DNA of 64,000 bases from Acidobacteriota bacterium (GTDB lineage Bacteria > Acidobacteriota > Vicinamibacteria > Marinacidobacterales > Marinacidobacteraceae). The position numbers and the translations under genes are program-made. The stretch covers positions 1 to 64,000 of the forward strand of contig JAJEIY010000061.1 of assembly GCA_022828085.1 (NCBI GenBank). Direction: 5' to 3'. This document shows, piece by piece, positions 1-64,000 of this stretch (positions within the stretch are counted from its first letter, which is position 1; each line of letters opens with the position of its first letter). Under the pieces are notes generated by a model. It saw only the letters and a program-made list of their open reading frames with translations, was not told the origin of the DNA and searched no databases.

Positions 1-175
1 GCCCGGCGGAAAGGCACTCACGCTGATCCGCGTGGGTGACGCACCCGGCTTGGAACGCCGGTCTCCGACCGGCACCCGCTGGGCGAAGCCCGGCGGAAAG
101 GCACTCACGCTGATCCGCGTGGGTGACGCACCCGGCTTGGACCGCCGGCCTCCGGCCGGCATCGCCCGCGAGCGG
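1..175. repeat. Two tandem ~87-bp direct repeat units (starts at 1 and 88), each ending in a GCCGGYC hairpin; may extend left of the window
   Basis: gcccggcggaaaggcactcacgctgatccgcgtgggtgacgcacccggcttgga is repeated at 1 and 88; hairpins GCCGGTCTCCGACCGGC and GCCGGCCTCCGGCCGGC. Confidence 0.9.
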
Positions 176-256
176 GTGAAACCCGCGCCCTGGTCCAGGC
201 CGGTTTTCCGACCGCAAATGAGACCGGCCCGACGCCGCGAGCACCCGCCTGCCCCC

Positions 257-496
257 TCAGCGCGCCTCCGGCGGACGCTTCTTCGATAGCAGCCAGCCGG
301 CGAAAAAGAGCGCGGCGCCCGTCCCGGTGAACACCAGCATCCGTCGCTCCGCATCGGCGCCGAAAAAGAGCGCGGCGGCCCCGGTCACCACCAGCATCCC
401 CACCATCATCAGCGTCCGGCCGGCGAAGTAACGGACCCAGGCGAGCGTCACCGCGGTGGGCAGCGGCTCCCGGCGGCGCTTCGGTGCGGCGGTCAA
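257..496 (-). CDS. Small hypothetical membrane protein (79 aa) with internal 60-bp duplication
   Basis: ORF with two hydrophobic segments; near-repeat gccgaaaaagagcgcggcg...cccggt...accagcatcc at ~300 and ~360. Confidence 0.5.
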   Translation of the reverse strand: MTAAPKRRREPLPTAVTLAWVRYFAGRTLMMVGMLVVTGAAALFFGADAERRMLVFTGTGAALFFAGWLLSKKRPPEAR

Positions 497-497
497 G

Positions 498-2276
498 TCA
501 AATCCGTCCGAAACGCCGCTCGATGAAGGGCAGATCGAGGCGCAGCACCGTGGGACGGCCGTGCGGGCAGGTCGAGGGATTCGCCGTCCCCCAGAGCGAG
601 GCGAGCACCTCGTTCATTCGCTCGGTCGTGAGAGTGACCCCGGCGGTCACCGCGGCATGGCAGGCAACCCGCGCCATGATCCGCGCCCGGGCGTCGTGGG
701 CGGCGGCCGTGCATTCGCTCTCTTCGGAAGCGAGCGAGCGCATGAGCACGTCCAGCCCGCGGCCCACTCCCAGCGCTTCCGGCACGCCACGCAGGATCCA
801 GGCGTCCCCGCCGAAGGGTTCGATGTCGAAGCCCGCGGCGGCCAGGCGCTCGTGCTCGTCCGCGAGCGCCGCCCGCTCCACGGGCGAGAGTTCGAGCGGC
901 ACGGGCTGCAGCAGTTCGTGGGTCCGGGACTCGCTCGACGCGTCCATCAACCGGTTGAAGATGACCCGTTCCTCGGCGGCGTGCTGGTCGATCACAAGCA
1001 GCTCCGAGCGCTCCTCGGCCAGGATGTAGGTGCGCCGGAACTGACCGAGCACCTTCGGGGGCGTCGTTCCGAACTCCAGATAGCCGGCCCGCACCTGCTC
1101 CTCCACCCGGTCCGCGCCGTAGAGCAGCTCGCCGACCCTGGCCCCGTCCCATCCCGCGGCCTGCCCTGTCCGCCTGCCGGCCGGGGCGGCCTCCCCCTCG
1201 ATATCCCGGACGTCGCCCGCGGACTTTCCCGTTCCCGCCGGGCGCTGTTCGACGCGCCCGTCCCCGGCCACTCCGAGGTCGACCCGCTTCGGGGATCCTT
1301 CGAGGCCCGCCCGAACGCCGCGGAAGACGGCGCCCCAGGCCGCTTCGGGGTCCGCGAACCGCACCTCCGCCTTCGCCGGATGCACGTTCACGTCCACGGC
1401 GTCCGGCGGCGCCTCGACGAACACGTAGGCCTTCGGCGCGCCGCTCAGGCTCGAGAGCCGGCGGTAGGCCTCGGTGACCGCGTGGAAGAGGCGCCGGTCC
1501 TTGATGGGCCGTCCATTCAGGAACAGCAGCAGCCGTGAAGACGCGCCGCGAGGCGCCATCGGCGGCGAGAGGAAGGCCCGGACGGTGAGCGCCCCGGCCC
1601 GCGCCTCGATCGGAATGGCGTCCCGGGCCCAGCGCGGTTCCAGTTGCTGGAGGCGCTCCGCGGCGTCCCCCGTCGGCTCGAGGGCGAGCACCTTCCGGTC
1701 GCCACTCTGCAGATCGAAGCGGATCTGGGGCCAGGCGAGTGCGAGATTCGAGACCACCTGGACGATGTGCGAGGTTTCCGTCTTCTCCGACCGCAGGAAC
1801 TTGCGCCGCGCCGGCGTGTTGAAGAACAGGTCGCGGACCTCGACGATGGTTCCAGGACGGGTGCCGGCCGGGCGGTCGGAGACCGTCGCACCGCCCTCGA
1901 CCCCGATCTCCCAGCCGGAGTCGCCCTCCCTGCCGCGGGTCCGTAGCCGGAATCGGGAGACCGAGGCAATCGAAGGCAGCGCCTCCCCGCGGAAGCCGAG
2001 CGACCCGATGGAGGTCAGGTCGTCCACCGATTCGATCTTGCTGGTGGCGTGTCGCTCGATCGCCAGGCGCGCGTCCTCGGGCGTCATCCCCACCCCGTCG
2101 TCGCTCACCCGGATCTCGGTTCTCCCGGCATCCCTGACGCGCACCGAGACCGCCGTAGCCCCCGCGTCGATCGAGTTCTCGACCAGTTCGCGGACCACCG
2201 CCGCCGGCCGCTCCACCACCTCCCCGGCGGCGATCTGGTTCGCCACCACCGGCGGCAGCCGCTGAATCCGCCCCAT
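498..2276 (-). CDS. mutL: DNA mismatch repair protein MutL
   Basis: MGRIQRLPPVVANQIAAGEVVERPAAVVRELVENSIDAGA...; GFRGEALPSI; C-terminal QHAAEERVIFNRL and CPHGRPT. Confidence 0.96.
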   Translation of the reverse strand: MGRIQRLPPVVANQIAAGEVVERPAAVVRELVENSIDAGATAVSVRVRDAGRTEIRVSDDGVGMTPEDARLAIERHATSKIESVDDLTSIGSLGFRGEALPSIASVSRFRLRTRGREGDSGWEIGVEGGATVSDRPAGTRPGTIVEVRDLFFNTPARRKFLRSEKTETSHIVQVVSNLALAWPQIRFDLQSGDRKVLALEPTGDAAERLQQLEPRWARDAIPIEARAGALTVRAFLSPPMAPRGASSRLLLFLNGRPIKDRRLFHAVTEAYRRLSSLSGAPKAYVFVEAPPDAVDVNVHPAKAEVRFADPEAAWGAVFRGVRAGLEGSPKRVDLGVAGDGRVEQRPAGTGKSAGDVRDIEGEAAPAGRRTGQAAGWDGARVGELLYGADRVEEQVRAGYLEFGTTPPKVLGQFRRTYILAEERSELLVIDQHAAEERVIFNRLMDASSESRTHELLQPVPLELSPVERAALADEHERLAAAGFDIEPFGGDAWILRGVPEALGVGRGLDVLMRSLASEESECTAAAHDARARIMARVACHAAVTAGVTLTTERMNEVLASLWGTANPSTCPHGRPTVLRLDLPFIERRFGRI

Positions 2277-2312
2277 CAGCCGGTCTTCAGAAACCTTCCC
2301 ACCTGGCGCGAC

Positions 2313-2342
2313 GGCTTGGAACGCCGGTCTCCAGACCGGCAC
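2313..2342 (+). repeat. Dispersed GCCGGYC hairpin copy
   Basis: ggcttggaacgccggtctccagaccggcac. Confidence 0.8.
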
Positions 2343-2402
2343 GCGCGTCGCCCCCCACCGGGAGAACTGGCGCGCCGCGCACGGCGCAACTCTCACCCAC
2401 CC

Positions 2403-4559
2403 TCATGACGCCGCCGACTCGATCTGGCTCAGATCCCCGACCTCACTGAACAGCGCATCCAGCCGGGCAAGCAACGCCAGCCGGTTCGCCCGCACCGCGG
2501 GGTCCTCGGCCATGACGAGCACGTCGTCGAAGAAGGTGGCGATGGCGGGCGAGAGGGTGGCCAGCGCCTGGAACGCCGGGAAATACCGGGTTTCCGCGAA
2601 GCACCGAAGGACCTCGGCCTCAACCCGCTCGAGCATGGCGTGGAGCCCCTCCTCTGCCGGCTCGGTGAAGAGGGCCGGATCGAGACCCGTTCCCCTTCCC
2701 TCCCGGACCTCGGGCGCGAGGATGCGCCGGACCCGCCGCGACGCCGCCGCCAGGGTGGCGTAGTCCCCGCTGCCCACCGCCTTCACGAGATCGACGATCC
2801 GCTGCCGGGTGTCGGCGACCGGATGGGACCAGTCTCTGGTCGCGAGCACCGCGTTCACCACTCCCTTCGGCGTTGACGGGCCGACGAACGCGTGCGGGAG
2901 ACGGTCGTTCACGAAGTCCGCGAGCTTCCCGGAAACGACGGCCCGCGTTGCATCGTCGGGGCGGTAGCCGTCGAGAGCCCGGCACAACAGGGCTTCCGGG
3001 GCGGGCCAGCCGCTTCGATGTCCGGAGTACTCCGCGGGAGCGTCCCGGAGCACCCGGATCAGGGAGAGCGCCGCCCGCCGCAGCGCGAACGGATCGCCCG
3101 AGCCCGACGGCTCCTCCCCGGCGAGGAAGAGACCGGTGAGCGTGTCCGCCCGGTCGGCCAGCGAAACCACCGCTCCCTCCGGGTCACGGGGCAGGTCTCC
3201 GTCGAGCCCCGCGGGCCGGTAGTGGTCATAGACCGCCCGCCAGACGGTTTCCGGGGCCCCTTCTTCGCGAAGAAGCAGTCCCCCGACCAACCCCTGGAGC
3301 GACGCGAACTCCCCGACCAGATTCCCCGTCAGGTCGCACTTCGAAAGCCCGGCGGCTTGCGACGCCGCGGCGGCATCCGCTCCGGCCGCATCGGCGATCC
3401 AGGCAGCCAGTTCCTCCATCCGGCCGGCCTTTTCCCGAAAGCTCCCGAGCCGCTGATGAAAGACCACGCCGGCGAGGCGCGGCCGGGTCTCGGCGAGCGC
3501 AACCTTCCGGTCCTCATCCCAGAAGAACCGCGCATCCCGCAGCCGGGCCACCACCACCCTTTCCGCGCCGCGGCGGACGTGCCCCTCGGGATCGTCCGGC
3601 AGGTTGGTCACCGCGATGAAGGACGGACTCGTGGGAAACGGGAAGTACTTCTGGTGGTGGACCAGGACCGTGTCCCGAATCTCCTTCGGCAGCGACAGGA
3701 ACTCGTCGGGAAACCGGCCCAGAACCGCTCCGGGAACCTCCACCAGATCCTTGTGCACGTCGGCTGCGGTCCCGACCTCGGCGGACTCTCCGACCTCGGT
3801 CTCGCGACGCCTGATCGCCGCGAGCAGGTGGTCCTGCCGTTCCTTGCCGTCGAGCAACACGTACCGGCTCCGGAGGCCCTCGACGAGGCTCTCAAGCGAA
3901 TCCACGGGGAACGGCGCGCCGGGGCTCTCTCCTTCCACCGCGGTCCGCGCCCGATGGCCGAGGCTGTGGTTTCCGGCGACCACAGGTTTGCCGCCCGCCA
4001 CCTCGATCCGGAAGGGAATGACCTCATCTCCGAAGAGGGCCACGATCCAGCGGATGGGACGGGCGAAGGCGAACGGCTTCTCCCCGATGGACGCATCCCA
4101 GTTCATGGCCTTCGGGACCGGCACGGCGCGGAGCGCGTCCTCGAGGATTCCGGGCAGGATCCGGATCGCCGGCCTTCCGGGCGTGACCTGGCGGATCCCC
4201 AGGTATTGGCCGCGGGAAGTCTCCACTGCCTGGAGGCGGCTTTCGAAGTCCCGCTCCTCGATTCCCTGCCGCCGGGCGAAACCCGCGGCGGCTCGGCTCC
4301 AGCCGCCACCTTCACCCCTGGCGACCCGCCACGGCGGCCCCAGGACCTCTTGAACCTGGTCCGGCTGGGATTCCGGAATCCCGGCGCCGTGAACCACCAG
4401 CCGGCGGGCGGTGCTGTGCGAGCCGATCGTTGCCGCGGTCAGCCGCTCCCGGCCGAGACCTTCGGCGACGGCCGTTTCGAACCCCTTCGCGAGACCGGCG
4501 ACCCAGTCGGCGGGAATCTCCTCGCACCCGATCTCGATCAGGAGTTCCCGTCCGCTCAT
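2403..4559 (-). CDS. glyS: Glycyl-tRNA synthetase beta subunit
   Basis: MSGRELLIEIGCEEIPADW...; overlaps glyQ stop (ATGA). Confidence 0.95.
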   Translation of the reverse strand: MSGRELLIEIGCEEIPADWVAGLAKGFETAVAEGLGRERLTAATIGSHSTARRLVVHGAGIPESQPDQVQEVLGPPWRVARGEGGGWSRAAAGFARRQGIEERDFESRLQAVETSRGQYLGIRQVTPGRPAIRILPGILEDALRAVPVPKAMNWDASIGEKPFAFARPIRWIVALFGDEVIPFRIEVAGGKPVVAGNHSLGHRARTAVEGESPGAPFPVDSLESLVEGLRSRYVLLDGKERQDHLLAAIRRRETEVGESAEVGTAADVHKDLVEVPGAVLGRFPDEFLSLPKEIRDTVLVHHQKYFPFPTSPSFIAVTNLPDDPEGHVRRGAERVVVARLRDARFFWDEDRKVALAETRPRLAGVVFHQRLGSFREKAGRMEELAAWIADAAGADAAAASQAAGLSKCDLTGNLVGEFASLQGLVGGLLLREEGAPETVWRAVYDHYRPAGLDGDLPRDPEGAVVSLADRADTLTGLFLAGEEPSGSGDPFALRRAALSLIRVLRDAPAEYSGHRSGWPAPEALLCRALDGYRPDDATRAVVSGKLADFVNDRLPHAFVGPSTPKGVVNAVLATRDWSHPVADTRQRIVDLVKAVGSGDYATLAAASRRVRRILAPEVREGRGTGLDPALFTEPAEEGLHAMLERVEAEVLRCFAETRYFPAFQALATLSPAIATFFDDVLVMAEDPAVRANRLALLARLDALFSEVGDLSQIESAAS

Positions 4560-5395
4560 TGGTCGGCCAGGTAGCGGTGCGCGGCGGCCGTTGCCAGGCC
4601 GCGCACCGCCAGGATGCGGCGCGGACGGTCGCTGACGGAGACGGCGCCGCGCGAGTCGAGCAGGTTGAAGAGATGGGAAGCCCGGAGACACTGCTCGTAG
4701 CCGGGCAACACCAGTCCGCCCTCGATCAGCCGTGCCCCTTCGGCGATCGCCTCGTCGAAATTGCGGTTCAGGACGGCGGTGTCAGCCTCCTCGAACGCGT
4801 ACCGCGACGATTGCCGCTCGTCGGCGAGCCGGACCGTCCGGTAGTCCACGCCGCGCGTCCATTCAAGGTCGTAGACGTCGTCCACGTCCTGCAGGTACAT
4901 CGCGAGCCGCTCCAACCCGTAGGTGATCTCCACCGAGATCGGGGCGAGTTCAAGCCCTCCGGCCTGCTGGAAGTAGGTGAACTGGCTGATCTCGAGGCCG
5001 TCGAGCACGACCTGCCACCCGACGCCCCAGGCCCCGAGGGTGGGCGCGGCCCAGTTGTCCTCTTCGAAGCGGAGGTCGTGTTGGGAAGCGTCCACCCCGC
5101 ACGCCGCCAGGCTCTCCAGGTAGAGGTCCTGAATGTCCTGGGGCGACGGCTTCAGGATGAGCTGGAGCTGGTGGTGCTTGTAAAGACGGTTGGGGTTCTC
5201 GCCGTAGCGCCCGTCGGCGGGCCGGCGGGAGGGCTGCACGTACACCACCTTCCACGGCGCGTTCCCCAAAACCCGGAAGAACGTCTCCGGGTGCATGGTC
5301 CCCGCGCCCATCTCCATGTCGTACGGCTGGGCGACGACGGCTCCCTGGTCGGCCCAGTAGGCCGTCAGCCTCGCGATCAGGTCCTGAAAGGTCAT
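4556..5395 (-). CDS. glyQ: Glycyl-tRNA synthetase alpha subunit
   Basis: MTFQDLIARLTAYWADQGAVVAQPYDMEMGAGTMHPETFFRVLG. Confidence 0.96.
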   Translation of the reverse strand: MTFQDLIARLTAYWADQGAVVAQPYDMEMGAGTMHPETFFRVLGNAPWKVVYVQPSRRPADGRYGENPNRLYKHHQLQLILKPSPQDIQDLYLESLAACGVDASQHDLRFEEDNWAAPTLGAWGVGWQVVLDGLEISQFTYFQQAGGLELAPISVEITYGLERLAMYLQDVDDVYDLEWTRGVDYRTVRLADERQSSRYAFEEADTAVLNRNFDEAIAEGARLIEGGLVLPGYEQCLRASHLFNLLDSRGAVSVSDRPRRILAVRGLATAAAHRYLADQ

Positions 5396-6168
5396 CGCGC
5401 GGGTGCTCCGACGGGGCTGACGCGGGGTTCGAGGAGCCCTTCGAGCGCGTGGCGGGCCGGCAGCGCCCGCTCGGCGTGGCCCGCGGTCAGCCGCCCGTGG
5501 AACCGGAAAAGTTCACGGACGGTCGCGGCGTTCGGCGCCGCGGCCGAGGGAGGTTCCGCCCAGAAGGTGTCCAGCAGACCGAGCGCGCCGGCGGAGAGGC
5601 GGTCGGTCGGCTCGCCGTGCCCGGGAGCGCAGCGGGTGCAGGCGTAGACCGGACCGGCGGCAAAGAACACCGCCCCGTCCTGGTCGAAGCCGGCTCCGCA
5701 GGCGCAGCGCCCGGGCCGCGGGTAGAGCCCCGAAAGACGCAGCAGCCACGCTTCGAAGTAGGCGACGACCAGCTCCGCGGAGAGGTCGTCGAGAAGCGCG
5801 TCCCGGCAGGCGCAAATCAGCCGGAAAAGTCTCGGGTCGGCTTCCCGGTCCGGGGCGAAGGTGTCCACGAGCCGGGAAAGGTAGCCCAGCGCGGCGGCCC
5901 TCACGGGGTCGCGGGCGAGCGGCAACGCGGAGGTCACGAGTTCACAGCGGTCGAGGTGCACGAGTTCCCTGCCCTCGCGCTCGTACCAGCCCGCCTCCAC
6001 CTCGTTCCCGATGTCGAGCGCGCCTCCGTACCGTGACCTGGGCTTCCGCGCGCCGCGCGCCCATGCCCGGACCTTCCCCTCCTCCCCGCTGAAGAGCACG
6101 CACACCCGGTCCGCCTCGGCGACCGCGTAGGTGCGGAGAACGAACGCGCGGGATTGTTTGAGCGGCAT
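5392..6168 (-). CDS. recO: DNA repair protein RecO
   Basis: N-terminal OB-like MPLKQSRAFVLRTYAVAEADRVCVLFS plus Cys cluster C-x-C...C-x2-C. Confidence 0.85.
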   Translation of the reverse strand: MPLKQSRAFVLRTYAVAEADRVCVLFSGEEGKVRAWARGARKPRSRYGGALDIGNEVEAGWYEREGRELVHLDRCELVTSALPLARDPVRAAALGYLSRLVDTFAPDREADPRLFRLICACRDALLDDLSAELVVAYFEAWLLRLSGLYPRPGRCACGAGFDQDGAVFFAAGPVYACTRCAPGHGEPTDRLSAGALGLLDTFWAEPPSAAAPNAATVRELFRFHGRLTAGHAERALPARHALEGLLEPRVSPVGAPAR

Positions 6169-6249
6169 GGGAGGCGGCTGGTCAGAGGCTAACCGGTGTT
6201 TTTCGCGATCGCTCGGAGGACCGCGCGGTTTCGCGGCCCTCCGGGGCCG

Positions 6250-6281
6250 CGATGCCGGCCGGAGGCCGGCGCTCCAAGCCG
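6250..6281 (-). repeat. Dispersed GCCGGYC hairpin copy
   Basis: cgatgccggccggaggccggcgctccaagccg, just 3' of mgtE. Confidence 0.8.
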
Positions 6282-6288
6282 TCTCGCC

Positions 6289-7647
6289 TTAGAGGTACGT
6301 CAGCGCCGCCACCCCGATGCTCAGGAACAGCAGGAAGCCGGAGACGTCCGTGGCCGTGGTGACGAACACCGAGGACGCGAGCGCCGGATCCACCTTCAGC
6401 CAGCGCAGGGTGAGCGGCATCAGCGTCCCCACGACCGCCGCCACCACCATGGTGCCGATCATGGCCAGCGCGAGGGCCAGCCCGATCCGGGGATCGCCCT
6501 TCCAGACCCAGGAGACGCCGGCGATCAGGATGCCGATCATCAGGCCGTTGGCCGAACCCACCGCGAGTTCCTTGAGGAGAGCCTGCCGGCTGTTCTTCCA
6601 GCTCAGTTCCCCGAGCGCGATCCCGCGCACCATCACGGTCAGCGTCTGGTTCCCTGCGTTGCCGCCGAGGAGCGGCACCATGGGCATGAACACCGCGAGG
6701 ATCGCGAACCGGGCAATGTCCTCCTCGAAGAGGCTGACGACCCAGGCCGCGACGAAGGCGGTGGCGAGGTTTACGGTCAGCCAGGGGATGCGCATCCGGA
6801 TGGAACGGGACGCCTTGGTGAAGACGCTCTCGGAAACCCCCAGCCCGGCCATCCGGTACATGTCCTCGGTGGCCTCTTCCTTGATGACGTCGATGATGTC
6901 GTCCACCGTGATGACCCCGACCAGCTTCCCCTGCTGGTTCACCACCGGGACCGCGAGGATGTTGTAGCTGGCCACCAACTGGGCGACCTCCTCCTGGTCC
7001 ATCTCGGTGCGCACCCGGAGCACGTCGGTCACCATGACCTCGGAGAGCAGCGCCTCCGGGCGCCGCTGGAGGAGCTGGCGCAGCGATAGCACCCCCACCA
7101 GGGTGCCGTGGCCGTCCACCACGTAGATGTAGAAGACCATCTCCACGTCGGGGGACTCCTGGAGGCGCGCGATGGTCTCGCCGATGGTGGCGTCCTCGGG
7201 GACCGAGAACACCTTCGGGCTCATGATCCGGCCGGCGGTCTCCTCCGGGTACTGGAGCAGGTCCTCGACGTCGGAGGCCTCACGGGTCCGCATCCCGCGG
7301 AGCACCCGCTCCCGGAGTTCCTCGGGGAGTTCGCTCAGGAACTCGGCGGCGTCGTCGGGGTCGAGCTCCTGGAGAAGCTGGGAGATCTCGGCGGGCTCGA
7401 GCCGCGGCATCAGGTCGGCGGCGCGCTCGACCCCGAACTCTCCGAGCGCGGCCGCGGCGAGATTCAGATCCCGCTGGAAGACGACCCGGAACGTCTTCAG
7501 CCGGTAGGCCTCCGGCAGGTCGGCGAGAACCTGCGCCACATCCGCCGGATGCAGCTTCTCGAGGATGCGGTGTGCGTTAGCGAAGGCCCCCCGGGACACC
7601 AGTTTGCGCACCGTCTCCGCGAGTAGCGGGGTCTTGGTGAGAACCAT
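6289..7647 (-). CDS. mgtE: Magnesium transporter MgtE
   Basis: MgtE N domain, CBS pair (VVDGHGTLVGVLSLRQLL), TM region PLLGGNAGNQT. Confidence 0.95.
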   Translation of the reverse strand: MVLTKTPLLAETVRKLVSRGAFANAHRILEKLHPADVAQVLADLPEAYRLKTFRVVFQRDLNLAAAALGEFGVERAADLMPRLEPAEISQLLQELDPDDAAEFLSELPEELRERVLRGMRTREASDVEDLLQYPEETAGRIMSPKVFSVPEDATIGETIARLQESPDVEMVFYIYVVDGHGTLVGVLSLRQLLQRRPEALLSEVMVTDVLRVRTEMDQEEVAQLVASYNILAVPVVNQQGKLVGVITVDDIIDVIKEEATEDMYRMAGLGVSESVFTKASRSIRMRIPWLTVNLATAFVAAWVVSLFEEDIARFAILAVFMPMVPLLGGNAGNQTLTVMVRGIALGELSWKNSRQALLKELAVGSANGLMIGILIAGVSWVWKGDPRIGLALALAMIGTMVVAAVVGTLMPLTLRWLKVDPALASSVFVTTATDVSGFLLFLSIGVAALTYL

Positions 7648-7789
7648 GGCGGGTACCGGAAGGGCGCACCTCGACGGGGGCGGTTCTCCGGCTGGGTTCC
7701 GGAGGCTGGGCGGATTCGTCGAGCTGCATCAGGGGCCGGAGGGTACCACGCGGCGCGCCCCCTCCGGCGGGTTTTCGCGATGGTTGCGG

Positions 7790-8296
7790 CTACCGGTCGC
7801 TCCAGGGCGGCTTGTCGGTGAGCGGGCAGACGGCCTCGACCTTCGCCGCGATGTCCCGGCCGATCGCGGCGAGGTGCGACGCGTCCAGCCGGCCCTGGAT
7901 TTCCTGGAACAGTTGGCGCTCCTCGGTGCGGATGTGGCCGTGGAGCACCTCGCCGAACCGCTTGAGAAGGGGAATCCGTTCCTCTTCGGCCGCTCCGGCG
8001 ATGCGGCGAATGAGGTCTTCCATCACCCGGTGCTCGGCGATGAGGCGGTCGATCAGCGCGCCTGATCGAAGGAAGGGCCGTACCGCCGGAAAGAGAATCT
8101 CCTCCTCGACCCGGAAGTGTCCGAGGAGTTCGGCTTCGGCGGCCCGGGCGACCTTCGCCGCGAGTTCCAGCCCCTTCTCGCGGGTGGGTTCCGCCTTCAA
8201 TCCACGGTCGATGAAGACCGTGAGGGCCAGCCCGTGCTGGTGCTGATGGGAGAGCGGGATCAGACTCGGGTCCCGGTGCAGCGGTTGGGGGGCCAT
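7790..8296 (-). CDS. Hemerythrin HHE-domain protein (paralog 1)
   Basis: HQHGLAL, HFRVEEEILFPAV, EHRVMEDLI, HIRTEERQLFQ. Confidence 0.85.
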   Translation of the reverse strand: MAPQPLHRDPSLIPLSHQHQHGLALTVFIDRGLKAEPTREKGLELAAKVARAAEAELLGHFRVEEEILFPAVRPFLRSGALIDRLIAEHRVMEDLIRRIAGAAEEERIPLLKRFGEVLHGHIRTEERQLFQEIQGRLDASHLAAIGRDIAAKVEAVCPLTDKPPWSDR

Positions 8297-8327
8297 GCCC
8301 GCACTCTAGTGCGTCCGCTGGAGGGCC

Positions 8328-8775
8328 ACATGTCGCAGTAGCCCGTCCTCCGGGAGGAACATGTAGCACCAACAGAGTCGGCTGGACGGCTACATGTAGC
8401 AGTAGGCGGTCCTCGGGGAGGAACATGTAGCACTAGCAGAGTCGGCTAGCCGGGTACATGTCGCAGTAGCCGATCCTCGGGACGAAACATGTAGCAATAG
8501 CGGCGTCGGCTAGCCGGGTACATGTCGCAGTAGCCGATTCTCCGGGAGGAACATGTAGCAATAGCGGCGTCAGCTGGCCGGCTACATGTAGCGGTAGGCG
8601 GTCCTCGGGGAGGAACATGTAGCACTGGCAGAGTCGGCTAGCCGGCTACATGTCGCAGCAGCCCGTCCTCCGGGGGAAACATGTCGCACTAGCAAAGTCG
8701 GCTGGGGGGCCACATGTCGCAGTAGCGGGTCCTCCGGGAGGAGGATGTCGCAATCGCAGGTGCTCCGGGGAGGAA
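8328..8775. repeat. Tandem array of seven 64-bp units
   Basis: ACATGTMGCA-initiated units start at 8328, 8392, 8456, 8520, 8584, 8648, 8712 (constant 64-bp spacing); each has a second ACATGTMGCA at +31; last unit decays. Confidence 0.95.
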
Positions 8776-8823
8776 CCGCGAGGCCGAATAGCGTTGTGAC
8801 GTGCGCGGCGCCGAGCGCCGCGC

Positions 8824-8852
8824 GTGCCGACCGGAGGTCGGCGTTCCAAGCC
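8824..8852 (-). repeat. Dispersed GCCGGYC hairpin copy
   Basis: gtgccgaccggaggtcggcgttccaagcc. Confidence 0.8.
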
Positions 8853-8963
8853 GGTGCGCCACCCGGGCAGCCTGGAGCCCTGCGTTTCCGGCCGCTGCGC
8901 CGTGAGCGTCGGTGGCGTTGTGACGTTCCGGGCCGGCGTGCCGCCCGCGCGGTCTGGAGACCG

Positions 8964-9476
8964 CTACCAGAGCTTGTGGACCGTGAGGCCCATTGCCCGC
9001 GCTGCGTCGTCGACCTTCCGGCCGAGTTCCTCCCGCCCGGCCTGATCGAGCCGGCCGCCGATCTGCCGGAAGAGCTCCACTTCCTCCATGCGGATGTGGC
9101 GGCGAAGCGATCCTCCGAACTCCCTGAGCAGCGACGCGCGCTGCCGGGCGGAGGACTCCGCGAGGCGCCGGACCAGTTCCTCCATGTTCCGGTGGTGGGC
9201 AATCAGCTCGTCGATCAGCGGATCGGAGTCGAGCGCCTCCCGCAGCGCGGGGAAGAGAGCGGTCTCCTCCACCTGGAAGTGGGGGAACAATTCCTTTTCC
9301 GCAAACCCGGCCACCTTGCCGGCGAGGTCCGCCAGTCTCTCGGGCGTCGGATCCACCTTGAGATAGCGGTCGATGAGCACGGCCACGGCCAGCGCGTGCA
9401 GGTGATGCGCGGACAGCCGGTCGATTCCGGGTTCCCGGGGCAGAGTCGGGGTCACGGCGCGGATTCTACGGGTCAA
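8964..9476 (-). CDS. Hemerythrin HHE-domain protein (paralog 2)
   Basis: HHLHALAVAVLIDR, HFQVEETALFPAL, HHRNMEELV, HIRMEEVELFRQI; clearly paralogous to 7790-8296. Confidence 0.85.
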   Translation of the reverse strand: MTRRIRAVTPTLPREPGIDRLSAHHLHALAVAVLIDRYLKVDPTPERLADLAGKVAGFAEKELFPHFQVEETALFPALREALDSDPLIDELIAHHRNMEELVRRLAESSARQRASLLREFGGSLRRHIRMEEVELFRQIGGRLDQAGREELGRKVDDAARAMGLTVHKLW

Positions 9477-9511
9477 GCCCGCCTTGCCGGCAGCGTTCGG
9501 CGGCGGGCGAC

Positions 9512-10621
9512 CTATGCCCGGCGCTGCCGCGCAGCGGACGAACCCCTGCCGAGGAGCAGCGCCAGCGAGGCGAGCGCGGCGCGATCCGGGACCCGGGTGG
9601 TCTTCATCCGCAGGTCCATTTCGGCGAGCTGCCGGAGCATGGCCCGGAGTTCGGCGGGGCGGAAGCGACGGGCCGCGCGCTCAAGGTCGTCGGCGACCCG
9701 GCGGGGCACTCGCAGGACCTCGGTGAGGGGTTCGTCCCCACGGTGGGCCTGGGCCAACTGGATCTGGGTCACGAGCCGGTACAGCAGGGCCATGAGCGCC
9801 TGCGGCGACTCTCCATCCCGAAGCAGTGACTCGAGGGACGACAGCGCCGTCTCGGTGCGGCCCGCCTGCAGGGCATCCGTGAAACGAAACCGGTCCTGGA
9901 CGCTGCCGCCGCCGAGCACCTGCTCCATGTCCGCGAGCGTGACCTCCCCCCCCTGGTCCCCGGCGGCATAGACGGCGAGCTTTTCGATCTCGTTCACCTG
10001 CTGGCGCAGTTCCCGGCCGAACCGCTCGAAGAGCAGTTCCGCACCCTGCTCCGGCAGTTTGAGGCCGCGCTCGCGTGCGGTGCGGCGGATCCAGTGGGTC
10101 ATCCGGGCCGGAGGCGGCGCGTCGCAATCGAGCACCAGCGCCCCGCCGCCGGCGACGGCGTCGCCGAGCGACGACGCCAGCGCCTTCCAGTCCTTGCGCC
10201 TCCGGTCGGGGTTCCGCTCCCACTCGAGCGCGATGACCGCCCGCCCCGGCGGGTGATCGAGGAGTTCCAGGACGACACCGGAAAGCGCGGGGACCGCGGC
10301 GGGCGGCTGGGCGATCCGCAGGCCGTTCTCGATGAGAACGACGGGCGCTCCGCTGAACGAAACCGTGCGCGTGGCGCTCACCACCTGCTCGGCGCTCGCC
10401 GTCCGGCCGTCGAAGCGGCGGAGCCGGAAGGGCGCCGGCGGCTCCCCGAGATGGTGATCGGCCAGCTTCCGCAGTGTCCGCTGGCGGAGCCAGCTGTCCG
10501 CACCCCCGACGAGGTAGAAAACGCCCGCCTCGGGGGCCGGCAGCCGGTCGGCCATCTTCTCCGCCGGAACGGGCTTGAGCGCGGCGAACGTCTTGCCGAA
10601 CCCGATCTCGGCAAAGGCCAT
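9512..10621 (-). CDS. holA: DNA polymerase III delta subunit
   Basis: FYLVGGADSWLRQRTLRKL...; overlaps upstream lptE stop. Confidence 0.85.
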   Translation of the reverse strand: MAFAEIGFGKTFAALKPVPAEKMADRLPAPEAGVFYLVGGADSWLRQRTLRKLADHHLGEPPAPFRLRRFDGRTASAEQVVSATRTVSFSGAPVVLIENGLRIAQPPAAVPALSGVVLELLDHPPGRAVIALEWERNPDRRRKDWKALASSLGDAVAGGGALVLDCDAPPPARMTHWIRRTARERGLKLPEQGAELLFERFGRELRQQVNEIEKLAVYAAGDQGGEVTLADMEQVLGGGSVQDRFRFTDALQAGRTETALSSLESLLRDGESPQALMALLYRLVTQIQLAQAHRGDEPLTEVLRVPRRVADDLERAARRFRPAELRAMLRQLAEMDLRMKTTRVPDRAALASLALLLGRGSSAARQRRA

Positions 10622-11196
10622 CAGAACCCCTCGAGAATCGCCACCAGCAGGGAGTCCGCGAAAGCGCTGGCGATCCGCGAGAACGCGAGCCCCTCCCGGT
10701 CGAAGGCGGCATCGGGGTCGTCGCCGATCGAGAACTCGTCGCGCAGCGTGAACTCGTCCGACTCGAAGAGCACGACGTCGTTGACGACGTCCGTGAACTC
10801 CACGGTGGCGCGCACGATGATGAGATACGTGGAGGCCGCTCCCGTCGCCGGATCGAGTTGCGCCGGCGAGAAATCCACGCTCAGCACCGTGCCCCGCATC
10901 ACCGCTTCGGCCCCCTCCTCGGTTTCCTGGACCTCGTAGCGACCCCGCCGGTTGAACCCCTCGATGATCTGTTCCGTCATCCCCTCTTCGACCTCGGGGA
11001 AGGCGCTCTCGTTGTCGAAGGGGAGGATGGCCACCACCTGGATGTGACCCGGCAACCCGCCGCCGAGGCCGGCGAGCCGGTAGCCGCACCCGGCGGCAAC
11101 GCCGAGGAACAACAACCCGGACAGCAGCATCGCGGTCCATCTCCGGCCCGAGTTCCCGCCCGGCTCCCTCGAGGCGGCGCGGGCGGCGGGAATCAC
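10621..11196 (-). CDS. lptE: LptE/RlpB-like LPS-assembly lipoprotein
   Basis: Lipobox-like GVAAGCGYRLAG; HIQVVAILPFDNES; next to leuS/holA. Confidence 0.75.
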   Translation of the reverse strand: MIPAARAASREPGGNSGRRWTAMLLSGLLFLGVAAGCGYRLAGLGGGLPGHIQVVAILPFDNESAFPEVEEGMTEQIIEGFNRRGRYEVQETEEGAEAVMRGTVLSVDFSPAQLDPATGAASTYLIIVRATVEFTDVVNDVVLFESDEFTLRDEFSIGDDPDAAFDREGLAFSRIASAFADSLLVAILEGF

Positions 11197-13679
11197 GTCG
11201 GACGGGAGGCCACGAAGTTCACGAGACGGTCGGGCACCGTCACGATGCGGCGAACCTCGAGTCCCTCCAGGTGACGGCGGATCCCCGCGTTCTCCCGGGC
11301 CTGGTCGACGAGCACCTCGCGTTCGATTCCCGCCGGCACCTCGAGGCGGCCCCGCAGTTTTCCGTTCACCTGCAGCACGACGAGCACCTCTTCCTCCCGC
11401 GCGAGGTCCTCGTCAGATACCGGCCACGGGGCTTCCACCAGCATCGTCCCACCTCCCAGCCGCTCCCAGAGTTCCTCCGTGAGGTGCGGCGCCATGGGGT
11501 TGAGGAGCGAAATCACCGTCTCCGCCGCTTCGCGCACGGCCCGCCGGGAGGCCTCGCCGGCCGCCTCCGGCAGGCGATGCGAGAACGCGGAGGTCAGTTC
11601 CATGATGGCGGCAATGGCGGTATTGGGATGGATCCGCTCCTTGAGATCCCGGGTGACCCGCCGAATCGTCTGATGCGTCTTGCGGCGGAGCGCCACGTCC
11701 TCGGGCGCGAAGTCCTCGTCCCCCACCGGTAGCGGGGTGGAGGCCAGCCATTCCGCGTCCCCGGGAATCATTCGCTCCAGCCGTCTCAGGAAGCGCGCCG
11801 GCCCGGAGAGACGGGCGTCGGTCCAGTCCATCTCCTTTTCCGGCGGCGACTCGAAGAGGACGTACAGACGGATCGCGTCGGCCCCGTGCCGTTCCACCAC
11901 GGCGTCCGGATCCACGATGTTGCCCTTGCTCTTGGACATCTTGGCGCCGTCCTTGATGACCATCCCCTGGCTCAGTTGGCGGATCACCGGCTCATCGGTG
12001 GCGGCGAGCCCGAGGTCGCGCATCATCTTGGTCCAGAAGCGGCAGTAGATGAGGTGCAGGATGGCGTGCTCGACGCCGCCGATGTAGAGATCGATGGGGA
12101 ACCAGGCGCGCGCCTTCTCCGCGTCGAAAGGCGCCCCGGCGTTCTGCGGATCGAGGTAGCGGTAGAAGTACCAGGACGAATCCACGAAGGTGTCCATGGT
12201 GTCCGTCTCCCGGCGGGCGGCGGTTCCACAGCGCGGGCAGTCCACCCGAAGCCAGGACTCGATCCTGGAGAGCACGGACCCTCCCATGCCCGTGATCTCG
12301 ACGTCACGCGGCAACTCGACGGGGAGGTCGTCCTCGGACACCGGGACTTCGCCGCATTCCGCGCAATGGATCATCGGGATGGGGGTGCCCCAGTACCGCT
12401 GCCGGGAGATTCCCCAGTCGCGGAACCGCCAGGCGATCCTGGGCTCGCCGTAGCCGCCCTTGCGGGCGTGCTCCGCCATCGCGGTCTTCGCCTCCTCCGT
12501 GGGCAAGCCGCTGAACGGGCCGGAATCCACCACCGTGCCGTAGTCCACGAAGGCGCCGTCCGGCGCCGCCGTCGCGCCGCCGGAATCGTTCGGGATCACG
12601 ACCGTCCGGATCTCGATCCCGTAGGTCTTGGCGAACTCGTAGTCGCGCTCGTCGTGCGCCGGAACCGCCATGACGGCGCCCGTCCCGTACTCCATGAGCA
12701 CGTAGTCGGCGACGAAGACCGGAATCTCCTCGCCCGAGAAGGGATTCAGCGCCCGGAAGCCGGTGTTCACCCCGGTCTTTTCCGTCTCGCCGGTCGGATG
12801 GCTCTCACCGGGGTGCGCGGCGGCGGCGGCGCGGACATAGTCGGCCACCTCCGGATTCCGGGCCGCGATGGCCTCGGCCGCGGCATGACGGGGAGCGAGC
12901 ACCAGCGCGGTCGCGCCGTAGATGGTGTCCACCCGGGTGGTGAACACCGGGACGTCGCCGCCGTCTCCCAGCGCCGGGATCCGGAAACGGATCTCCGCGC
13001 CCTCCGAGCGCCCGATCCAGTTGCGCTGCAGCACCAGCACCTTGTGCGGCCAGCCGGGCATCCGCTCCATCTCGTCGAGCAGCTCGTCGGCGTAGTCGGT
13101 GATGCGCAGGAACCACTGGGGGAGTTCCCGCTCCTCGACCACCGCCTCGCAGCGCCAGCACGCTCCGGCCTCGACCTGTTCGTTGGCGAGCACGGTCTCG
13201 CAACCCGGACACCAGTTGACGGTGCCGTTTTTCCGGTAGGCGAGCCCGCGCTCCCACATCTTCAGGAAGAACCACTGGTTCCACCGGTAGTAGGACGAAT
13301 CGCAGGTGGCGAACTCGCGCTCCCAGTCGTAGCTGAACCCGAGCCGCCGGAGCTGGCGCCGCATATGGTCGATGTTCTGGGTGGTCCAGTCGGCCGGGTG
13401 GGCTCCCCGCTGGAGCGCCGCGTTCTCGGCCGGCAGGCCGAGGGCGTCCCACCCGATGGGATGCATCACGGTGAAACCGTTGCGCCGGTAGAAGCGGGCG
13501 ACGACGTCGCCGATCGAGTAGTTCCGCACGTGGCCCATGTGGATGCGTCCGGACGGATACGGCAGCATCTCGAGGCAGTAGTAGCGCGGCCCGTCCGGCA
13601 GGTCCGGCGTCCGGAAGGAGCCCTCCCGCTCCCAGCGTTCCTGCCACTTCGTTTCGACGCGTTCGTGGAAAGTGCTCAT
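11193..13679 (-). CDS. leuS: Leucyl-tRNA synthetase
   Basis: MLPYPSGRIHMGHVRNYSIGD; KMSKSKGNIVDPD. Confidence 0.98.
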   Translation of the reverse strand: MSTFHERVETKWQERWEREGSFRTPDLPDGPRYYCLEMLPYPSGRIHMGHVRNYSIGDVVARFYRRNGFTVMHPIGWDALGLPAENAALQRGAHPADWTTQNIDHMRRQLRRLGFSYDWEREFATCDSSYYRWNQWFFLKMWERGLAYRKNGTVNWCPGCETVLANEQVEAGACWRCEAVVEERELPQWFLRITDYADELLDEMERMPGWPHKVLVLQRNWIGRSEGAEIRFRIPALGDGGDVPVFTTRVDTIYGATALVLAPRHAAAEAIAARNPEVADYVRAAAAAHPGESHPTGETEKTGVNTGFRALNPFSGEEIPVFVADYVLMEYGTGAVMAVPAHDERDYEFAKTYGIEIRTVVIPNDSGGATAAPDGAFVDYGTVVDSGPFSGLPTEEAKTAMAEHARKGGYGEPRIAWRFRDWGISRQRYWGTPIPMIHCAECGEVPVSEDDLPVELPRDVEITGMGGSVLSRIESWLRVDCPRCGTAARRETDTMDTFVDSSWYFYRYLDPQNAGAPFDAEKARAWFPIDLYIGGVEHAILHLIYCRFWTKMMRDLGLAATDEPVIRQLSQGMVIKDGAKMSKSKGNIVDPDAVVERHGADAIRLYVLFESPPEKEMDWTDARLSGPARFLRRLERMIPGDAEWLASTPLPVGDEDFAPEDVALRRKTHQTIRRVTRDLKERIHPNTAIAAIMELTSAFSHRLPEAAGEASRRAVREAAETVISLLNPMAPHLTEELWERLGGGTMLVEAPWPVSDEDLAREEEVLVVLQVNGKLRGRLEVPAGIEREVLVDQARENAGIRRHLEGLEVRRIVTVPDRLVNFVASRPT

Positions 13680-13729
13680 CGTTCGTCGCGCGCGGAGTCT
13701 AGTCGAGCCTCCGGCCGGACTCGGGCGGC

Positions 13730-14821
13730 TCAGGGAGTGGAGCCGACCCGCTGAAGCGCCTTCAGCAGCATGGAGCCGGAGGGAATCCGATCGAGGTCCT
13801 GCGGGTCCACGAACCGGCCGCCGGGAACGATCCCGCCGGGAGCCGGATCCGCGAGCTCGGCCTCGAAGGGCACCACCTCGATCCTTCGGTTCATCACGGT
13901 GTGCCGGAACCCGGCCAGCTCTCGCCCGGGCTGCAGACGGATCCCGTAGCGCGTGGTCGCCTCACGGACGAGCGCCGCTTCCGCCGACTCATCGCTCCGG
14001 TACTCGCCGCACGGCAACTCGTAGAGGCCCCGCATGGGGCTTTCGCTACGGCGAAACACCAGAATCCGGCCCTCTCCGTCCCGCACGACGGCCACCGCCA
14101 GGCGCACGGAGACCGCCGGTGGACGCGGCGGACGCTCGGGGAACTCCGTTTGCCGCCCCGCCACCCGCGACCAGCAGAACTCGCGGACCGGACACCGGCC
14201 GCAGCGGGGAACGGCCGGAGCGCAGACCGTCGCGCCGAGCTCCATCAGCGCCTGGTTCCAGCCGCCCGGGTCCCGGGCCCCGTCCGCTTCCATCAGCCGG
14301 TCGGCCAGCTCCCGGATGCGCCCCTCGAACGGCGCCCGTCCCCGGAACCCCTCGACCATGAACAGCCGGGACAACACGCGGCGCACGTTTCCGTCCACCG
14401 CGGCGGCCGGTACGCCGAAGGCGATCGAGGCGATCGCCGCCGCGGTGTAGTCACCAACCCCCGGAAGCCTCCGCAGTGACCCGGCGGTCCGGGGAACCCC
14501 CCGGCCTTCCGCAGCCAGTTGCCGCGCGGCCCGGTGGAGCGCCCGGGCGCGGCCGTAGTAGCCGAGGCCGGCCCAGGCGGCCAGCACCTCGTCCTCGGAG
14601 GCGTCAGCCAGCGTCCCGGGATCGGGGAAGCGGGCGACGAAGTCCTCGTAGCGCGGCAGCATGGCTTCCACGCGGGTCTGCTGGAGCATCACCTCCGACA
14701 CCCAGACGCGCCAGGCATCGGGGGATTCGCGAAACGGCAGCGGGCGCTTGTTCTTCCGGAACCACGCGAGCAGGGTGCGGCGCAGCAGGCGGAACGGGGA
14801 GACTCGGGGAGTCTCGGTCAT
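13730..14821 (-). CDS. mutY: A/G-specific adenine glycosylase
   Basis: VSEVMLQQTRVEAMLPRYEDFV; LPGVGDYTAAAI; FeS Cys cluster; NUDIX-like C-term. Confidence 0.93.
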   Translation of the reverse strand: MTETPRVSPFRLLRRTLLAWFRKNKRPLPFRESPDAWRVWVSEVMLQQTRVEAMLPRYEDFVARFPDPGTLADASEDEVLAAWAGLGYYGRARALHRAARQLAAEGRGVPRTAGSLRRLPGVGDYTAAAIASIAFGVPAAAVDGNVRRVLSRLFMVEGFRGRAPFEGRIRELADRLMEADGARDPGGWNQALMELGATVCAPAVPRCGRCPVREFCWSRVAGRQTEFPERPPRPPAVSVRLAVAVVRDGEGRILVFRRSESPMRGLYELPCGEYRSDESAEAALVREATTRYGIRLQPGRELAGFRHTVMNRRIEVVPFEAELADPAPGGIVPGGRFVDPQDLDRIPSGSMLLKALQRVGSTP

Positions 14822-14842
14822 GTGGACGGGGCGCGCGGCGCC

Positions 14843-15856
14843 CTAGAGAAGTTCGTGCGCGATCTGCTGGTAGTAGCCGACGGCGTCCACCAGGTCGCTC
14901 TTCAGCACGTGTTCGTGAGCCGTGTGCGCGTCGTGGATGCTCCCCGGGCCGATGAGGAGCGGCGTACCCCAGGAAGGCATGAACGGGATGTCGGTGGAAT
15001 ACGACATCGGGGCCACCGCGAAGCCGGGGAGCGTCCGGCAGAAGACCGCGTCATTCTGGCCGACGTGTTCGAAACCGAGGTTGTCGTCGGCGGCCAGGAT
15101 CGCTTCGAGGCGGCGCCGCGCCGGTTCGGCCTCCCCGACGAGCCGCCAGTAGAGGGTGGCCTCGGCGGAAGGAGCGAGCACGTTCCCCGCGACCCCGCCC
15201 GAGATGACTCCCACGTTCAGGGTCGCCGCGCCGAGCACCTCGCTCTTTCCCCAGTCGAGCGACTGGAGGTGGGCGATGGTCGCGAGCAGGCGATGGACCG
15301 CGGAGTCTCCCGCCTCGGGATACGCGGAATGGGCCGCCTTCCCGCGCGCCCGGATCCGGACCCGGAGGGTGCCCTTGTGGCCGCTCGCCATGAGCCCCTC
15401 GGTGGGCTCGCCGCAGACCAGATGGACTCCTTCCGCCGGGCCGCCCGGGCCCCGCGCTTCGAGGTGGATGGCGCCCGCGCTGTCCACTTCCTCGCCGACC
15501 GTGAAGGCCATCCCGAAGCCGGAGATCCCGTCCTCCCGCAGACGGCGGGCCGCGAAGAGCATCGCCGCCAGGATGCCCTTGGCGTCGCAGGAACCCCGCC
15601 CGGCGATGTGCGTCGCCGTTTCGCTGGAAGGGAAGAAGGGAGGCACCGTGTCCAGGTGAGTGCAGTACCAGAGGCGGGTCGGACCTTGCCCGGCGCGCGC
15701 GATCAGGTTCGGCCGGCCCGGGGCGGCCTCGTCGCACTCGACGTGGAGTCCGATGGCCTCGAGGTCCGCAGCGACGCGTTCGGCGACGGCGCCCTCGTCG
15801 CCCGTCACCGACGGGATGTCCACGATCTCGCGCAGGTACCGGAAGAGGTCGTCCAT
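14843..15856 (-). CDS. M20-family metallopeptidase (acetylornithine/succinyl-DAP deacylase type)
   Basis: CTHLDTVPPFF, GRGSCDAKGILAAML, TVGEEVDSAGA. Confidence 0.85.
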   Translation of the reverse strand: MDDLFRYLREIVDIPSVTGDEGAVAERVAADLEAIGLHVECDEAAPGRPNLIARAGQGPTRLWYCTHLDTVPPFFPSSETATHIAGRGSCDAKGILAAMLFAARRLREDGISGFGMAFTVGEEVDSAGAIHLEARGPGGPAEGVHLVCGEPTEGLMASGHKGTLRVRIRARGKAAHSAYPEAGDSAVHRLLATIAHLQSLDWGKSEVLGAATLNVGVISGGVAGNVLAPSAEATLYWRLVGEAEPARRRLEAILAADDNLGFEHVGQNDAVFCRTLPGFAVAPMSYSTDIPFMPSWGTPLLIGPGSIHDAHTAHEHVLKSDLVDAVGYYQQIAHELL

Positions 15857-15863
15857 GGGGCCC

Positions 15864-17111
15864 TCAGCCCGCGTCCGGATGCCGGAACAGCAGGGACACG
15901 TTCGTGCCGCCGAACCCGAACGAGTTGGAAAGCACGCTCCTCACCGTCGCGGGCCGGGCGGTGTTGGGGACGTTGTCCAGATCGCAGTCGGGGTCCGGGG
16001 TCTCGTAGTTGATCGTCGGAGGCAGCGTCTGGTGGCGCAGCGTCAAGCAGGAAATGCCGGCCTCGAGCCCTCCGGCGCCGCCGAGCAGGTGCCCGGTCAT
16101 CGATTTCGTGGAACTCACCGCGAGCCGGTCGGCGTGCCCGCCGAACACCCGCCGGATCGCGGCCGTCTCGATGCGGTCGTTCAGGGGCGTGGAGGTGCCG
16201 TGCGCGTTCACCGCATCCACGTCCTCGGGCGAAGCTCCGGCTTCGGTGAGCGCCGCCTGCATCACCCGGACCGCGCCGTTCCCGTCCTCCGCCGGCGCGG
16301 TGATGTGGAAGGCGTCGCCGCTCATGCCGTAGCCGAGCACTTCCGCGTAGAGCGTGGCGCCCCGGGCCAGCGCTTCCTCGCGCTCCTCCAGGACGAGGAT
16401 GCCCGCTCCCTCCCCGACCACGAAGCCGTCCCGGTCCCGGTCGAACGGGCGCGACGCGCGCTCGGGCTCGTCATTGCGCGTGGAGAGGGCCTTCATCGAC
16501 GCGAATCCGCCGATGCACATCGGTGTGATGGTCGCCTCCGCTCCACCGGCGACCACGGCGTCGGCGTGTCCGTGGCGGATGAGGCGGAAGGCCTCTCCCA
16601 CCGCGTGAGCGCCGGCGGAACACGCCGTGGCCATGGCTGAGTTGGGTCCCCGGGCGCCCAGTCGGATCGACACCCAGCCAGCGGCCAGGTTCACCACCAT
16701 CGCCGGTACGAAGAAGGGAGAGATGCGGCGCGGCCCCTTCTCGAGCAGCTTGCGGTGCTCCCGCTCGATCGTCTCGAAACCGCCGATTCCCGAGGAAATG
16801 ACCACCCCGACGCGATCGGGGTTTGCTAGCGGAGTCTTCAGGCCGGCGTCTTCGGCCGCGAACAGCGAGGCCGCGAGCGCGTACTGGATGAAGGTGTCCA
16901 TCTTCCGGGCGTCGCGCCGGTCCGCGTAGTCGAGCGGATCGAAGCCCTTGACCTCGCACGCGATCCGCGAAGAGAAGTCGGAGGCGTCGAAACGCGTGAT
17001 GTGCCCCGCGCCCGAGCGGCCCGCAACCAGCCCCTGCCAGGTCTCGGAAGTTCCGATACCCAGGGGAGACACGAGTCCCACTCCGGTAACGACAACCCGC
17101 CTGGGAGTCAT
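15864..17111 (-). CDS. fabF: 3-oxoacyl-ACP synthase II
   Basis: [47 protein letters not shown]. Confidence 0.96.
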
Positions 17112-17207
17112 GAGTCCTCCAGTGTCCGCGGCAAGCCGGTCAGCGGCGCTCTCGCGTACCCGTGGGTCTGGCGGCGTCGGCCTCGGGGGACCGGGACCGG
17201 GCGCCGT

Positions 17208-17489
17208 TCAGTTGATGCGCTGCTCGATGAACGCCACTGCATCGCCGACCGTCTGGATCCGTTCCGCCTGGTCCTCCGAGATGTCGATCCCGAACTGTTC
17301 CTCGAGCGCCATCATCAGCTCGACCATGTCCAGCGAATCGGCGCTCAGGTCGCCGACGAAGGTCGCCTCCGGCGTGACCTCGTCGGGAGACACGGAAAGC
17401 TGTTCACAGATGAGTTCCCGGACGCGCTCGTCCACCGGGAGCTCTTCCGGCTCCGGAGCGCCTTCCGCTTCCTTGGCTTTGTCGGGCAT
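17208..17489 (-). CDS. acpP: Acyl carrier protein
   Basis: [27 protein letters not shown]. Confidence 0.95.
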
Positions 17490-17548
17490 TGGTCTTTACT
17501 CCTGTCTCTTGCTCTTCCGCGCCTGCCGGATGATCCGGCGGCGCGAGG

Positions 17549-18319
17549 CTAAAGCGCGAGTCCTCCGGTTACTTCGAGAACCGCGCCGGTGATGTAACTC
17601 GCCTCGGCCGAAGCGAGGAAGGCGACCGCGGCGGCCACTTCTTCCGGCGATCCGGAACGTCCCATGGCGATGGCGCTTCCGAGCTGGGACCGCGCCGCCT
17701 CGGGCAACCCCCGTGTCATGTCGGTCTCCACGAGCCCCGGAGCCACCGCGTTCACGGTGATGTTCCGGCGCGCCAGTTCCTTCGCCAGCGCCTTCGTGAA
17801 ACCGACGATGCCGGCCTTGGAAGTCGCGTAGGCAGTCTGACCAGGATTGCCGCGGAGCCCAACGATGGAACTGAGGTTGACGATGCGGCCGTAGCGAGCG
17901 CGCATCATAGGCCGGACGGCGGCCTGGCAGCAAGCGTGCAGGCCGTCCAGATTGGTGGCCATGACCTCGCGCCAGGCGTCCGCCGACTGGCGCGCGAGCA
18001 GGCCATCGCGGGAAACTCCGGCGTTGTTGACGAGAATCTGCAAGCCGCCGTCCGCGCTGGCCGCCGCCACGCAGCGTTTGACCGATTCGTGATCGGTGAG
18101 GTCGAGCGCCAGCCCGCGCACCCGGCCGCGGCCGGCGTCGAGTTCTTCGGCAGCGGCTTCGGCGCGGGACCCGTCGGTGCCGGTCAGGAACACCGCCGCC
18201 CCCTCGTCGGCGAGCCGGGCGGCGATCGCGTGGCCGATCCCGCGGGTGCCGCCGGTAACGAGCGCGGTCTGCTCCTCGAACCGCATCCCGCGGGGATCCC
18301 GGGCCGCGGAAACCATCAT
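17549..18319 (-). CDS. fabG: 3-oxoacyl-ACP reductase
   Basis: ALVTGGTRGIGHAIA; YATSKAGIVGFTKALAKELARRNITVN. Confidence 0.94.
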   Translation of the reverse strand: MMVSAARDPRGMRFEEQTALVTGGTRGIGHAIAARLADEGAAVFLTGTDGSRAEAAAEELDAGRGRVRGLALDLTDHESVKRCVAAASADGGLQILVNNAGVSRDGLLARQSADAWREVMATNLDGLHACCQAAVRPMMRARYGRIVNLSSIVGLRGNPGQTAYATSKAGIVGFTKALAKELARRNITVNAVAPGLVETDMTRGLPEAARSQLGSAIAMGRSGSPEEVAAAVAFLASAEASYITGAVLEVTGGLAL

Positions 18320-19272
18320 GCGCTGGCCACAGGTTCCGGCAGGAACTCCTGAAGTCGTTCGACGCCGTCCGGATCGGACACTGCGAACGCGGAGGCATCC
18401 GGCAGCACCTTGCGGACCATTCCGGTCAGCACCCTGCCCTGACCGATCTCGACGAAAGCGCTGGCGCCCGCCGCCCCCATCCCCCGGAGCGTCTCCTCCC
18501 AGCGGACCGGCGAAGCCACCTGGCGGCGCAGCGCCTCCCGCGCCTGGGCGCCGGTACGGACAGGAGCCGCGTCCGCGTTCGTCCAGAGAGGCGCCGCGAG
18601 GTCGCGGAAGGGGATGGCGTCGAGTTCCGCCGAAAGGCGTGCCGCCGCCGGTTCCATCAGCCGGGTGTGGAACGGCGCGCTCACCGGGAGCGGGAGCACG
18701 CGCCGGGCGCCCCGCGCCTTCAGCTCCTCCCCGGCCGCGGACACCGCCGCGGTGTGGCCGCCGATGACCACCTGACCCCCGCCGTTGAAGTTCGCCGGTT
18801 CCACCAGGCCCTCACCGCGGCCGGTCACCTCCGAAGCGACCTCCGCCACGGTCTCCGCGGACAGCCCGAGAACCGCGGCCATCGCGCCCTCCCCTTCGGG
18901 CACCGCCTCCTGCATGAACTCGGCGCGGCGCCTGGTGAGCCGCAACGCGTCCGCGAACGAAAGGCCTCCCAGCGCGACCAGCGCCGAGTACTCGCCCAGG
19001 CTGTGCCCGGCAGCCATGTCCGGGCCCGCTCCGCGCACCGCGACCGCGCGCCAGGCCGCGTAGCTGACGGTGAGCATTGCGGGCTGGGTGTTCCGGGTGC
19101 GCCGGAGATCCTCCTCCGGTCCTTCGAAGCAGAGGGTCGAGAGCGATTCCCCGAGAACGTCGTCCGCCTCTTCGAAGACCGCTCGCGACTCCGGGAAGGC
19201 GTCGCGAAGCGCCCGGCCCATACCGGGCCGCTGCGAACCCTGGCCGGGGAAGAGGAAGGCGGTCCTGCTCAC
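18316..19272 (-). CDS. fabD: Malonyl CoA-ACP transacylase
   Basis: FLFPGQGSQRPGMGRAL; GHSLGEYSAL. Confidence 0.96.
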   Translation of the reverse strand: MSRTAFLFPGQGSQRPGMGRALRDAFPESRAVFEEADDVLGESLSTLCFEGPEEDLRRTRNTQPAMLTVSYAAWRAVAVRGAGPDMAAGHSLGEYSALVALGGLSFADALRLTRRRAEFMQEAVPEGEGAMAAVLGLSAETVAEVASEVTGRGEGLVEPANFNGGGQVVIGGHTAAVSAAGEELKARGARRVLPLPVSAPFHTRLMEPAAARLSAELDAIPFRDLAAPLWTNADAAPVRTGAQAREALRRQVASPVRWEETLRGMGAAGASAFVEIGQGRVLTGMVRKVLPDASAFAVSDPDGVERLQEFLPEPVASA

Positions 19273-19451
19273 GCGTTGTCTACGTCAATGACTTTCTTGC
19301 CCTTGTAGTGGCCGCAGTGCGGGCAGACCACGTGGGGCCGGATGTGGCGGTTGCATTCGGTGCAGATCGAGAGGCCCGGCGGCTTCAGGCTGTCGTGCGA
19401 ACGCCGGTTGTTCCGGCGGCCGCGGGAGTGCCGCCTCTTGGGTTGTGGCAT
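19269..19451 (-). CDS. rpmF: 50S ribosomal protein L32
   Basis: MPQPKRRHSRGRRNNRRSHDSL; C-x2-C...C-x2-C. Confidence 0.95.
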   Translation of the reverse strand: MPQPKRRHSRGRRNNRRSHDSLKPPGLSICTECNRHIRPHVVCPHCGHYKGKKVIDVDNA

Positions 19452-19531
19452 TTCGATTCTCCTGTCAGTTCACTGGAGGAATGGTGTTGTCGGCCGGCCG
19501 CGCGCCGGCGCGGGTCGCTGTGCGCGCCTGA

Positions 19532-20116
19532 CTATCCCGGAGTCTGCGTGAACCCCGCCAGGTCGCGGAGCGCGCCGAGCCCGCTTCGGTCGGAACGGCC
19601 GGTATTCTCGTCACAACCGCACCGGGGGCGGCGGTTGCGGTCGGCTCCGCAGGAACTGCAGAGCCCGAGGCAATCGGAGGAACACAGCGGTTTCGCCGGC
19701 AGGGCCAGGTGAAGCTGCTCCCAGACCGTCTCGGCCAGTTCAAGGCGGTCTTCGTCGTAGAAGGACACATTCATGTCGGAGGCCTCGAGAGCGCGCTCAC
19801 CGCCTCCCAGGGCAGCCGACTCGGCGACCCGGGGCAGGTACACGAGATCAAGCGCCTCGTCCACGGGAAGCGGCACGGGACCGAGGCAGCGGACACATTC
19901 GAGCCGCAACTCCCCTCCGAGATGCGCCCGCAGCCGAAAGCCGTCACGCTCCAGGCGATCGATCCGGCCGTCCAGCCGGAGACCGCCCACGATCTCGAAC
20001 TCCGCTTCCGCGAATCCGAAGACCTCCCGCGCACCGGAAACGGCGACGCGGGCGCCGTGCGAAGGCACCGCGGCCAGGTTGACGCTCAGGGCGGAGGGAT
20101 CGTGGGGTGCGGACAA
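19532..20116 (-). CDS. DUF177/YceD family protein
   Basis: LRLECVRCLGPVPLPVDEAL; upstream of rpmF. Confidence 0.8.
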   Translation of the reverse strand: MSAPHDPSALSVNLAAVPSHGARVAVSGAREVFGFAEAEFEIVGGLRLDGRIDRLERDGFRLRAHLGGELRLECVRCLGPVPLPVDEALDLVYLPRVAESAALGGGERALEASDMNVSFYDEDRLELAETVWEQLHLALPAKPLCSSDCLGLCSSCGADRNRRPRCGCDENTGRSDRSGLGALRDLAGFTQTPG

Positions 20117-20204
20117 GGGCGCCGCATTCTACCGTCTGGGAGGGTCCCGGCCGGGGCGCGCCGGAGGGGGCACGGATGGGCCGCACCGCGTAAAATCGCC
20201 GGCC

Positions 20205-21185
20205 ATGCGTGGTTCGGCGCTGCCCTGGATCCTGTTTGCCGTACCGGTGTCGGTCGGCGCCTGCAACCCGCCGCCGGCTGTCGAGGAACCCGAGGTCCGG
20301 CCCTGGGAGTGGACGGAAGCGGAATGGCGGGCCCCGATCGAAGCGGTCCGCGCCGGGCGCCGCCTGGCGCCCTCGGAGTGGCCGGGCGGGAACCGGGTCG
20401 CCGTTGCCCTGTCGTTCGACTTCGACAACGAAACGGTGTCGCTCCGGGACAACAACACCTCGGCGTCCGTTCTCTCCCGCGGGCAGTACGGGTCGAGAGC
20501 CGGCCTGCCCCGGGTCCTGGACCTGCTTCGGAGGCGCGAGATCCCGGCCTCGTTCTTCATCCCCGCGGTCAGCGCGCTGATCTACCAGGAGGACGTGGCC
20601 GAAATCGTCGCCGACGGACACGAGATCGGCGTCCACGGCTGGATCCACGAACGCAACTCCCTCATCTCCGGCGACGTGGAACGGGAACTCATCGAACGCG
20701 CGATCGACACCCTCACCGAACTGACGGGAACGCGCCCGGTCGGGCTCCGCACGCCGTCCTGGGACTACAGCCCGAACACGCTGCAGATCGTCCGGGACCT
20801 CGGCTTCCTCTACGACTCCAGCCTGATGGCGGACGACTGGCCGTACGAGATCGTGGCGAACGGCGAGCCCACCGGCGTCGTGGAACTTCCGGTCGAATGG
20901 ATCCTGGACGACGCACCCTATTTCGGCTTCAGCCGGTACTCGGCGCTGCGTCCGCACAGCACTCCCGACGACGTGCTGTCGATCTGGAAGGCCGAATTCG
21001 ACATGGCGCACGCCGAGGGCGGCATGTTCCTGCTCACCATGCATCCCCACGTCATCGGCCACCGTTCCCGCATCGCCATGCTGGAGCGGCTGATCCAGCA
21101 CATGGACGCGGCCGGCGACGTCTGGTTCGCCACCCACGAAGAGGTGGCCCGCTACGCCCTCGAAAACGCCGGAGGCCCGGACTAG
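20205..21185 (+). CDS. Polysaccharide deacetylase family lipoprotein/secreted protein
   Basis: SFDFDNE, HEIGVHGWIHE, RTPSWDYSPNTL; signal-like N-term. Confidence 0.88.
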   Translation: MRGSALPWILFAVPVSVGACNPPPAVEEPEVRPWEWTEAEWRAPIEAVRAGRRLAPSEWPGGNRVAVALSFDFDNETVSLRDNNTSASVLSRGQYGSRAGLPRVLDLLRRREIPASFFIPAVSALIYQEDVAEIVADGHEIGVHGWIHERNSLISGDVERELIERAIDTLTELTGTRPVGLRTPSWDYSPNTLQIVRDLGFLYDSSLMADDWPYEIVANGEPTGVVELPVEWILDDAPYFGFSRYSALRPHSTPDDVLSIWKAEFDMAHAEGGMFLLTMHPHVIGHRSRIAMLERLIQHMDAAGDVWFATHEEVARYALENAGGPD

Positions 21186-21256
21186 CCGGGCCTGGCTACG
21201 GGGGATGGGGTAGCTCCATTTCGCTTGTACAGCCCGGGATGGGCGGAGGAAACATC

Positions 21257-22624
21257 ATGAAGACGCGATTTGCGCGTGCGGCATCCGTCGCGATCCTTGC
21301 CTGCGGACTCGCGGCGCCGGCGGCCATGGCGGCCAGCGAGTCGCCGCCAACCGCCGCAGCGACCACCGTGGAACTGGAAGCCGAGATCCGCGGTGAACTG
21401 GATGCGTTGCGGGAACGGATCGAGGACCTCGAGGTCCTGCTGGCGACCCTGGTGGCCTCCCGCGGCGCCGAAGTTCCGCCGGCGGACGCGGAGCCCGGCC
21501 TGGCCCTCGCGGCCGCCGACGCCGGCGCCTCTCGAGGTTCCGGCGTGCCCGTCCCGGTGACACAGGACGCCGGCGCGGCAATGCCCGAGGGCGTCGCCAG
21601 TACCGGCGGGCAGCCGCTTTCCATCACCGGCCTGGTGGATACCTACTTCACCCACAACGCGAACGACCCCGCCGACGGGAACAACACGCTCTACTACACG
21701 AACCCCAACGCCCGCGGATTCGGTCTGAACCAGTTGAAACTGGAGATCGAGACCACCGGCGACGGCCCCTTCGGTTTCCGTTCCGACATCTGGTTCGGCT
21801 CCGGGGCGCGCCTCTTCCGCGACGGACTCGAACCCGGGCCACTGGCGGACCTCTTGTACGTCCAACAGGCCTATGGCTACTACCGGTTCGGGAACGGCGC
21901 CCAGTTCGACATGGGCGCCTTCGGGACCATCGCCGGACTCGAGGTGGCCGAATCGCATCTGAACTGGAACTACACCCGCGGGATCCTGTGGGCCTGGAAC
22001 GAGCCCTTCTCGCACGTCGGGGCGCGGCTGGGCGTGCCGCTCAGCGACACCTTCACCGGGACCCTGATGCTCGTGAACGGCTTCGACAACGCCTGGGACC
22101 AGAACACCGGGAAGTCCTACGGCGTCCAGGGTTCGCTCGCTCCGAGCGACCAGTTCAACACCACGCTGACCTGGATCAACGGACCCGAAAACGCCGGAAC
22201 GAACGACGGCTGGCTCCGGGACCTGAGCTGGAACGCCTACGTCGGACTCACCGACCGGGTGGAGGCCATGGTGAACATGGACTACATCTCCGCGACCGAC
22301 GAGATGGGCACCAGCGCGACGTCGTGGGGACTCGGGGGGTACCTCCGCTTCCACGTGAACGACCGGGTGCGGATCGCCGAGCGCTACGAGTTCATGAACG
22401 ACCGCGAGGCGCGTTCCACCGGACTGGAGCAGATGCTCATGGAGAACACGGTGACACTCGAATTCCAGCCGGTGGTGGACGACCCCCGCTTCCTGGCCCG
22501 GCTCGAGTACCGGCGCGACTGGTCGGATGCCGACTTCTTCAGTTGTTCCGGCTGCGGCGAGGGACTCTCGAAGAGCCAGAACACCTTCACCATCGGGATG
22601 TCCTGGGCCTTCGGGCCGAAGTAG
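21257..22624 (+). CDS. Outer-membrane beta-barrel porin (BBP2/OmpL-like)
   Basis: Signal peptide, coiled-coil N-term, ITGLVDTYFTHNANDP...NQLKLEIETTGDGPFGFRSDIWFG; C-term aromatic-rich strands. Confidence 0.75.
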   Translation: MKTRFARAASVAILACGLAAPAAMAASESPPTAAATTVELEAEIRGELDALRERIEDLEVLLATLVASRGAEVPPADAEPGLALAAADAGASRGSGVPVPVTQDAGAAMPEGVASTGGQPLSITGLVDTYFTHNANDPADGNNTLYYTNPNARGFGLNQLKLEIETTGDGPFGFRSDIWFGSGARLFRDGLEPGPLADLLYVQQAYGYYRFGNGAQFDMGAFGTIAGLEVAESHLNWNYTRGILWAWNEPFSHVGARLGVPLSDTFTGTLMLVNGFDNAWDQNTGKSYGVQGSLAPSDQFNTTLTWINGPENAGTNDGWLRDLSWNAYVGLTDRVEAMVNMDYISATDEMGTSATSWGLGGYLRFHVNDRVRIAERYEFMNDREARSTGLEQMLMENTVTLEFQPVVDDPRFLARLEYRRDWSDADFFSCSGCGEGLSKSQNTFTIGMSWAFGPK

Positions 22625-22636
22625 ACGGGGTTCGCA

Positions 22637-23359
22637 CTACCCGGCGGCGGTCTGACTGTCCGGGGCGGTGGCGGCGATGAAAGCCGCCACCGCTTCGGCC
22701 GTTTCCCGGCTCACGTCGGCCGCGGTGCGCTGCGTGGCCGCAAGGATCGCCTTCGGCACCCGGAATCCGTGGTCGCCCCCCGCGATCCAGCACACCTCGG
22801 CGCGCGCGGCAGCCACCGCCGGGTTCAGCAATTCGGGCGGCGCGAACGGATCCCGGTCCCCGCTCACGAAGAGCATCGGAAGGCCGATGCGGCCCAGATG
22901 CTCCACCCTTTCCAGTGGCACCGCGGGTTTTCCGGGGGGCCTCAGGGGATAGGCAAGGAGGACGGCCCCCGCCACCAGGTTCCGGGCTTCCGCCTCCCTG
23001 TCCGCGAGCAGGAGGGACGCCATCCTTCCGCCGAACGAGCGGCCGCCGAGAAAGAGGGGCCCCGCGAACTCCCGCGCCGCCCAGTCCACGACCGAGGCCA
23101 CGCAGGCGGTCGCGCGCCCCGCGCGGTCGGGGCGTCTCCGTCCGGCTTCCGCCGCGGGCAGGTTGAAGCGGAGCGTCCGGATGTTCCGCTCCGCCAGGGA
23201 CTCGGCCAGCGCGACGAGCCCCGGCGTGTCGCGATTTCCGCCGGCGCCGTGGGTGAGCGCGAGGAGTGGGCTGGCGCCGGCCGCGGCCCGCGGCTCGTGA
23301 AGAGCCGCGCTGACCGTCCCCGAGGCGCCGTCCGGCGGGTGAAGGATCAACGGAGACAA
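22637..23359 (-). CDS. Alpha/beta hydrolase (Tex30/KANL3-type); start uncertain
   Basis: LALTHGAGGNRDTPGL; LGGRSFGGRMASLL. Confidence 0.75.
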   Translation of the reverse strand: MSPLILHPPDGASGTVSAALHEPRAAAGASPLLALTHGAGGNRDTPGLVALAESLAERNIRTLRFNLPAAEAGRRRPDRAGRATACVASVVDWAAREFAGPLFLGGRSFGGRMASLLLADREAEARNLVAGAVLLAYPLRPPGKPAVPLERVEHLGRIGLPMLFVSGDRDPFAPPELLNPAVAAARAEVCWIAGGDHGFRVPKAILAATQRTAADVSRETAEAVAAFIAATAPDSQTAAG

Positions 23360-23372
23360 GGGAAAAGCCAGC

Positions 23373-24335
23373 CTATCGATTCGGCAGAATCCGTTTGCCG
23401 AAGGCCGAGGCAACCAGCTCGGCGGCCGTTTCGGCGGTCCGGTTTCCAACGTCGCGCCGCGGGTTCACTTCGCCGATGTCCATCGAGCGCAGGCCGCCGC
23501 TCTCCGCGACGCGCTCCATCAGGAGGCGGGCCTCACGGAAGGTCAGCCCCCCGGGCTCGGGCACGCTGACGCCCGGAGCCACCGCCGGGTCGAGCGCGTC
23601 CATGTCCACGCTGAGGTGCAGCCCATCGGTCCCGTCCAGGGCCAGCCGCACGGCGTCTTCGACGACGGCCGCCATGCCCCGCCGATCCACCTCCTCCATG
23701 GTGCAGGTGCGGACGCCGATGTCGGCGACCACTTCGTCCTCTCCTTCGTCCACGCTCCGGACCCCGATGAGGACCGTGTTCTCCGGACGGACGCGGCAAG
23801 CCCCGGGGACGAAGCCCCCGACACCGGTGTAGGCGCGCCGTCCCCGCCCGAAGAGCGCCGCGAGCGGCATTCCGCTCAGGTTTCCGGTCACCGTCGTCTC
23901 CGGCGTGTTCGCATCGGGGTGGGCGTCCACCCAGATCAGCCCGAGCGAGGCGGTCCGCCCTCCGTCACCTCTTCCGGGATCGCCGGCACCGGTCATTCCC
24001 GACAGCGCGCCCAGTCCCACCGAGTGGTTGCCGCCCAACACCAGAGGGATCCTTCCCTCTTCCCGTGCCTGCCGCACGACCGCCGCCAGGTCCTCGAGAA
24101 CCGGGACCAGTTCGGCGAGATAGCGGGCCCGGGTATCCCCGGGTCCCGCGGTGTCCGCCGGGGTCGGCGATTCGATGTCGCCCGCGTCTTCCACCCGGTA
24201 TCCCAACCGTTCAAGGCGGACGGCAATGCCGGCCCGGCGAAGCGCCGCCGGACCGGACTCCACACCCGCGGGGCCATCGGCCAGCGCCACGGGGGCTCCG
24301 ATGAGACGGACCGTGCTGCTCCCGGACACCCCCAT
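23373..24335 (-). CDS. Arginase family protein 1
   Basis: GGNHSVG, WVDAHPDANTPET, SVDMDALDPAVAPG. Confidence 0.9.
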   Translation of the reverse strand: MGVSGSSTVRLIGAPVALADGPAGVESGPAALRRAGIAVRLERLGYRVEDAGDIESPTPADTAGPGDTRARYLAELVPVLEDLAAVVRQAREEGRIPLVLGGNHSVGLGALSGMTGAGDPGRGDGGRTASLGLIWVDAHPDANTPETTVTGNLSGMPLAALFGRGRRAYTGVGGFVPGACRVRPENTVLIGVRSVDEGEDEVVADIGVRTCTMEEVDRRGMAAVVEDAVRLALDGTDGLHLSVDMDALDPAVAPGVSVPEPGGLTFREARLLMERVAESGGLRSMDIGEVNPRRDVGNRTAETAAELVASAFGKRILPNR

Positions 24336-24347
24336 GATCTCAAGTGT

Positions 24348-25307
24348 TCAGGATCGGGCTGCCCTCGGGAGCGTTCGCTTGCCGAGCGCCGACGCCACCA
24401 GCTCGACCGCGAGTTCGGCGGTCTGGTTGCGGACGTCGCGGATCGGATTGACCTCCGCCACCTCGAGCGAACGGAGTCCGCCGCTCTCCGCCACCGCCTC
24501 CATCAGCGCGTGCGCCTCGCGGTAGCTGAGTCCGCCCCGGACGGGAGTCCCGACCCCGGGGGCGATCTCCGGATCGAGGCCGTCCATGTCGAGACTGAGA
24601 TGGAAGCCGTCGGTCCCGTCGAGTACGCGGGCGACCGCCTCGTCCACGACAGTCGCGAAGCCCCGGCGATCCACCTCTTCCATCGTATACACCCGCACCC
24701 CCAGATCCTCCACCAGCCCGGCTTCGGCCGGGTCGACGCTGCGGACCCCGATCAGGGCGGCGTTTTGGGGTTCCAGCCGCCTGGCCCCGGCCGCGAAACC
24801 TCCCACCCGGGTGAGCGCCTCGGGACCCCGGCCGAACAGGGCGGCCACCGGCATCCCGTGCAGGTTGCCGGTGGGGGTGGTCTCCGGGGTATTCGCATCG
24901 GTGTGGGCATCCACCCACAGGAGCCCGAGACGTTGCTCGAGTGGGTAGCCGCCTCCGCGATGCGCGCATCCGGTCATGCCGGAAACGGTGCCGAGCGCGA
25001 TGGAGTGATCGCCGCCGAGCACCACGGGGAGCCGGCCCGCCTCCCGATGACGGCGCACCTCGCGCGCCAGGTGCTCGAGGACGCGGACGACCTCCTCGAG
25101 ATAGCGGGCGTGCGGCTCGCCCGGTCCGGAGAGCGTCTCGGCGAGGGGCGCCTCGATGTTCCCGGCGTCTTCCACGAGATATCCGAGCCGCCCCAACCTC
25201 GCTCCAATCCCCGCGCGCCGGATGGCCGAGGGTCCCATGTCCACCCCCCGGCATCCGGCTCCCAAGTCCAGCGGCACACCTATCAGACTGATCGTTTTCT
25301 TCTCCAT
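24348..25307 (-). CDS. rocF: Arginase family protein 2
   Basis: GGDHSIALG, WVDAHTDANTPET, SLDMDGLDPEIAPGVGTPV. Confidence 0.9.
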   Translation of the reverse strand: MEKKTISLIGVPLDLGAGCRGVDMGPSAIRRAGIGARLGRLGYLVEDAGNIEAPLAETLSGPGEPHARYLEEVVRVLEHLAREVRRHREAGRLPVVLGGDHSIALGTVSGMTGCAHRGGGYPLEQRLGLLWVDAHTDANTPETTPTGNLHGMPVAALFGRGPEALTRVGGFAAGARRLEPQNAALIGVRSVDPAEAGLVEDLGVRVYTMEEVDRRGFATVVDEAVARVLDGTDGFHLSLDMDGLDPEIAPGVGTPVRGGLSYREAHALMEAVAESGGLRSLEVAEVNPIRDVRNQTAELAVELVASALGKRTLPRAARS

Positions 25308-25397
25308 GGCCGCATCCTACTTCGGAGACACGGCGCCTACGGCGGGCGCCACTCACCGCGCGGCTCGTGCTTTCTCCCGGTACGCTCCCCACTGCCC

Positions 25398-27281
25398 GTG
25401 CCCTACCGGTCCCTCGCCGACGCCGTCCGCGACCTCGAACGGAACCGGATGCTGGTCCGGGTGCCCGACGAAGTGGACGGTCACCTCGAAGTCGCCGAGA
25501 TCCAGCGCCGCGCCTACGCCGCCGGCGCGCCCGCCATCCTCTACGAGAACGTGAAGGGGTCGGCGTTTCCCTGCGTATCGAACCTCTTCGGAACCATGGA
25601 GCGGGCGCGTTTCCTGCTCCGGCACGGGCTCGACGGGGCCAAGGCCGCGGTCCGCTACCGGGCGGAACCGGGCAGGGTCTTCTCGGACCTCCGGGACCGC
25701 CCTTCCGCTCCGCTGAGCGCCGCGACGGCGGCAATCCACTCCCTGCCCCGCCGGGTGGGCACGGCTCCGAGCCAGGCGCATCCCGTCACCCTCTCCGATG
25801 TACCCCGCATCACCTCGTGGCCGGACGACGGGGGGCCGTTCATCACCCTACCCCAGGTCTTCACCGAGGACCCCGATGTCCCACCGGGCAAGGGGCCGCT
25901 CGGCGCCCCCCTCTCTTCCAACGTCGGGATGTACCGCATCCAGTTGGCCGGAGGCGACTACGGCGGTGGGGAGGCTGGCATGCACTACCAGATCCACCGC
26001 GGGATCGGGGTTCACCACACCGCCGCCGAGCGCCACGGCGAACCGCTGCGGGTGAGCATCTTCGTCGGCGGACCCCCGGCCCACACGCTGGCCGCGGTGA
26101 TGCCACTGCCCGAGGGCCTCAGCGAGCTGCTCTTCGCCGGGATGCTGGCGGGGCGGCGCTTCGCCTGGAAGCGGCGCGACGACGGCTTCGTGGTTTCCGG
26201 CGACGCCGACTTCACGATCACCGGGTGGGTGGACCCGGGCCGCACCCTGCCGGAGGGACCCTTCGGGGACCACCTCGGCTACTACAGCCTCACCCATCCA
26301 TTCCCCGTCCTGCGGGTGACTTCGGTGACCCACCGGACCGGGGCGATCTGGCCGCTCACCGTGGTGGGCCGTCCCCCGCAGGAAGACACCACGTTCGGCC
26401 AGCTCATCCACGAGATCACCGAACCGATGGTGCCCACCACGCTGCCGGGGGTGCACTCGGTGCACGCGGTGGACGCCGCCGGGGTGCACCCACTCCTGCT
26501 GGCCGTGGGCAGCGAGCGTTACTCCCCGTTCACCGGCCGGCGGCCCCAGGAACTGTGGACCATCGCCAACGCCATCCTGGGGTTCGGCCAGTGCTCGCTG
26601 GCGAAGTACCTCTTCATCGCCGCCCGCGAGGACGCTCCCGAATTGGCCGCCCACGACATCCCCGGGATGCTGGACCACGTCCTCCGGCGGGTGGACCTCG
26701 CTTCCGACCTCCACTTCCAGACCCGCACCACCATCGACACCCTCGACTACTCGGGAAGCGGCCTGAACGCGGGGTCGAAGCTGGTGATCGCCGCAGCGGG
26801 ACCGGAGCGGCGGCAACTCGCCCACGCTGTCCCCGACGGAGTCGGCAGCGCGCTTCCGCACGGCTTTTCCGGCCTCCGCGCCGTCCTCCCGGGCGTCTTC
26901 GTGTTGGGAGGCCCCCAATTCGCCTCTTACGAGCGGGCGGAGGCCGACCTCACGCCGCTCTGGCGTGCCCTCGATGCGGCGGAGCGCGCCGGCGCCGACC
27001 TCCGCGGGATGCCGCTGGTCGTTCTCTGCGACGACCCGGACTTCGCCGCCGAGAGCCTCCGGAACCTCCTCTGGGTGGCCTTCACCCGGTCGAACCCGTC
27101 ACACGACGTCCACGGCCGGCGCGCCGTGATCCGCCACAAGCACTGGAGCTGCGCGGAGCCGGTGCTCATCGATGCCCGACTCAAACCCCACCACGCCCCC
27201 CCGCTGATCGAAGACCCGGCGGTCACCCGCCGCGTGGACGCCCTCGCGGCCCCCGGCGGACCGCTGCACGGAGTGATCTGA
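25398..27281 (+). CDS. UbiD-family decarboxylase
   Basis: Full-length UbiD-like: YRSLADAVRDLERNRMLVRV, MHYQIHRGIGVHH, EGPFGDHLGYYS. Confidence 0.88.
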   Translation: MPYRSLADAVRDLERNRMLVRVPDEVDGHLEVAEIQRRAYAAGAPAILYENVKGSAFPCVSNLFGTMERARFLLRHGLDGAKAAVRYRAEPGRVFSDLRDRPSAPLSAATAAIHSLPRRVGTAPSQAHPVTLSDVPRITSWPDDGGPFITLPQVFTEDPDVPPGKGPLGAPLSSNVGMYRIQLAGGDYGGGEAGMHYQIHRGIGVHHTAAERHGEPLRVSIFVGGPPAHTLAAVMPLPEGLSELLFAGMLAGRRFAWKRRDDGFVVSGDADFTITGWVDPGRTLPEGPFGDHLGYYSLTHPFPVLRVTSVTHRTGAIWPLTVVGRPPQEDTTFGQLIHEITEPMVPTTLPGVHSVHAVDAAGVHPLLLAVGSERYSPFTGRRPQELWTIANAILGFGQCSLAKYLFIAAREDAPELAAHDIPGMLDHVLRRVDLASDLHFQTRTTIDTLDYSGSGLNAGSKLVIAAAGPERRQLAHAVPDGVGSALPHGFSGLRAVLPGVFVLGGPQFASYERAEADLTPLWRALDAAERAGADLRGMPLVVLCDDPDFAAESLRNLLWVAFTRSNPSHDVHGRRAVIRHKHWSCAEPVLIDARLKPHHAPPLIEDPAVTRRVDALAAPGGPLHGVI

Positions 27282-27519
27282 GTAGGCGTTCCCGTTCTCG
27301 ATCGTCCAGACAGTCAGCGCTCGTCCATTCCGCGATCTGGGCGTCGGAATAGCGTTCGCCGCCGCCGCGAACCGGGCTCAGCACGATCACCCCGTCGCGC
27401 TCCTCAAGTGTCACTCGATCGCCAACACCGATTCCTACCTGATCCCGTATCGCGGCGGGAAGCGTGATCCGACCTCGGCTGGACACGACGAGCGTTGTCG
27501 GACGGACGGGAGGATTCAC
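27223..27519 (-). CDS. AbrB/MazE/SpoVT-type DNA-binding protein
   Basis: TTLVVSSRGRITLPAAIRDQVGIGVGDRVTLEE; 3' end overlaps ubiD 3' end antisense. Confidence 0.75.
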   Translation of the reverse strand: MNPPVRPTTLVVSSRGRITLPAAIRDQVGIGVGDRVTLEERDGVIVLSPVRGGGERYSDAQIAEWTSADCLDDRERERLLRSLRAAVRRGPRGRPRGG

Positions 27520-27663
27520 GGCTGCTTCTCAGTGACGATCCTACTCTGGCCACCCCGAACCTCCGGGAAGGCCGGACGGCTCGTAACTTCGGGGCGGTCA
27601 GCCCGCGAGCGGCAAACCGAATGAGCACCTCCGCGAATCATTCGGCGATATGGTGAGCAGCCA

Positions 27664-29169
27664 ATGACGAACGGACCCGGCTCGAAGGAAGCCAGCTCCG
27701 GCACCGGGCTCGCCCGGAATCTCGGGCTCATGGGGCTCGCCGCCACCGGGATCTGCGCCATGCTCGGGGCGGCCATCAACGTGATGCCGTTCGCGCTCCT
27801 GCGGGGTATCCCGGAGATCGGGCCCTACGTCCTCCCGGCCTACGCCTTCGCCGCTCTCCCGGCCGTACTGGCGGCCCTCGCCTACGGCAGCCTGGGCTCG
27901 GCGATGCCTCGCGCGGGGGGCAGCTACGTGTACGCGAGCCGCGCGCTCAGTCCCTGGTGGGGGTTCATCGCCAGCTTCTCCCAGTGGTTCGGGCTGTCCA
28001 TCGCCATCGGGGTGGTGTCGTACCTGCTCGTTCCCTTCATTCGCGACATGGCCGGCGCGCTGGGCTACTCCGCGGTTGCCGCAGCTCTCGAGCGCGGCCC
28101 GGTGCGGGTCGGCATCTCGATCGCCTTCCTCTGGACCTTCGTGCTGGTGAACGTGCGCGGGCTGAAGCTCTACGAGCGGACCCTGGTCCCCATGATGTTC
28201 CTGATGTTCGCGCTCGGCGGAGTCGTCATCGTCAGCGGCTTCGCCTTCGACCACGGGGACTTCGCCGCGGCGCTGATGGCGAGCGAGGGCCGGCCGGTCC
28301 CGGACGCGCCCGCCACGCCGCTCCAGCTGGTCCCGTTCGTGACCGCGGCCGTCGTGCTCTTCGCCACCTTCATCGGGTTCGACTCGATCGCGCAGGCCGG
28401 CGGCGAGGCGAAGAATCCCGGCCGCAACATCCCGCTCGCCATCGGGATCGCGATCGCGTCGGTCGGCGGTTTCTATTTCCTCTTCACCGCCGCGATGTAT
28501 CACGCCGTGCCGTGGCAGTTCGTCGCCGAGGAAGCGGCCGTCCGCGACGTGACCGCGCCGGGGCTGCTCGGCTACCTGTTGCCCGCGGCCGGCACCGCGG
28601 CGATCCTCGCCGGGGCCGCGGTGGCGCTCATCAACGACCTCCCCGCCATGCTGCTCGCCGTGTCCCGAATGATGTTCGCGTGGGCCGAGGACGGCATCTT
28701 CCCCAAGGGAGTGGCCGCCGTACACGGGAGCTTCCACACCCCGTGGGTGGCGATCCTGCTGAGCGGAACGATGGCGACGGTGGGGATTGTGGGAAGCCAC
28801 CTCGCGGGCGACTTCTTCCTGGGGATCGACATCCTGGTGACGTCGATGCTCGTCAACTTCGGGCTCATCTGCCTCTCGCTGGTGACCCTCCCCCGCCGTA
28901 ACCCGGACCTCGCGGGCGAGGTGAAGGTCCTGGGGAGGCCCGCGCAGGTGCTGGTCGGCGGCGGGGGCGCGGCGCTGCTGGGCCTGTTCCTGATCCTCCA
29001 CATCGTGAAGGACCTCTCCACGGAGACCGCCGCCTGGTACTTCCACTCGACCTGGGTGTGGCTGCTGGTGATGGGTGTCGCCTCGCTCATCTATCTCCGC
29101 GAAATGGCGCGGCTCCGCCAGCGGGGAGTGGACACCGACCGTTTGTTCCGCACGTTGCCGCCCGGGTGA
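27664..29169 (+). CDS. APC-family amino acid permease
   Basis: GLMGLAATGICAMLGAAINVMPF...; ~12 TM segments; FIGFDSIAQAGGEAKNPGRNIP. Confidence 0.9.
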   Translation: MTNGPGSKEASSGTGLARNLGLMGLAATGICAMLGAAINVMPFALLRGIPEIGPYVLPAYAFAALPAVLAALAYGSLGSAMPRAGGSYVYASRALSPWWGFIASFSQWFGLSIAIGVVSYLLVPFIRDMAGALGYSAVAAALERGPVRVGISIAFLWTFVLVNVRGLKLYERTLVPMMFLMFALGGVVIVSGFAFDHGDFAAALMASEGRPVPDAPATPLQLVPFVTAAVVLFATFIGFDSIAQAGGEAKNPGRNIPLAIGIAIASVGGFYFLFTAAMYHAVPWQFVAEEAAVRDVTAPGLLGYLLPAAGTAAILAGAAVALINDLPAMLLAVSRMMFAWAEDGIFPKGVAAVHGSFHTPWVAILLSGTMATVGIVGSHLAGDFFLGIDILVTSMLVNFGLICLSLVTLPRRNPDLAGEVKVLGRPAQVLVGGGGAALLGLFLILHIVKDLSTETAAWYFHSTWVWLLVMGVASLIYLREMARLRQRGVDTDRLFRTLPPG

Positions 29170-30581
29170 GCGCGGCGGTGGAACGGACCCGGCTCGCCGC
29201 CGGGCTGGAGGTGTCCCGGGTCCTGACCGGTCTGTGGCAGGTCGCCGACCAGGAGCGGGACGGCGCCGCGCTCGAAACCGAGCGGGCGGCCCGGGCGCTC
29301 GAACCCGCGGTGGACGCCGGCTTCACCACCGTGGACGTGGCGGATCACTACGGATCCGCCGAACTCATCGCCGGCGCGCTTCGGAAACGCCGTCCCGGGG
29401 TCCAGGTGCTGACCAAGTGGGTTCCGGAACCCGGGATTTCGTCCCGGCAGGAGGTCGAAGCCGCGGTCCGGCGCTCACTCGACCGCATCGGGACCGATCG
29501 GCTCGACGCGCTCCAGTTCCACGCCTGGAGCTATCCCGATCCGGGCTGGCTGGACTGCCTTTTCCACCTGACGGAGATCCGGGCCGAGGGACGGATCGGC
29601 CATCTCGGAGTCACGAACTTCGACGCGGTCCATCTTGATCTTGCGCTCCGGAGCGGCATCCCCATTGTCTCGAACCAGGTCTGTTACTCGCTCGTCGACC
29701 GCCGGCCGGCGGGACGGATGACCGACGTGTGCCGCACGCACGGGATCGGGATGCTGGTCTATGGAACCCTTGCCGGCGGATTGCTGAGCGATCGCTGGCT
29801 CGGCGTTGCCGAGCCTCCGATCGACGACTCGCTCACCTGGTCGCAGATGAAGTACCGCCGTTTCATCGACCAGGCCGGTGGCTGGGACCGCTTCCAGGCG
29901 GTGCTGCGCGCCGCGCGCCGGGTCGCGGACCGCTACGCGGTGTCCATCGCCAATGTCGCGGTGCGCTGCGTGCTGGAACAGCCTGCCGTGGCCGGGGTGA
30001 TCCTGGGAGCCCGTCCCGGGGAGCGAACCCATCTCGCGGACAACCAGCGGCTCTTCGATTTCGCGCTCGACGGGCGGTCTCGGGCGGAGCTTGCCGAGGC
30101 GCAGGCCGGCCTCGACCCGATTCCCGGCGACTGCGGCGACGAGTACCGGCGGCCGCCGTACCTGACCGCGTCGGGAGACCTCCACCACCACGTCACCCAC
30201 TTCCCGGCGCCCTACGCGGCGCGGACCACGGAGCGCGGCGTCGAACTGGATCCGGACGCCGGCTTCCGGGAAGCGGTCCGCACCGGGCCCGGCATCCGGA
30301 TTGCCGGGGTCACTCCGGCCCATCGCGACCGCCTCATCGGCGGAGACAGCATCCGGGCGCAGACGCACTTCGCCCTCGACCGGGCGGAGGGCGCCCTCCA
30401 GTCGCTCGACGCCGAGATGGCGCACGCCGTTCGGGTCGAGGCGCGCACCCACGAGAAAGATTGGCCGGACGTACAGGCGGTCTTTCGCGAACGCCTCCCG
30501 TCAACCGCCGATGTCGCTCGCGCTCCGGGGCAGCCCTCGCACCCTCACCCCATCGAAATCGACGTCGAAGCGCGGACTTGA
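29166..30581 (+). CDS. Aldo/keto reductase fused to C-terminal RidA-like domain
   Basis: AKR: DVADHYGSAELI, VLTKWVPEPG, QFHAWSYPD; C-term: GFREAVRTGPGIRIAGVTPAHRDRLIGGDSIRAQTHFALDRAEGALQSLDAEMAHAVRVEA. Confidence 0.8.
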   Translation: MSAAVERTRLAAGLEVSRVLTGLWQVADQERDGAALETERAARALEPAVDAGFTTVDVADHYGSAELIAGALRKRRPGVQVLTKWVPEPGISSRQEVEAAVRRSLDRIGTDRLDALQFHAWSYPDPGWLDCLFHLTEIRAEGRIGHLGVTNFDAVHLDLALRSGIPIVSNQVCYSLVDRRPAGRMTDVCRTHGIGMLVYGTLAGGLLSDRWLGVAEPPIDDSLTWSQMKYRRFIDQAGGWDRFQAVLRAARRVADRYAVSIANVAVRCVLEQPAVAGVILGARPGERTHLADNQRLFDFALDGRSRAELAEAQAGLDPIPGDCGDEYRRPPYLTASGDLHHHVTHFPAPYAARTTERGVELDPDAGFREAVRTGPGIRIAGVTPAHRDRLIGGDSIRAQTHFALDRAEGALQSLDAEMAHAVRVEARTHEKDWPDVQAVFRERLPSTADVARAPGQPSHPHPIEIDVEART

Positions 30582-30641
30582 CTCGACAGGGTCACGCCCG
30601 CCGGCTTCGCCCGCAGATCGCCGCCCGGGATCGTGGCGCAG

Positions 30642-30671
30642 CGGCTTGGAACGCCGGTCTCCGACCGGCAC
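30642..30671 (+). repeat. Dispersed GCCGGYC hairpin copy
   Basis: cggcttggaacgccggtctccgaccggcac between convergent genes. Confidence 0.8.
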
Positions 30672-30763
30672 AGCCCGCCGCAGGCGGGCGGCGGGACGGC
30701 CCGCGACCGCCCGGATGGCGTCCGTATCGGCGTGATTCCTGTTGAAACCTCCGCCACCGCCCC

Positions 30764-31204
30764 TCAGGTACAGCAGACCCCTTCGGCCCCCTCCGCCCCC
30801 ACGTCGGCCCCGTCCGTCGAAATCACGACGTTCTGCAACTGCTCCGCGTCCCCCGACTTCACGTACCACTCCCAGCGCGCCCCATCGGGATCCGTCACCC
30901 AGGTCTCCGTCTTCTGGGCGTAACAGCACTCGGTGTCGTCCACCCCCGTCGTCTCGAGCCCCGATTCCCGGAGCCGCCCTTCGGCCGCCCGTACCTGGCG
31001 GGCCGCCTCCACCTCCACCCCGAGGTGGTTGATCGTGGCCCCCTGCGGACCTTCGAAGAGGACGAGCTTCAACGGGGGATCGGCGATGGCGAAGTTCGCG
31101 TAGCCCGGTTTCACCTTGGCCGGCTCCGTCGCGAACATCCGCGAGTAGAAGTCAATCGCCTTCTCGAGGTCCGTCACATTGAGGGCAAGTTGCAGTCGGG
31201 ACAC
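30764..31204 (-). CDS. arsI: ArsI/CadI-type glyoxalase-fold protein
   Basis: SRLQLALNVTDLEKAIDFYSRMFATEPAKVKPGYANFAI; vicinal Cys TECCYAQKTETWVTDPDG. Confidence 0.85.
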   Translation of the reverse strand: MSRLQLALNVTDLEKAIDFYSRMFATEPAKVKPGYANFAIADPPLKLVLFEGPQGATINHLGVEVEAARQVRAAEGRLRESGLETTGVDDTECCYAQKTETWVTDPDGARWEWYVKSGDAEQLQNVVISTDGADVGAEGAEGVCCT

Positions 31205-31538
31205 AGTCCGTTTCCTCCGTCGTTTGGGCCGAGGGCGCACCCGTGCAGCACTCGGCAGTCAGAAAGTCCATGAGCTGGGTCATGGCGGCGAAGTCAGGAC
31301 GCGAACGCACCTCACGTCCCCGCTGCTCCTGCTCCACGAGACCGGCCCGGGTCAGGCAGGCGAGGTGGTGGGCGAGCGTGGAAGCGGGCGTGCCGAGCGC
31401 CCGGATGAGCGTCCCCACCGGGAGTCCGGGCTGACCCGCGCGCACCAGCAACCGGTAGAGCCTGAGACGCGTCGGGTTCCCGAGCGCACCCAGACTCGCC
31501 GCCGCGAGTTGCTCATTCAGCGGGGTCGTTGTCGCCAT
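31152..31538 (-). CDS. arsR: ArsR-family metalloregulator with C-terminal vicinal cysteines
   Basis: LGNPTRLRLYRLLVRAG; LAHHLACLTRAGLVEQEQRGREV; LTAECCTG. Confidence 0.88.
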   Translation of the reverse strand: MATTTPLNEQLAAASLGALGNPTRLRLYRLLVRAGQPGLPVGTLIRALGTPASTLAHHLACLTRAGLVEQEQRGREVRSRPDFAAMTQLMDFLTAECCTGAPSAQTTEETDCVPTATCPQCDGPREGD

Positions 31539-31544
31539 GATCAT

Positions 31545-31564
31545 ATAACTATATCACTAGTTAT
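31545..31564. promoter_or_regulatory. Inverted repeat ATAACTA-N6-TAGTTAT upstream of arsR, candidate ArsR operator/promoter
   Basis: Perfect 7-bp inverted repeat in an AT-rich patch directly 5' of arsR. Confidence 0.6.
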
Positions 31565-31617
31565 TTCGTTCCGCGATTGTGCGTTGGTTCCGTCCAGGCC
31601 TTGACGGCGCCGAGCCC

Positions 31618-31938
31618 CTAGCCCCTCGGTTCTTCGGGACGGGCGTCCCCGGACAAGGCGTCCCCGTCGGGTCGCTCCCGCAGCAGCAGCACTCCCTCGA
31701 TCCGCGAAACACGCTGTTCCAGGCTGGTCAACCTCTCCTCGAGGCGATCGATACGGGCCTCGAGGCGATCCATGCGGGCCTCGAGGCGATCCATACGAGC
31801 CTCGAGGCGAACCTCCAGGCGATCCATGCGCGTTTCCAGGCGGTCGATCCGCTCGAAACCGAACGCGGCGATGGTGAGGTTCATCACCGCCATGAAGACC
31901 CCGAGCGACACGAACGGAATCCACTCTCTCCTCTTCAC
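31618..31938 (-). CDS. Small single-TM coiled-coil protein with heptad repeats
   Basis: VKRREWIPFVSLGVFMAVMNLTIAAFGFERIDRLETRMDRLEVRLEARMDRLEARMDRLEARIDRLEERL. Confidence 0.65.
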   Translation of the reverse strand: MKRREWIPFVSLGVFMAVMNLTIAAFGFERIDRLETRMDRLEVRLEARMDRLEARMDRLEARIDRLEERLTSLEQRVSRIEGVLLLRERPDGDALSGDARPEEPRG

Positions 31939-32081
31939 ACTGCCTCCAGCCGGTTCCCGGCCGTCGAGCCCCTGCGGGCTCATTGAGTTGTCAAGTGTCA
32001 AGGTGTTCCGCCCGCGTTGCGGACGCATCAAGCTCCTCGCGACCCAGCGCCGGGAGTCTACCGCCGCAACGCGGCGGCGGC

Positions 32082-33149
32082 TTACACGACCGCCGGTTCC
32101 AGCAGCCGGATCGTGCCCCGGTCCGCGTCCATCTCGGCGCGGCCGCCGATGGGAAGCGTGAACTGCTCGGGGATGTGCCCGATCATGCTCCCCCGGAAGG
32201 CCGGGATGCCCAGTGGGGCGATGTGGTCTTCGAGCACCTGCTCCAGGGTGAGCGACCCGAAGCCGGATCCAGGATCGCAGTCGGTGCAGCGGCCGAAGAT
32301 GAATCCGGCGATCCGGTCGAGGACTCCGGCGAGCTTCAGGGTGGTCATCATCCGGTCCACGCGGTAGACCGCCTCGTCCACGTCCTCGAGGAAGAGGATC
32401 GCCCCGGTGAAATCCGGCAGGAATTCGGATCCCATGATCGCGGTCAGGACGGTCAGGTTGCCGCCGAGGAGAGGCCCGGACACCCGCCCGCCGGTGATGG
32501 TGCGGACCCGGTGGTCCCGGGGCACGATGTGATCCCCGGGATCGTCGACCGGATTCTCGAGCAGGTCCGCTTCACCTTCCATCAGCGTCCGGCGGAAGTG
32601 TTCGGTCGCAAAGCGGTTCCCCGGGCCGGGACCGTGCATGACGATCAGCCCCGTCTTCGCATGGACCCCGGTGAGGAGCGCGGTGGCGTCGCTGTAGCCG
32701 AGCAGGACCTTGGGATTCGCCCGGATCACGTCGTAGTCGAGGAGCGGCAGGACCCGCGCCGAACCCCAGCCGCCCCGGGCGAAGATGCCCTTGACCTCGG
32801 GATCGGCGAAGAACTCCATGATGTCCGCCGCCCGCTCCGCGTCGCTCCCGGCGAAGTAGCCGCGCCGCCGGTAGTAGTTCGATCCGAGCCGCGGTTCAAG
32901 CCCGACCGCCCGGAAGGCGTCGGCGAAGATCTCCGTCGGGTCGGTCTCGAAGGCGGCGGTCGCGGGGCTGACCAGACCGAAGACGTCACCGGGCTGGATG
33001 CGGGGCGGCCGGATCACGGCCGGCTGCACAAGACGTGTGGATGCCACGAGGGGTGTGGCAGCCACCGTCCCAAGCACGGATAGCGCAGTTCGCCGCGAAA
33101 TCTTGGGACCCACTGGATCGGTCTCTACGTCTTCCCTTTCATCTGCCAC
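32082..33149 (-). CDS. S66 family LD-carboxypeptidase with Tat-like signal
   Basis: SRRTALSVLGTVAATPLV; LDYDVIRANPKVLLGYSDATALL; HGPGPGNRF. Confidence 0.85.
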   Translation of the reverse strand: MADEREDVETDPVGPKISRRTALSVLGTVAATPLVASTRLVQPAVIRPPRIQPGDVFGLVSPATAAFETDPTEIFADAFRAVGLEPRLGSNYYRRRGYFAGSDAERAADIMEFFADPEVKGIFARGGWGSARVLPLLDYDVIRANPKVLLGYSDATALLTGVHAKTGLIVMHGPGPGNRFATEHFRRTLMEGEADLLENPVDDPGDHIVPRDHRVRTITGGRVSGPLLGGNLTVLTAIMGSEFLPDFTGAILFLEDVDEAVYRVDRMMTTLKLAGVLDRIAGFIFGRCTDCDPGSGFGSLTLEQVLEDHIAPLGIPAFRGSMIGHIPEQFTLPIGGRAEMDADRGTIRLLEPAVV

Positions 33150-34282
33150 GTGAACTGGCCCGCGGTCAGACCGGCGACCTCACGCGCTCTTCTGAGCTGG
33201 TCGTTCTTGGTTCGCGTGGACGAGTGTGTCCCCAGCCACCAGCCTCCGGGCAGTTTTTCCACTGAGCGCAGAACGGCGGCGGCACTGTCCTGAGGATAGA
33301 TCTGTTTGCGATCACGGGAAAGAAAGCTCCGCTTTCTACCGGCCAAGAGGGGGGCCAGCCGCGCGTACAACCCAGGATCACGTTTGCCCAGGGCCGTTAG
33401 GACGCCTACTAGGACATCCTTGTCCCTTTGGCAAGAGAACTCGCGTCCAAAGAGGGTGAACGAGGGTGACTCTGGTCGGGGATCGAGGGGCGTCTGTGCC
33501 TTCGCACCGGGGTTCTTTGCCGTCCCCACCTGCCCGGCTCCTTGAGCGGGCGTCAGTGTCGATCGTGATGGACTACGCCGGGCCCTCGCGGCGGATTCCG
33601 GCGGCGCCGCGTGGGCGAACTGTTTGCTCAGGAAACTGCGTACTCGCTCCTCGTCCGGCCGAATGCCGCAGCATCGTTCCACTTCATCGGCAAACAGTCT
33701 CACGACACGCGGGTCTGCCTCCCTGATGAGGGCGTGCCAGACTGGCGCGAACTGCTGCTTCGCCACAATCTGTTGCTGATATGCGGCGTAGTCGTGGCGG
33801 GCAGCCTCTTCGAACTGTCCCGAAGTAACCGCATTGAACGCCAGGTAACGGTTGAGCACGCTGGCACACTCTGACGCTTCATGGTCCACGAGGTCCGACA
33901 CAGCGAAGCGTCTTTGCGCGTAGTTCCCTCTGCCAGCCGGCCAATAGAAGTTCCACGTCCGTCCGTCTGTCAGGACCGCGACCGGGACACCCTGTTTCAG
34001 GCAGTAGTCGAAGAGTTGATCTTCTCCGCTCGTGGATGCCTTCCCCACATCCTTGACCTCAATCAGCACTACGGCCCCAAACGGGTCGTGCAGCAACGCG
34101 TAGTCCACTTTCCGACTGCCGATCCTGAACTCGGCACTCACCCGAATGGGGTCATAGACGTCCCAGCCCAGTTGTTGCAAGAGGCGCATCACCACACCCC
34201 TGGACACCTGATCCTCGTTCGAGTAGGCGCCCCGGCGGAGCTTGTCGCGCACATCGACGATGGCGGCGATCAGATCGTCCAT
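33125..34282 (-). CDS. Orphan HsdR N-terminal-like (PD-(D/E)XK) protein
   Basis: NEDQVSRGVVMRLLQQLGWDVYDPIRVSAEFRIGSRKVDYALLHDPFGAVVLIEVKDVG; GVPVAVLTDGRTWNFYWP. Confidence 0.7.
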   Translation of the reverse strand: MDDLIAAIVDVRDKLRRGAYSNEDQVSRGVVMRLLQQLGWDVYDPIRVSAEFRIGSRKVDYALLHDPFGAVVLIEVKDVGKASTSGEDQLFDYCLKQGVPVAVLTDGRTWNFYWPAGRGNYAQRRFAVSDLVDHEASECASVLNRYLAFNAVTSGQFEEAARHDYAAYQQQIVAKQQFAPVWHALIREADPRVVRLFADEVERCCGIRPDEERVRSFLSKQFAHAAPPESAARARRSPSRSTLTPAQGAGQVGTAKNPGAKAQTPLDPRPESPSFTLFGREFSCQRDKDVLVGVLTALGKRDPGLYARLAPLLAGRKRSFLSRDRKQIYPQDSAAAVLRSVEKLPGGWWLGTHSSTRTKNDQLRRAREVAGLTAGQFTWQMKGKT

Positions 34283-34381
34283 CCTCTAGCTCCTCCGATC
34301 ATCTGACCCGAACCGCGCTTGCCCGTAGTCCCCGCCGGGGGCATGGCACAGCACTGCGGCGCTCGTTTCGCGCTCCCGCGC

Positions 34382-34412
34382 GATGCCGGCCGGAGGCCGG
34401 CGCTCCAAGCCG
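34382..34412 (-). repeat. Dispersed GCCGGYC hairpin copy
   Basis: gatgccggccggaggccggcgctccaagccg. Confidence 0.8.
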
Positions 34413-34471
34413 TTCTCGCCGTCGGCACGAACAGCGATACACGACCCCTGCGCCCCGCGGGCGCGCGGCGG

Positions 34472-34495
34472 TGCCGGTCTGAAGACCGGCGGTCC
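34472..34495 (-). repeat. Variant GCCGGYC hairpin copy
   Basis: tgccggtctgaagaccggcggtcc. Confidence 0.6.
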
Positions 34496-34533
34496 CTTCC
34501 CGCACCGCCGTTCTCCCTGACGGCGCCGCGCCG

Positions 34534-37500
34534 TCAGTTCTCCTCCGTGGCGACCACCACGGCGGGGACGCCGAGGCCTGCCACCCGCTCGTTGAACGGG
34601 GTGAGGTGCTCGGTCATCGCCGCCTCGAGGTCGGCGTGGATGGCGTCGAGGCCCGGCTTCAGGTCGTCGAAGCGCTCGTAGGCGCCCGCGGTCGGCTCGT
34701 AGTCCCCCTGCACGATGTAGCCGTAGAGCGTCACCAACTGGTTGTCGATCTGCGGCGGGAAGTTGATCGGGTCCTGGGAGGACTTGCTGTTCGTCTGGGT
34801 GATCGTCTCCTCGATCTCGGTCAGGCGGTCGGTGAGGGCCTTGCTCAGCGTCCCGAGCTCGTCGTCGGCCCTTCCCGCCTTCGAGAGACGGCTCACGATG
34901 TCGCCCGCCTGGGACCTGACGTCGCGGAGCCGGTTGAGCGCATCGAAGAGCTTCGTGATCTCGCCGGCGACGGTCTCGCCCAGTTCACGCTGTTCCGCGA
35001 GCTCCTCGGCCGTGGAGGAGAGATTCGGGTTCAGCGCCACTTCGAGCGGCTGGGTGTGCGTCTCCTCCCCGACCGTCAGGCGGACCTCATAGCTTCCCGG
35101 AAGCACCGAGAGTCCCGGCGTGCCGCCCCAGTGGACCACCCCCGCGGGGCGCTGGATGCCCTCGCTGCGCAGGTTCCAGCGGAACGCGTTGAGCCCGGCC
35201 GCGGCCGGGAGACGGGCGCGCGCACCACCGCCGAAGAACGCCGCGAACGGCGAGACGGGACCGCTCGGAGCCGCGGCGCCGGGCTGCCCGGTGACCTTCA
35301 GCACCGAGTTGCCCTCCGAATCCAGGATCTCCAGGGTGATGGCGGACTCGGGCTGTTCCTTGAGGTGATACCGGATCTCCGCCGCACCCCCGAAGCCGCC
35401 CCGGTAGGCGGTCCGGGGGGCGTAGAGGACGGAATCCGCGGCCATCGTCTCGTCGGTGATCTGGTGGAGCGGGCTCAGGTCGTCGAGCACCCAGAAGGAC
35501 CGGCCCTGGGTCGAGATCACCAGATCTTTCCGGTGCACCTGCATATCGGTGATCGGGCTTACCGGCAGGTTGTTCTGGAAGCGCTGCCAGTGGGCGCCGT
35601 CGTCGAACGAGACATAGAGCCCGAACTCGGTCCCCGCGTAGAGCAGGCCCTTGCGGTCGTGGTCTTCGCGGATGGCGCGGGTGAAGTGCGTCGGCGGGAT
35701 GCCGTTCGTTCCGTCGGTGAGCAGGTCCCAACTCGCTCCGGAGTCGTTCGTCCGGAAGATGTAGGGCCGGAAGTCGTTCTCCCGGTACCGGTACACCGCG
35801 ATGAACACCCGGGCGGGATCGTGGGAGGACATCTCGATGACGTTGACCGTGCCCCCTTCCGGCATGTCCGCGGGGGTGATCTCCGTCCACGTGTCGCCGC
35901 GGTCGCGGGAGATGTGGACCCGGCCGTCGTCGCTGCCCGCCCACAGTTCCGCGGGCGTGTGCGGCGACTCCTCGAACGAGAAGAGGGTGTTGTAGACCTC
36001 GACGCCGGTGCTGTCGCGGGTGATCGGTCCCCCGGCGTAGTCCTGGTGCTCGGGGTTGTTGGTGGTCAGGTCGGGGCTGATCACCTGCCAGCTCTGGCCC
36101 TGGTCCCGGGACATGTGGACCACCTGCGAGGCGTGGTAGAGGATGTCCGGGTCGTGGGGCGACAGCCGGATCGGCGCGTTCCACTGGAACCGGTAGTTGA
36201 GATCCCGGGCCGCCTGGCCGAGCTGGAGCTGCGGGTAGTGAAGGATCTGCCGGAACTCGCCGGTCCTCCGGTTCACCCGGGTGATGGAGCCGCCGTAGCA
36301 GCCCGCGTAGATGATGTCCGGGTCGCGGGGGTCCACCGCGATGTGGCCGCTCTCGCAGCCGCCCACCTGGTACCAGTCCGGAACGACGCTGAACCCGCCG
36401 CGGGACGGCACCGAAATGGTGCTGTTGTCCTGCTGCGAACCGTAGATCCGGTAGGGCCACTGGTCGTCCACGTACACCCGGTACATCTCGGAGGTTTCCT
36501 GTCCGTTCAGGTCGGTCCAGCTCTGGCCGCCGTCGAACGACACGTTCGCGCCGCCGTCGTTGGCGTTGACCATGTTCATCGGGTTGTCCGGGTTGATCCA
36601 GAGGTCGTGGTTGTCGCCGTGCGGAACCCGGATGCGCTCGGGGAACGTCCGGCCGCCGTCGATGGACTTGAAGAAGCCCACGTTCAGCCCGTAGATGGTG
36701 TTCTCGTCCTGCGGATCGGCGTAGATGTGGATGTAGTACCAGGGGCGCTGCCGCAGATTGGCGTCCCCGTTGATGCGGGTGAAGCTCTCGCCGCCGTCGT
36801 CCGAACGGTAGAGGCCGCCCTTGTCGCCCTCGAACTCGACCAGGACCCAGATGCGGTCCGAGTTCGCGGGTGAGATCGCGATCGCGGTCTTGCCGACGAG
36901 TCCGGTCGGCAGGCCGGCTTCCACCTTCTCCCAGGTGTCGCCGCCGTCCTTGCTCCGGTAGACGCCGCCGTCCTCACTGCCCGAGATCAGCGTCCACGGC
37001 TTCCGCTCGGCGCGCCAGGCGCCCGCATAGAGGATCCGCGGGTTGTTCGGGTCCATCTGGATGTCCACGAAGCCGGTGCGGTCGGAGAGGAAGAACACTT
37101 TCTCCCAGGTCTCCCCGCCGTCCTGCGAGCGGAAGATGCCGCGCTCCTCGTTCGTGCCGAAGATGTAGCCCAGCGCGGCGACGTAGACGAGGTCCGGGTC
37201 GTCCGGATGGACCGCGATGGCGCCGATCTGACCGGCGTGACGCAGCCCGGCGTGTTCCCAGGTCTTCCCCGCGTCCGTCGAGCGGTACATCCCGTCGCCC
37301 ACCGAAATGTTGCCCCGGGGGCATGCCGATCCGGTGCCCACGTAGACGACGTTGACGTCCGAGGGAGCAACGGCGATGGCCCCTACCGCGCCCACACCGA
37401 AGAAGCCGTCGGTGACGTTCGTCCAGTTGTGTCCGGCGTCGGTCGTCTTGAACACGCCCCCGCCGGTGCCCCCGAAGTAGTAGGTGAGCGGATCGCCCGG

Positions 37501-37713
37501 AACCCCCACCGCCGCCGTGGAGCGGCCGCCGCGGGTGAAGCCGACCGCGCGGAACTGCATGTCGTCCAGATACTCCGGCGGAACGGTGACGTTCGCCTCG
37601 TCGAAGTGTTCGTGGTAGTCGCGGTGGCTTCCCTGTCCGAACGCCAGGGGCGCGACCAGGACGACGGCCGTGACGGCCGCTGCCGGAATGCGAAGAAATC
37701 GTCCAGTGTGCAT
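34534..37713 (-). CDS. Secreted VPS10/sortilin-like BNR-repeat (YVTN beta-propeller) protein
   Basis: Signal peptide; repeated SxDGGxTW motifs (TTDAGHNWTNV, STDAGKTWEH, SQDGGETWEKV, SKDGGDTWEKV). Confidence 0.88.
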   Translation of the reverse strand: MHTGRFLRIPAAAVTAVVLVAPLAFGQGSHRDYHEHFDEANVTVPPEYLDDMQFRAVGFTRGGRSTAAVGVPGDPLTYYFGGTGGGVFKTTDAGHNWTNVTDGFFGVGAVGAIAVAPSDVNVVYVGTGSACPRGNISVGDGMYRSTDAGKTWEHAGLRHAGQIGAIAVHPDDPDLVYVAALGYIFGTNEERGIFRSQDGGETWEKVFFLSDRTGFVDIQMDPNNPRILYAGAWRAERKPWTLISGSEDGGVYRSKDGGDTWEKVEAGLPTGLVGKTAIAISPANSDRIWVLVEFEGDKGGLYRSDDGGESFTRINGDANLRQRPWYYIHIYADPQDENTIYGLNVGFFKSIDGGRTFPERIRVPHGDNHDLWINPDNPMNMVNANDGGANVSFDGGQSWTDLNGQETSEMYRVYVDDQWPYRIYGSQQDNSTISVPSRGGFSVVPDWYQVGGCESGHIAVDPRDPDIIYAGCYGGSITRVNRRTGEFRQILHYPQLQLGQAARDLNYRFQWNAPIRLSPHDPDILYHASQVVHMSRDQGQSWQVISPDLTTNNPEHQDYAGGPITRDSTGVEVYNTLFSFEESPHTPAELWAGSDDGRVHISRDRGDTWTEITPADMPEGGTVNVIEMSSHDPARVFIAVYRYRENDFRPYIFRTNDSGASWDLLTDGTNGIPPTHFTRAIREDHDRKGLLYAGTEFGLYVSFDDGAHWQRFQNNLPVSPITDMQVHRKDLVISTQGRSFWVLDDLSPLHQITDETMAADSVLYAPRTAYRGGFGGAAEIRYHLKEQPESAITLEILDSEGNSVLKVTGQPGAAAPSGPVSPFAAFFGGGARARLPAAAGLNAFRWNLRSEGIQRPAGVVHWGGTPGLSVLPGSYEVRLTVGEETHTQPLEVALNPNLSSTAEELAEQRELGETVAGEITKLFDALNRLRDVRSQAGDIVSRLSKAGRADDELGTLSKALTDRLTEIEETITQTNSKSSQDPINFPPQIDNQLVTLYGYIVQGDYEPTAGAYERFDDLKPGLDAIHADLEAAMTEHLTPFNERVAGLGVPAVVVATEEN

Positions 37714-37777
37714 CGAGAGGTCCCTCCGGAAAGAGCCGGTCAGTGTACCGGGGCGCGCCGGACGGGGCGGGGTGGAC

Positions 37778-38702
37778 TCAGTTGTCCGGTGCCTCGCGGA
37801 ACGCGACGACCTCGTCGAGCCTCGAAGCTCCGAGAGCCGCCATGACCAGGCGGTCCACCCCGAGGGCCACCCCTGAACAGCGCGGGATGCCCGGATGCTC
37901 GAGGGCCGCCAGGAAGCGCTCGTCCGGGTGGGCGGCCGGCTTGCCGGCCCGCTCGCGCGCGCGGTTCTCGGTCGCGAAACGCCGGCGGTGCTCTTCGGGG
38001 TCCTGCAACTCGTCGTAGCCGTTCGCGAGTTCGAGTCCGGCCCAGTAGACCTCGAAACGCTCCGCGGTCCGGGAATCGTCGTCGCTCAGCCGGGCGAGCG
38101 CCGCCAGGGGGGCCGGGAACCGGGTCACGATCGCCGGCGCCCGGGTCCCGAGACCGGGTTCCACGAGCCGTGAGAACAGGTAGTCGAGGGCCGCGGCCCG
38201 GTCGTCGGGGCGACCCGGGTGGCCGTGCGCCTCGGCCAGCGTCCGGAGACGTTCCTCCGGCGCCGACAGCGGGTCGACCCCGACACCGGCAAGGAAGAGC
38301 TCGCGGTACGTGCGCCGCTCCGCGGGGGGAGTGCCCAGGAGGTCGCCCAGGAGCAGGTCCATTTCCCGGAGCAGTCCCTCGAGCGGGCCCAGGCGGTACC
38401 ACTCGGCGATGGTGAACTCGACGGCGTGATGCCGCCCGGACTCTCCCGCGCGAAACGCCTTGACCACCTGGAAGATGGGACCGCTTCCCGCCGCCAGCAG
38501 GCGCTTCATGGCGAACTCCGGCGAAGTGTGGAGGAAACCCCCGGCCGCGGGCACCGACTCCAGATGCCGATCGGGCGTGGCGTGCGGTCCGAGGATCGGG
38601 GTCTCGACCTCCTGGTAACCCCGGGCGGTCAGGAAGGCCCGCAACCGGGCGACGAGCCGGGAGCGCTCCCGGAGCTTTGCGAGGGGCGCCGCGGGGCCCC
38701 AC
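37778..38702 (-). CDS. epmA: EF-P lysine aminoacylase-like protein (EpmA/GenX); start uncertain
   Basis: Class II aaRS-like: LTARGYQEVETPILGPHATPDRHLES...FLHTSPEFAMKRLLAAG; GVALGVDRLVMAALG. Confidence 0.88.
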
Positions 38703-38721
38703 GCGGGACTGCCGGTGCCGG

Positions 38722-39294
38722 TCAGTTCTTTACCCGGGAAACGTACTCGCCGCTGCGGGTGTCCAGGCGGAGCGTCTCGTCCACCTCGATGAACAGGGGA
38801 ACCCGCACGACCGCTCCGGTTTCGAGGGTGGCGTTCTTCGACCCGCCGGTCGCGGTGTCGCCGCGGATCCCGGGTTCGGTCTCCACCACCTTCAGGTCCA
38901 CGAAGTGCGGCGGGTGAATGAGCAGGATCGCGTCGTTGTAGAGCGTGACGCCGCAGGTCATCCCCTGGAGCAGCCACTTCTCGTGGCCGCCGAGCGCCGC
39001 TTTCGCCGCCGAGTACTGCTCGTAGGTGTTGGGATCCATGAAGTGCCAGTCGCCGCCGTCGCTGTAGAGGAACTCCATCTCGGTGTCGAGCACGTCGGCC
39101 GCTTCCACCTTTTCGCCCGACTTGAACGTCTTGTCGAGGACCCGGCCGGTCTTGAGGTTCCGGTAGCGGATCCGGGTGAACGCCTGCCCCTTGCCGGGCT
39201 TCACGAACTCGCAGTCCAGCAGGACGCAGGGATCGGAATCGAGCAGGACCTTGAGCCCGCTGCGGAACTCGTTTGTCGCGTAGGTGTTGGCCAA
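38722..39294 (-). CDS. efp: Elongation factor P
   Basis: [52 protein letters not shown]. Confidence 0.96.
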
Positions 39295-39381
39295 GGAATC
39301 GCTCCCTTCAGGGGTCTGGTGGCCGGAATCGTACCAACGGGGGCGCGCCGCGCGGCCGGCGGCGCCGGGCCGGAGCGGACG

Positions 39382-40617
39382 CTAGACCTCGGTCAGCAGG
39401 TGCCCCATGCGCTCTTTCTTGGTGCGCAGGTACTCGCGGGAGTGCTCGTTGGCCGGGACCTCGATGGCGACCCGTTCCTCGATCACGAGACCGTGGGCTT
39501 CGAGGGCGACGAACTTTCGCGGGTTGTTGGTCAGCAAACGGATCCGTCCGACGCCAAGGTCCCGGAGAATCTGGGCGCCCACGCCGTACTCGCGCTGGTC
39601 GGCCCGGAACCCGAGGTGGGTGTTCGCGTCCACGGTGTCGAGGCCCTCGTCCTGGGCGGCGTAGGCCCGCAACTTGTTGACGAGCCCGATGCCCCTCCCC
39701 TCCTGGTTCAGGTAGAGCAGTACCCCGGCGCCCTCTTCTCCGATCCGGGCCAGCGCCGCCTCGAGCTGCGGGCCGCAGTCGCAGCGAAGCGATCCGAAGA
39801 CCTCGCCGGTCAGGCACTGGCTGTGGACCCGCAGCAGCACCGGCGTGTCCGGCCGGGCTTCGCCGAGTTGGAGGACCAGGTGTTTGGTCCCGTCGAGGGT
39901 GTTCTCGTAGGCAACCGTGCGGAACTTGCCGAACCGGGTCGGCAGCACCGTCGATGCCAGCCGCCGCACCAGCGACTCGGTGCCGAGCCGATAGCGGATC
40001 AGGTCGGCGACGCTCACGATCGCCATCCCGTGCTCTTCCGCGAACCTCTCCAGGTCCGGGAGGCGGGCCATCGTGCCGTCTTCCTTCATCACCTCGCAGA
40101 TGACCGCGGCCGGATAGAGCCCGGCGATCCGCGCCAGGTCCACCCCGGCCTCGGTCTGTCCCGCCCGCTGCAGTACCCCTCCGGGACGCGCGCGGAGCGG
40201 AAACACGTGGCCCGGCCGGACCAGGTCGGGGGGCCGCGTTTCCTCACGGATCGCGACCTGGACGGTATGGGCCCGGTCGGCGGCGGAAATGCCCGTGGTG
40301 ACCCCTTCCTTTGCCTCGATCGAGACGCAGAACGCCGTCTCGTGCACCGAAGTGTTGTCCCGAACCATGAGCGGGATCTCGAGTTCGTCGAGACGCTCGC
40401 CGGTCATCGGCATGCAGATGAGACCGCGGCCGTGCGTGGCCATGAAGTTGATCGCTTCGGGAGTGACCTTCTCGGCGGCGATCGTCAGGTCTCCCTCGTT
40501 TTCGCGGTCCTCGTCATCCACCACGATGACCATGCGTCCGGCGGCGATCTCGGACACCGCCCGCTCGACCGGCCAAAACATCGTGGATTCGCTCTTTCCC
40601 GTGTCAACCACGCGCAC
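39382..40617 (-). CDS. ribBA: Bifunctional 3,4-DHBP synthase / GTP cyclohydrolase II
   Basis: [37 protein letters not shown]. Confidence 0.96.
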
Positions 40618-40700
40618 AACACCTCGTCGGGCCCGAGGGGCCCTCGTTCGGAAACCGTCCCGATTCGCGGAATTCTAGCCGCGCGCCGGACCCGGATTGC

Positions 40701-41303
40701 TCAACCGGCGCCCGGTGTCCCCACCAGGGCGCCGACGTACTTGGCGAGGATGTCGTACTCCAGGTTGACGGGGTCCCCTTTCCGGAGAGTCCCGAGGGTG
40801 GTGGCCGTGCGCGTGTGGGGAATCAGCATGACTTCGAAGCACGCCTCGCCGGGCGAAGCGGCCGCCACCGTCAGGCTGACGCCGTCGATTGCAACCGAAC
40901 CCTTGCGGACGATCCAGCGGGGCTCCCGGTGCCGGACCCTCACGCGGTAGTCGTCGTCGGAACCCCCCGCTTCGATCACCTCGCCGCAGCCGTCCACGTG
41001 CCCCTGGACAAAGTGCCCGCCCAAACGGTCCGAGGCGCGCAGGGGCAGCTCCAGGTTGACCCGGTTCCCCGGCCGCAGATCGCCCAGCGTGGTCAGGGAT
41101 AGCGTCTCGGCGGCGACTTCGAAGGACACGGATGCGGGTTCAACCGCCACCGCGGTCAGGCAGACCCCGGATACCGCGACGCTGTCACCGATGGAGAGCC
41201 CCGAGAACTCGCCGCCGGCATGCCCGATGGTCAGGAGCCGTCCCCCTTCGAGATCCCGGACCGCCTGCACGTCGCCGACCGCGATGACCAGTCCCGTGAA
41301 CAT
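40701..41303 (-). CDS. ribE: Riboflavin synthase alpha chain
   Basis: MFTGLVIAVGDV...SVAVSGVCLT...GHFVQGHVDG. Confidence 0.95.
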   Translation of the reverse strand: MFTGLVIAVGDVQAVRDLEGGRLLTIGHAGGEFSGLSIGDSVAVSGVCLTAVAVEPASVSFEVAAETLSLTTLGDLRPGNRVNLELPLRASDRLGGHFVQGHVDGCGEVIEAGGSDDDYRVRVRHREPRWIVRKGSVAIDGVSLTVAAASPGEACFEVMLIPHTRTATTLGTLRKGDPVNLEYDILAKYVGALVGTPGAG

Positions 41304-41352
41304 GCGGCTGGGAGATTGCCTGATCCACCCCCAATCGCGCAAGCAGCCGGGC

Positions 41353-41383
41353 GTTGCCGGCTGAAGCCGGGGTTCCAGGCCGG
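41353..41383 (-). repeat. Variant GCCGGYC hairpin copy
   Basis: gttgccggctgaagccggggttccaggccgg between divergent ribE and ribD. Confidence 0.6.
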
Positions 41384-41483
41384 CGGCGCCATCCCGGCGC
41401 CTGGCCAGCCTCGCAGGACTGCGTTTCCACAGCAACCGGGCCGTGCCGCTCCGCGACACCACTCTCACCTTACGATCCCCTCC

Positions 41484-42623
41484 GTGGACGATCGCTTCAT
41501 GCGCCGGGCCCTCGAGCTCGCCCGGCTGGGCCAGTACACCGCGCCGCCCAATCCGGCGGTCGGCGCCGTCCTGGTCGGCGACGGGCGGGTTCTTGCCGAA
41601 GGTTTCCACGCCCGCGCCGGACGCCCGCACGCGGAAGCGCAGGTGCTCAGGGTCGGGCGCGCGGCGCGGGGCGCGACGCTCTACGTCAATCTGGAGCCGT
41701 GCTGCCACGTCGGACGAACCCCGCCGTGCGCGGAACGGATCATCGCCTCGGGAGTGCGGCGCGTCGTCGCCTCGCATCCCGACCCGGACCCGAGAGTGCG
41801 CGGCGGAGGATTCGATCGCCTTCGCTCCGCCGGTGTCGAGGTGACGTCGGGCGTCCTCCGCGAGGAGGCGGAGGACCTGAATCCATCGTTCTTCAAGTTT
41901 CTCCTGACCGGCACTCCCTGGGTCACCGTGAAGGCGGCGATCTCCGTTGACGGGGTCATGGCTCCCCCGGGGACCCGCTGGATCACCCGACCCCGCAGCC
42001 GCCGGCATGGGAGGGTGCTGCGCCGCGAAAACGACGCCATCCTTACCGGAATCGCGACCGTGACGGCCGACGATCCGCTGCTGACGCCGCGGCCCCGGCG
42101 CGGGTCGCGTCCTCTGCTCCGGGTGGTCCTCGATCCCAGTCTCCGGATATCCCCCGAAGCGCGCATCCTGCGTGGCCTCGATCGGGACCCGGTTCTCGTG
42201 ATCTGTGCGCCCGGCGCGCCCGCCGCGCCTCGCCGCCGCCTCGAGAACCTGGGGGTCGAGGTGGTCGAGGCCGCGGTGGACAGCGCCGCCGGCCCGCCGG
42301 CCGAGGGCGTCACCCAGCCGATTGCGCTCGAAGCGGTGCTGGCGGAAGTGGCTCGTCGCGGCGCGCACACCCTGCTGGTGGAGGCTGGCCCCCGACTCAC
42401 ATCGGCCTTCCTGCAGCAGGGGCTCGCCGATCGCCTGGTGCTCTACCTGGCGCCGCGTTTCCTGGGCCGTGCGGAAGGAACCGGACTCTTCGACGCCACC
42501 CGGGCGCCGGCCGGCGGCCGTCGCGAGCTGCCACCCGGCCAGCCCGCGCCTCGCTCGGCGCGCTACGCCTGCCTGGGTCCCGACCTCCTCGCCGACTTCC
42601 GGCTGGCCGAGCGGCGGGAGTAA
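41484..42623 (+). CDS. ribD: Bifunctional riboflavin deaminase/reductase
   Basis: MRRALELARLGQYTAPPNPAVGAVLV; HAEAQVL; YVNLEPCCHVGRTPPC. Confidence 0.94.
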   Translation: MDDRFMRRALELARLGQYTAPPNPAVGAVLVGDGRVLAEGFHARAGRPHAEAQVLRVGRAARGATLYVNLEPCCHVGRTPPCAERIIASGVRRVVASHPDPDPRVRGGGFDRLRSAGVEVTSGVLREEAEDLNPSFFKFLLTGTPWVTVKAAISVDGVMAPPGTRWITRPRSRRHGRVLRRENDAILTGIATVTADDPLLTPRPRRGSRPLLRVVLDPSLRISPEARILRGLDRDPVLVICAPGAPAAPRRRLENLGVEVVEAAVDSAAGPPAEGVTQPIALEAVLAEVARRGAHTLLVEAGPRLTSAFLQQGLADRLVLYLAPRFLGRAEGTGLFDATRAPAGGRRELPPGQPAPRSARYACLGPDLLADFRLAERRE

Positions 42624-42647
42624 CAGCCGTCGAACCCGGACATCCGG

Positions 42648-43304
42648 TCAGCCCCCGGTCAGGGAGAAACGGTCGAGACGTTCGTAGACCGCCCCGCCGG
42701 GGCCGAGGAAGCTGGCGAACAGGCCGAACTCCCTCACGGTGAACGGGGATGACCAGGCGGTATGCGGCGCCCGCGGCCGGGCGGCGCTCAGGTCCCCTGC
42801 CGCCAGACGCGAAGGGACACGCAGCCGGCCGAGCGTCACGTGGGGAACGAAGGGCCGTGTTTCCGGAGCGAGGCCGAGGTCGCGGGCAACCGTCTCCACC
42901 TCCCGCTGCAGGGGCGGGAGCCGCCCGGGATCGCCCTCCGGAACTCCGTCCTCAACGAGCCCCGCCCAGACGATCCGGGCGCGGCGGAGCGAGCCGAATG
43001 CGGAGACGTCGGCGGCCTTCAGCGTCAGGGGACCCGGGCAACAGGCCTCGAGACGCTCGCGGAGCAGCGCCGCGATGCGCCCGCGGTCCACAGGACCTCC
43101 TTCCGGGCCGAAGAAGCGCAGGGTGAGGTGGAGGTTCTCGGGAGGTATCCGGCGGAAGACGGAGGCCGGGAGCAATCGGGCCACCGCTCCCGAGGCGGCG
43201 AACAGTTCGCGGCGGAGCGCGTCGGGGAGCGGCAACGCAGCGAAGAGCCGCGGCGCCCGGGCGGCGCCTCCGTGCTTTCGGGCGACCGTCCCGGACCCTC
43301 GCAT
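42648..43304 (-). CDS. thpR: RNA 2',3'-cyclic phosphodiesterase (2H family)
   Basis: NLHLTLRFFG and PHVTLGRL (two HxTx motifs). Confidence 0.9.
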   Translation of the reverse strand: MRGSGTVARKHGGAARAPRLFAALPLPDALRRELFAASGAVARLLPASVFRRIPPENLHLTLRFFGPEGGPVDRGRIAALLRERLEACCPGPLTLKAADVSAFGSLRRARIVWAGLVEDGVPEGDPGRLPPLQREVETVARDLGLAPETRPFVPHVTLGRLRVPSRLAAGDLSAARPRAPHTAWSSPFTVREFGLFASFLGPGGAVYERLDRFSLTGG

Positions 43305-43305
43305 G

Positions 43306-44544
43306 TCAGTGGCCGGCGTCCCCGGCCGCCAGCATGCTCTGCCGCAGCAGGTCGAGCGCCGCGGTCGCCGTGAGTTGCCGCACGAGCGACCGGTCTCCCG
43401 GAAGGCGGAACCGGCGGGCGCGGGAGACCGGTCCGCGGACCGCGACCCAGACGAGACCCACCGGTTTCTCGGCGCTCCCTCCCCCCGGACCGGCGATCCC
43501 GGTCACCGCGACGCCCCAGGCGTTTCCGGAGCGGCGGCGCGCACCCTCGGCCATCGCCAACGCTACGGGTTCGCTGACCGCTCCGTGTACGGCAAGCGCC
43601 TCTTCCGGAACCGCCAGCAGGTCCCGCTTGGCTTCGTTGGCATAGGCCACCACCCCCAGATCGAACCACGCGGACGATCCCGGGACGCGAGTCAACCGCT
43701 CGGTGATCAGTCCTCCGGTGAGTGATTCGGCGAACGCGGCGCGCTCTCCCCGCCGCTCGAGCATTCGGCCCACCGCATGCTCCAGATGCTCTCCCGCCGT
43801 CCGGCTGAAGACCGCGGGTCCCAGCCGCTCCGCCATTCGATCCGCGAGCCGCCGGACCTCCGCCGCCCGTCCGGCGGGTCCGGTGACCCGGATCTCGAGC
43901 TCGCCGCGGGAAGCGAGGATCGCGAGGTCCTCCGGCGCATCCCGCGCCGGGGTGAGATCCAGGATCCTCTCCTGCAGGACCGATTCCGGCAGTCCGGCCA
44001 CCATGAGCGTCTCGCGCACGCTGCCCGCCGTCCGCCGGGTCTCGGTTTCGAGACGCGGGCGCACCTCCGCGTCGAACATTGCGGCCAGCTCCGACGGCGG
44101 CCCCGGGAGGAGCACGAGCCACGAGCCGGTCCCGGTGCGCGCCAGGACTCCCGGTGCGGTCCCGGCCGGATTGGGCAGCGCCGCCGTCCCTTCGGGAATC
44201 AGGGCCTGCCGCCGGTTCACGTCCGGCATCTCGATGCCGCGGTCCCGGAACCGTGTTTCGATGCTCGCCAGCGAGGTCGCGTCCTCGACCAGCCGGACCC
44301 CGAGGACACTTGCCGCCGCGAATCGCGTCAGGTCGTCCGTCGTGGGGCCGAGCCCGCCGCAGACCAGAACGTACCGGCAGCGGCCGAGCGCCGCGCGCAG
44401 GGTTTCCTCCATGATGGATCGCTCGTCCGGAACGACCGCCGAGAACCGCACCGCCACCCCCAGTTGCGAGAGCCGCTCCTTCAGCAGTGGGGTATTGCGG
44501 TCGATGCGGCCGGAGGCGAGCAGTTCGGTGCCGACCGCTACCAC
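43306..44544 (-). CDS. cinA: CinA family protein with C-terminal NMN amidohydrolase domain
   Basis: VAVGTELLASGRIDRN; CGGLGPTTDDLT; AFAESLTGGLI...; GIAGPGGGSAEKPVGLV. Confidence 0.92.
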   Translation of the reverse strand: MVAVGTELLASGRIDRNTPLLKERLSQLGVAVRFSAVVPDERSIMEETLRAALGRCRYVLVCGGLGPTTDDLTRFAAASVLGVRLVEDATSLASIETRFRDRGIEMPDVNRRQALIPEGTAALPNPAGTAPGVLARTGTGSWLVLLPGPPSELAAMFDAEVRPRLETETRRTAGSVRETLMVAGLPESVLQERILDLTPARDAPEDLAILASRGELEIRVTGPAGRAAEVRRLADRMAERLGPAVFSRTAGEHLEHAVGRMLERRGERAAFAESLTGGLITERLTRVPGSSAWFDLGVVAYANEAKRDLLAVPEEALAVHGAVSEPVALAMAEGARRRSGNAWGVAVTGIAGPGGGSAEKPVGLVWVAVRGPVSRARRFRLPGDRSLVRQLTATAALDLLRQSMLAAGDAGH

Positions 44545-44677
44545 GGCCGCGCCGGGCGGCAGACCTCCGCCGTTCGTCAGGAGACCGGCTCCCCGGAGCG
44601 CGCCTCCCCCGGTTCCCGGACGAGTGGGGCCCTCACTGCGGGAGACATGAACGGGCCGCCCCCGGTTCCGCGGGCCG

Positions 44678-45796
44678 TCACATGCCCAGCGCGAGCAGCA
44701 GGACGATGCGCACGATGCCGCCCGCGACCAGGTCGTCGGCCATGATGCCGATACCGCCCGGAAGCTTCTCGGCCTGTCGCACGGGAGGCGGTTTCACGAT
44801 GTCCAGGAAGCGGAAGGCCACGAAAGCCGCCGCCATGACCAGGACCGAGGGGTTGGCGCCGACGAGCGCGAGCCACATTCCGCAGAACTCGTCCACCACC
44901 ACCGACCGCGGATCCGGCTGGCGCAGGTCCTTCGCGTGACGCGCACCGGCCCACAGGCCGACCACCACGGCCACGAGGAACAGGGCCACGGGAAGGCTGC
45001 CCGGCAGATTCCGCGTCAGGAGAAAGGCGACCAGACCGGCGGCGGCGCCGGCGGTGCCCGGCGCGATCGGAACCCGTCCGAGGAACGCGCAGGTCGCGAT
45101 GAAGGCGGCGATCCGCGAGGGAGGACGGGGCGGCGGGGCTTCCCCGGCGGGCTCGGGCGCGTCTTCGAATTCGTCCCCGGGCGCCTCCCAGTCGGGCGTG
45201 TCTGCGGGCGGAAGCGGCGAGTCCTCCGTCCCTGGATCGGCGGCGGCCCGCTGCGGACTCGCCGGGGTCGGCCTCGTCACCGCGCCCGCAGGAGCAGCGC
45301 TCCGCTGGCGGCGGTCCTCGGCCTCCAGAAGCCGGCGCTCTACCCGTTCCCGGACTCCTGCGGCCTGAGCGGCAGCCGAACGTTCGCCCGCGCCCTCCTC
45401 GGTCTCGGCCTCGGCGTCCGGTGTACCGGCCGCCGGCGTCGCACCGCCTTCGACCACGCGTCTCCGGACCGTCCGGCTCCAGTGTTCCCCGGCGGCGGCC
45501 TCCGGAGCGGCATCCGCAGCGGCGGTCCGTTCACCGTCACGGGGGGGATCGGATGCGGCCGCGCCCCCCGCGGCTCGGCGACGGAGCGCCTCCTCGACAC
45601 GTTCGCGCGTACCCGGCTCGCGATCTCCGCCCCCCGTTTCGGCAGGCCCTGCTTCCGGAGCTCCGCCCGACTCCGGATCGGGCTTCGCGACGGCGGCCCT
45701 TTCTTCCGGAACGGATCCGGTCGCGCCTTCCTCCCGATGGTCCGGGCTCACGGAGCGGGACCGGGGACGACGCGAATCATGGGTGGAATCCCGCAC
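44678..45796 (-). CDS. pgpA: Phosphatidylglycerophosphatase A with long low-complexity N-terminal extension
   Basis: C-term FLGRVPIAPGTAGAAAG...VVDEFCGMWLAL...DDLVAGG; N-term ~200 aa rich in A/E/R/P. Confidence 0.8.
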   Translation of the reverse strand: MRDSTHDSRRPRSRSVSPDHREEGATGSVPEERAAVAKPDPESGGAPEAGPAETGGGDREPGTRERVEEALRRRAAGGAAASDPPRDGERTAAADAAPEAAAGEHWSRTVRRRVVEGGATPAAGTPDAEAETEEGAGERSAAAQAAGVRERVERRLLEAEDRRQRSAAPAGAVTRPTPASPQRAAADPGTEDSPLPPADTPDWEAPGDEFEDAPEPAGEAPPPRPPSRIAAFIATCAFLGRVPIAPGTAGAAAGLVAFLLTRNLPGSLPVALFLVAVVVGLWAGARHAKDLRQPDPRSVVVDEFCGMWLALVGANPSVLVMAAAFVAFRFLDIVKPPPVRQAEKLPGGIGIMADDLVAGGIVRIVLLLALGM

Positions 45797-45887
45797 CGGG
45801 GCGGTGAGGAGTAGCGAAACTATACTGCCGGCCTCCGGGACGGAACGGCCGGATTTCCCCCCGAACCGGCCCGGCGAGGAGAGCCGG

Positions 45888-46808
45888 ATGGACAACGACT
45901 CACCGGCCCCGAAATCACTGCTCGAGGCGGTTCCGAACTTCAGTGAGGGACGATCGCGGCCAACGCTGGGCCTCCTGGCGGAAGCGGCGGGGCGGCCGCT
46001 TCTCGACGCGCATGCGGACCCCTCCCACCACCGCTCGGTCCTGACCCTCGCCGGGAGCGCCGCACAACTGCGTTCCTCCGGGCTCTCCCTCCTCGAGACC
46101 GCCATCCGCTGCATCGACCTGCGGCGACACCGCGGCGAGCACCCGCGCATCGGCGCACTCGACGTCCTCCCGATCGTGCCTCTGGGAGAAACCACCATGG
46201 AGCGGGCGGTGCGTCTCGCCATCTCGCTGGCCGAGGAGATCGGCGTCCGCCACTCGATCCCCGTCTTCCTCTATGGGGAAGCCGATGCCCGCCGGCGCAC
46301 CCTCCCCCAGATTCGACAGGGCGGACTTCCGGGCCTCGCGGGCCGCCTTACCCGCGGCGAGATTCGTCCCGACTACGGACCGGGAGCGCTCCACCCCTCG
46401 GCCGGAGGCATCGCCGTCGGTGCAAGGCAGCCACTCATTGCCTTCAACGTCAACCTCGACACGTCCAGGGTGGGAATCGCGCGGGCCATCGCCGGGCGGA
46501 TGAGGACGAGCGGGGGAGGTCTTCCCGCGCTCAGGGCCATCGGGGTGCGGCAGGACGATCCCGCTGGCCGCCGGGTCCACGCCCAGGTCTCGATGAACCT
46601 GCTCGACTGGCGCCGGACATCGCTGGCTGACGCGTTCCGTCGCGTCCTGGTCGAGGCTGGCGCTGCGGGAACGGGCGTCGTCCACTCCGAGATTGTCGGA
46701 CTCGTCCCCCGGGCGGCGACCTGGCCCGGGATGGAAATGGAAATTGCCCTCCGCGAGCCGGCCCGAACGATCGAGGGGGTTTACCAGTCAGTGGTGAAAC
46801 CAGCGTGA
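45888..46808 (+). CDS. ftcD: Glutamate formimidoyltransferase
   Basis: LLEAVPNFSEGRSRPTL; DPSHHRSVLTLAG; IGALDVLPIVP. Confidence 0.9.
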   Translation: MDNDSPAPKSLLEAVPNFSEGRSRPTLGLLAEAAGRPLLDAHADPSHHRSVLTLAGSAAQLRSSGLSLLETAIRCIDLRRHRGEHPRIGALDVLPIVPLGETTMERAVRLAISLAEEIGVRHSIPVFLYGEADARRRTLPQIRQGGLPGLAGRLTRGEIRPDYGPGALHPSAGGIAVGARQPLIAFNVNLDTSRVGIARAIAGRMRTSGGGLPALRAIGVRQDDPAGRRVHAQVSMNLLDWRRTSLADAFRRVLVEAGAAGTGVVHSEIVGLVPRAATWPGMEMEIALREPARTIEGVYQSVVKPA

Positions 46809-46998
46809 CCGGCGAGAGCGGCGAGGCGCCCGGCTGACCCCGCGCGTGAGTTCAAGGCGGAATACCGGGGGCATTCCGACCGAATCGCAACGATGAGCAC
46901 CGCGAAGCGGGGCGAATCAGGCGGGATGCATCGCCGCTCGGACGGCGCGTGGGTCTTGCCGCAGGCTGGTAGGCTGCCCACGCCGTGGAGCAGCCGTC

Positions 46999-47490
46999 GT
47001 GAAGTGCCCGTATTGCGGCAATCCCGAAGACCGGGTCGTGGATTCCCGGGAGAGCCGGGAAGGAGAGGTGATTCGCCGCCGGCGCGAGTGCATCCGATGC
47101 GGGAAGCGGTTCACCAGCTATGAAGCGGTCGAGGAAATCCCGTGCATGGTCGTCAAGAAGAACGGCGACCGGGAGGTCTTCGACCGGGACAAGGTGCTCT
47201 CGGGACTCAGGAAGGCGTGCGGAACGCGAGTCGCGGAGGAGAAGATCGGGGCCATCGCCGACCGGGTCGGCGCGGTGGTGGCCAAGAGCCCCGACCGTGA
47301 ACTCGGCGCCGCCGACATCGGGGAAGTGCTGATGGAGGAACTGAAGCGGGAGGACCATGTGGCCTTCGTCCGCTTCGCGTCGGTGTACCGCGACTTTCAG
47401 GACACCCAGGACTTTGTGAAGGAGGTTCGGGCCCTTCTCCGGAAGCGGGCGCCCGCGAAGCGGCGGGAGAAGGTTCCGAAAGCCCGCTGA
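46999..47490 (+). CDS. nrdR: Transcriptional repressor NrdR
   Basis: MKCPYCGNPEDRVVDSRESREGEVIRRRRECIRCGKRFTSYE. Confidence 0.97.
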   Translation: MKCPYCGNPEDRVVDSRESREGEVIRRRRECIRCGKRFTSYEAVEEIPCMVVKKNGDREVFDRDKVLSGLRKACGTRVAEEKIGAIADRVGAVVAKSPDRELGAADIGEVLMEELKREDHVAFVRFASVYRDFQDTQDFVKEVRALLRKRAPAKRREKVPKAR

Positions 47491-47592
47491 ATCCGGAATC
47501 TGGCGAAATCCTCACCCCCGCGCGAATCGAGAACCGGCGAACCCCGGGTTTCGTTATGTTCGGTTGACGGGGAGAAGACCGAAGCGCCGCCA

Positions 47593-48192
47593 TTGGATTC
47601 CCCCGTACAAATCTCCGATGCCCAACTCGTCAGCCAGTGCCTGTCCGGTCATGAGGACGGGTGGCGCTCGTTCGTGGACCGTTTCCGGACGCCGGTCTGG
47701 CACATCGCCTATCGCTTCACGGCAACGCCGGACGATGCCGACGAACTCACCCAGGATGTCTTCATGCGGCTCGTGAACGTCCTGCCCAGCTATCGCCCGA
47801 GCGGAGCGCTGGGCGCCTGGGTACGGCAGGTGGCCACCAACGTGGCCATCGACGCCTACCGGCGCCGGCGGCGGACACCGGTCCTGCTGTCCGACGAGGA
47901 GATACCGGAAGCTCCCGTACCGGCCGCCTGGCAACCGGACGCGATCGCCGAACGGCGCGAGGAAGCCGTGCGGGTAAGAGAGCTTCTGGACCGGTTGCCG
48001 CCCGAGTTGTCGGAGCCGCTCATCCTGCGCGACCTGATGGACTGCGACTATCCCGAGATCGGGGAGCGCCTTGCCATCCCGCTCGGGACCGTGAAGTCGC
48101 GTATCCACCGGGCCCGCCGGACGCTCGCGCGAGCCCGGCGCGCCCTGGGCCGCGGTGGATCGGCCGGCGTCCGCGAAGGTGGTGCCCATTGA
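47593..48192 (+). CDS. ECF-type RNA polymerase sigma factor
   Basis: ADELTQDVFMRLVNVLPSYRPSGALGAWVRQVATNVAIDAYRRRRR; GTVKSRIHRARRTLARA. Confidence 0.92.
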   Translation: MDSPVQISDAQLVSQCLSGHEDGWRSFVDRFRTPVWHIAYRFTATPDDADELTQDVFMRLVNVLPSYRPSGALGAWVRQVATNVAIDAYRRRRRTPVLLSDEEIPEAPVPAAWQPDAIAERREEAVRVRELLDRLPPELSEPLILRDLMDCDYPEIGERLAIPLGTVKSRIHRARRTLARARRALGRGGSAGVREGGAH

Positions 48193-48794
48193 CAGACACC
48201 CGTTCCAAGGACCGCCTCCGGGACCTGGTGTCCGCGCTCGCCGCCGGGGAGCTGGACCAGGCCGAGGCGCAGCGCGTGCGGGACCGGCTGGCGGAAGATC
48301 CGGAACTCGCCGCCCTCTACGGTGAGATCCGGGCAGTGCGCCGGGGTCTCGCCGACTATGCCGGCGGCGCGGAAGCGCCGCCGGCGGACCTTCGGGACCG
48401 CATCCTGGCCGCGACGCTGCCTTCGTTCCGCTCGCTCTACGTGCGGCGGACCCACTACTGGCCGACCTGGCTCGCCGCGGCCGCCGCGGCCGCCATGCTG
48501 CTGTTCTTCCAGCCTCCGCTCGTCCGGGGAGCGCTCGACTCGCTGCCCCGGGCATCGGACGGGGTCAGCAGCCTGCGGGCAGCCGCGAATCGTCATACGG
48601 ATCGGGCGCTGGCCGAATTCGGTGTGCTCCGCGCCTCGGTTTCCTTCGCGCTGGAAGACCGGATGGACCAACTGGGAGACCGGCTTCGGGATCTGGAACG
48701 GGCAACCCGTCACCGTGACGAGCTGTTGTCCGCCCCCGAATCGGATTCCGGCCCGGCCCCCAGCAACGACCCGCAAGGAGGAGCCGCCCCATGA
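48189..48794 (+). CDS. Putative membrane anti-sigma factor
   Basis: Overlaps sigma stop; LVSALAAGELDQAEAQRVRDRLAEDPELAALYGEIR; one TM. Confidence 0.75.
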   Translation: MTDTRSKDRLRDLVSALAAGELDQAEAQRVRDRLAEDPELAALYGEIRAVRRGLADYAGGAEAPPADLRDRILAATLPSFRSLYVRRTHYWPTWLAAAAAAAMLLFFQPPLVRGALDSLPRASDGVSSLRAAANRHTDRALAEFGVLRASVSFALEDRMDQLGDRLRDLERATRHRDELLSAPESDSGPAPSNDPQGGAAP

Positions 48795-49324
48795 ACCGTT
48801 CACCGGGACTCGCTGGAGTCCTTTCCGTGGTGTTCCCCGGCCTTGGTCATCTGTACGCCGGAGCCACGGCGCGCGGACTGGCGCTCGCCGGGGCGTTCAT
48901 CGCCCTCCTCCAGGAAGAACTGGTCCCCTTCGTGCTTGCTGTCTGGATCTTCGGCATCGTGAACGCGATCCGGACCGCCGAGGAGATCGTGCGGGCGCAC
49001 GCCGAAGGCCGGCCGGCAGCCGTCTCGCTGGATCGGCACTGGGCCACCGGACTCATGGCCGTTGGCGTGCTCGCGACCCTCGCGCTCATTCCCGACCTCG
49101 AGTGGGCGCTGAGGTTCTGGCCGCTGCTGCTCGTCTGGATCGGGTTCCGGCTCTATCGGGGACAGCCCGTGATACCCGGATCCGCCGGCGCGCCGGCGGG
49201 GGCTGCGGGAGCCGGCGCGCCGGCCGGACGACCGGAGGCGGCGCTCGCCCCGGATCCGCCTCCCGCCCCACCCGCACCGGGGAACGATCCGCCTCCCGCC
49301 CGGACCGACGAGGAGGCGGACTAG
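48791..49324 (+). CDS. Small multi-TM membrane protein with Pro/Ala-rich tail
   Basis: GVLSVVFPGLGHLYAGATARGLALAGAF; overlaps previous CDS. Confidence 0.7.
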   Translation: MNRSPGLAGVLSVVFPGLGHLYAGATARGLALAGAFIALLQEELVPFVLAVWIFGIVNAIRTAEEIVRAHAEGRPAAVSLDRHWATGLMAVGVLATLALIPDLEWALRFWPLLLVWIGFRLYRGQPVIPGSAGAPAGAAGAGAPAGRPEAALAPDPPPAPPAPGNDPPPARTDEEAD

Positions 49325-49325
49325 C

Positions 49326-49529
49326 ATGGCTCGCCAGGACAACTGGTCGGGACCGATCCTGATCGTCATCGGAATCGTGTTCCTGCTGTCCAACCTCGAC
49401 CTCGTCGATCTCGGCGATCTCCTTCGTTTCTGGCCGCTCATCCTGATCGCGGTCGGCGCGCGGCTGGTGTTCCGGGACCGCGGCTCCGGTTCGGGATCGT
49501 CGTCCGGCCCCCCGCCGCCCCCTTCATGA
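49326..49529 (+). CDS. LiaI/LiaF-like TM protein (DUF5668 type)
   Basis: WSGPILIVIGIVFLLSNLDLVDLGDLLRFWPLILIAVGARLV. Confidence 0.75.
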   Translation: MARQDNWSGPILIVIGIVFLLSNLDLVDLGDLLRFWPLILIAVGARLVFRDRGSGSGSSSGPPPPPS

Positions 49530-51235
49530 CGGGTTCTGGACCTACGGAACACGCGCCGCGTTCCCGCAGTGGATGCGGCACCGCCTTCGGGGTCGGGCTG
49601 CTCGCGGTGGGCGGTCTGTTCCTCTGGGTCAACCTGACGGACACGCCGCTCGCCCTCCTGCTCCTCGACGCGCTGCCGCTCGCTGCAGTCTGGTGGCCGC
49701 TTCTCCTGGTAGCGTGGGGCGCCTCGAAGCTGGTCACGCGGCTGCGGACCGGGCGCGCCCGCCTCGGCTTCGGGGAGGTCTTCCTCCTGGCGTTGTTCGT
49801 CCTCGGCGGCACGATCTTCACGCTGGCTCAGCGCGCGATCGAGAGCCAGGGGCTGGAGCCCCGCGTGACGGAAGTACGGCGTCTGATCGAACAGCAATCG
49901 GAACCGTTCCCCCTCCATGCCTTCGTCACCGAAGAGTCCGTTTCCCTGTCGTCCGGGGAAGGGGTGGAGATCCGGATTTCGCTGCCCGCCGGCAACATCC
50001 GGGTGGAAGCGGCTTCCGCCACGGGTCCCGCCGCTCCCGTGACTCCCGGTCCGGAGCCGGATGGCCGGGAGGTTCCCGGCGAGGCGGGAATCGAGGGCCG
50101 GCTGCAGCTCGTGAAGCGCGTATGGGCCACCGACGAGGCGGCGGCCGCTGCCCGGGCCGAGGCCGTTCGGCTCCGGACCGGCCCCCTGGACCCCGGAACC
50201 CGCCAGTTCCCGGTCCGGGTCGAAGACTCCGGGACGTCCGAAGTGGCGCTCGAGCTGCTCGCCACCCTGCCTCCGGGAGTGCGGATCTCCGCCTTCACCG
50301 ACGAAGGATGGGTGCGGGTGGACGGTCCGTTCGCCCGGGTGGAAGCCCGCACCAATGACGGTCCCGTCGAGGTCCGGGGCGCGGAAGGTCCCGTCTCGCT
50401 CACGGTGCGCAACGGAGCGGCGTGGGCCTCGGGGATCGAGGGCGCGCTCGCGATCGAGGCGCGGCGCGGATCCGTCGAAGTGGATGGAGTCGCGGGGACC
50501 GCCACGATCGATGCGGAGGGCGCTCCGGTGTGGATCACGGCGGCGGCAGGTTCGGTAGCGGTTCGCGGCCGAAACGCACCGGTGGCGGTCGAGGACTCGT
50601 TCGGCCCGATCGAGATCGAGACCCGGATCGCTCCCATCCGCCTGGAACGGATCGGCGGTTCCGCGGTGTTGCGTTCCGAGTTCGGCGACGTGGTGGCCAT
50701 GTCCATCGAAGGTCCGCTCGAGATCCGGACGGACTCCGCCGACCTCGAAGTACGGCGGGCGCGTTCCGGGGTGGATGTTCAGGCGGCCGGTGGATCGCTG
50801 GTTCTCGACGAGGTCGCGGGTGCGCTGACCGTGGCCAGCGGCCGCGGCGAGGTGCGGGCGTCGCGACTGTTCGGACCGGCGAGTTTCACGGGCGACGCCG
50901 GCGCCATCACCGTCCGCGGTTTCGGGGACGCCCTGTCGGTCACGAGCGGAGACGCCGAGGTGGACGTCGCCACCGGCGCACTCGGTGGCGAGGTCGGACT
51001 CACCACCGAGCGCGGAGACGTCCGGCTGGCGCTTCCATCCACAGGCTCCTTCTCCCTGTCCGCCGAGACCGGCGGCGGCGACGTCGATAGCGAGTTCACC
51101 CTGGAGCGGCGCGAGGCGGACGGGACGCCACGATGGGAAGGCCGCGCCGGGTCCGGCGCCGCGCGGGTCACGGTCTCGACCCGGGAAGGCGACATCACGC
51201 TGCGCGCGCATCCACCCGCGGGAGAAGCGCGGTGA
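49526..51235 (+). CDS. Membrane-anchored DUF4097 (toastrack-like) beta-strand repeat protein
   Basis: N-terminal TMs; repeats such as VRVDGPFARVEARTNDGPVEVRGAEGPVSLTVRNG. Confidence 0.78.
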   Translation: MTGSGPTEHAPRSRSGCGTAFGVGLLAVGGLFLWVNLTDTPLALLLLDALPLAAVWWPLLLVAWGASKLVTRLRTGRARLGFGEVFLLALFVLGGTIFTLAQRAIESQGLEPRVTEVRRLIEQQSEPFPLHAFVTEESVSLSSGEGVEIRISLPAGNIRVEAASATGPAAPVTPGPEPDGREVPGEAGIEGRLQLVKRVWATDEAAAAARAEAVRLRTGPLDPGTRQFPVRVEDSGTSEVALELLATLPPGVRISAFTDEGWVRVDGPFARVEARTNDGPVEVRGAEGPVSLTVRNGAAWASGIEGALAIEARRGSVEVDGVAGTATIDAEGAPVWITAAAGSVAVRGRNAPVAVEDSFGPIEIETRIAPIRLERIGGSAVLRSEFGDVVAMSIEGPLEIRTDSADLEVRRARSGVDVQAAGGSLVLDEVAGALTVASGRGEVRASRLFGPASFTGDAGAITVRGFGDALSVTSGDAEVDVATGALGGEVGLTTERGDVRLALPSTGSFSLSAETGGGDVDSEFTLERREADGTPRWEGRAGSGAARVTVSTREGDITLRAHPPAGEAR

Positions 51236-52152
51236 GGCGTTCCGTTGCCGCCCTCGCCGCCGTGCTGGTGGCGCCGGGCGCCTTGTCGTGGGGCTGTCTT
51301 CCCGGCGTCGATCAGACGTCCGTGGAGACGATCCGCCGGCCCGGGGCCCCCGAACTCGCGATCCGCCTCGATCGGGGTTCGGTGATCGTCCGGGAACACC
51401 TCGGCGCCGAGTTCGAGATCGAGGTCTGGCGAACCGCCCAGGCGCCTTCCCGGGAAGCCGCCCAGGCGGCGCTCGAAGCCCTCGTCGTCGATCTCGAAGG
51501 CGACCCGGACTCGGGCGCCCTGACCGTGACCGGCCGCAGCGCCGCGGCCGGGACCTTTCGGCCGTGGGAAGAACTCGCTCTCAGCCTGAGGATCGCCGTC
51601 CCGCCGGGCACGGCAGTCGATGCCCGGACCGGTTCGGGGAGGATCGAACTGGAAGGCCTCACCGGCCCCGTCCGGGCGACCTCCGCCTCCGGCCGCATCG
51701 CCGCCAACGATCTCCGGTCGCCGGCGGGGACGGCGCCGGAACCGATCCGGCTGCGCACCGCGGAGGGCCGGATCGCGGCGCAGGGCCTCGAGGGGAGCGT
51801 CCGGGCCGAGAGCGGAGACGGGCGCATCGAACTCGAGGGACGACTTCAGGAGGTCACCGCGGTGACGAACGACGGGCGTATCGAGATCGACGTCCGCGGA
51901 GGTGGTCCCCCGCCGGCCGGAGAGTGGTTCCTGCGGACGGGGAGCGGCCCGGTGCGGCTCACCCTGCCCCGGATCACCGACGCCGTCGTGACGGCCGTGG
52001 GAAGGCCGACATCGGATGACCGCCGCGATGTTTCCGACTGGCAACAGGAGGGGCCGCTGGCCCTCGCCACGCTGGGTGACGGGTCGGGACCCCGCATTCA
52101 CCTCCGGACCGGTGACGGCTCCGTCCGCGTGAGGTTGGCCGGCCCGAACTGA
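51232..52152 (+). CDS. Secreted DUF4097-like lipoprotein
   Basis: GTG start overlapping prior stop; ALSWGCLPG; GSGRIELEGLTGPVRATSASGRIAAND. Confidence 0.72.
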   Translation: MRRSVAALAAVLVAPGALSWGCLPGVDQTSVETIRRPGAPELAIRLDRGSVIVREHLGAEFEIEVWRTAQAPSREAAQAALEALVVDLEGDPDSGALTVTGRSAAAGTFRPWEELALSLRIAVPPGTAVDARTGSGRIELEGLTGPVRATSASGRIAANDLRSPAGTAPEPIRLRTAEGRIAAQGLEGSVRAESGDGRIELEGRLQEVTAVTNDGRIEIDVRGGGPPPAGEWFLRTGSGPVRLTLPRITDAVVTAVGRPTSDDRRDVSDWQQEGPLALATLGDGSGPRIHLRTGDGSVRVRLAGPN

Positions 52153-52197
52153 CCCGGGGCGGCGACCCGGTTCCGGCCCGGACTGTCCCCCGGCAGG

Positions 52198-53103
52198 TCA
52201 GTAGCGCGGCGCCGGCAGGGAGGAACCGGTGATCTGCCGGTAGGCGCCGAGGAAACGCTCGGTCGTCCCCCGCACGATGCTGTCGGGCAGGTGCGGCGCC
52301 GGCGGCTCCTTGTTCCAGTCGACCGTCTCCAGGTAGTCGCGGACGTACTGCTTGTCGAAGCTGGACTGGAGTTTCCCGGGCGCGTATTCGTCGGCGGGCC
52401 AGAACCGCGAGGAGTCCGGGGTCAACACCTCGTCGATCACGTACAGCTTCCCGTCGTCGTCATGGCCGAACTCGAACTTGGTGTCGGCAATGATGATGCC
52501 CCGCTCGGCGGCCCACTCCACCCCGCTCGCGTAGATCTCCCGGGAGATTTCGTGGAGGCGGGTGGTCAGCTCCCGGCCCAGCGCGTTCGCCATGAAGTCC
52601 TCGCTCACGTTCTCGTCGTGACCGTCCTCGGCCTTCGTGGCGGGCGTGAAGAGAGGCTCGGGAAAACGCTCGGCGAGCTGCATCCCGCCCGGGAGCGAAA
52701 TGCCGCACACGCTGCCTTCCCGCCCGTACTCCTTCCAGCCCGACCCGTAGAGGAACCCGCGCATCACGCACTCGAAGGGGATCGGGTTCAGCCGGCGCAC
52801 CAGCATGGAACGGCCGTCCAGCATTCCCTTCGCCGGCGCCAGCACGCCGGGGTACTCGTCCACGTCGTCGGTGACCAGGTGATTGGGAACGATGTGCTCG
52901 GTCCGCCGGAGCCACCAGGCGCTCAGGCTGTTCAGGACCCGGCCCTTCTCGGGAATCCCCTCCGGGAGCACGACGTCGAAGGCCGAGACCCGGTCCGTCG
53001 TCACCAGCAGGAGCTGGTCGCCGACGGCGTAGATGTCGCGGACCTTGCCGCGGGAACGGAGGGCGACACCCTCGAGAGAGGTGGTTAGAACTGCTTCAGC
53101 CAT
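52198..53103 (-). CDS. purC: SAICAR synthase
   Basis: RSRGKVRDIYAVGDQLLLVTTDRVSAFDVVLPEGIPEKGRVL. Confidence 0.97.
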   Translation of the reverse strand: MAEAVLTTSLEGVALRSRGKVRDIYAVGDQLLLVTTDRVSAFDVVLPEGIPEKGRVLNSLSAWWLRRTEHIVPNHLVTDDVDEYPGVLAPAKGMLDGRSMLVRRLNPIPFECVMRGFLYGSGWKEYGREGSVCGISLPGGMQLAERFPEPLFTPATKAEDGHDENVSEDFMANALGRELTTRLHEISREIYASGVEWAAERGIIIADTKFEFGHDDDGKLYVIDEVLTPDSSRFWPADEYAPGKLQSSFDKQYVRDYLETVDWNKEPPAPHLPDSIVRGTTERFLGAYRQITGSSLPAPRY

Positions 53104-53210
53104 CCGGGAATTCTACGGAGGAAGCGCGCGGAGAAAGTGACGAAAACAGGCCAGGCGACAGTCTGCCCCCGGCTCTGTCTGCGGCGCGCGTTTCGCCTCC
53201 CTCCAGCGCC

Positions 53211-53593
53211 AGCCGCTGTTCCTTCGAAACGAGCGAAAAACAAAATGGCAGCGAACCTCGGGTTCGCTGCCGGCGTTTTCGGGGGAAAGTGTGAAAGGGG
53301 GTTACCCCCGTTCACAAAGAGGAAACGACAAATCGGAACTCGCCGAAGTGTGCGCCAGCACACGAGGGAGTTTCGGTTTGCGGCGCGAAGCGCCGGGCGG
53401 TCTCCGGATGGGGCCCGTAAGGCAATCAGACCTGACGGCCCAGCCCAGTTCCTGATCGCGGCCCCATCCGGGGACCGCTCGACGGGGTCGATGCCGGCCG
53501 GAGGCCGGCGCTCCGGGCCGGCGGAGCCAACCGCTGTCCTTTCTGAACGAGTGAAAAACAAAGCGGCAGCGAACCTGGGGTTCGATGGCCGCC
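53211..53593. repeat. Composite multi-hairpin intergenic element A
   Basis: Direct repeats 53211-53275/53529-53593; hairpins GGCAGCGAACC/GGTTCGCTGCC, GTGAA(A)GGGGG/CCCCC(G)TTCAC; 59-bp core 53320-53378; mini-hairpin GGCGC-GAA-GCGCC; 19-bp stem 53397-53415/53460-53478; GCCGGC hairpin 53490-53520. Confidence 0.85.
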
Positions 53594-53784
53594 AGGGTCA
53601 CGACCAGCAGGGAGAGTGCGCCCCAGATGAGGCGAACCTCTTTCTTGAGCACCGCGACGTCCGTCTTGACGGTTACGAGATCCGTCTTCACGGTCGCGAG
53701 ATCCGTCTTGACGGTCGCGAGATCCGCCGCGACCCGGTCAAGGGTGGCGGCGACCGACTGGATCTGGGCGCGGACGGTGCGATC

Positions 53785-53955
53785 TCACCAGCGACCGAGT
53801 TCCGCCCTCGGCGTCTCCGGCAGGTTCTCGGCGAGGAGCCAGCGGGCGAAGAGGATGCCCTCGCGGTATCCGGCCGTGCTGATCCAGTTCTGAGGCGCCG
53901 GCCGGTGGCTGAGGTAGATTTGCTTTGTGCGGGGTTCGTGCGGCCAGCGATCCCG
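53785..53955 (-). pseudogene. Coding-looking 56-codon segment in frame between TAG (53956-53958) and TGA (53785-53787)
   Basis: RDRWPHEPRTKQIYLSHRPAPQNWISTAGYREGILFARWLLAENLPETPRAELGRW*. Confidence 0.4.
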
Positions 53956-55176
53956 CTAACGCTCCTCGGACGAAGTACCGGTCAGGGAACTCGTGACCGC
54001 GAGGGCCATCACCGGGTAGAGCGTCCCGGTATACGTGATGAAGTGCCATGTCTCGGTATTGAGTGACTTCGTCCACCAGCGGCCCGACTCTCTCTGGTGC
54101 CGCCTGAGCCACTCCACGCCTCGCTGCACGGCGGGGTGCGTTGGCGGCACGCCCGCGGACGACAGCACTACGACCGCCAGACCGGTCTGGTGGCCATCGC
54201 TCGCGGGATCGCCGAAGTCCGCCTCGGCTCGCAGGCGTTCCGCGCGGTTGCCCCGGCCCCACTCCTCGGGCCGAGCGAACGAGCGAATCGACCAGCCCCC
54301 GTCCGGGCGCTGACGGTCCAGGATCACCCTGACGATGTCCTGCTTCTGGTCGGCGCTGACCACGCCCGGGAGATACCGGTCCGCCCAGAGCAACGCCACG
54401 CGAGCGTAGTCATGGGGAGGAGGGACCTCCCGCAGGTACTCTCGCAGACCGGCTACCTGCCTCTGCAACTCGGGGGAGGTGGCCTGCTCGAGCCATCCCG
54501 GAGCCAGACCCAGACTCATGGCCGCGACGGTCGCGAGCTGATACGCGTCGGACTCGAACGGCGGCCATGTGTCCGGCGAGTGCCACGCCCCGTCGTCCCG
54601 CTGAAGGCTGAACATGAGCTGAAGGGCCTGCTCGGTTTCGGGGGACAGCCGCCGGTCCACGTACGCATCCCAGGATGCCAGAGACGCGGCCAGATGCACG
54701 ACTTCCGCGGGGTTCACATCCTGCTGGAGCTCTCCGGGGTCCGCGGCGAGCCTGTCCTGAAGGCGCGCTTCGAGGAAGGCCCGCCAGCTTTCATCGGGCT
54801 GACCGAGACTCTCGGCGAGCTGCGGACGAACGATCCCGTACCAGCCCGTGGTGTGACACGAGACGCAGCCGCGGTTGTTCGCCCAGGCCTTGGCTCCATC
54901 CTCCAGGTAGGTGATCGCGCGCTCGATGGACAGATTCTCCGCCATCGGTTCATCCGCCGACGCCGGCGGGATGGAGATCTCTCCGAAGTGATACTGGTAC
55001 AGGCTGTGGTCACCCCACTGCGCGTGAAGCTCGGAGCCGAGAAGCGAAATCCCAGCGGACAGTCCGATGGCGGCGAGCGCGAGTCTCATAACCGATCGCA
55101 ATCCCAAGAGGTCCTTGTGTTGGGGGCTGAGGCTACGATCCATCGTAGACGCTCTTTCGCTGCCACGCAAAGACAC
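53956..55176 (-). CDS. Prenyltransferase/squalene-cyclase-repeat protein with N-terminal CxxCH motif
   Basis: Signal-like N-term; NRGCVSCHTTGWYG; repeats DDGAWHSPDTWPPFESDAY, RQRPDGGWSIRSF, RHQRESGRWWTKSL. Confidence 0.7.
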   Translation of the reverse strand: MSLRGSERASTMDRSLSPQHKDLLGLRSVMRLALAAIGLSAGISLLGSELHAQWGDHSLYQYHFGEISIPPASADEPMAENLSIERAITYLEDGAKAWANNRGCVSCHTTGWYGIVRPQLAESLGQPDESWRAFLEARLQDRLAADPGELQQDVNPAEVVHLAASLASWDAYVDRRLSPETEQALQLMFSLQRDDGAWHSPDTWPPFESDAYQLATVAAMSLGLAPGWLEQATSPELQRQVAGLREYLREVPPPHDYARVALLWADRYLPGVVSADQKQDIVRVILDRQRPDGGWSIRSFARPEEWGRGNRAERLRAEADFGDPASDGHQTGLAVVVLSSAGVPPTHPAVQRGVEWLRRHQRESGRWWTKSLNTETWHFITYTGTLYPVMALAVTSSLTGTSSEER

Positions 55177-55334
55177 GCGCGCGGGCGTGGCTCGTCGCGG
55201 AGGATGCGACCGTTTAGCGGGGGCGGCCGGCCGAGCCCGCCTACTGGCCGCCGACTTCGAGCCGAACTGGCCGGGGCCGGCGCGGTCGCACGGTTCTACC
55301 GCGAGGAGTCACCAACACCGCCGAACACCCGAAA

Positions 55335-55600
55335 AAACAAATGGCAGCGGACTCCGTTCGCTGCCCGCCTGACCGGGGGGAATGCGTGAAAGGGGGTTAC
55401 CCCGGGGGTTACCCCCTTTCACCGTCGTAGCGCGGCGAAAGCCGCGCCCAGACGCCGGAGCGGGAGTGGCTGGGTTCGGGGTTACCCGAACCCCAGGCGC
55501 TCCTGGCTCGGTAAAATAGGAAACGACAAATCGGAACTCGCCGAAGTGTGCGCCAGCACACGAGGGAGTTTCGGTTCCCGAGCCAGGAGGGGTTGGGAGC
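55335..55600. repeat. Composite multi-hairpin intergenic element B, 3' of pnp
   Basis: GGCAGCG...CGCTGCC; GTGAAAGGGGGT/ACCCCCTTTCAC; GCGCGGC-GAAA-GCCGCGC; GGGTTCGGG-GTTA-CCCGAACCC; 12-bp stem 55500-55511/55578-55589 enclosing the 59-bp core (55518-55576). Confidence 0.85.
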
Positions 55601-55611
55601 CGGGTTCCCCG

Positions 55612-57777
55612 CTACCGTCGGCGGTCGCCGCGATCGCGGTCGCGGCCGCCACGCCGCCGCGGCGGCCGGGGCGGCAGCGGCGGCAGGCCCGCCCGCTCCC
55701 TGATGATGTCCTTGCAGGAAAGGCGCGTCCGTCCGTTGCCGTCCACCTCGATGACCCGGACCTCGACCTCGTCGCCCTCCTGGAGTTCGTCCCGCACGCT
55801 GTTGACGTGGCGGTCCGCGATCTCCGAGATGTGCAGCAGGCCGTCCGTGCCCGGAAGGATCTCCACGAAGGCGCCGAAGTCCACGATCGTCTTCACGACT
55901 CCGTGGTAGTCGCGGCCGACTTCGGGAAGCTGGCTCACCGCGATGGATTCGATCCGCTCCTTCGCCCGCGCCGTGGACTTCGCGTCGAGCCCGGCGATGT
56001 GGATGGTCCCGTCGTCCGACACGTCCACCCGCGCTCCGGTCTCGTCGGTGATCGCCCGGATCGTCTTGCCGCCGGGTCCGATGACCTCGCGAATCTTCCG
56101 CACGGGAATCTTCATCGTGAGGATCGCCGGTGCGTACTGGGAAGTCTCGCTCCGGGGAGCGGGAATCTCGGCCGCCATGACCTTCAGGATCTCGATGCGC
56201 GCCCGCCGCGCCTGCTCGAGCGCGTCGCCGACGATGTCGAGCCGCAGTCCGGAAACCTTGATGTCCATCTGCAGAGCGGTGATCCCGTTGGCGGTGCCCG
56301 CGACCTTGAAGTCCATGTCTCCGTAGTGGTCTTCGGCGCCGGCGATATCGGTCAGCACCCGGTACTCGTCGCCCCGCGTGATGAGACCCATCGCGATTCC
56401 GGCAATGGGCGCCTTCAGCGGAACGCCGGCATCCATCAGCGAGAGACACCCCCCGGTCACCGCGGCCATGGAACTCGACCCGTTGGACTCCAGGGTGTCG
56501 GAAACCACCCGGATGGCGTAGTTGAACTGCTCCTCGCCCGGAATCGCGGGCAGGAGCGCGCGCTCGGCGAGCGCCCCGTGCCCGATCTCGCGCCGGCCGG
56601 GACCACGCATCATCCGGGCCTCTCCGACGGAGAACGCCGGGAAGTTGTAGTGCAGGAGAAAGCGCTTTTCCCCGGAGCCGTGTACCCAGTCGAGGCGCTG
56701 GCTCTCGCTGAGCGGCGCCAGGGTGGTGACCACGAGCGCCTGCGTCTCGCCGCGGGTGAAGACGGCGGAACCGTGGGTCCTGGGCAGGACGCCGACATCG
56801 CAGGACAACTGGCGAATCTCGTCGAACGCGCGTCCGTCGAGGCGCTTTCCTTCCTCCAGGATCGTGCAGCGGAGGATGTCTTCCTCCATCGCCTTGACGA
56901 TGCCGGAGGCAGCGGAGCGCTCTTCGTCGCTCCGGTCTTCGAGGCTGGAAGCGATGGCCGTCTTGACCTCGTCGACGGCCCGGGAAGCCTCGAGCTTGCC
57001 CGGCGTCTGCAAGGCATCCTTCAGCCGTTCGCGAAATCCGTCCGCGATTTCGGTGGCCAGGCCGGGATCCGGATCCTTCGCAACCACCACCTGTTTCTTC
57101 GGCTGGAGCCGGCTCACGAGTTCCTGCTGGATGCCGACGATGCGGCGGATTCCCTCGTGGGCGAAGCTGAGCGCCTCCACCATCCGGGTCTCGGGCACGT
57201 CTTCGGCCCCCGCTTCCACCATCACGATGGCGTCCTCGGAGCCGGCCACGACGAGATTCAACGCCGACTTGTCCAGATCGGAGAACGTCGGACAGAGAAC
57301 GAACTCATCGTCCACCAGTCCGACCCGGACCGCGCCGATGGAGGTGTCGAAGGGAAGGTCGGAGATTCCGAGCGCCGCGGCAGCGCCGGTGATCGCCAGC
57401 ACGTCGGAATCGTTCTCACGATCCGTGGACAGCAGGAGACAGGTGACCTGTGTCTCGCGCCGCCAGCCGCTCGGGAACAGCGGCCGCAGCGGACGATCGA
57501 TGAGCCGACAGGTGAGGATCTCCTTCTCGTTGGGCCGCCCCTCCCGCTTGAAGAAGCCGCCCGGGATCCGGCCCGCTGCGTAGAAGCTCTCCCGATAGTC
57601 CACCGCCAGCGGCAGGAAATCGACGTCGGGCCGGTCGCTCCGGGAAGCCGTGACCGCGGCCAGCACGACGGTGTCACCCAACCGGACGGTCACCGCTCCC
57701 GCCGCTTGCCGGGCGAGCCGGCCGGTTTCAATAATCAGATCGTTGCTGCCGATCCGGGTCTGTACCGTTTCAATCAA
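55612..57777 (-). CDS. pnp: Polyribonucleotide nucleotidyltransferase
   Basis: MIETVQTRIGSNDLIIETGRLARQAAGAVTVRLGDTVVL; KH VIGPGGKTIRAI; S1 domain. Confidence 0.97.
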   Translation of the reverse strand: MIETVQTRIGSNDLIIETGRLARQAAGAVTVRLGDTVVLAAVTASRSDRPDVDFLPLAVDYRESFYAAGRIPGGFFKREGRPNEKEILTCRLIDRPLRPLFPSGWRRETQVTCLLLSTDRENDSDVLAITGAAAALGISDLPFDTSIGAVRVGLVDDEFVLCPTFSDLDKSALNLVVAGSEDAIVMVEAGAEDVPETRMVEALSFAHEGIRRIVGIQQELVSRLQPKKQVVVAKDPDPGLATEIADGFRERLKDALQTPGKLEASRAVDEVKTAIASSLEDRSDEERSAASGIVKAMEEDILRCTILEEGKRLDGRAFDEIRQLSCDVGVLPRTHGSAVFTRGETQALVVTTLAPLSESQRLDWVHGSGEKRFLLHYNFPAFSVGEARMMRGPGRREIGHGALAERALLPAIPGEEQFNYAIRVVSDTLESNGSSSMAAVTGGCLSLMDAGVPLKAPIAGIAMGLITRGDEYRVLTDIAGAEDHYGDMDFKVAGTANGITALQMDIKVSGLRLDIVGDALEQARRARIEILKVMAAEIPAPRSETSQYAPAILTMKIPVRKIREVIGPGGKTIRAITDETGARVDVSDDGTIHIAGLDAKSTARAKERIESIAVSQLPEVGRDYHGVVKTIVDFGAFVEILPGTDGLLHISEIADRHVNSVRDELQEGDEVEVRVIEVDGNGRTRLSCKDIIRERAGLPPLPPRPPRRRGGRDRDRGDRRR

Positions 57778-57867
57778 CTTTGTTTCTTCCTTCTCTGATG
57801 CCGGGAACCTGCGTGGGTTCGCGGCGTTCGTTGGCCTGGGCGGCCTGCCGGCAAGAGCGCGCCGGAA

Positions 57868-58137
57868 CTACTTTCTGAGACCGAGGGAAGTGATCAGGGT
57901 TCGATACCGCTCCACGTCTTCCCGCCGCAGATAGTCCAGCAGCCGCCGGCGCCGGCTGACCATGCGAAGCAGTCCCCGCCGCGAAGCGTGGTCCTTCCGA
58001 TGATCGTTGAAGTGGTCCGCCAGGCCGGTGATCCGCGCCGTCAGCAGCGCAACCTGGACCTCAGGTGAACCGGCGTCCGTTTCGTGCCGCCGGTACTTCT
58101 CGACGATGCCGCGCCGTGATGTCTGTGTGAGTGCCAA
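57868..58137 (-). CDS. rpsO: 30S ribosomal protein S15
   Basis: [54 protein letters not shown]. Confidence 0.98.
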
Positions 58138-58325
58138 TTCCCTGTTTCCCTGTTTGCCGCCAGCCGGGCCGGCGCTGCTTCAGTCTTTCCTATGCCGCCT
58201 GATGAATGGTTCGGTCTGCCGGGCTCGTTGCCCGCCGGCCAAGACGCTCGGTCTTCGTGATCACAATTCCCCGGTCGGCTGGTCGTTCGCGGCGCACCTT
58301 ACCACACGGGAGCAGCCGCGCCGCG

Positions 58326-58640
58326 TCCCGGTCCGGAGACCGGCGTTCCAAGCCGTATGCCCCATTCGGGGGGAAAGTGTGAAAGGCGGGCTGGCCCCCC
58401 TTTCACGAAAAAAGACAGCGCGAATCGGAAGTCGCCTGCCTCGCCGGATCGGCCTTTGTGGCCCAGCCCGGGACAGCATCATGCGGCGAGTTCCGATTCG
58501 GAGGCACGAAGTGCCGTTCGGGTTGGGGGTGGGGCGCTCTCCTACCGGTTGTCTGACATCGCATCTTGAACACGCGGAGGCGCCCCACCCCCAGCCCGAC
58601 CAGTGCGCGCGCCGGTCCGGGGACCGGCGATCCAGGACTC
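58326..58640. repeat. Composite multi-hairpin intergenic element C (including flanking GCCGGYC hairpins 58326-58355 and 58609-58640)
   Basis: GTGAAAGG hairpin 58379-58406; stem CGAATCGGAA.TCGCC/GGCGAGTTCCGATTCG; mini-hairpin GGCAC-GAA-GTGCC 58503-58515; 19-bp stem 58519-58537/58580-58598. Confidence 0.8.
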
Positions 58641-59568
58641 ATTCGCCGCCGCTCCCGCCCGTGTGCCAGACCACCACCGGGCGCCAGCCGTCCGGCGCGG
58701 CCGCAACAACGGCAATCAGCGCCAGACCACTCTCGTCACCCGAATCCGCCGGAGAATCGAGGGTCGCCACCGCGCAGCGGACCTCGGCGTCGGATTGCGG
58801 GCCCCCGGCTTCGTCCCCGTGTTCACCGGCGGCGCCGTACGGGAGCAGGCGGCCGTGCCCCAGGAGCCGGGACCCTTCCTCCGATACCGCGAGCCGCGGC
58901 ATCCCTCTCAAGGCGGCGAGCGGGTCCAGGAGACGCGCCGCGATGGCGTCGCGATCCGGCAGCTCGTCGAGCCGGGCCGCGGCCGACACCTCGAAGGGTC
59001 CCACTCCGGTGCGCCGCAGGGCGGCCAGGTGAGCCGCGCCGCCGAGCCGCTCGCCGAGGTCTCGGGCGAGGCCGCGGATGTACGTGCCCGGCCCCACCTG
59101 ACAGGCGAACTCCGCCACCTTCCCGTCGTAGCCGAGGAGGCGGAGTTCGTCCACGCGGACCCGGCTCGGGGCCAGCCGTACCGGAAGGCCCGCCCGCGCC
59201 AGACGGTAAGCGCGGCGGCCGCCGACCTGCTTCGCCGAGTAGCGGGGAGGGACCTGGTCGATTTCTCCGAGGAACTCCGGAAGCACCCGCTCGATCGCCG
59301 ACGATTCCGGACACGCCGCGGGAGCGCCCAGCGGCTGCCCGGTACCGTCGTCGGTGTCGGTGGCCTGCCCGAAACACACCCGGGCGCGGTACCGCTTGGC
59401 GCCCGCGGCCACAAACCGGACGAGCCGGGTAGCCCGGCCTACGCAGACGGGCAGCAGTCCCGTTGCGAAGGGGTCGAGGGAACCGGCGTGACCGGCCCGG
59501 ACTCCGCCAAGTGTCGCCCGGACGCGCCGTACGACCGCAAACGAACTGAGTCCCTCGTCCTTGTCCAC
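58639..59568 (-). CDS. truB: tRNA pseudouridine(55) synthase
   Basis: MDKDEGLSSFAVVRRVRATLGGVRAGHAGSLDPFATGLLPVCVGRATRL. Confidence 0.94.
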   Translation of the reverse strand: MDKDEGLSSFAVVRRVRATLGGVRAGHAGSLDPFATGLLPVCVGRATRLVRFVAAGAKRYRARVCFGQATDTDDGTGQPLGAPAACPESSAIERVLPEFLGEIDQVPPRYSAKQVGGRRAYRLARAGLPVRLAPSRVRVDELRLLGYDGKVAEFACQVGPGTYIRGLARDLGERLGGAAHLAALRRTGVGPFEVSAAARLDELPDRDAIAARLLDPLAALRGMPRLAVSEEGSRLLGHGRLLPYGAAGEHGDEAGGPQSDAEVRCAVATLDSPADSGDESGLALIAVVAAAPDGWRPVVVWHTGGSGGE

Positions 59569-59585
59569 GAGGAGGAGGCCTGAAA

Positions 59586-60038
59586 TCAGTTCTTCTCCTC
59601 GCCCGGCCGGACGGGCGGCCCGCCGTCCCCTCCCTCCGGGGACTCGTCCCCCGCGGTCCGCGGGCGCGCGGCGCGCTCCCGGTCGAGGATCTGCTCCAGA
59701 CGGATCGAGAACTCGACCGACGGATCGAACACGAACCGGATCTCCGGAGTGGCGCGCAGCCGGATTCGTGAACCCAGCAGGGTCCGCACCCGGCCGCGCG
59801 CCCGGCCGAGGACGGCGAGCGTCTCCTTCTGGTCGGCATCGCTCCCGTAGACCGAAACATAGACACGGGCCAGGGTGAGATCGCCGGTCAGTTCGACGCG
59901 GGTCACCGTCGCGCGCCCGACCCGGGGATCCGCCAGCTCGAACCGCAGGATGCCGGCCACCTCCCGCCGGATCGCCTCGCCGACCCGCTCGCGCCTTCCT
60001 CCGGTTCTCATGGGCTGACTGCTACTCCTGCTCCTCAA
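59586..60038 (-). CDS. rbfA: Ribosome-binding factor A
   Basis: RRERVGEAIRREVAGILRFELADPRVGRATVTRVELTGDLTLARVYVS; start may be 60011. Confidence 0.92.
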   Translation of the reverse strand: MRSRSSSQPMRTGGRRERVGEAIRREVAGILRFELADPRVGRATVTRVELTGDLTLARVYVSVYGSDADQKETLAVLGRARGRVRTLLGSRIRLRATPEIRFVFDPSVEFSIRLEQILDRERAARPRTAGDESPEGGDGGPPVRPGEEKN

Positions 60039-60336
60039 CGGTCAGCCGCTCGATCACGGTGTCCGCCACCTCCGAAGGGTACGCGCGAACGGCGATGCTG
60101 CGCGCCGTCTCCAGCCGGGCCCCCACGACCTCTTCTCCGAGGCCGACCGCGACCACGGAAATCTCCGCCTCCCGAAGCATCTCCGGATCCCCGGTTTCGG
60201 CAACCGCCACCAGACAGCGGGCGCGCAACCGGTCCGACAGCGACCGCACGACGCTGCGCCGATCCTTGCGCGACCGTGCGTACGGGAGTCGCAGGGTGAT
60301 GCGGAGGAGCCCCACCCGCGTTCGGGGACCGGTCAC
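60022..60336 (-). CDS. DUF503 (YlxP-like) protein
   Basis: GLLRITLRLPYARSRKDRRSVVRSLSDRLRARCLVAVAETGD. Confidence 0.88.
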   Translation of the reverse strand: MTGPRTRVGLLRITLRLPYARSRKDRRSVVRSLSDRLRARCLVAVAETGDPEMLREAEISVVAVGLGEEVVGARLETARSIAVRAYPSEVADTVIERLTVEEQE

Positions 60337-60388
60337 GCGCTCAGGTCCTTACCGGGAGCCGGGCCGAGGGACCGTCCGCCCACCAGGT

Positions 60389-63115
60389 TCAGTCGGCGAC
60401 CGGACTGACCTGCTCCTCGCGGAACGCCTCGATGATGTCGCCGATCTTCACGTCGTTGTAGCCGGCGATTCCGACACCGCACTCGAAGCCCTCGCGGACC
60501 TGGGCCACGTCCTCCTTGAACCGGCGGAGGCTGCCGATGCGTCCGGTGTGCACCAGCCGGCCGTCGCGGACCAGGCGCACCCGGGAATTCCTCGGAACCG
60601 TGCCCGCGAGGACGTAGGAACCGGCCACGATCCCAACTCGCGGCACCTGGAACGTCCGCCGGACCTCGATCTTCCCGAGTTCGACGATCTCGGTCTCCGG
60701 TTCCAGAAGCCCGGCGAGCGCCTTCTCCATCTCCTCGACGAGGTGGTAGATGACCGTGTGGCCGCGAATCTCGACCTTTTCCTGCTCGGCGAGCCGCTGC
60801 GCCTGCGGGTCCGGACGGACGCCGAAGGCGACGATGATGGACTCGGTCGCCGACGCCAGGTTCACGTCGCTCTCCGAGACGGCGCCCGCGCCCGCGTGAA
60901 TCACCCGGACCTTGACGTCCTCCGTCGACAGCCGTTCCAGCGCGTCCCGGACGGCCTCCACCGTTCCCCCGACATCCGCCTTCACCACGATCGAGAGTTC
61001 CTTCAGACCGCCGCTCATCTGGGCATGCAGGTTCTGGAGGTTCAGGCGCTGGCGGCCCTCGATCAACTGCAGCCGGGTTTCTTCCTTCTTCTCCTCCGCG
61101 GCGCGCCGCGCCTCCGCCGGCTTCTGGCTGGCCGAGAAGGGGTCGCCGACCACCGGCACCTCGGTGAGTCCGAGCACCTCGCAGGGCGTGGACGGAGGCG
61201 CTTTCTTCATGCGGCGTCCCGATTCGTCGAGGAGCGCCCGCACCTTGCCCCAGGCGGCGCCGGCGCTCACCGTGTCGCCGACGGACAGGGTGCCCTCCTG
61301 AACCAGGAACTGGGCCACCGGGCCGCGGCCCTTGTCCTTCCGGGCCTCGAGGACCACTCCCTGGGCGGGCCCCCGCGGATTTGCGGTGGGTTCCTCGAGT
61401 TCCGCCACGTCGAGCACGGACTGCAGCAGTTCCGGAAGCCCGTCGTGGGTCTTCGCCGATACCTGACAGAAGATGGAATCGCCGCCCCAGTCCTCCGGAG
61501 TCACCTCGCGCTCCGCCAGCTGACGCATCACAAGGTCGGGATCGGCCGCCGGCTTGTCCATCTTGTTCACGGCCACCACGATGGGCACTTCGGCCGCGCG
61601 GGCGTGATTCAGCGCTTCGATCGTCTGCTCCTTGACCCCGTCGTCCGCGGCCACCACCAGGATCACCACGTCGGTCACGCCGGCGCCGCGAGCCCGCATC
61701 TTGGTGAAGGCCTCGTGCCCCGGGGTGTCCAGGAAAACGAGCCGGTGGCCGTTCGTTTCCACCGTGTAGGCGCTCATGTGCTGGGTGATGCCACCCGCCT
61801 CGCTGTCGACCACCCGGGCGCTGCGAATCGCATCGAGGAGGCTCGTCTTCCCGTGGTCCACATGACCCATCACGGTGACCACCGGAGCCCTCTCGACCAG
61901 ATCTTCCCTCTTCCGGTCTTCTTCCTCCTGGCTGGACGCCTGCGCCTCGCTGGCGGGCGCCGCGGCCGGCGCGGTCCCGGCCGCGGCGATGGTTCCGCCG
62001 TAGTTCCGGACGAGCTTGGTGGCGATCTCGGTATCGAGCGGCTGATTGATCGACGCCGCCACTCCGTGTTGGAGCAGCAACGCCTTGATCACCTCGACGG
62101 TCGGGATGCTCATGGCTTCCGCGAGACCCTTGACGGTGATCCCGTCACTCAGTGCGACCGAGGCAGTCGTCCGATACTCCCGGGTCACCGCCTGGCGCAA
62201 CCCCGGCGGCAGCGGGCTGTCGAGACCCTCCAGCACCTCGGGGGTCTCGGCCGGCGCCTGACGCCTGCGCCCCTTGGACCGCCGGCCCGGAGCGGGACGC
62301 TGGGCCTTGGGGGGCGCCGACGGTGTCCTCCTCAGCGGTGGCGGAGTCGCCCGGATGCGCGGCGGCGTGGCGCGCCGGACCGGCCGGGTCACGGCGGGCA
62401 CGATCTTGCGATCCGTGGCTCCGGGCCGGAACGCGGCGGGGCCCGAGGATGACGCGATGATCCTGGTCTCGATGCGGCGCGGCGGCGAAGGCGCGGCCTT
62501 TTCCTCCGGCTTTTCGGGAGCCGCCGCCATCCGCTCGGAGCGGACGGGCGCTTCGGCCGGTCCGGCGCGGACATCGCTCTCGCGGATCTCCGGGGCGGCC
62601 GCGGGAGCGGCCTTCTTCTCCCTGGCCGGCTCCGCCGGGTCCGGAACGGCTTCGGCTTCGGGTTCCTCAGCGGCGCGCTGGGCTGCCGCCTCGGCGCGAC
62701 GCTCTTCCTCGGCGCGCTGCTCGGCGGCGGCCGCTGCGGCCGAGCGGCGCGCGGCCTCCGCTTCCGCCTCGGCCTGCGCCTTCGCTTCGGCTTCTTCCCT
62801 GGCCTTCGCCTCGGCCTCCTCCTGCGCCTTGCGCTCGGCTTCGCCGCGCTCTTTCGCCTCGGCGGCCTCCCGCAGGCAGCGCTGCTCGGCGGCGCGCCGG
62901 ATGTTCTCGGCGGCCTGCAGGCGTCGGTCGGGACGCGATGCCCGCCGCTGCTGCAGCCGAAGCCGGTTCCTGACCTTCCGGGCGTCACTGTCCCGGATGG
63001 AGGACGAGACGGTCCGGACCCGCAGACTGAAATCCGTCTGAAGAACCCGGAGGAGCTCGCCCGGCTCCATCCCGACCTCCTTGGCGAGGTCGCTGACCCT
63101 GACGGTGGACGGCAT
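60389..63115 (-). CDS. infB: Translation initiation factor IF-2
   Basis: [38 protein letters not shown]-rich N-term. Confidence 0.98.
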
Positions 63116-63118
63116 TGG

Positions 63119-64000
63119 CTAACGGTCCCGTGGCTCCGGCGCGGTTTTTCCGGCCCGCCCCGACCGATCGTCCCGCCGGGGACGCGAACGGGGATCGCGG
63201 GGCCCGTGGTGGCGCGATGGGCCGCCGGGGCCACCGCGCCGCCTGTCGGGCCCTCGCCGGGGAGATTCCCCATCACGGGGACTGCGCCGGGGAGAGCGCG
63301 AATCGCGGGGGCCGCGTCCCGGAGCACGTCCATCGCGGGGGCCGCGCCCCGGAGAACGCCCATCGCGGGGGCCGCGCCCCGGAGAACGCCCGGCGCGGGG
63401 ATCGCGCCGGGGCCCCCGCTCGGCCCTTCGCGGAGACGCCCCCTCGGCCACGACTTCGATCGGAATGCCGATGAGTTCGGACGCGAGGCGCACATTCTGG
63501 CCGCGTTTTCCGAGGGTGCGGGGCAACTCGGCTTCAGAAACCGTGACCAGCAGGCCACCGTCCTCACGCAGTCTCCGTGAGCCTCCTTCGCGGGCCTCCT
63601 CGTCCACTCTCCGAATGTCGAGCACTTCCGCCGGGCGCAGCGCGTTCCGCGCAAACCTCTCCACCTGCTCGTTCCACAGAACCACGTCCACCCGTTCCCC
63701 GCGAAGTTCACGGCTCACCGCACGAATGCGGGAGCCCCCCGGCCCGAGGCACGCGGCCACGGCATCCACGTCGGGCGCCGCGCTGGATACCGCGACCTTG
63801 GCCCGGAGTCCCGGATGGCGCGCGACCGCCCGGACCCGGACGACGCCGCGACGGACCTCCGGGGTCTCGCGTTCGATCAATCCCGCCAGTACGGACGGGG
63901 CGATCCGGGACAGGATGACGGGCGGATCCTGGGGTTCGATCGCGTGAACGGCGACCCGGATGGTGTCTTCGGGATTGAAGACCTCGTGGCGGCTCTGCTC
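63119..64000 (-). CDS. nusA: NusA (partial; N-terminus beyond window) with Arg/Gly/Pro repeat tail
   Basis: KH region ACLGPGGSRIRAVSRELRGERVDVVLWNEQVERFARNALRPAEV; tail (GRSPGRGPRD)n. Confidence 0.88.
   Translation of the reverse strand, partial: EQSRHEVFNPEDTIRVAVHAIEPQDPPVILSRIAPSVLAGLIERETPEVRRGVVRVRAVARHPGLRAKVAVSSAAPDVDAVAACLGPGGSRIRAVSRELRGERVDVVLWNEQVERFARNALRPAEVLDIRRVDEEAREGGSRRLREDGGLLVTVSEAELPRTLGKRGQNVRLASELIGIPIEVVAEGASPRRAERGPRRDPRAGRSPGRGPRDGRSPGRGPRDGRAPGRGPRDSRSPRRSPRDGESPRRGPDRRRGGPGGPSRHHGPRDPRSRPRRDDRSGRAGKTAPEPRDR

What the first reader, a model, noticed from the sequence alone, without database searches (positions are those of the whole stretch)
53211..53593. Composite multi-hairpin element A, sharing an identical 59-bp core with element B
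The core aggaaacgacaaatcggaactcgccgaagtgtgcgccagcacacgagggagtttcggtt occurs at 53320-53378 and again, 59/59 identical by eye, at 55518-55576. It has nested inverted repeats (GGAACTC...GAGTTTC; GTGTGC-GCCA-GCACAC). Element A is bounded by ~60-bp imperfect direct repeats (53211-53275, 53529-53593) and contains at least five hairpins in series. No ORF with normal codon structure explains it. The layout is modular, comparable in style to BOX/ERIC intergenic elements, but the sequence is not one I recognise.
Basis: seen in the sequence. Interest (0 to 1): 0.78.

Follow-up and report, generated by a model that had tools for sequence, protein, structure and literature searches.

The report
Mobile terminator hairpins hosting genomic islands
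The repeated DNA in the window is one of about twenty to thirty copies of a hairpin-rich element that often sits just after the ends of genes in a group of apparently sponge-associated bacteria, probably stops transcription there, and is used as a docking place by two families of genomic islands, each choosing its own hairpin.

Summary
The 59-bp core is identical at 53320-53378 and 55518-55576. Element A is a full copy of a ~250-bp modular five-hairpin repeat (H1-H5), followed by a REP-like hairpin and the truncated start of another copy. It is genus-restricted: 8/8 genus genomes, 0/185 others of its class at E<=1e-4, ~31 covariance-model hits (some fragments) in its own genome; no Rfam match. 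The relatives are MAGs deposited as Acidobacteria, apparently sponge symbionts. Three own-genome copies are absent from orthologous loci. On the minus strand H1 plus a T-rich tail is an intrinsic terminator in 43 copies examined, and the other end commonly abuts a stop codon or tRNA 3' end: probably a mobile 3'-end/terminator cassette. H2 and H4 are attachment sites of two distinct clades of P4-type tyrosine integrases; orthologous copies with and without the ~9-11 kb island were compared at two loci, giving exact junctions. Integrase clade predicts target: four coarse target types need the minimum three changes on the tree. Other clades dock at REP palindromes or tRNAs. H5 (constant length, covarying stem, unconserved loop) is unexplained. 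New variant of known kinds; how the element itself moves is unknown.

The parts
53232..53246 (-). A-rich left end (AGCGAAAAACAAAAT on the plus strand); on the minus strand the T-rich tail that follows H1
   Evidence: 43 copies, mean T 0.53 in the 15 nt after H1 versus 0.15 window background
53247..53271 (-). H1 hairpin GGCAGCGAACC-TCG-GGTTCGCTGCC; with the tail a canonical intrinsic terminator on the minus strand
53289..53316 (.). H2 palindrome GTGTGAAAGGGGG-TTA-CCCCCGTTCACA; in other copies the attachment site of clade-1 P4-type integrase islands (shared core TGAAAGGGGG)
53320..53378 (+).
   Evidence: covarying pairs in lower and upper stem
53380..53396 (.). H4 hairpin GCGGCGCGAAGCGCC(GG); in other copies the attachment site of the H4 integrase clade (shared core GCGGCGC)
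53397..53479 (+). H5: 83-nt hairpin, copy-specific covarying stem, unconserved loop, near-constant length
53480..53489 (.). right end CGACGGGGTC; in many copies directly abuts a stop codon or a tRNA 3' end of a minus-strand gene
53490..53525 (.). REP-like GC-rich hairpin (GCCGGCCGGAGGCCGGCGCTCC), a separate, more widespread repeat family
   Evidence: query 279-313; RAYT-like gene flanked by a repeat of this kind
53526..53592 (+). truncated second copy of the element (left end and H1), interrupted inside the H1 3' arm at ~53584
53585..55329 (-). passenger segment between the two element copies: truncated coiled-coil gene and a 406-aa ORF (53956-55176) with squalene-hopene-cyclase C-terminal similarity and a CxxCH motif
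   Evidence: 99.2% identical over 1.78 kb, inverted, at another locus in G004
55330..55437 (+). element B, left part (left end, H1, H2 with enlarged hairpin)
55471..55610 (+). element B, right part: extra module, H3 copy (55514-55576), start of the ~92-bp H3b module; H4 and H5 missing; abuts the 3' end of pnp (55612-57777 minus)
58341..58520 (+). degenerate third copy (CM E = 3e-6)

Best explanation
The element is a dispersed, genus-specific 3'-end cassette. SHOWN: (1) It is a repeat of about 250 bp with modules H1-H5 and optional extra modules, polymorphic in presence at orthologous loci. (2) Its right end often lies 3-7 bp behind a minus-strand stop codon or directly at a tRNA 3' end, and on that minus strand it finishes with a sequence of canonical intrinsic-terminator form (H1 plus T-rich tail). 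(3) H2 and H4 are integration points of two separate clades of P4-type tyrosine integrases: islands of about 6-11 kb lie exactly inside these hairpins, bounded by short direct repeats (TGAAAGGGGG at H2, GCGGCGC at H4). INFERRED: the element gives the gene before it a hairpin-rich 3' UTR and a terminator, so it is tolerated or useful behind many genes. Integrases whose relatives recognise the 3' ends of tRNA genes have specialised on these hairpins and on REP palindromes, which provide many harmless landing sites per genome. Recombination between neighbouring copies and attachment sites then adds, deletes and inverts passenger DNA; in the window this could have left the two copies around the cyclase-like gene. 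How the element itself spreads is not established.
For: Copies and distribution. Element absent at orthologous loci. 3'-end placement: 18 of 45 distinct right flanks hold a minus-strand stop of a long ORF within 25 bp, mostly at 3-7 bp, against 7.3% of random window positions, and 3 more a tRNA within 200 bp; five own-genome copies read by eye abut minus-strand tRNA 3' ends. Terminator form. Attachment sites: L064; L268, with the same locus in G000 holding the element without the island and G004/G007/G008/G009 holding no element; L106 against its ortholog L055, and L274, for H4. In L064, L268, L106 and L274 both island ends were read. Clade-target match: (H2 dockers SH-aLRT 100, H4 dockers 97; three changes for four target types, the minimum). 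Two integrases dock back to back at H2 and H4 of one element (L098/L120). The integrases have the three expected Pfam domains.
Against: In H5 the G-T versus A-C asymmetry (19:3 cluster-by-position events, p = 0.0009) says the PLUS strand folds, whereas the terminator is on the minus strand, so a minus-strand 3' UTR cannot be the whole story for H5. 27 of 45 right flanks have no long minus-strand ORF ending within 25 bp (three of these have a tRNA). One H2-clade integrase (L090) is not next to a recognisable element copy. No expression or recombination data exist. All genomes are fragmented MAGs and many contigs end at these repeats.
Confidence: 0.68

Rival explanations
1. The composite element is not a cassette in its own right but an accretion of scars: integrative elements docked at gene or tRNA 3' ends, restored the 3' end and terminator with their own attachment DNA, and later lost their interior, leaving a ladder of attachment-site hairpins.
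For: Right end abuts tRNA 3' ends and stop codons, the usual place for integrase attachment; modules H3b and H2b come and go; an island end without its integrase was seen (the L059/L064 insert shares the H4-island right end).
Against: H1-H5 occur in the same order in most copies, and H1, H3 and H5 were not seen as docking sites of any sampled integrase.
Confidence: 0.17
2. The element folds as single-stranded DNA and is moved by a hairpin-recognising single-strand mechanism, like REPs moved by RAYT transposases or folded attC sites; H5 is the recombinogenic hairpin.
For: Plus-strand G-T bias in H5; H5 stem covaries while its loop is free but its length near-constant; a Y1/RAYT-like gene sits amid REP-like repeats in this genome.
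Against: Only one Y1 transposase was found in the genome, and it is surrounded by the other (REP-like) repeat; no GTAG tag recognised by eye; insertion sites too diverged to see a duplication.
Confidence: 0.15
3. The plus strand encodes a structured regulatory or guide RNA, with the variable H5 loop as the specificity part.
For: Covariation in H3 and H5 and plus-strand G-U bias.
Against: 13 own-genome H5 loops match nothing strong outside element copies in 8 genus genomes; no Rfam match; no promoter-like site on a simple scan.
Confidence: 0.08
4. Repeat and junctions are metagenome assembly artefacts.
For: All are MAGs and contigs often break at these repeats.
Against: Same family and same junction types in eight separate genomes and an additional record (L184), at orthologous loci with conserved flanks.
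Confidence: 0.03

Closest known systems
REP / BIME repeats and RAYT transposases
   Same: Dispersed intergenic palindromes, composite arrangements; REPs are known targets of insertion sequences (PMC1525189) and are tied to RAYT transposases (PMC2817692). The companion REP-like repeat in this genome surrounds a Y1/RAYT-like gene.
   Different: The element is ~250 bp with five unlike hairpins in fixed order, one of near-constant length but free sequence; the enzymes docking in it are tyrosine integrases of genomic islands, not insertion-sequence transposases.
P4-type integrases with tRNA 3'-end attachment sites
   Same: Domain architecture, short direct-repeat core, docking at gene 3' ends; the nearest clades in the same genomes dock at tRNAs.
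   Different: Here whole clades dock in dispersed, multi-copy non-coding hairpins, each clade in its own hairpin.
PAISt island of Streptomyces turgidiscabies (8-bp palindrome at the 3' end of bacA, PMC4057263)
   Same: Tyrosine integrase using a palindrome at a gene 3' end; modular excision and expansion through repeated attachment sites.
   Different: Its described target is the 3' end of one gene, not a dispersed repeat family with several distinct sites.
BOX / ERIC / Correia-type composite repeats
   Same: Modular, dispersed, intergenic, hairpin-forming (from general knowledge).
   Different: No sequence relation was tested; terminator polarity and integrase docking are the features found here.
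Integron attC sites and cassettes
   Same: Structured recombination sites near gene 3' ends, passenger genes between sites.
   Different: The integrases here are P4-type with an arm-binding domain, and crossover cores are TGAAAGGGGG and GCGGCGC, not the attC core.

Membership tests
REP/BIME-like repetitive extragenic palindromes | short palindromic intergenic repeat in many copies | tested here: met
   (but ~250 bp and five hairpins, longer than a 20-40 bp REP)
REP/BIME-like repetitive extragenic palindromes | associated RAYT transposase flanked by the repeat | tested here: not met
   the single Y1 gene found is flanked by the other, REP-like repeat
Intrinsic (rho-independent) terminator | GC-rich hairpin followed by T tract downstream of a gene on the same strand | tested here: met
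   H1 on the minus strand; gene placement
Intrinsic (rho-independent) terminator | transcripts end there | not testable with these tools
   no RNA data
attB of P4-type tyrosine integrase (H2, H4) | island inserted at the site with a shared direct-repeat core on both sides | tested here: met
attB of P4-type tyrosine integrase (H2, H4) | integrase with arm-binding, core-binding and catalytic domains | tested here: met
attB of P4-type tyrosine integrase (H2, H4) | recombination in vitro or in cells | not testable with these tools
   needs experiment
Integron attC | IntI-type integrase without arm domain, R''/R' core | tested here: not met
   arm domain present; crossover cores differ
Known structured RNA family (Rfam 15) | match above gathering score | tested here: not met
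DDE-transposon MITE | terminal inverted repeats and target-site duplication | tested here: inconclusive
   empty sites found but too diverged to show a duplication

The most novel reading that the evidence does not exclude
A new kind of recombination hub: one mobile, terminator-bearing cassette placed behind many genes, whose separate hairpins are attachment sites for separate integrase clades, and whose variable hairpin H5 folds as single-stranded DNA and drives the cassette's own movement, so that gene 3' ends across the genome become interchangeable docking ports for islands.
Probability: 0.15. Interest if true: 0.82.

Novelty: new variant of a known kind. Interest (0 to 1): 0.62.

Why it matters
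It suggests a way for bacteria to offer many harmless landing sites for genomic islands: a dispersed 3'-end repeat instead of a few tRNA genes. Because each integrase clade uses a different hairpin of the same repeat, and tRNA-, REP-, H2- and H4-docking clades sit side by side in one tree, this genus is a ready system for asking how integrases change attachment-site specificity. These genomes carry 7 to 30 such integrase genes or fragments each, and one fully read island carries type III restriction-modification genes.

Tried and rejected
Guide RNA: 13 H5 loops searched in eight genus genomes, nothing strong beyond element copies. Known RNA: Rfam at gathering and at relaxed threshold, nothing credible. 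Viral origin of the core: five viral contigs hold the 20-mer; those that align do so only over short stretches, none holds the element. H3 G-T count (36:0) was not used as independent evidence, because most of it comes from one alignment column. A first all-mismatch count for H5 (31:24) used gapped alignments; the fixed-register count (27:3; 19:3 events) replaced it. The 2.25-kb insert of L059/L064 first looked like a third kind of docking, but its right end equals the H4-island end. Literature searches found no report of P4-type integrases docking in REP-like or multi-hairpin repeats; the library holds open-licence papers only.

Full report
OBSERVATION. The 59-bp core is identical at 53320-53378 and 55518-55576; the flanking direct repeats exist at 82%; hairpin content is 8 standard deviations beyond shuffles. 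Element A occupies about 53232-53484.

FAMILY. BLAST of the interval finds 54 matches in the window's own genome, about twenty to the element itself and the rest mostly to the REP-like hairpin. Among 60 genomes searched all seven congeners carry it; the few hits outside the genus are short and mostly to the REP-like part. A covariance model of H1-H4 built from 24 copies matches all 8 genus genomes and none of 185 others in the class at E<=1e-4 with strict filters; with laxer filters it gives 31 hits in the window's genome, some of them fragments or weak, 5-45 in congeners, and one weak hit in G009. Contigs with the same lengths and integrases in the public collection are MAGs named Acidobacteria/Acidobacteriota bacterium (SB0668_bin_14, RHO1_bin_67, bin61 and others); from the isolate names and my own knowledge these come from marine sponges.

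ANATOMY. Order: A-rich end, H1 (GGCAGCGAACC..GGTTCGCTGCC), H2 (GTGTGAAAGGGGG..CCCCCTTTCACA), H3 (the core), H4 (GGCGCGAAGCGCC), H5, CTCGACG. A 92-bp module H3b between H3 and H4, and another before H3, occur in some copies. H5 in 38 copies is 82.4 +- 2.7 nt long; its variable stem positions pair 93% within a copy and 62% between copies (0 of 5000 shuffles reach this), while loops are hardly more alike than shuffled sequence. In fixed register H5 has 27 G-T against 3 A-C pairs, 19 against 3 when counted once per cluster and position (p = 0.0009), pointing to folding of the plus strand. This remains unexplained.

PLACEMENT AND TERMINATOR. Own copies at L027, L034 and L045 are absent from the orthologous intergenic regions of several relatives. 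The right end lies within 25 bp of the stop codon of a long minus-strand ORF in 18 of 45 distinct flanks, mostly at 3-7 bp, against 7.3% for random window positions; three more have a tRNA within 200 bp; five own-genome copies read by eye end at minus-strand tRNA 3' ends. Some of the 45 flanks are orthologous to each other, so they are not all independent. On that same minus strand the element finishes with H1 and a T-rich tail: a simple terminator scan picks it out, and in 43 copies the 15 nt after H1 are 53% T against 15% background. I infer a portable 3' UTR and terminator. In the window lineage the ancestral place is probably behind pnp (55612-57777, minus), before purC: G006 has one element there, G005 two in tandem, G003 two around the passenger gene, as in the window.

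DOCKING. In L064 an island of about 6 kb with a tyrosine integrase lies exactly in H2, with TGAAAGGGGG at both ends. At the L027 locus three states are seen: no element (G004, G007, G008, G009), element alone (window genome), element with a 9.0-kb island in H2 carrying type III restriction-modification genes (G006, L268). At the L029 locus L055 has an intact element while its ortholog L106 has an 11-kb island in H4 (attB GCGGCGC/GGAGCGCC, shared GCGGCGC), with an integrase next to the junction; L274 shows the same for a ~10-kb island. The genus genomes hold 7-30 integrase matches of this family. Of 74 loci with an integrase match, 70 gave near-full-length proteins, 65 of them distinct; target hairpins were assigned from the 500 bp upstream by pattern and tRNA search, five relabelled by eye, and about a quarter stayed unassigned and were left out of the count. 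On the tree (quick method) H2 dockers are one clade, H4 dockers one clade, tRNA dockers sit beside H2, and REP dockers make up most of the rest; the four coarse target types need three changes, the minimum. One H2-clade member, L090, is not beside a recognisable element. L098/L120 has two integrases docked at H4 and H2 of the same element.

THE WINDOW. A and B are two copies around a 1.78-kb passenger segment that is 99.2% identical, but inverted, at a different locus in G004, where one join falls inside H1. This suggests recent movement, by recombination between element copies or by an island; the data do not decide which. No integrase hit from the search falls on the window's contig.

LIMITS. 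Everything is sequence inference from MAGs. Terminator activity, recombination and the element's own mobility are untested. The G-T bias conflicts with a purely minus-strand RNA role for H5.

Noticed in passing
L047:958-1806 (own genome C83): Y1 transposase of RAYT type, whose flanking reading frames are made of tandem copies of the REP-like repeat GTGCCGGTCGGAGACCGGCGTTCCAAGCCG: a likely REP-RAYT system in this genome.
   Followed up: partly
window 53584-55362 and L106: Passenger segment with a cyclase-like, CxxCH-containing gene, 99.2% identical between two species at different loci and in inverted orientation.
   Followed up: partly
L268, L106: Islands docked in H2 and H4 carry DNA methylase genes; L268 also a type III restriction subunit: possible defence islands.
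   Followed up: partly
window 53397-53479 and all copies: H5 keeps length and pairing but not loop sequence; no explanation.
   Followed up: partly
L149, L160, L167, L157, L165, L169, L171, L173, L175: Integrases of the REP-docking group whose target could not be assigned; two recurrent upstream contexts are seen.
   Followed up: no
L104, L107 (ortholog of the L029 site): Instead of the element, these genomes hold a ~600-bp insert with what looks like a small coding frame in the same intergenic region.
   Followed up: no
window 53653-53726: 21-bp tandem repeat encoding a coiled-coil (ATVKTDL) in a truncated gene next to the element; a related frame lies beside the REP-docked integrase of L044.
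   Followed up: no
L193, L215: About 51% identical integrases in alphaproteobacterial MAGs lie next to what reads as a tRNA 3' end.
   Followed up: no
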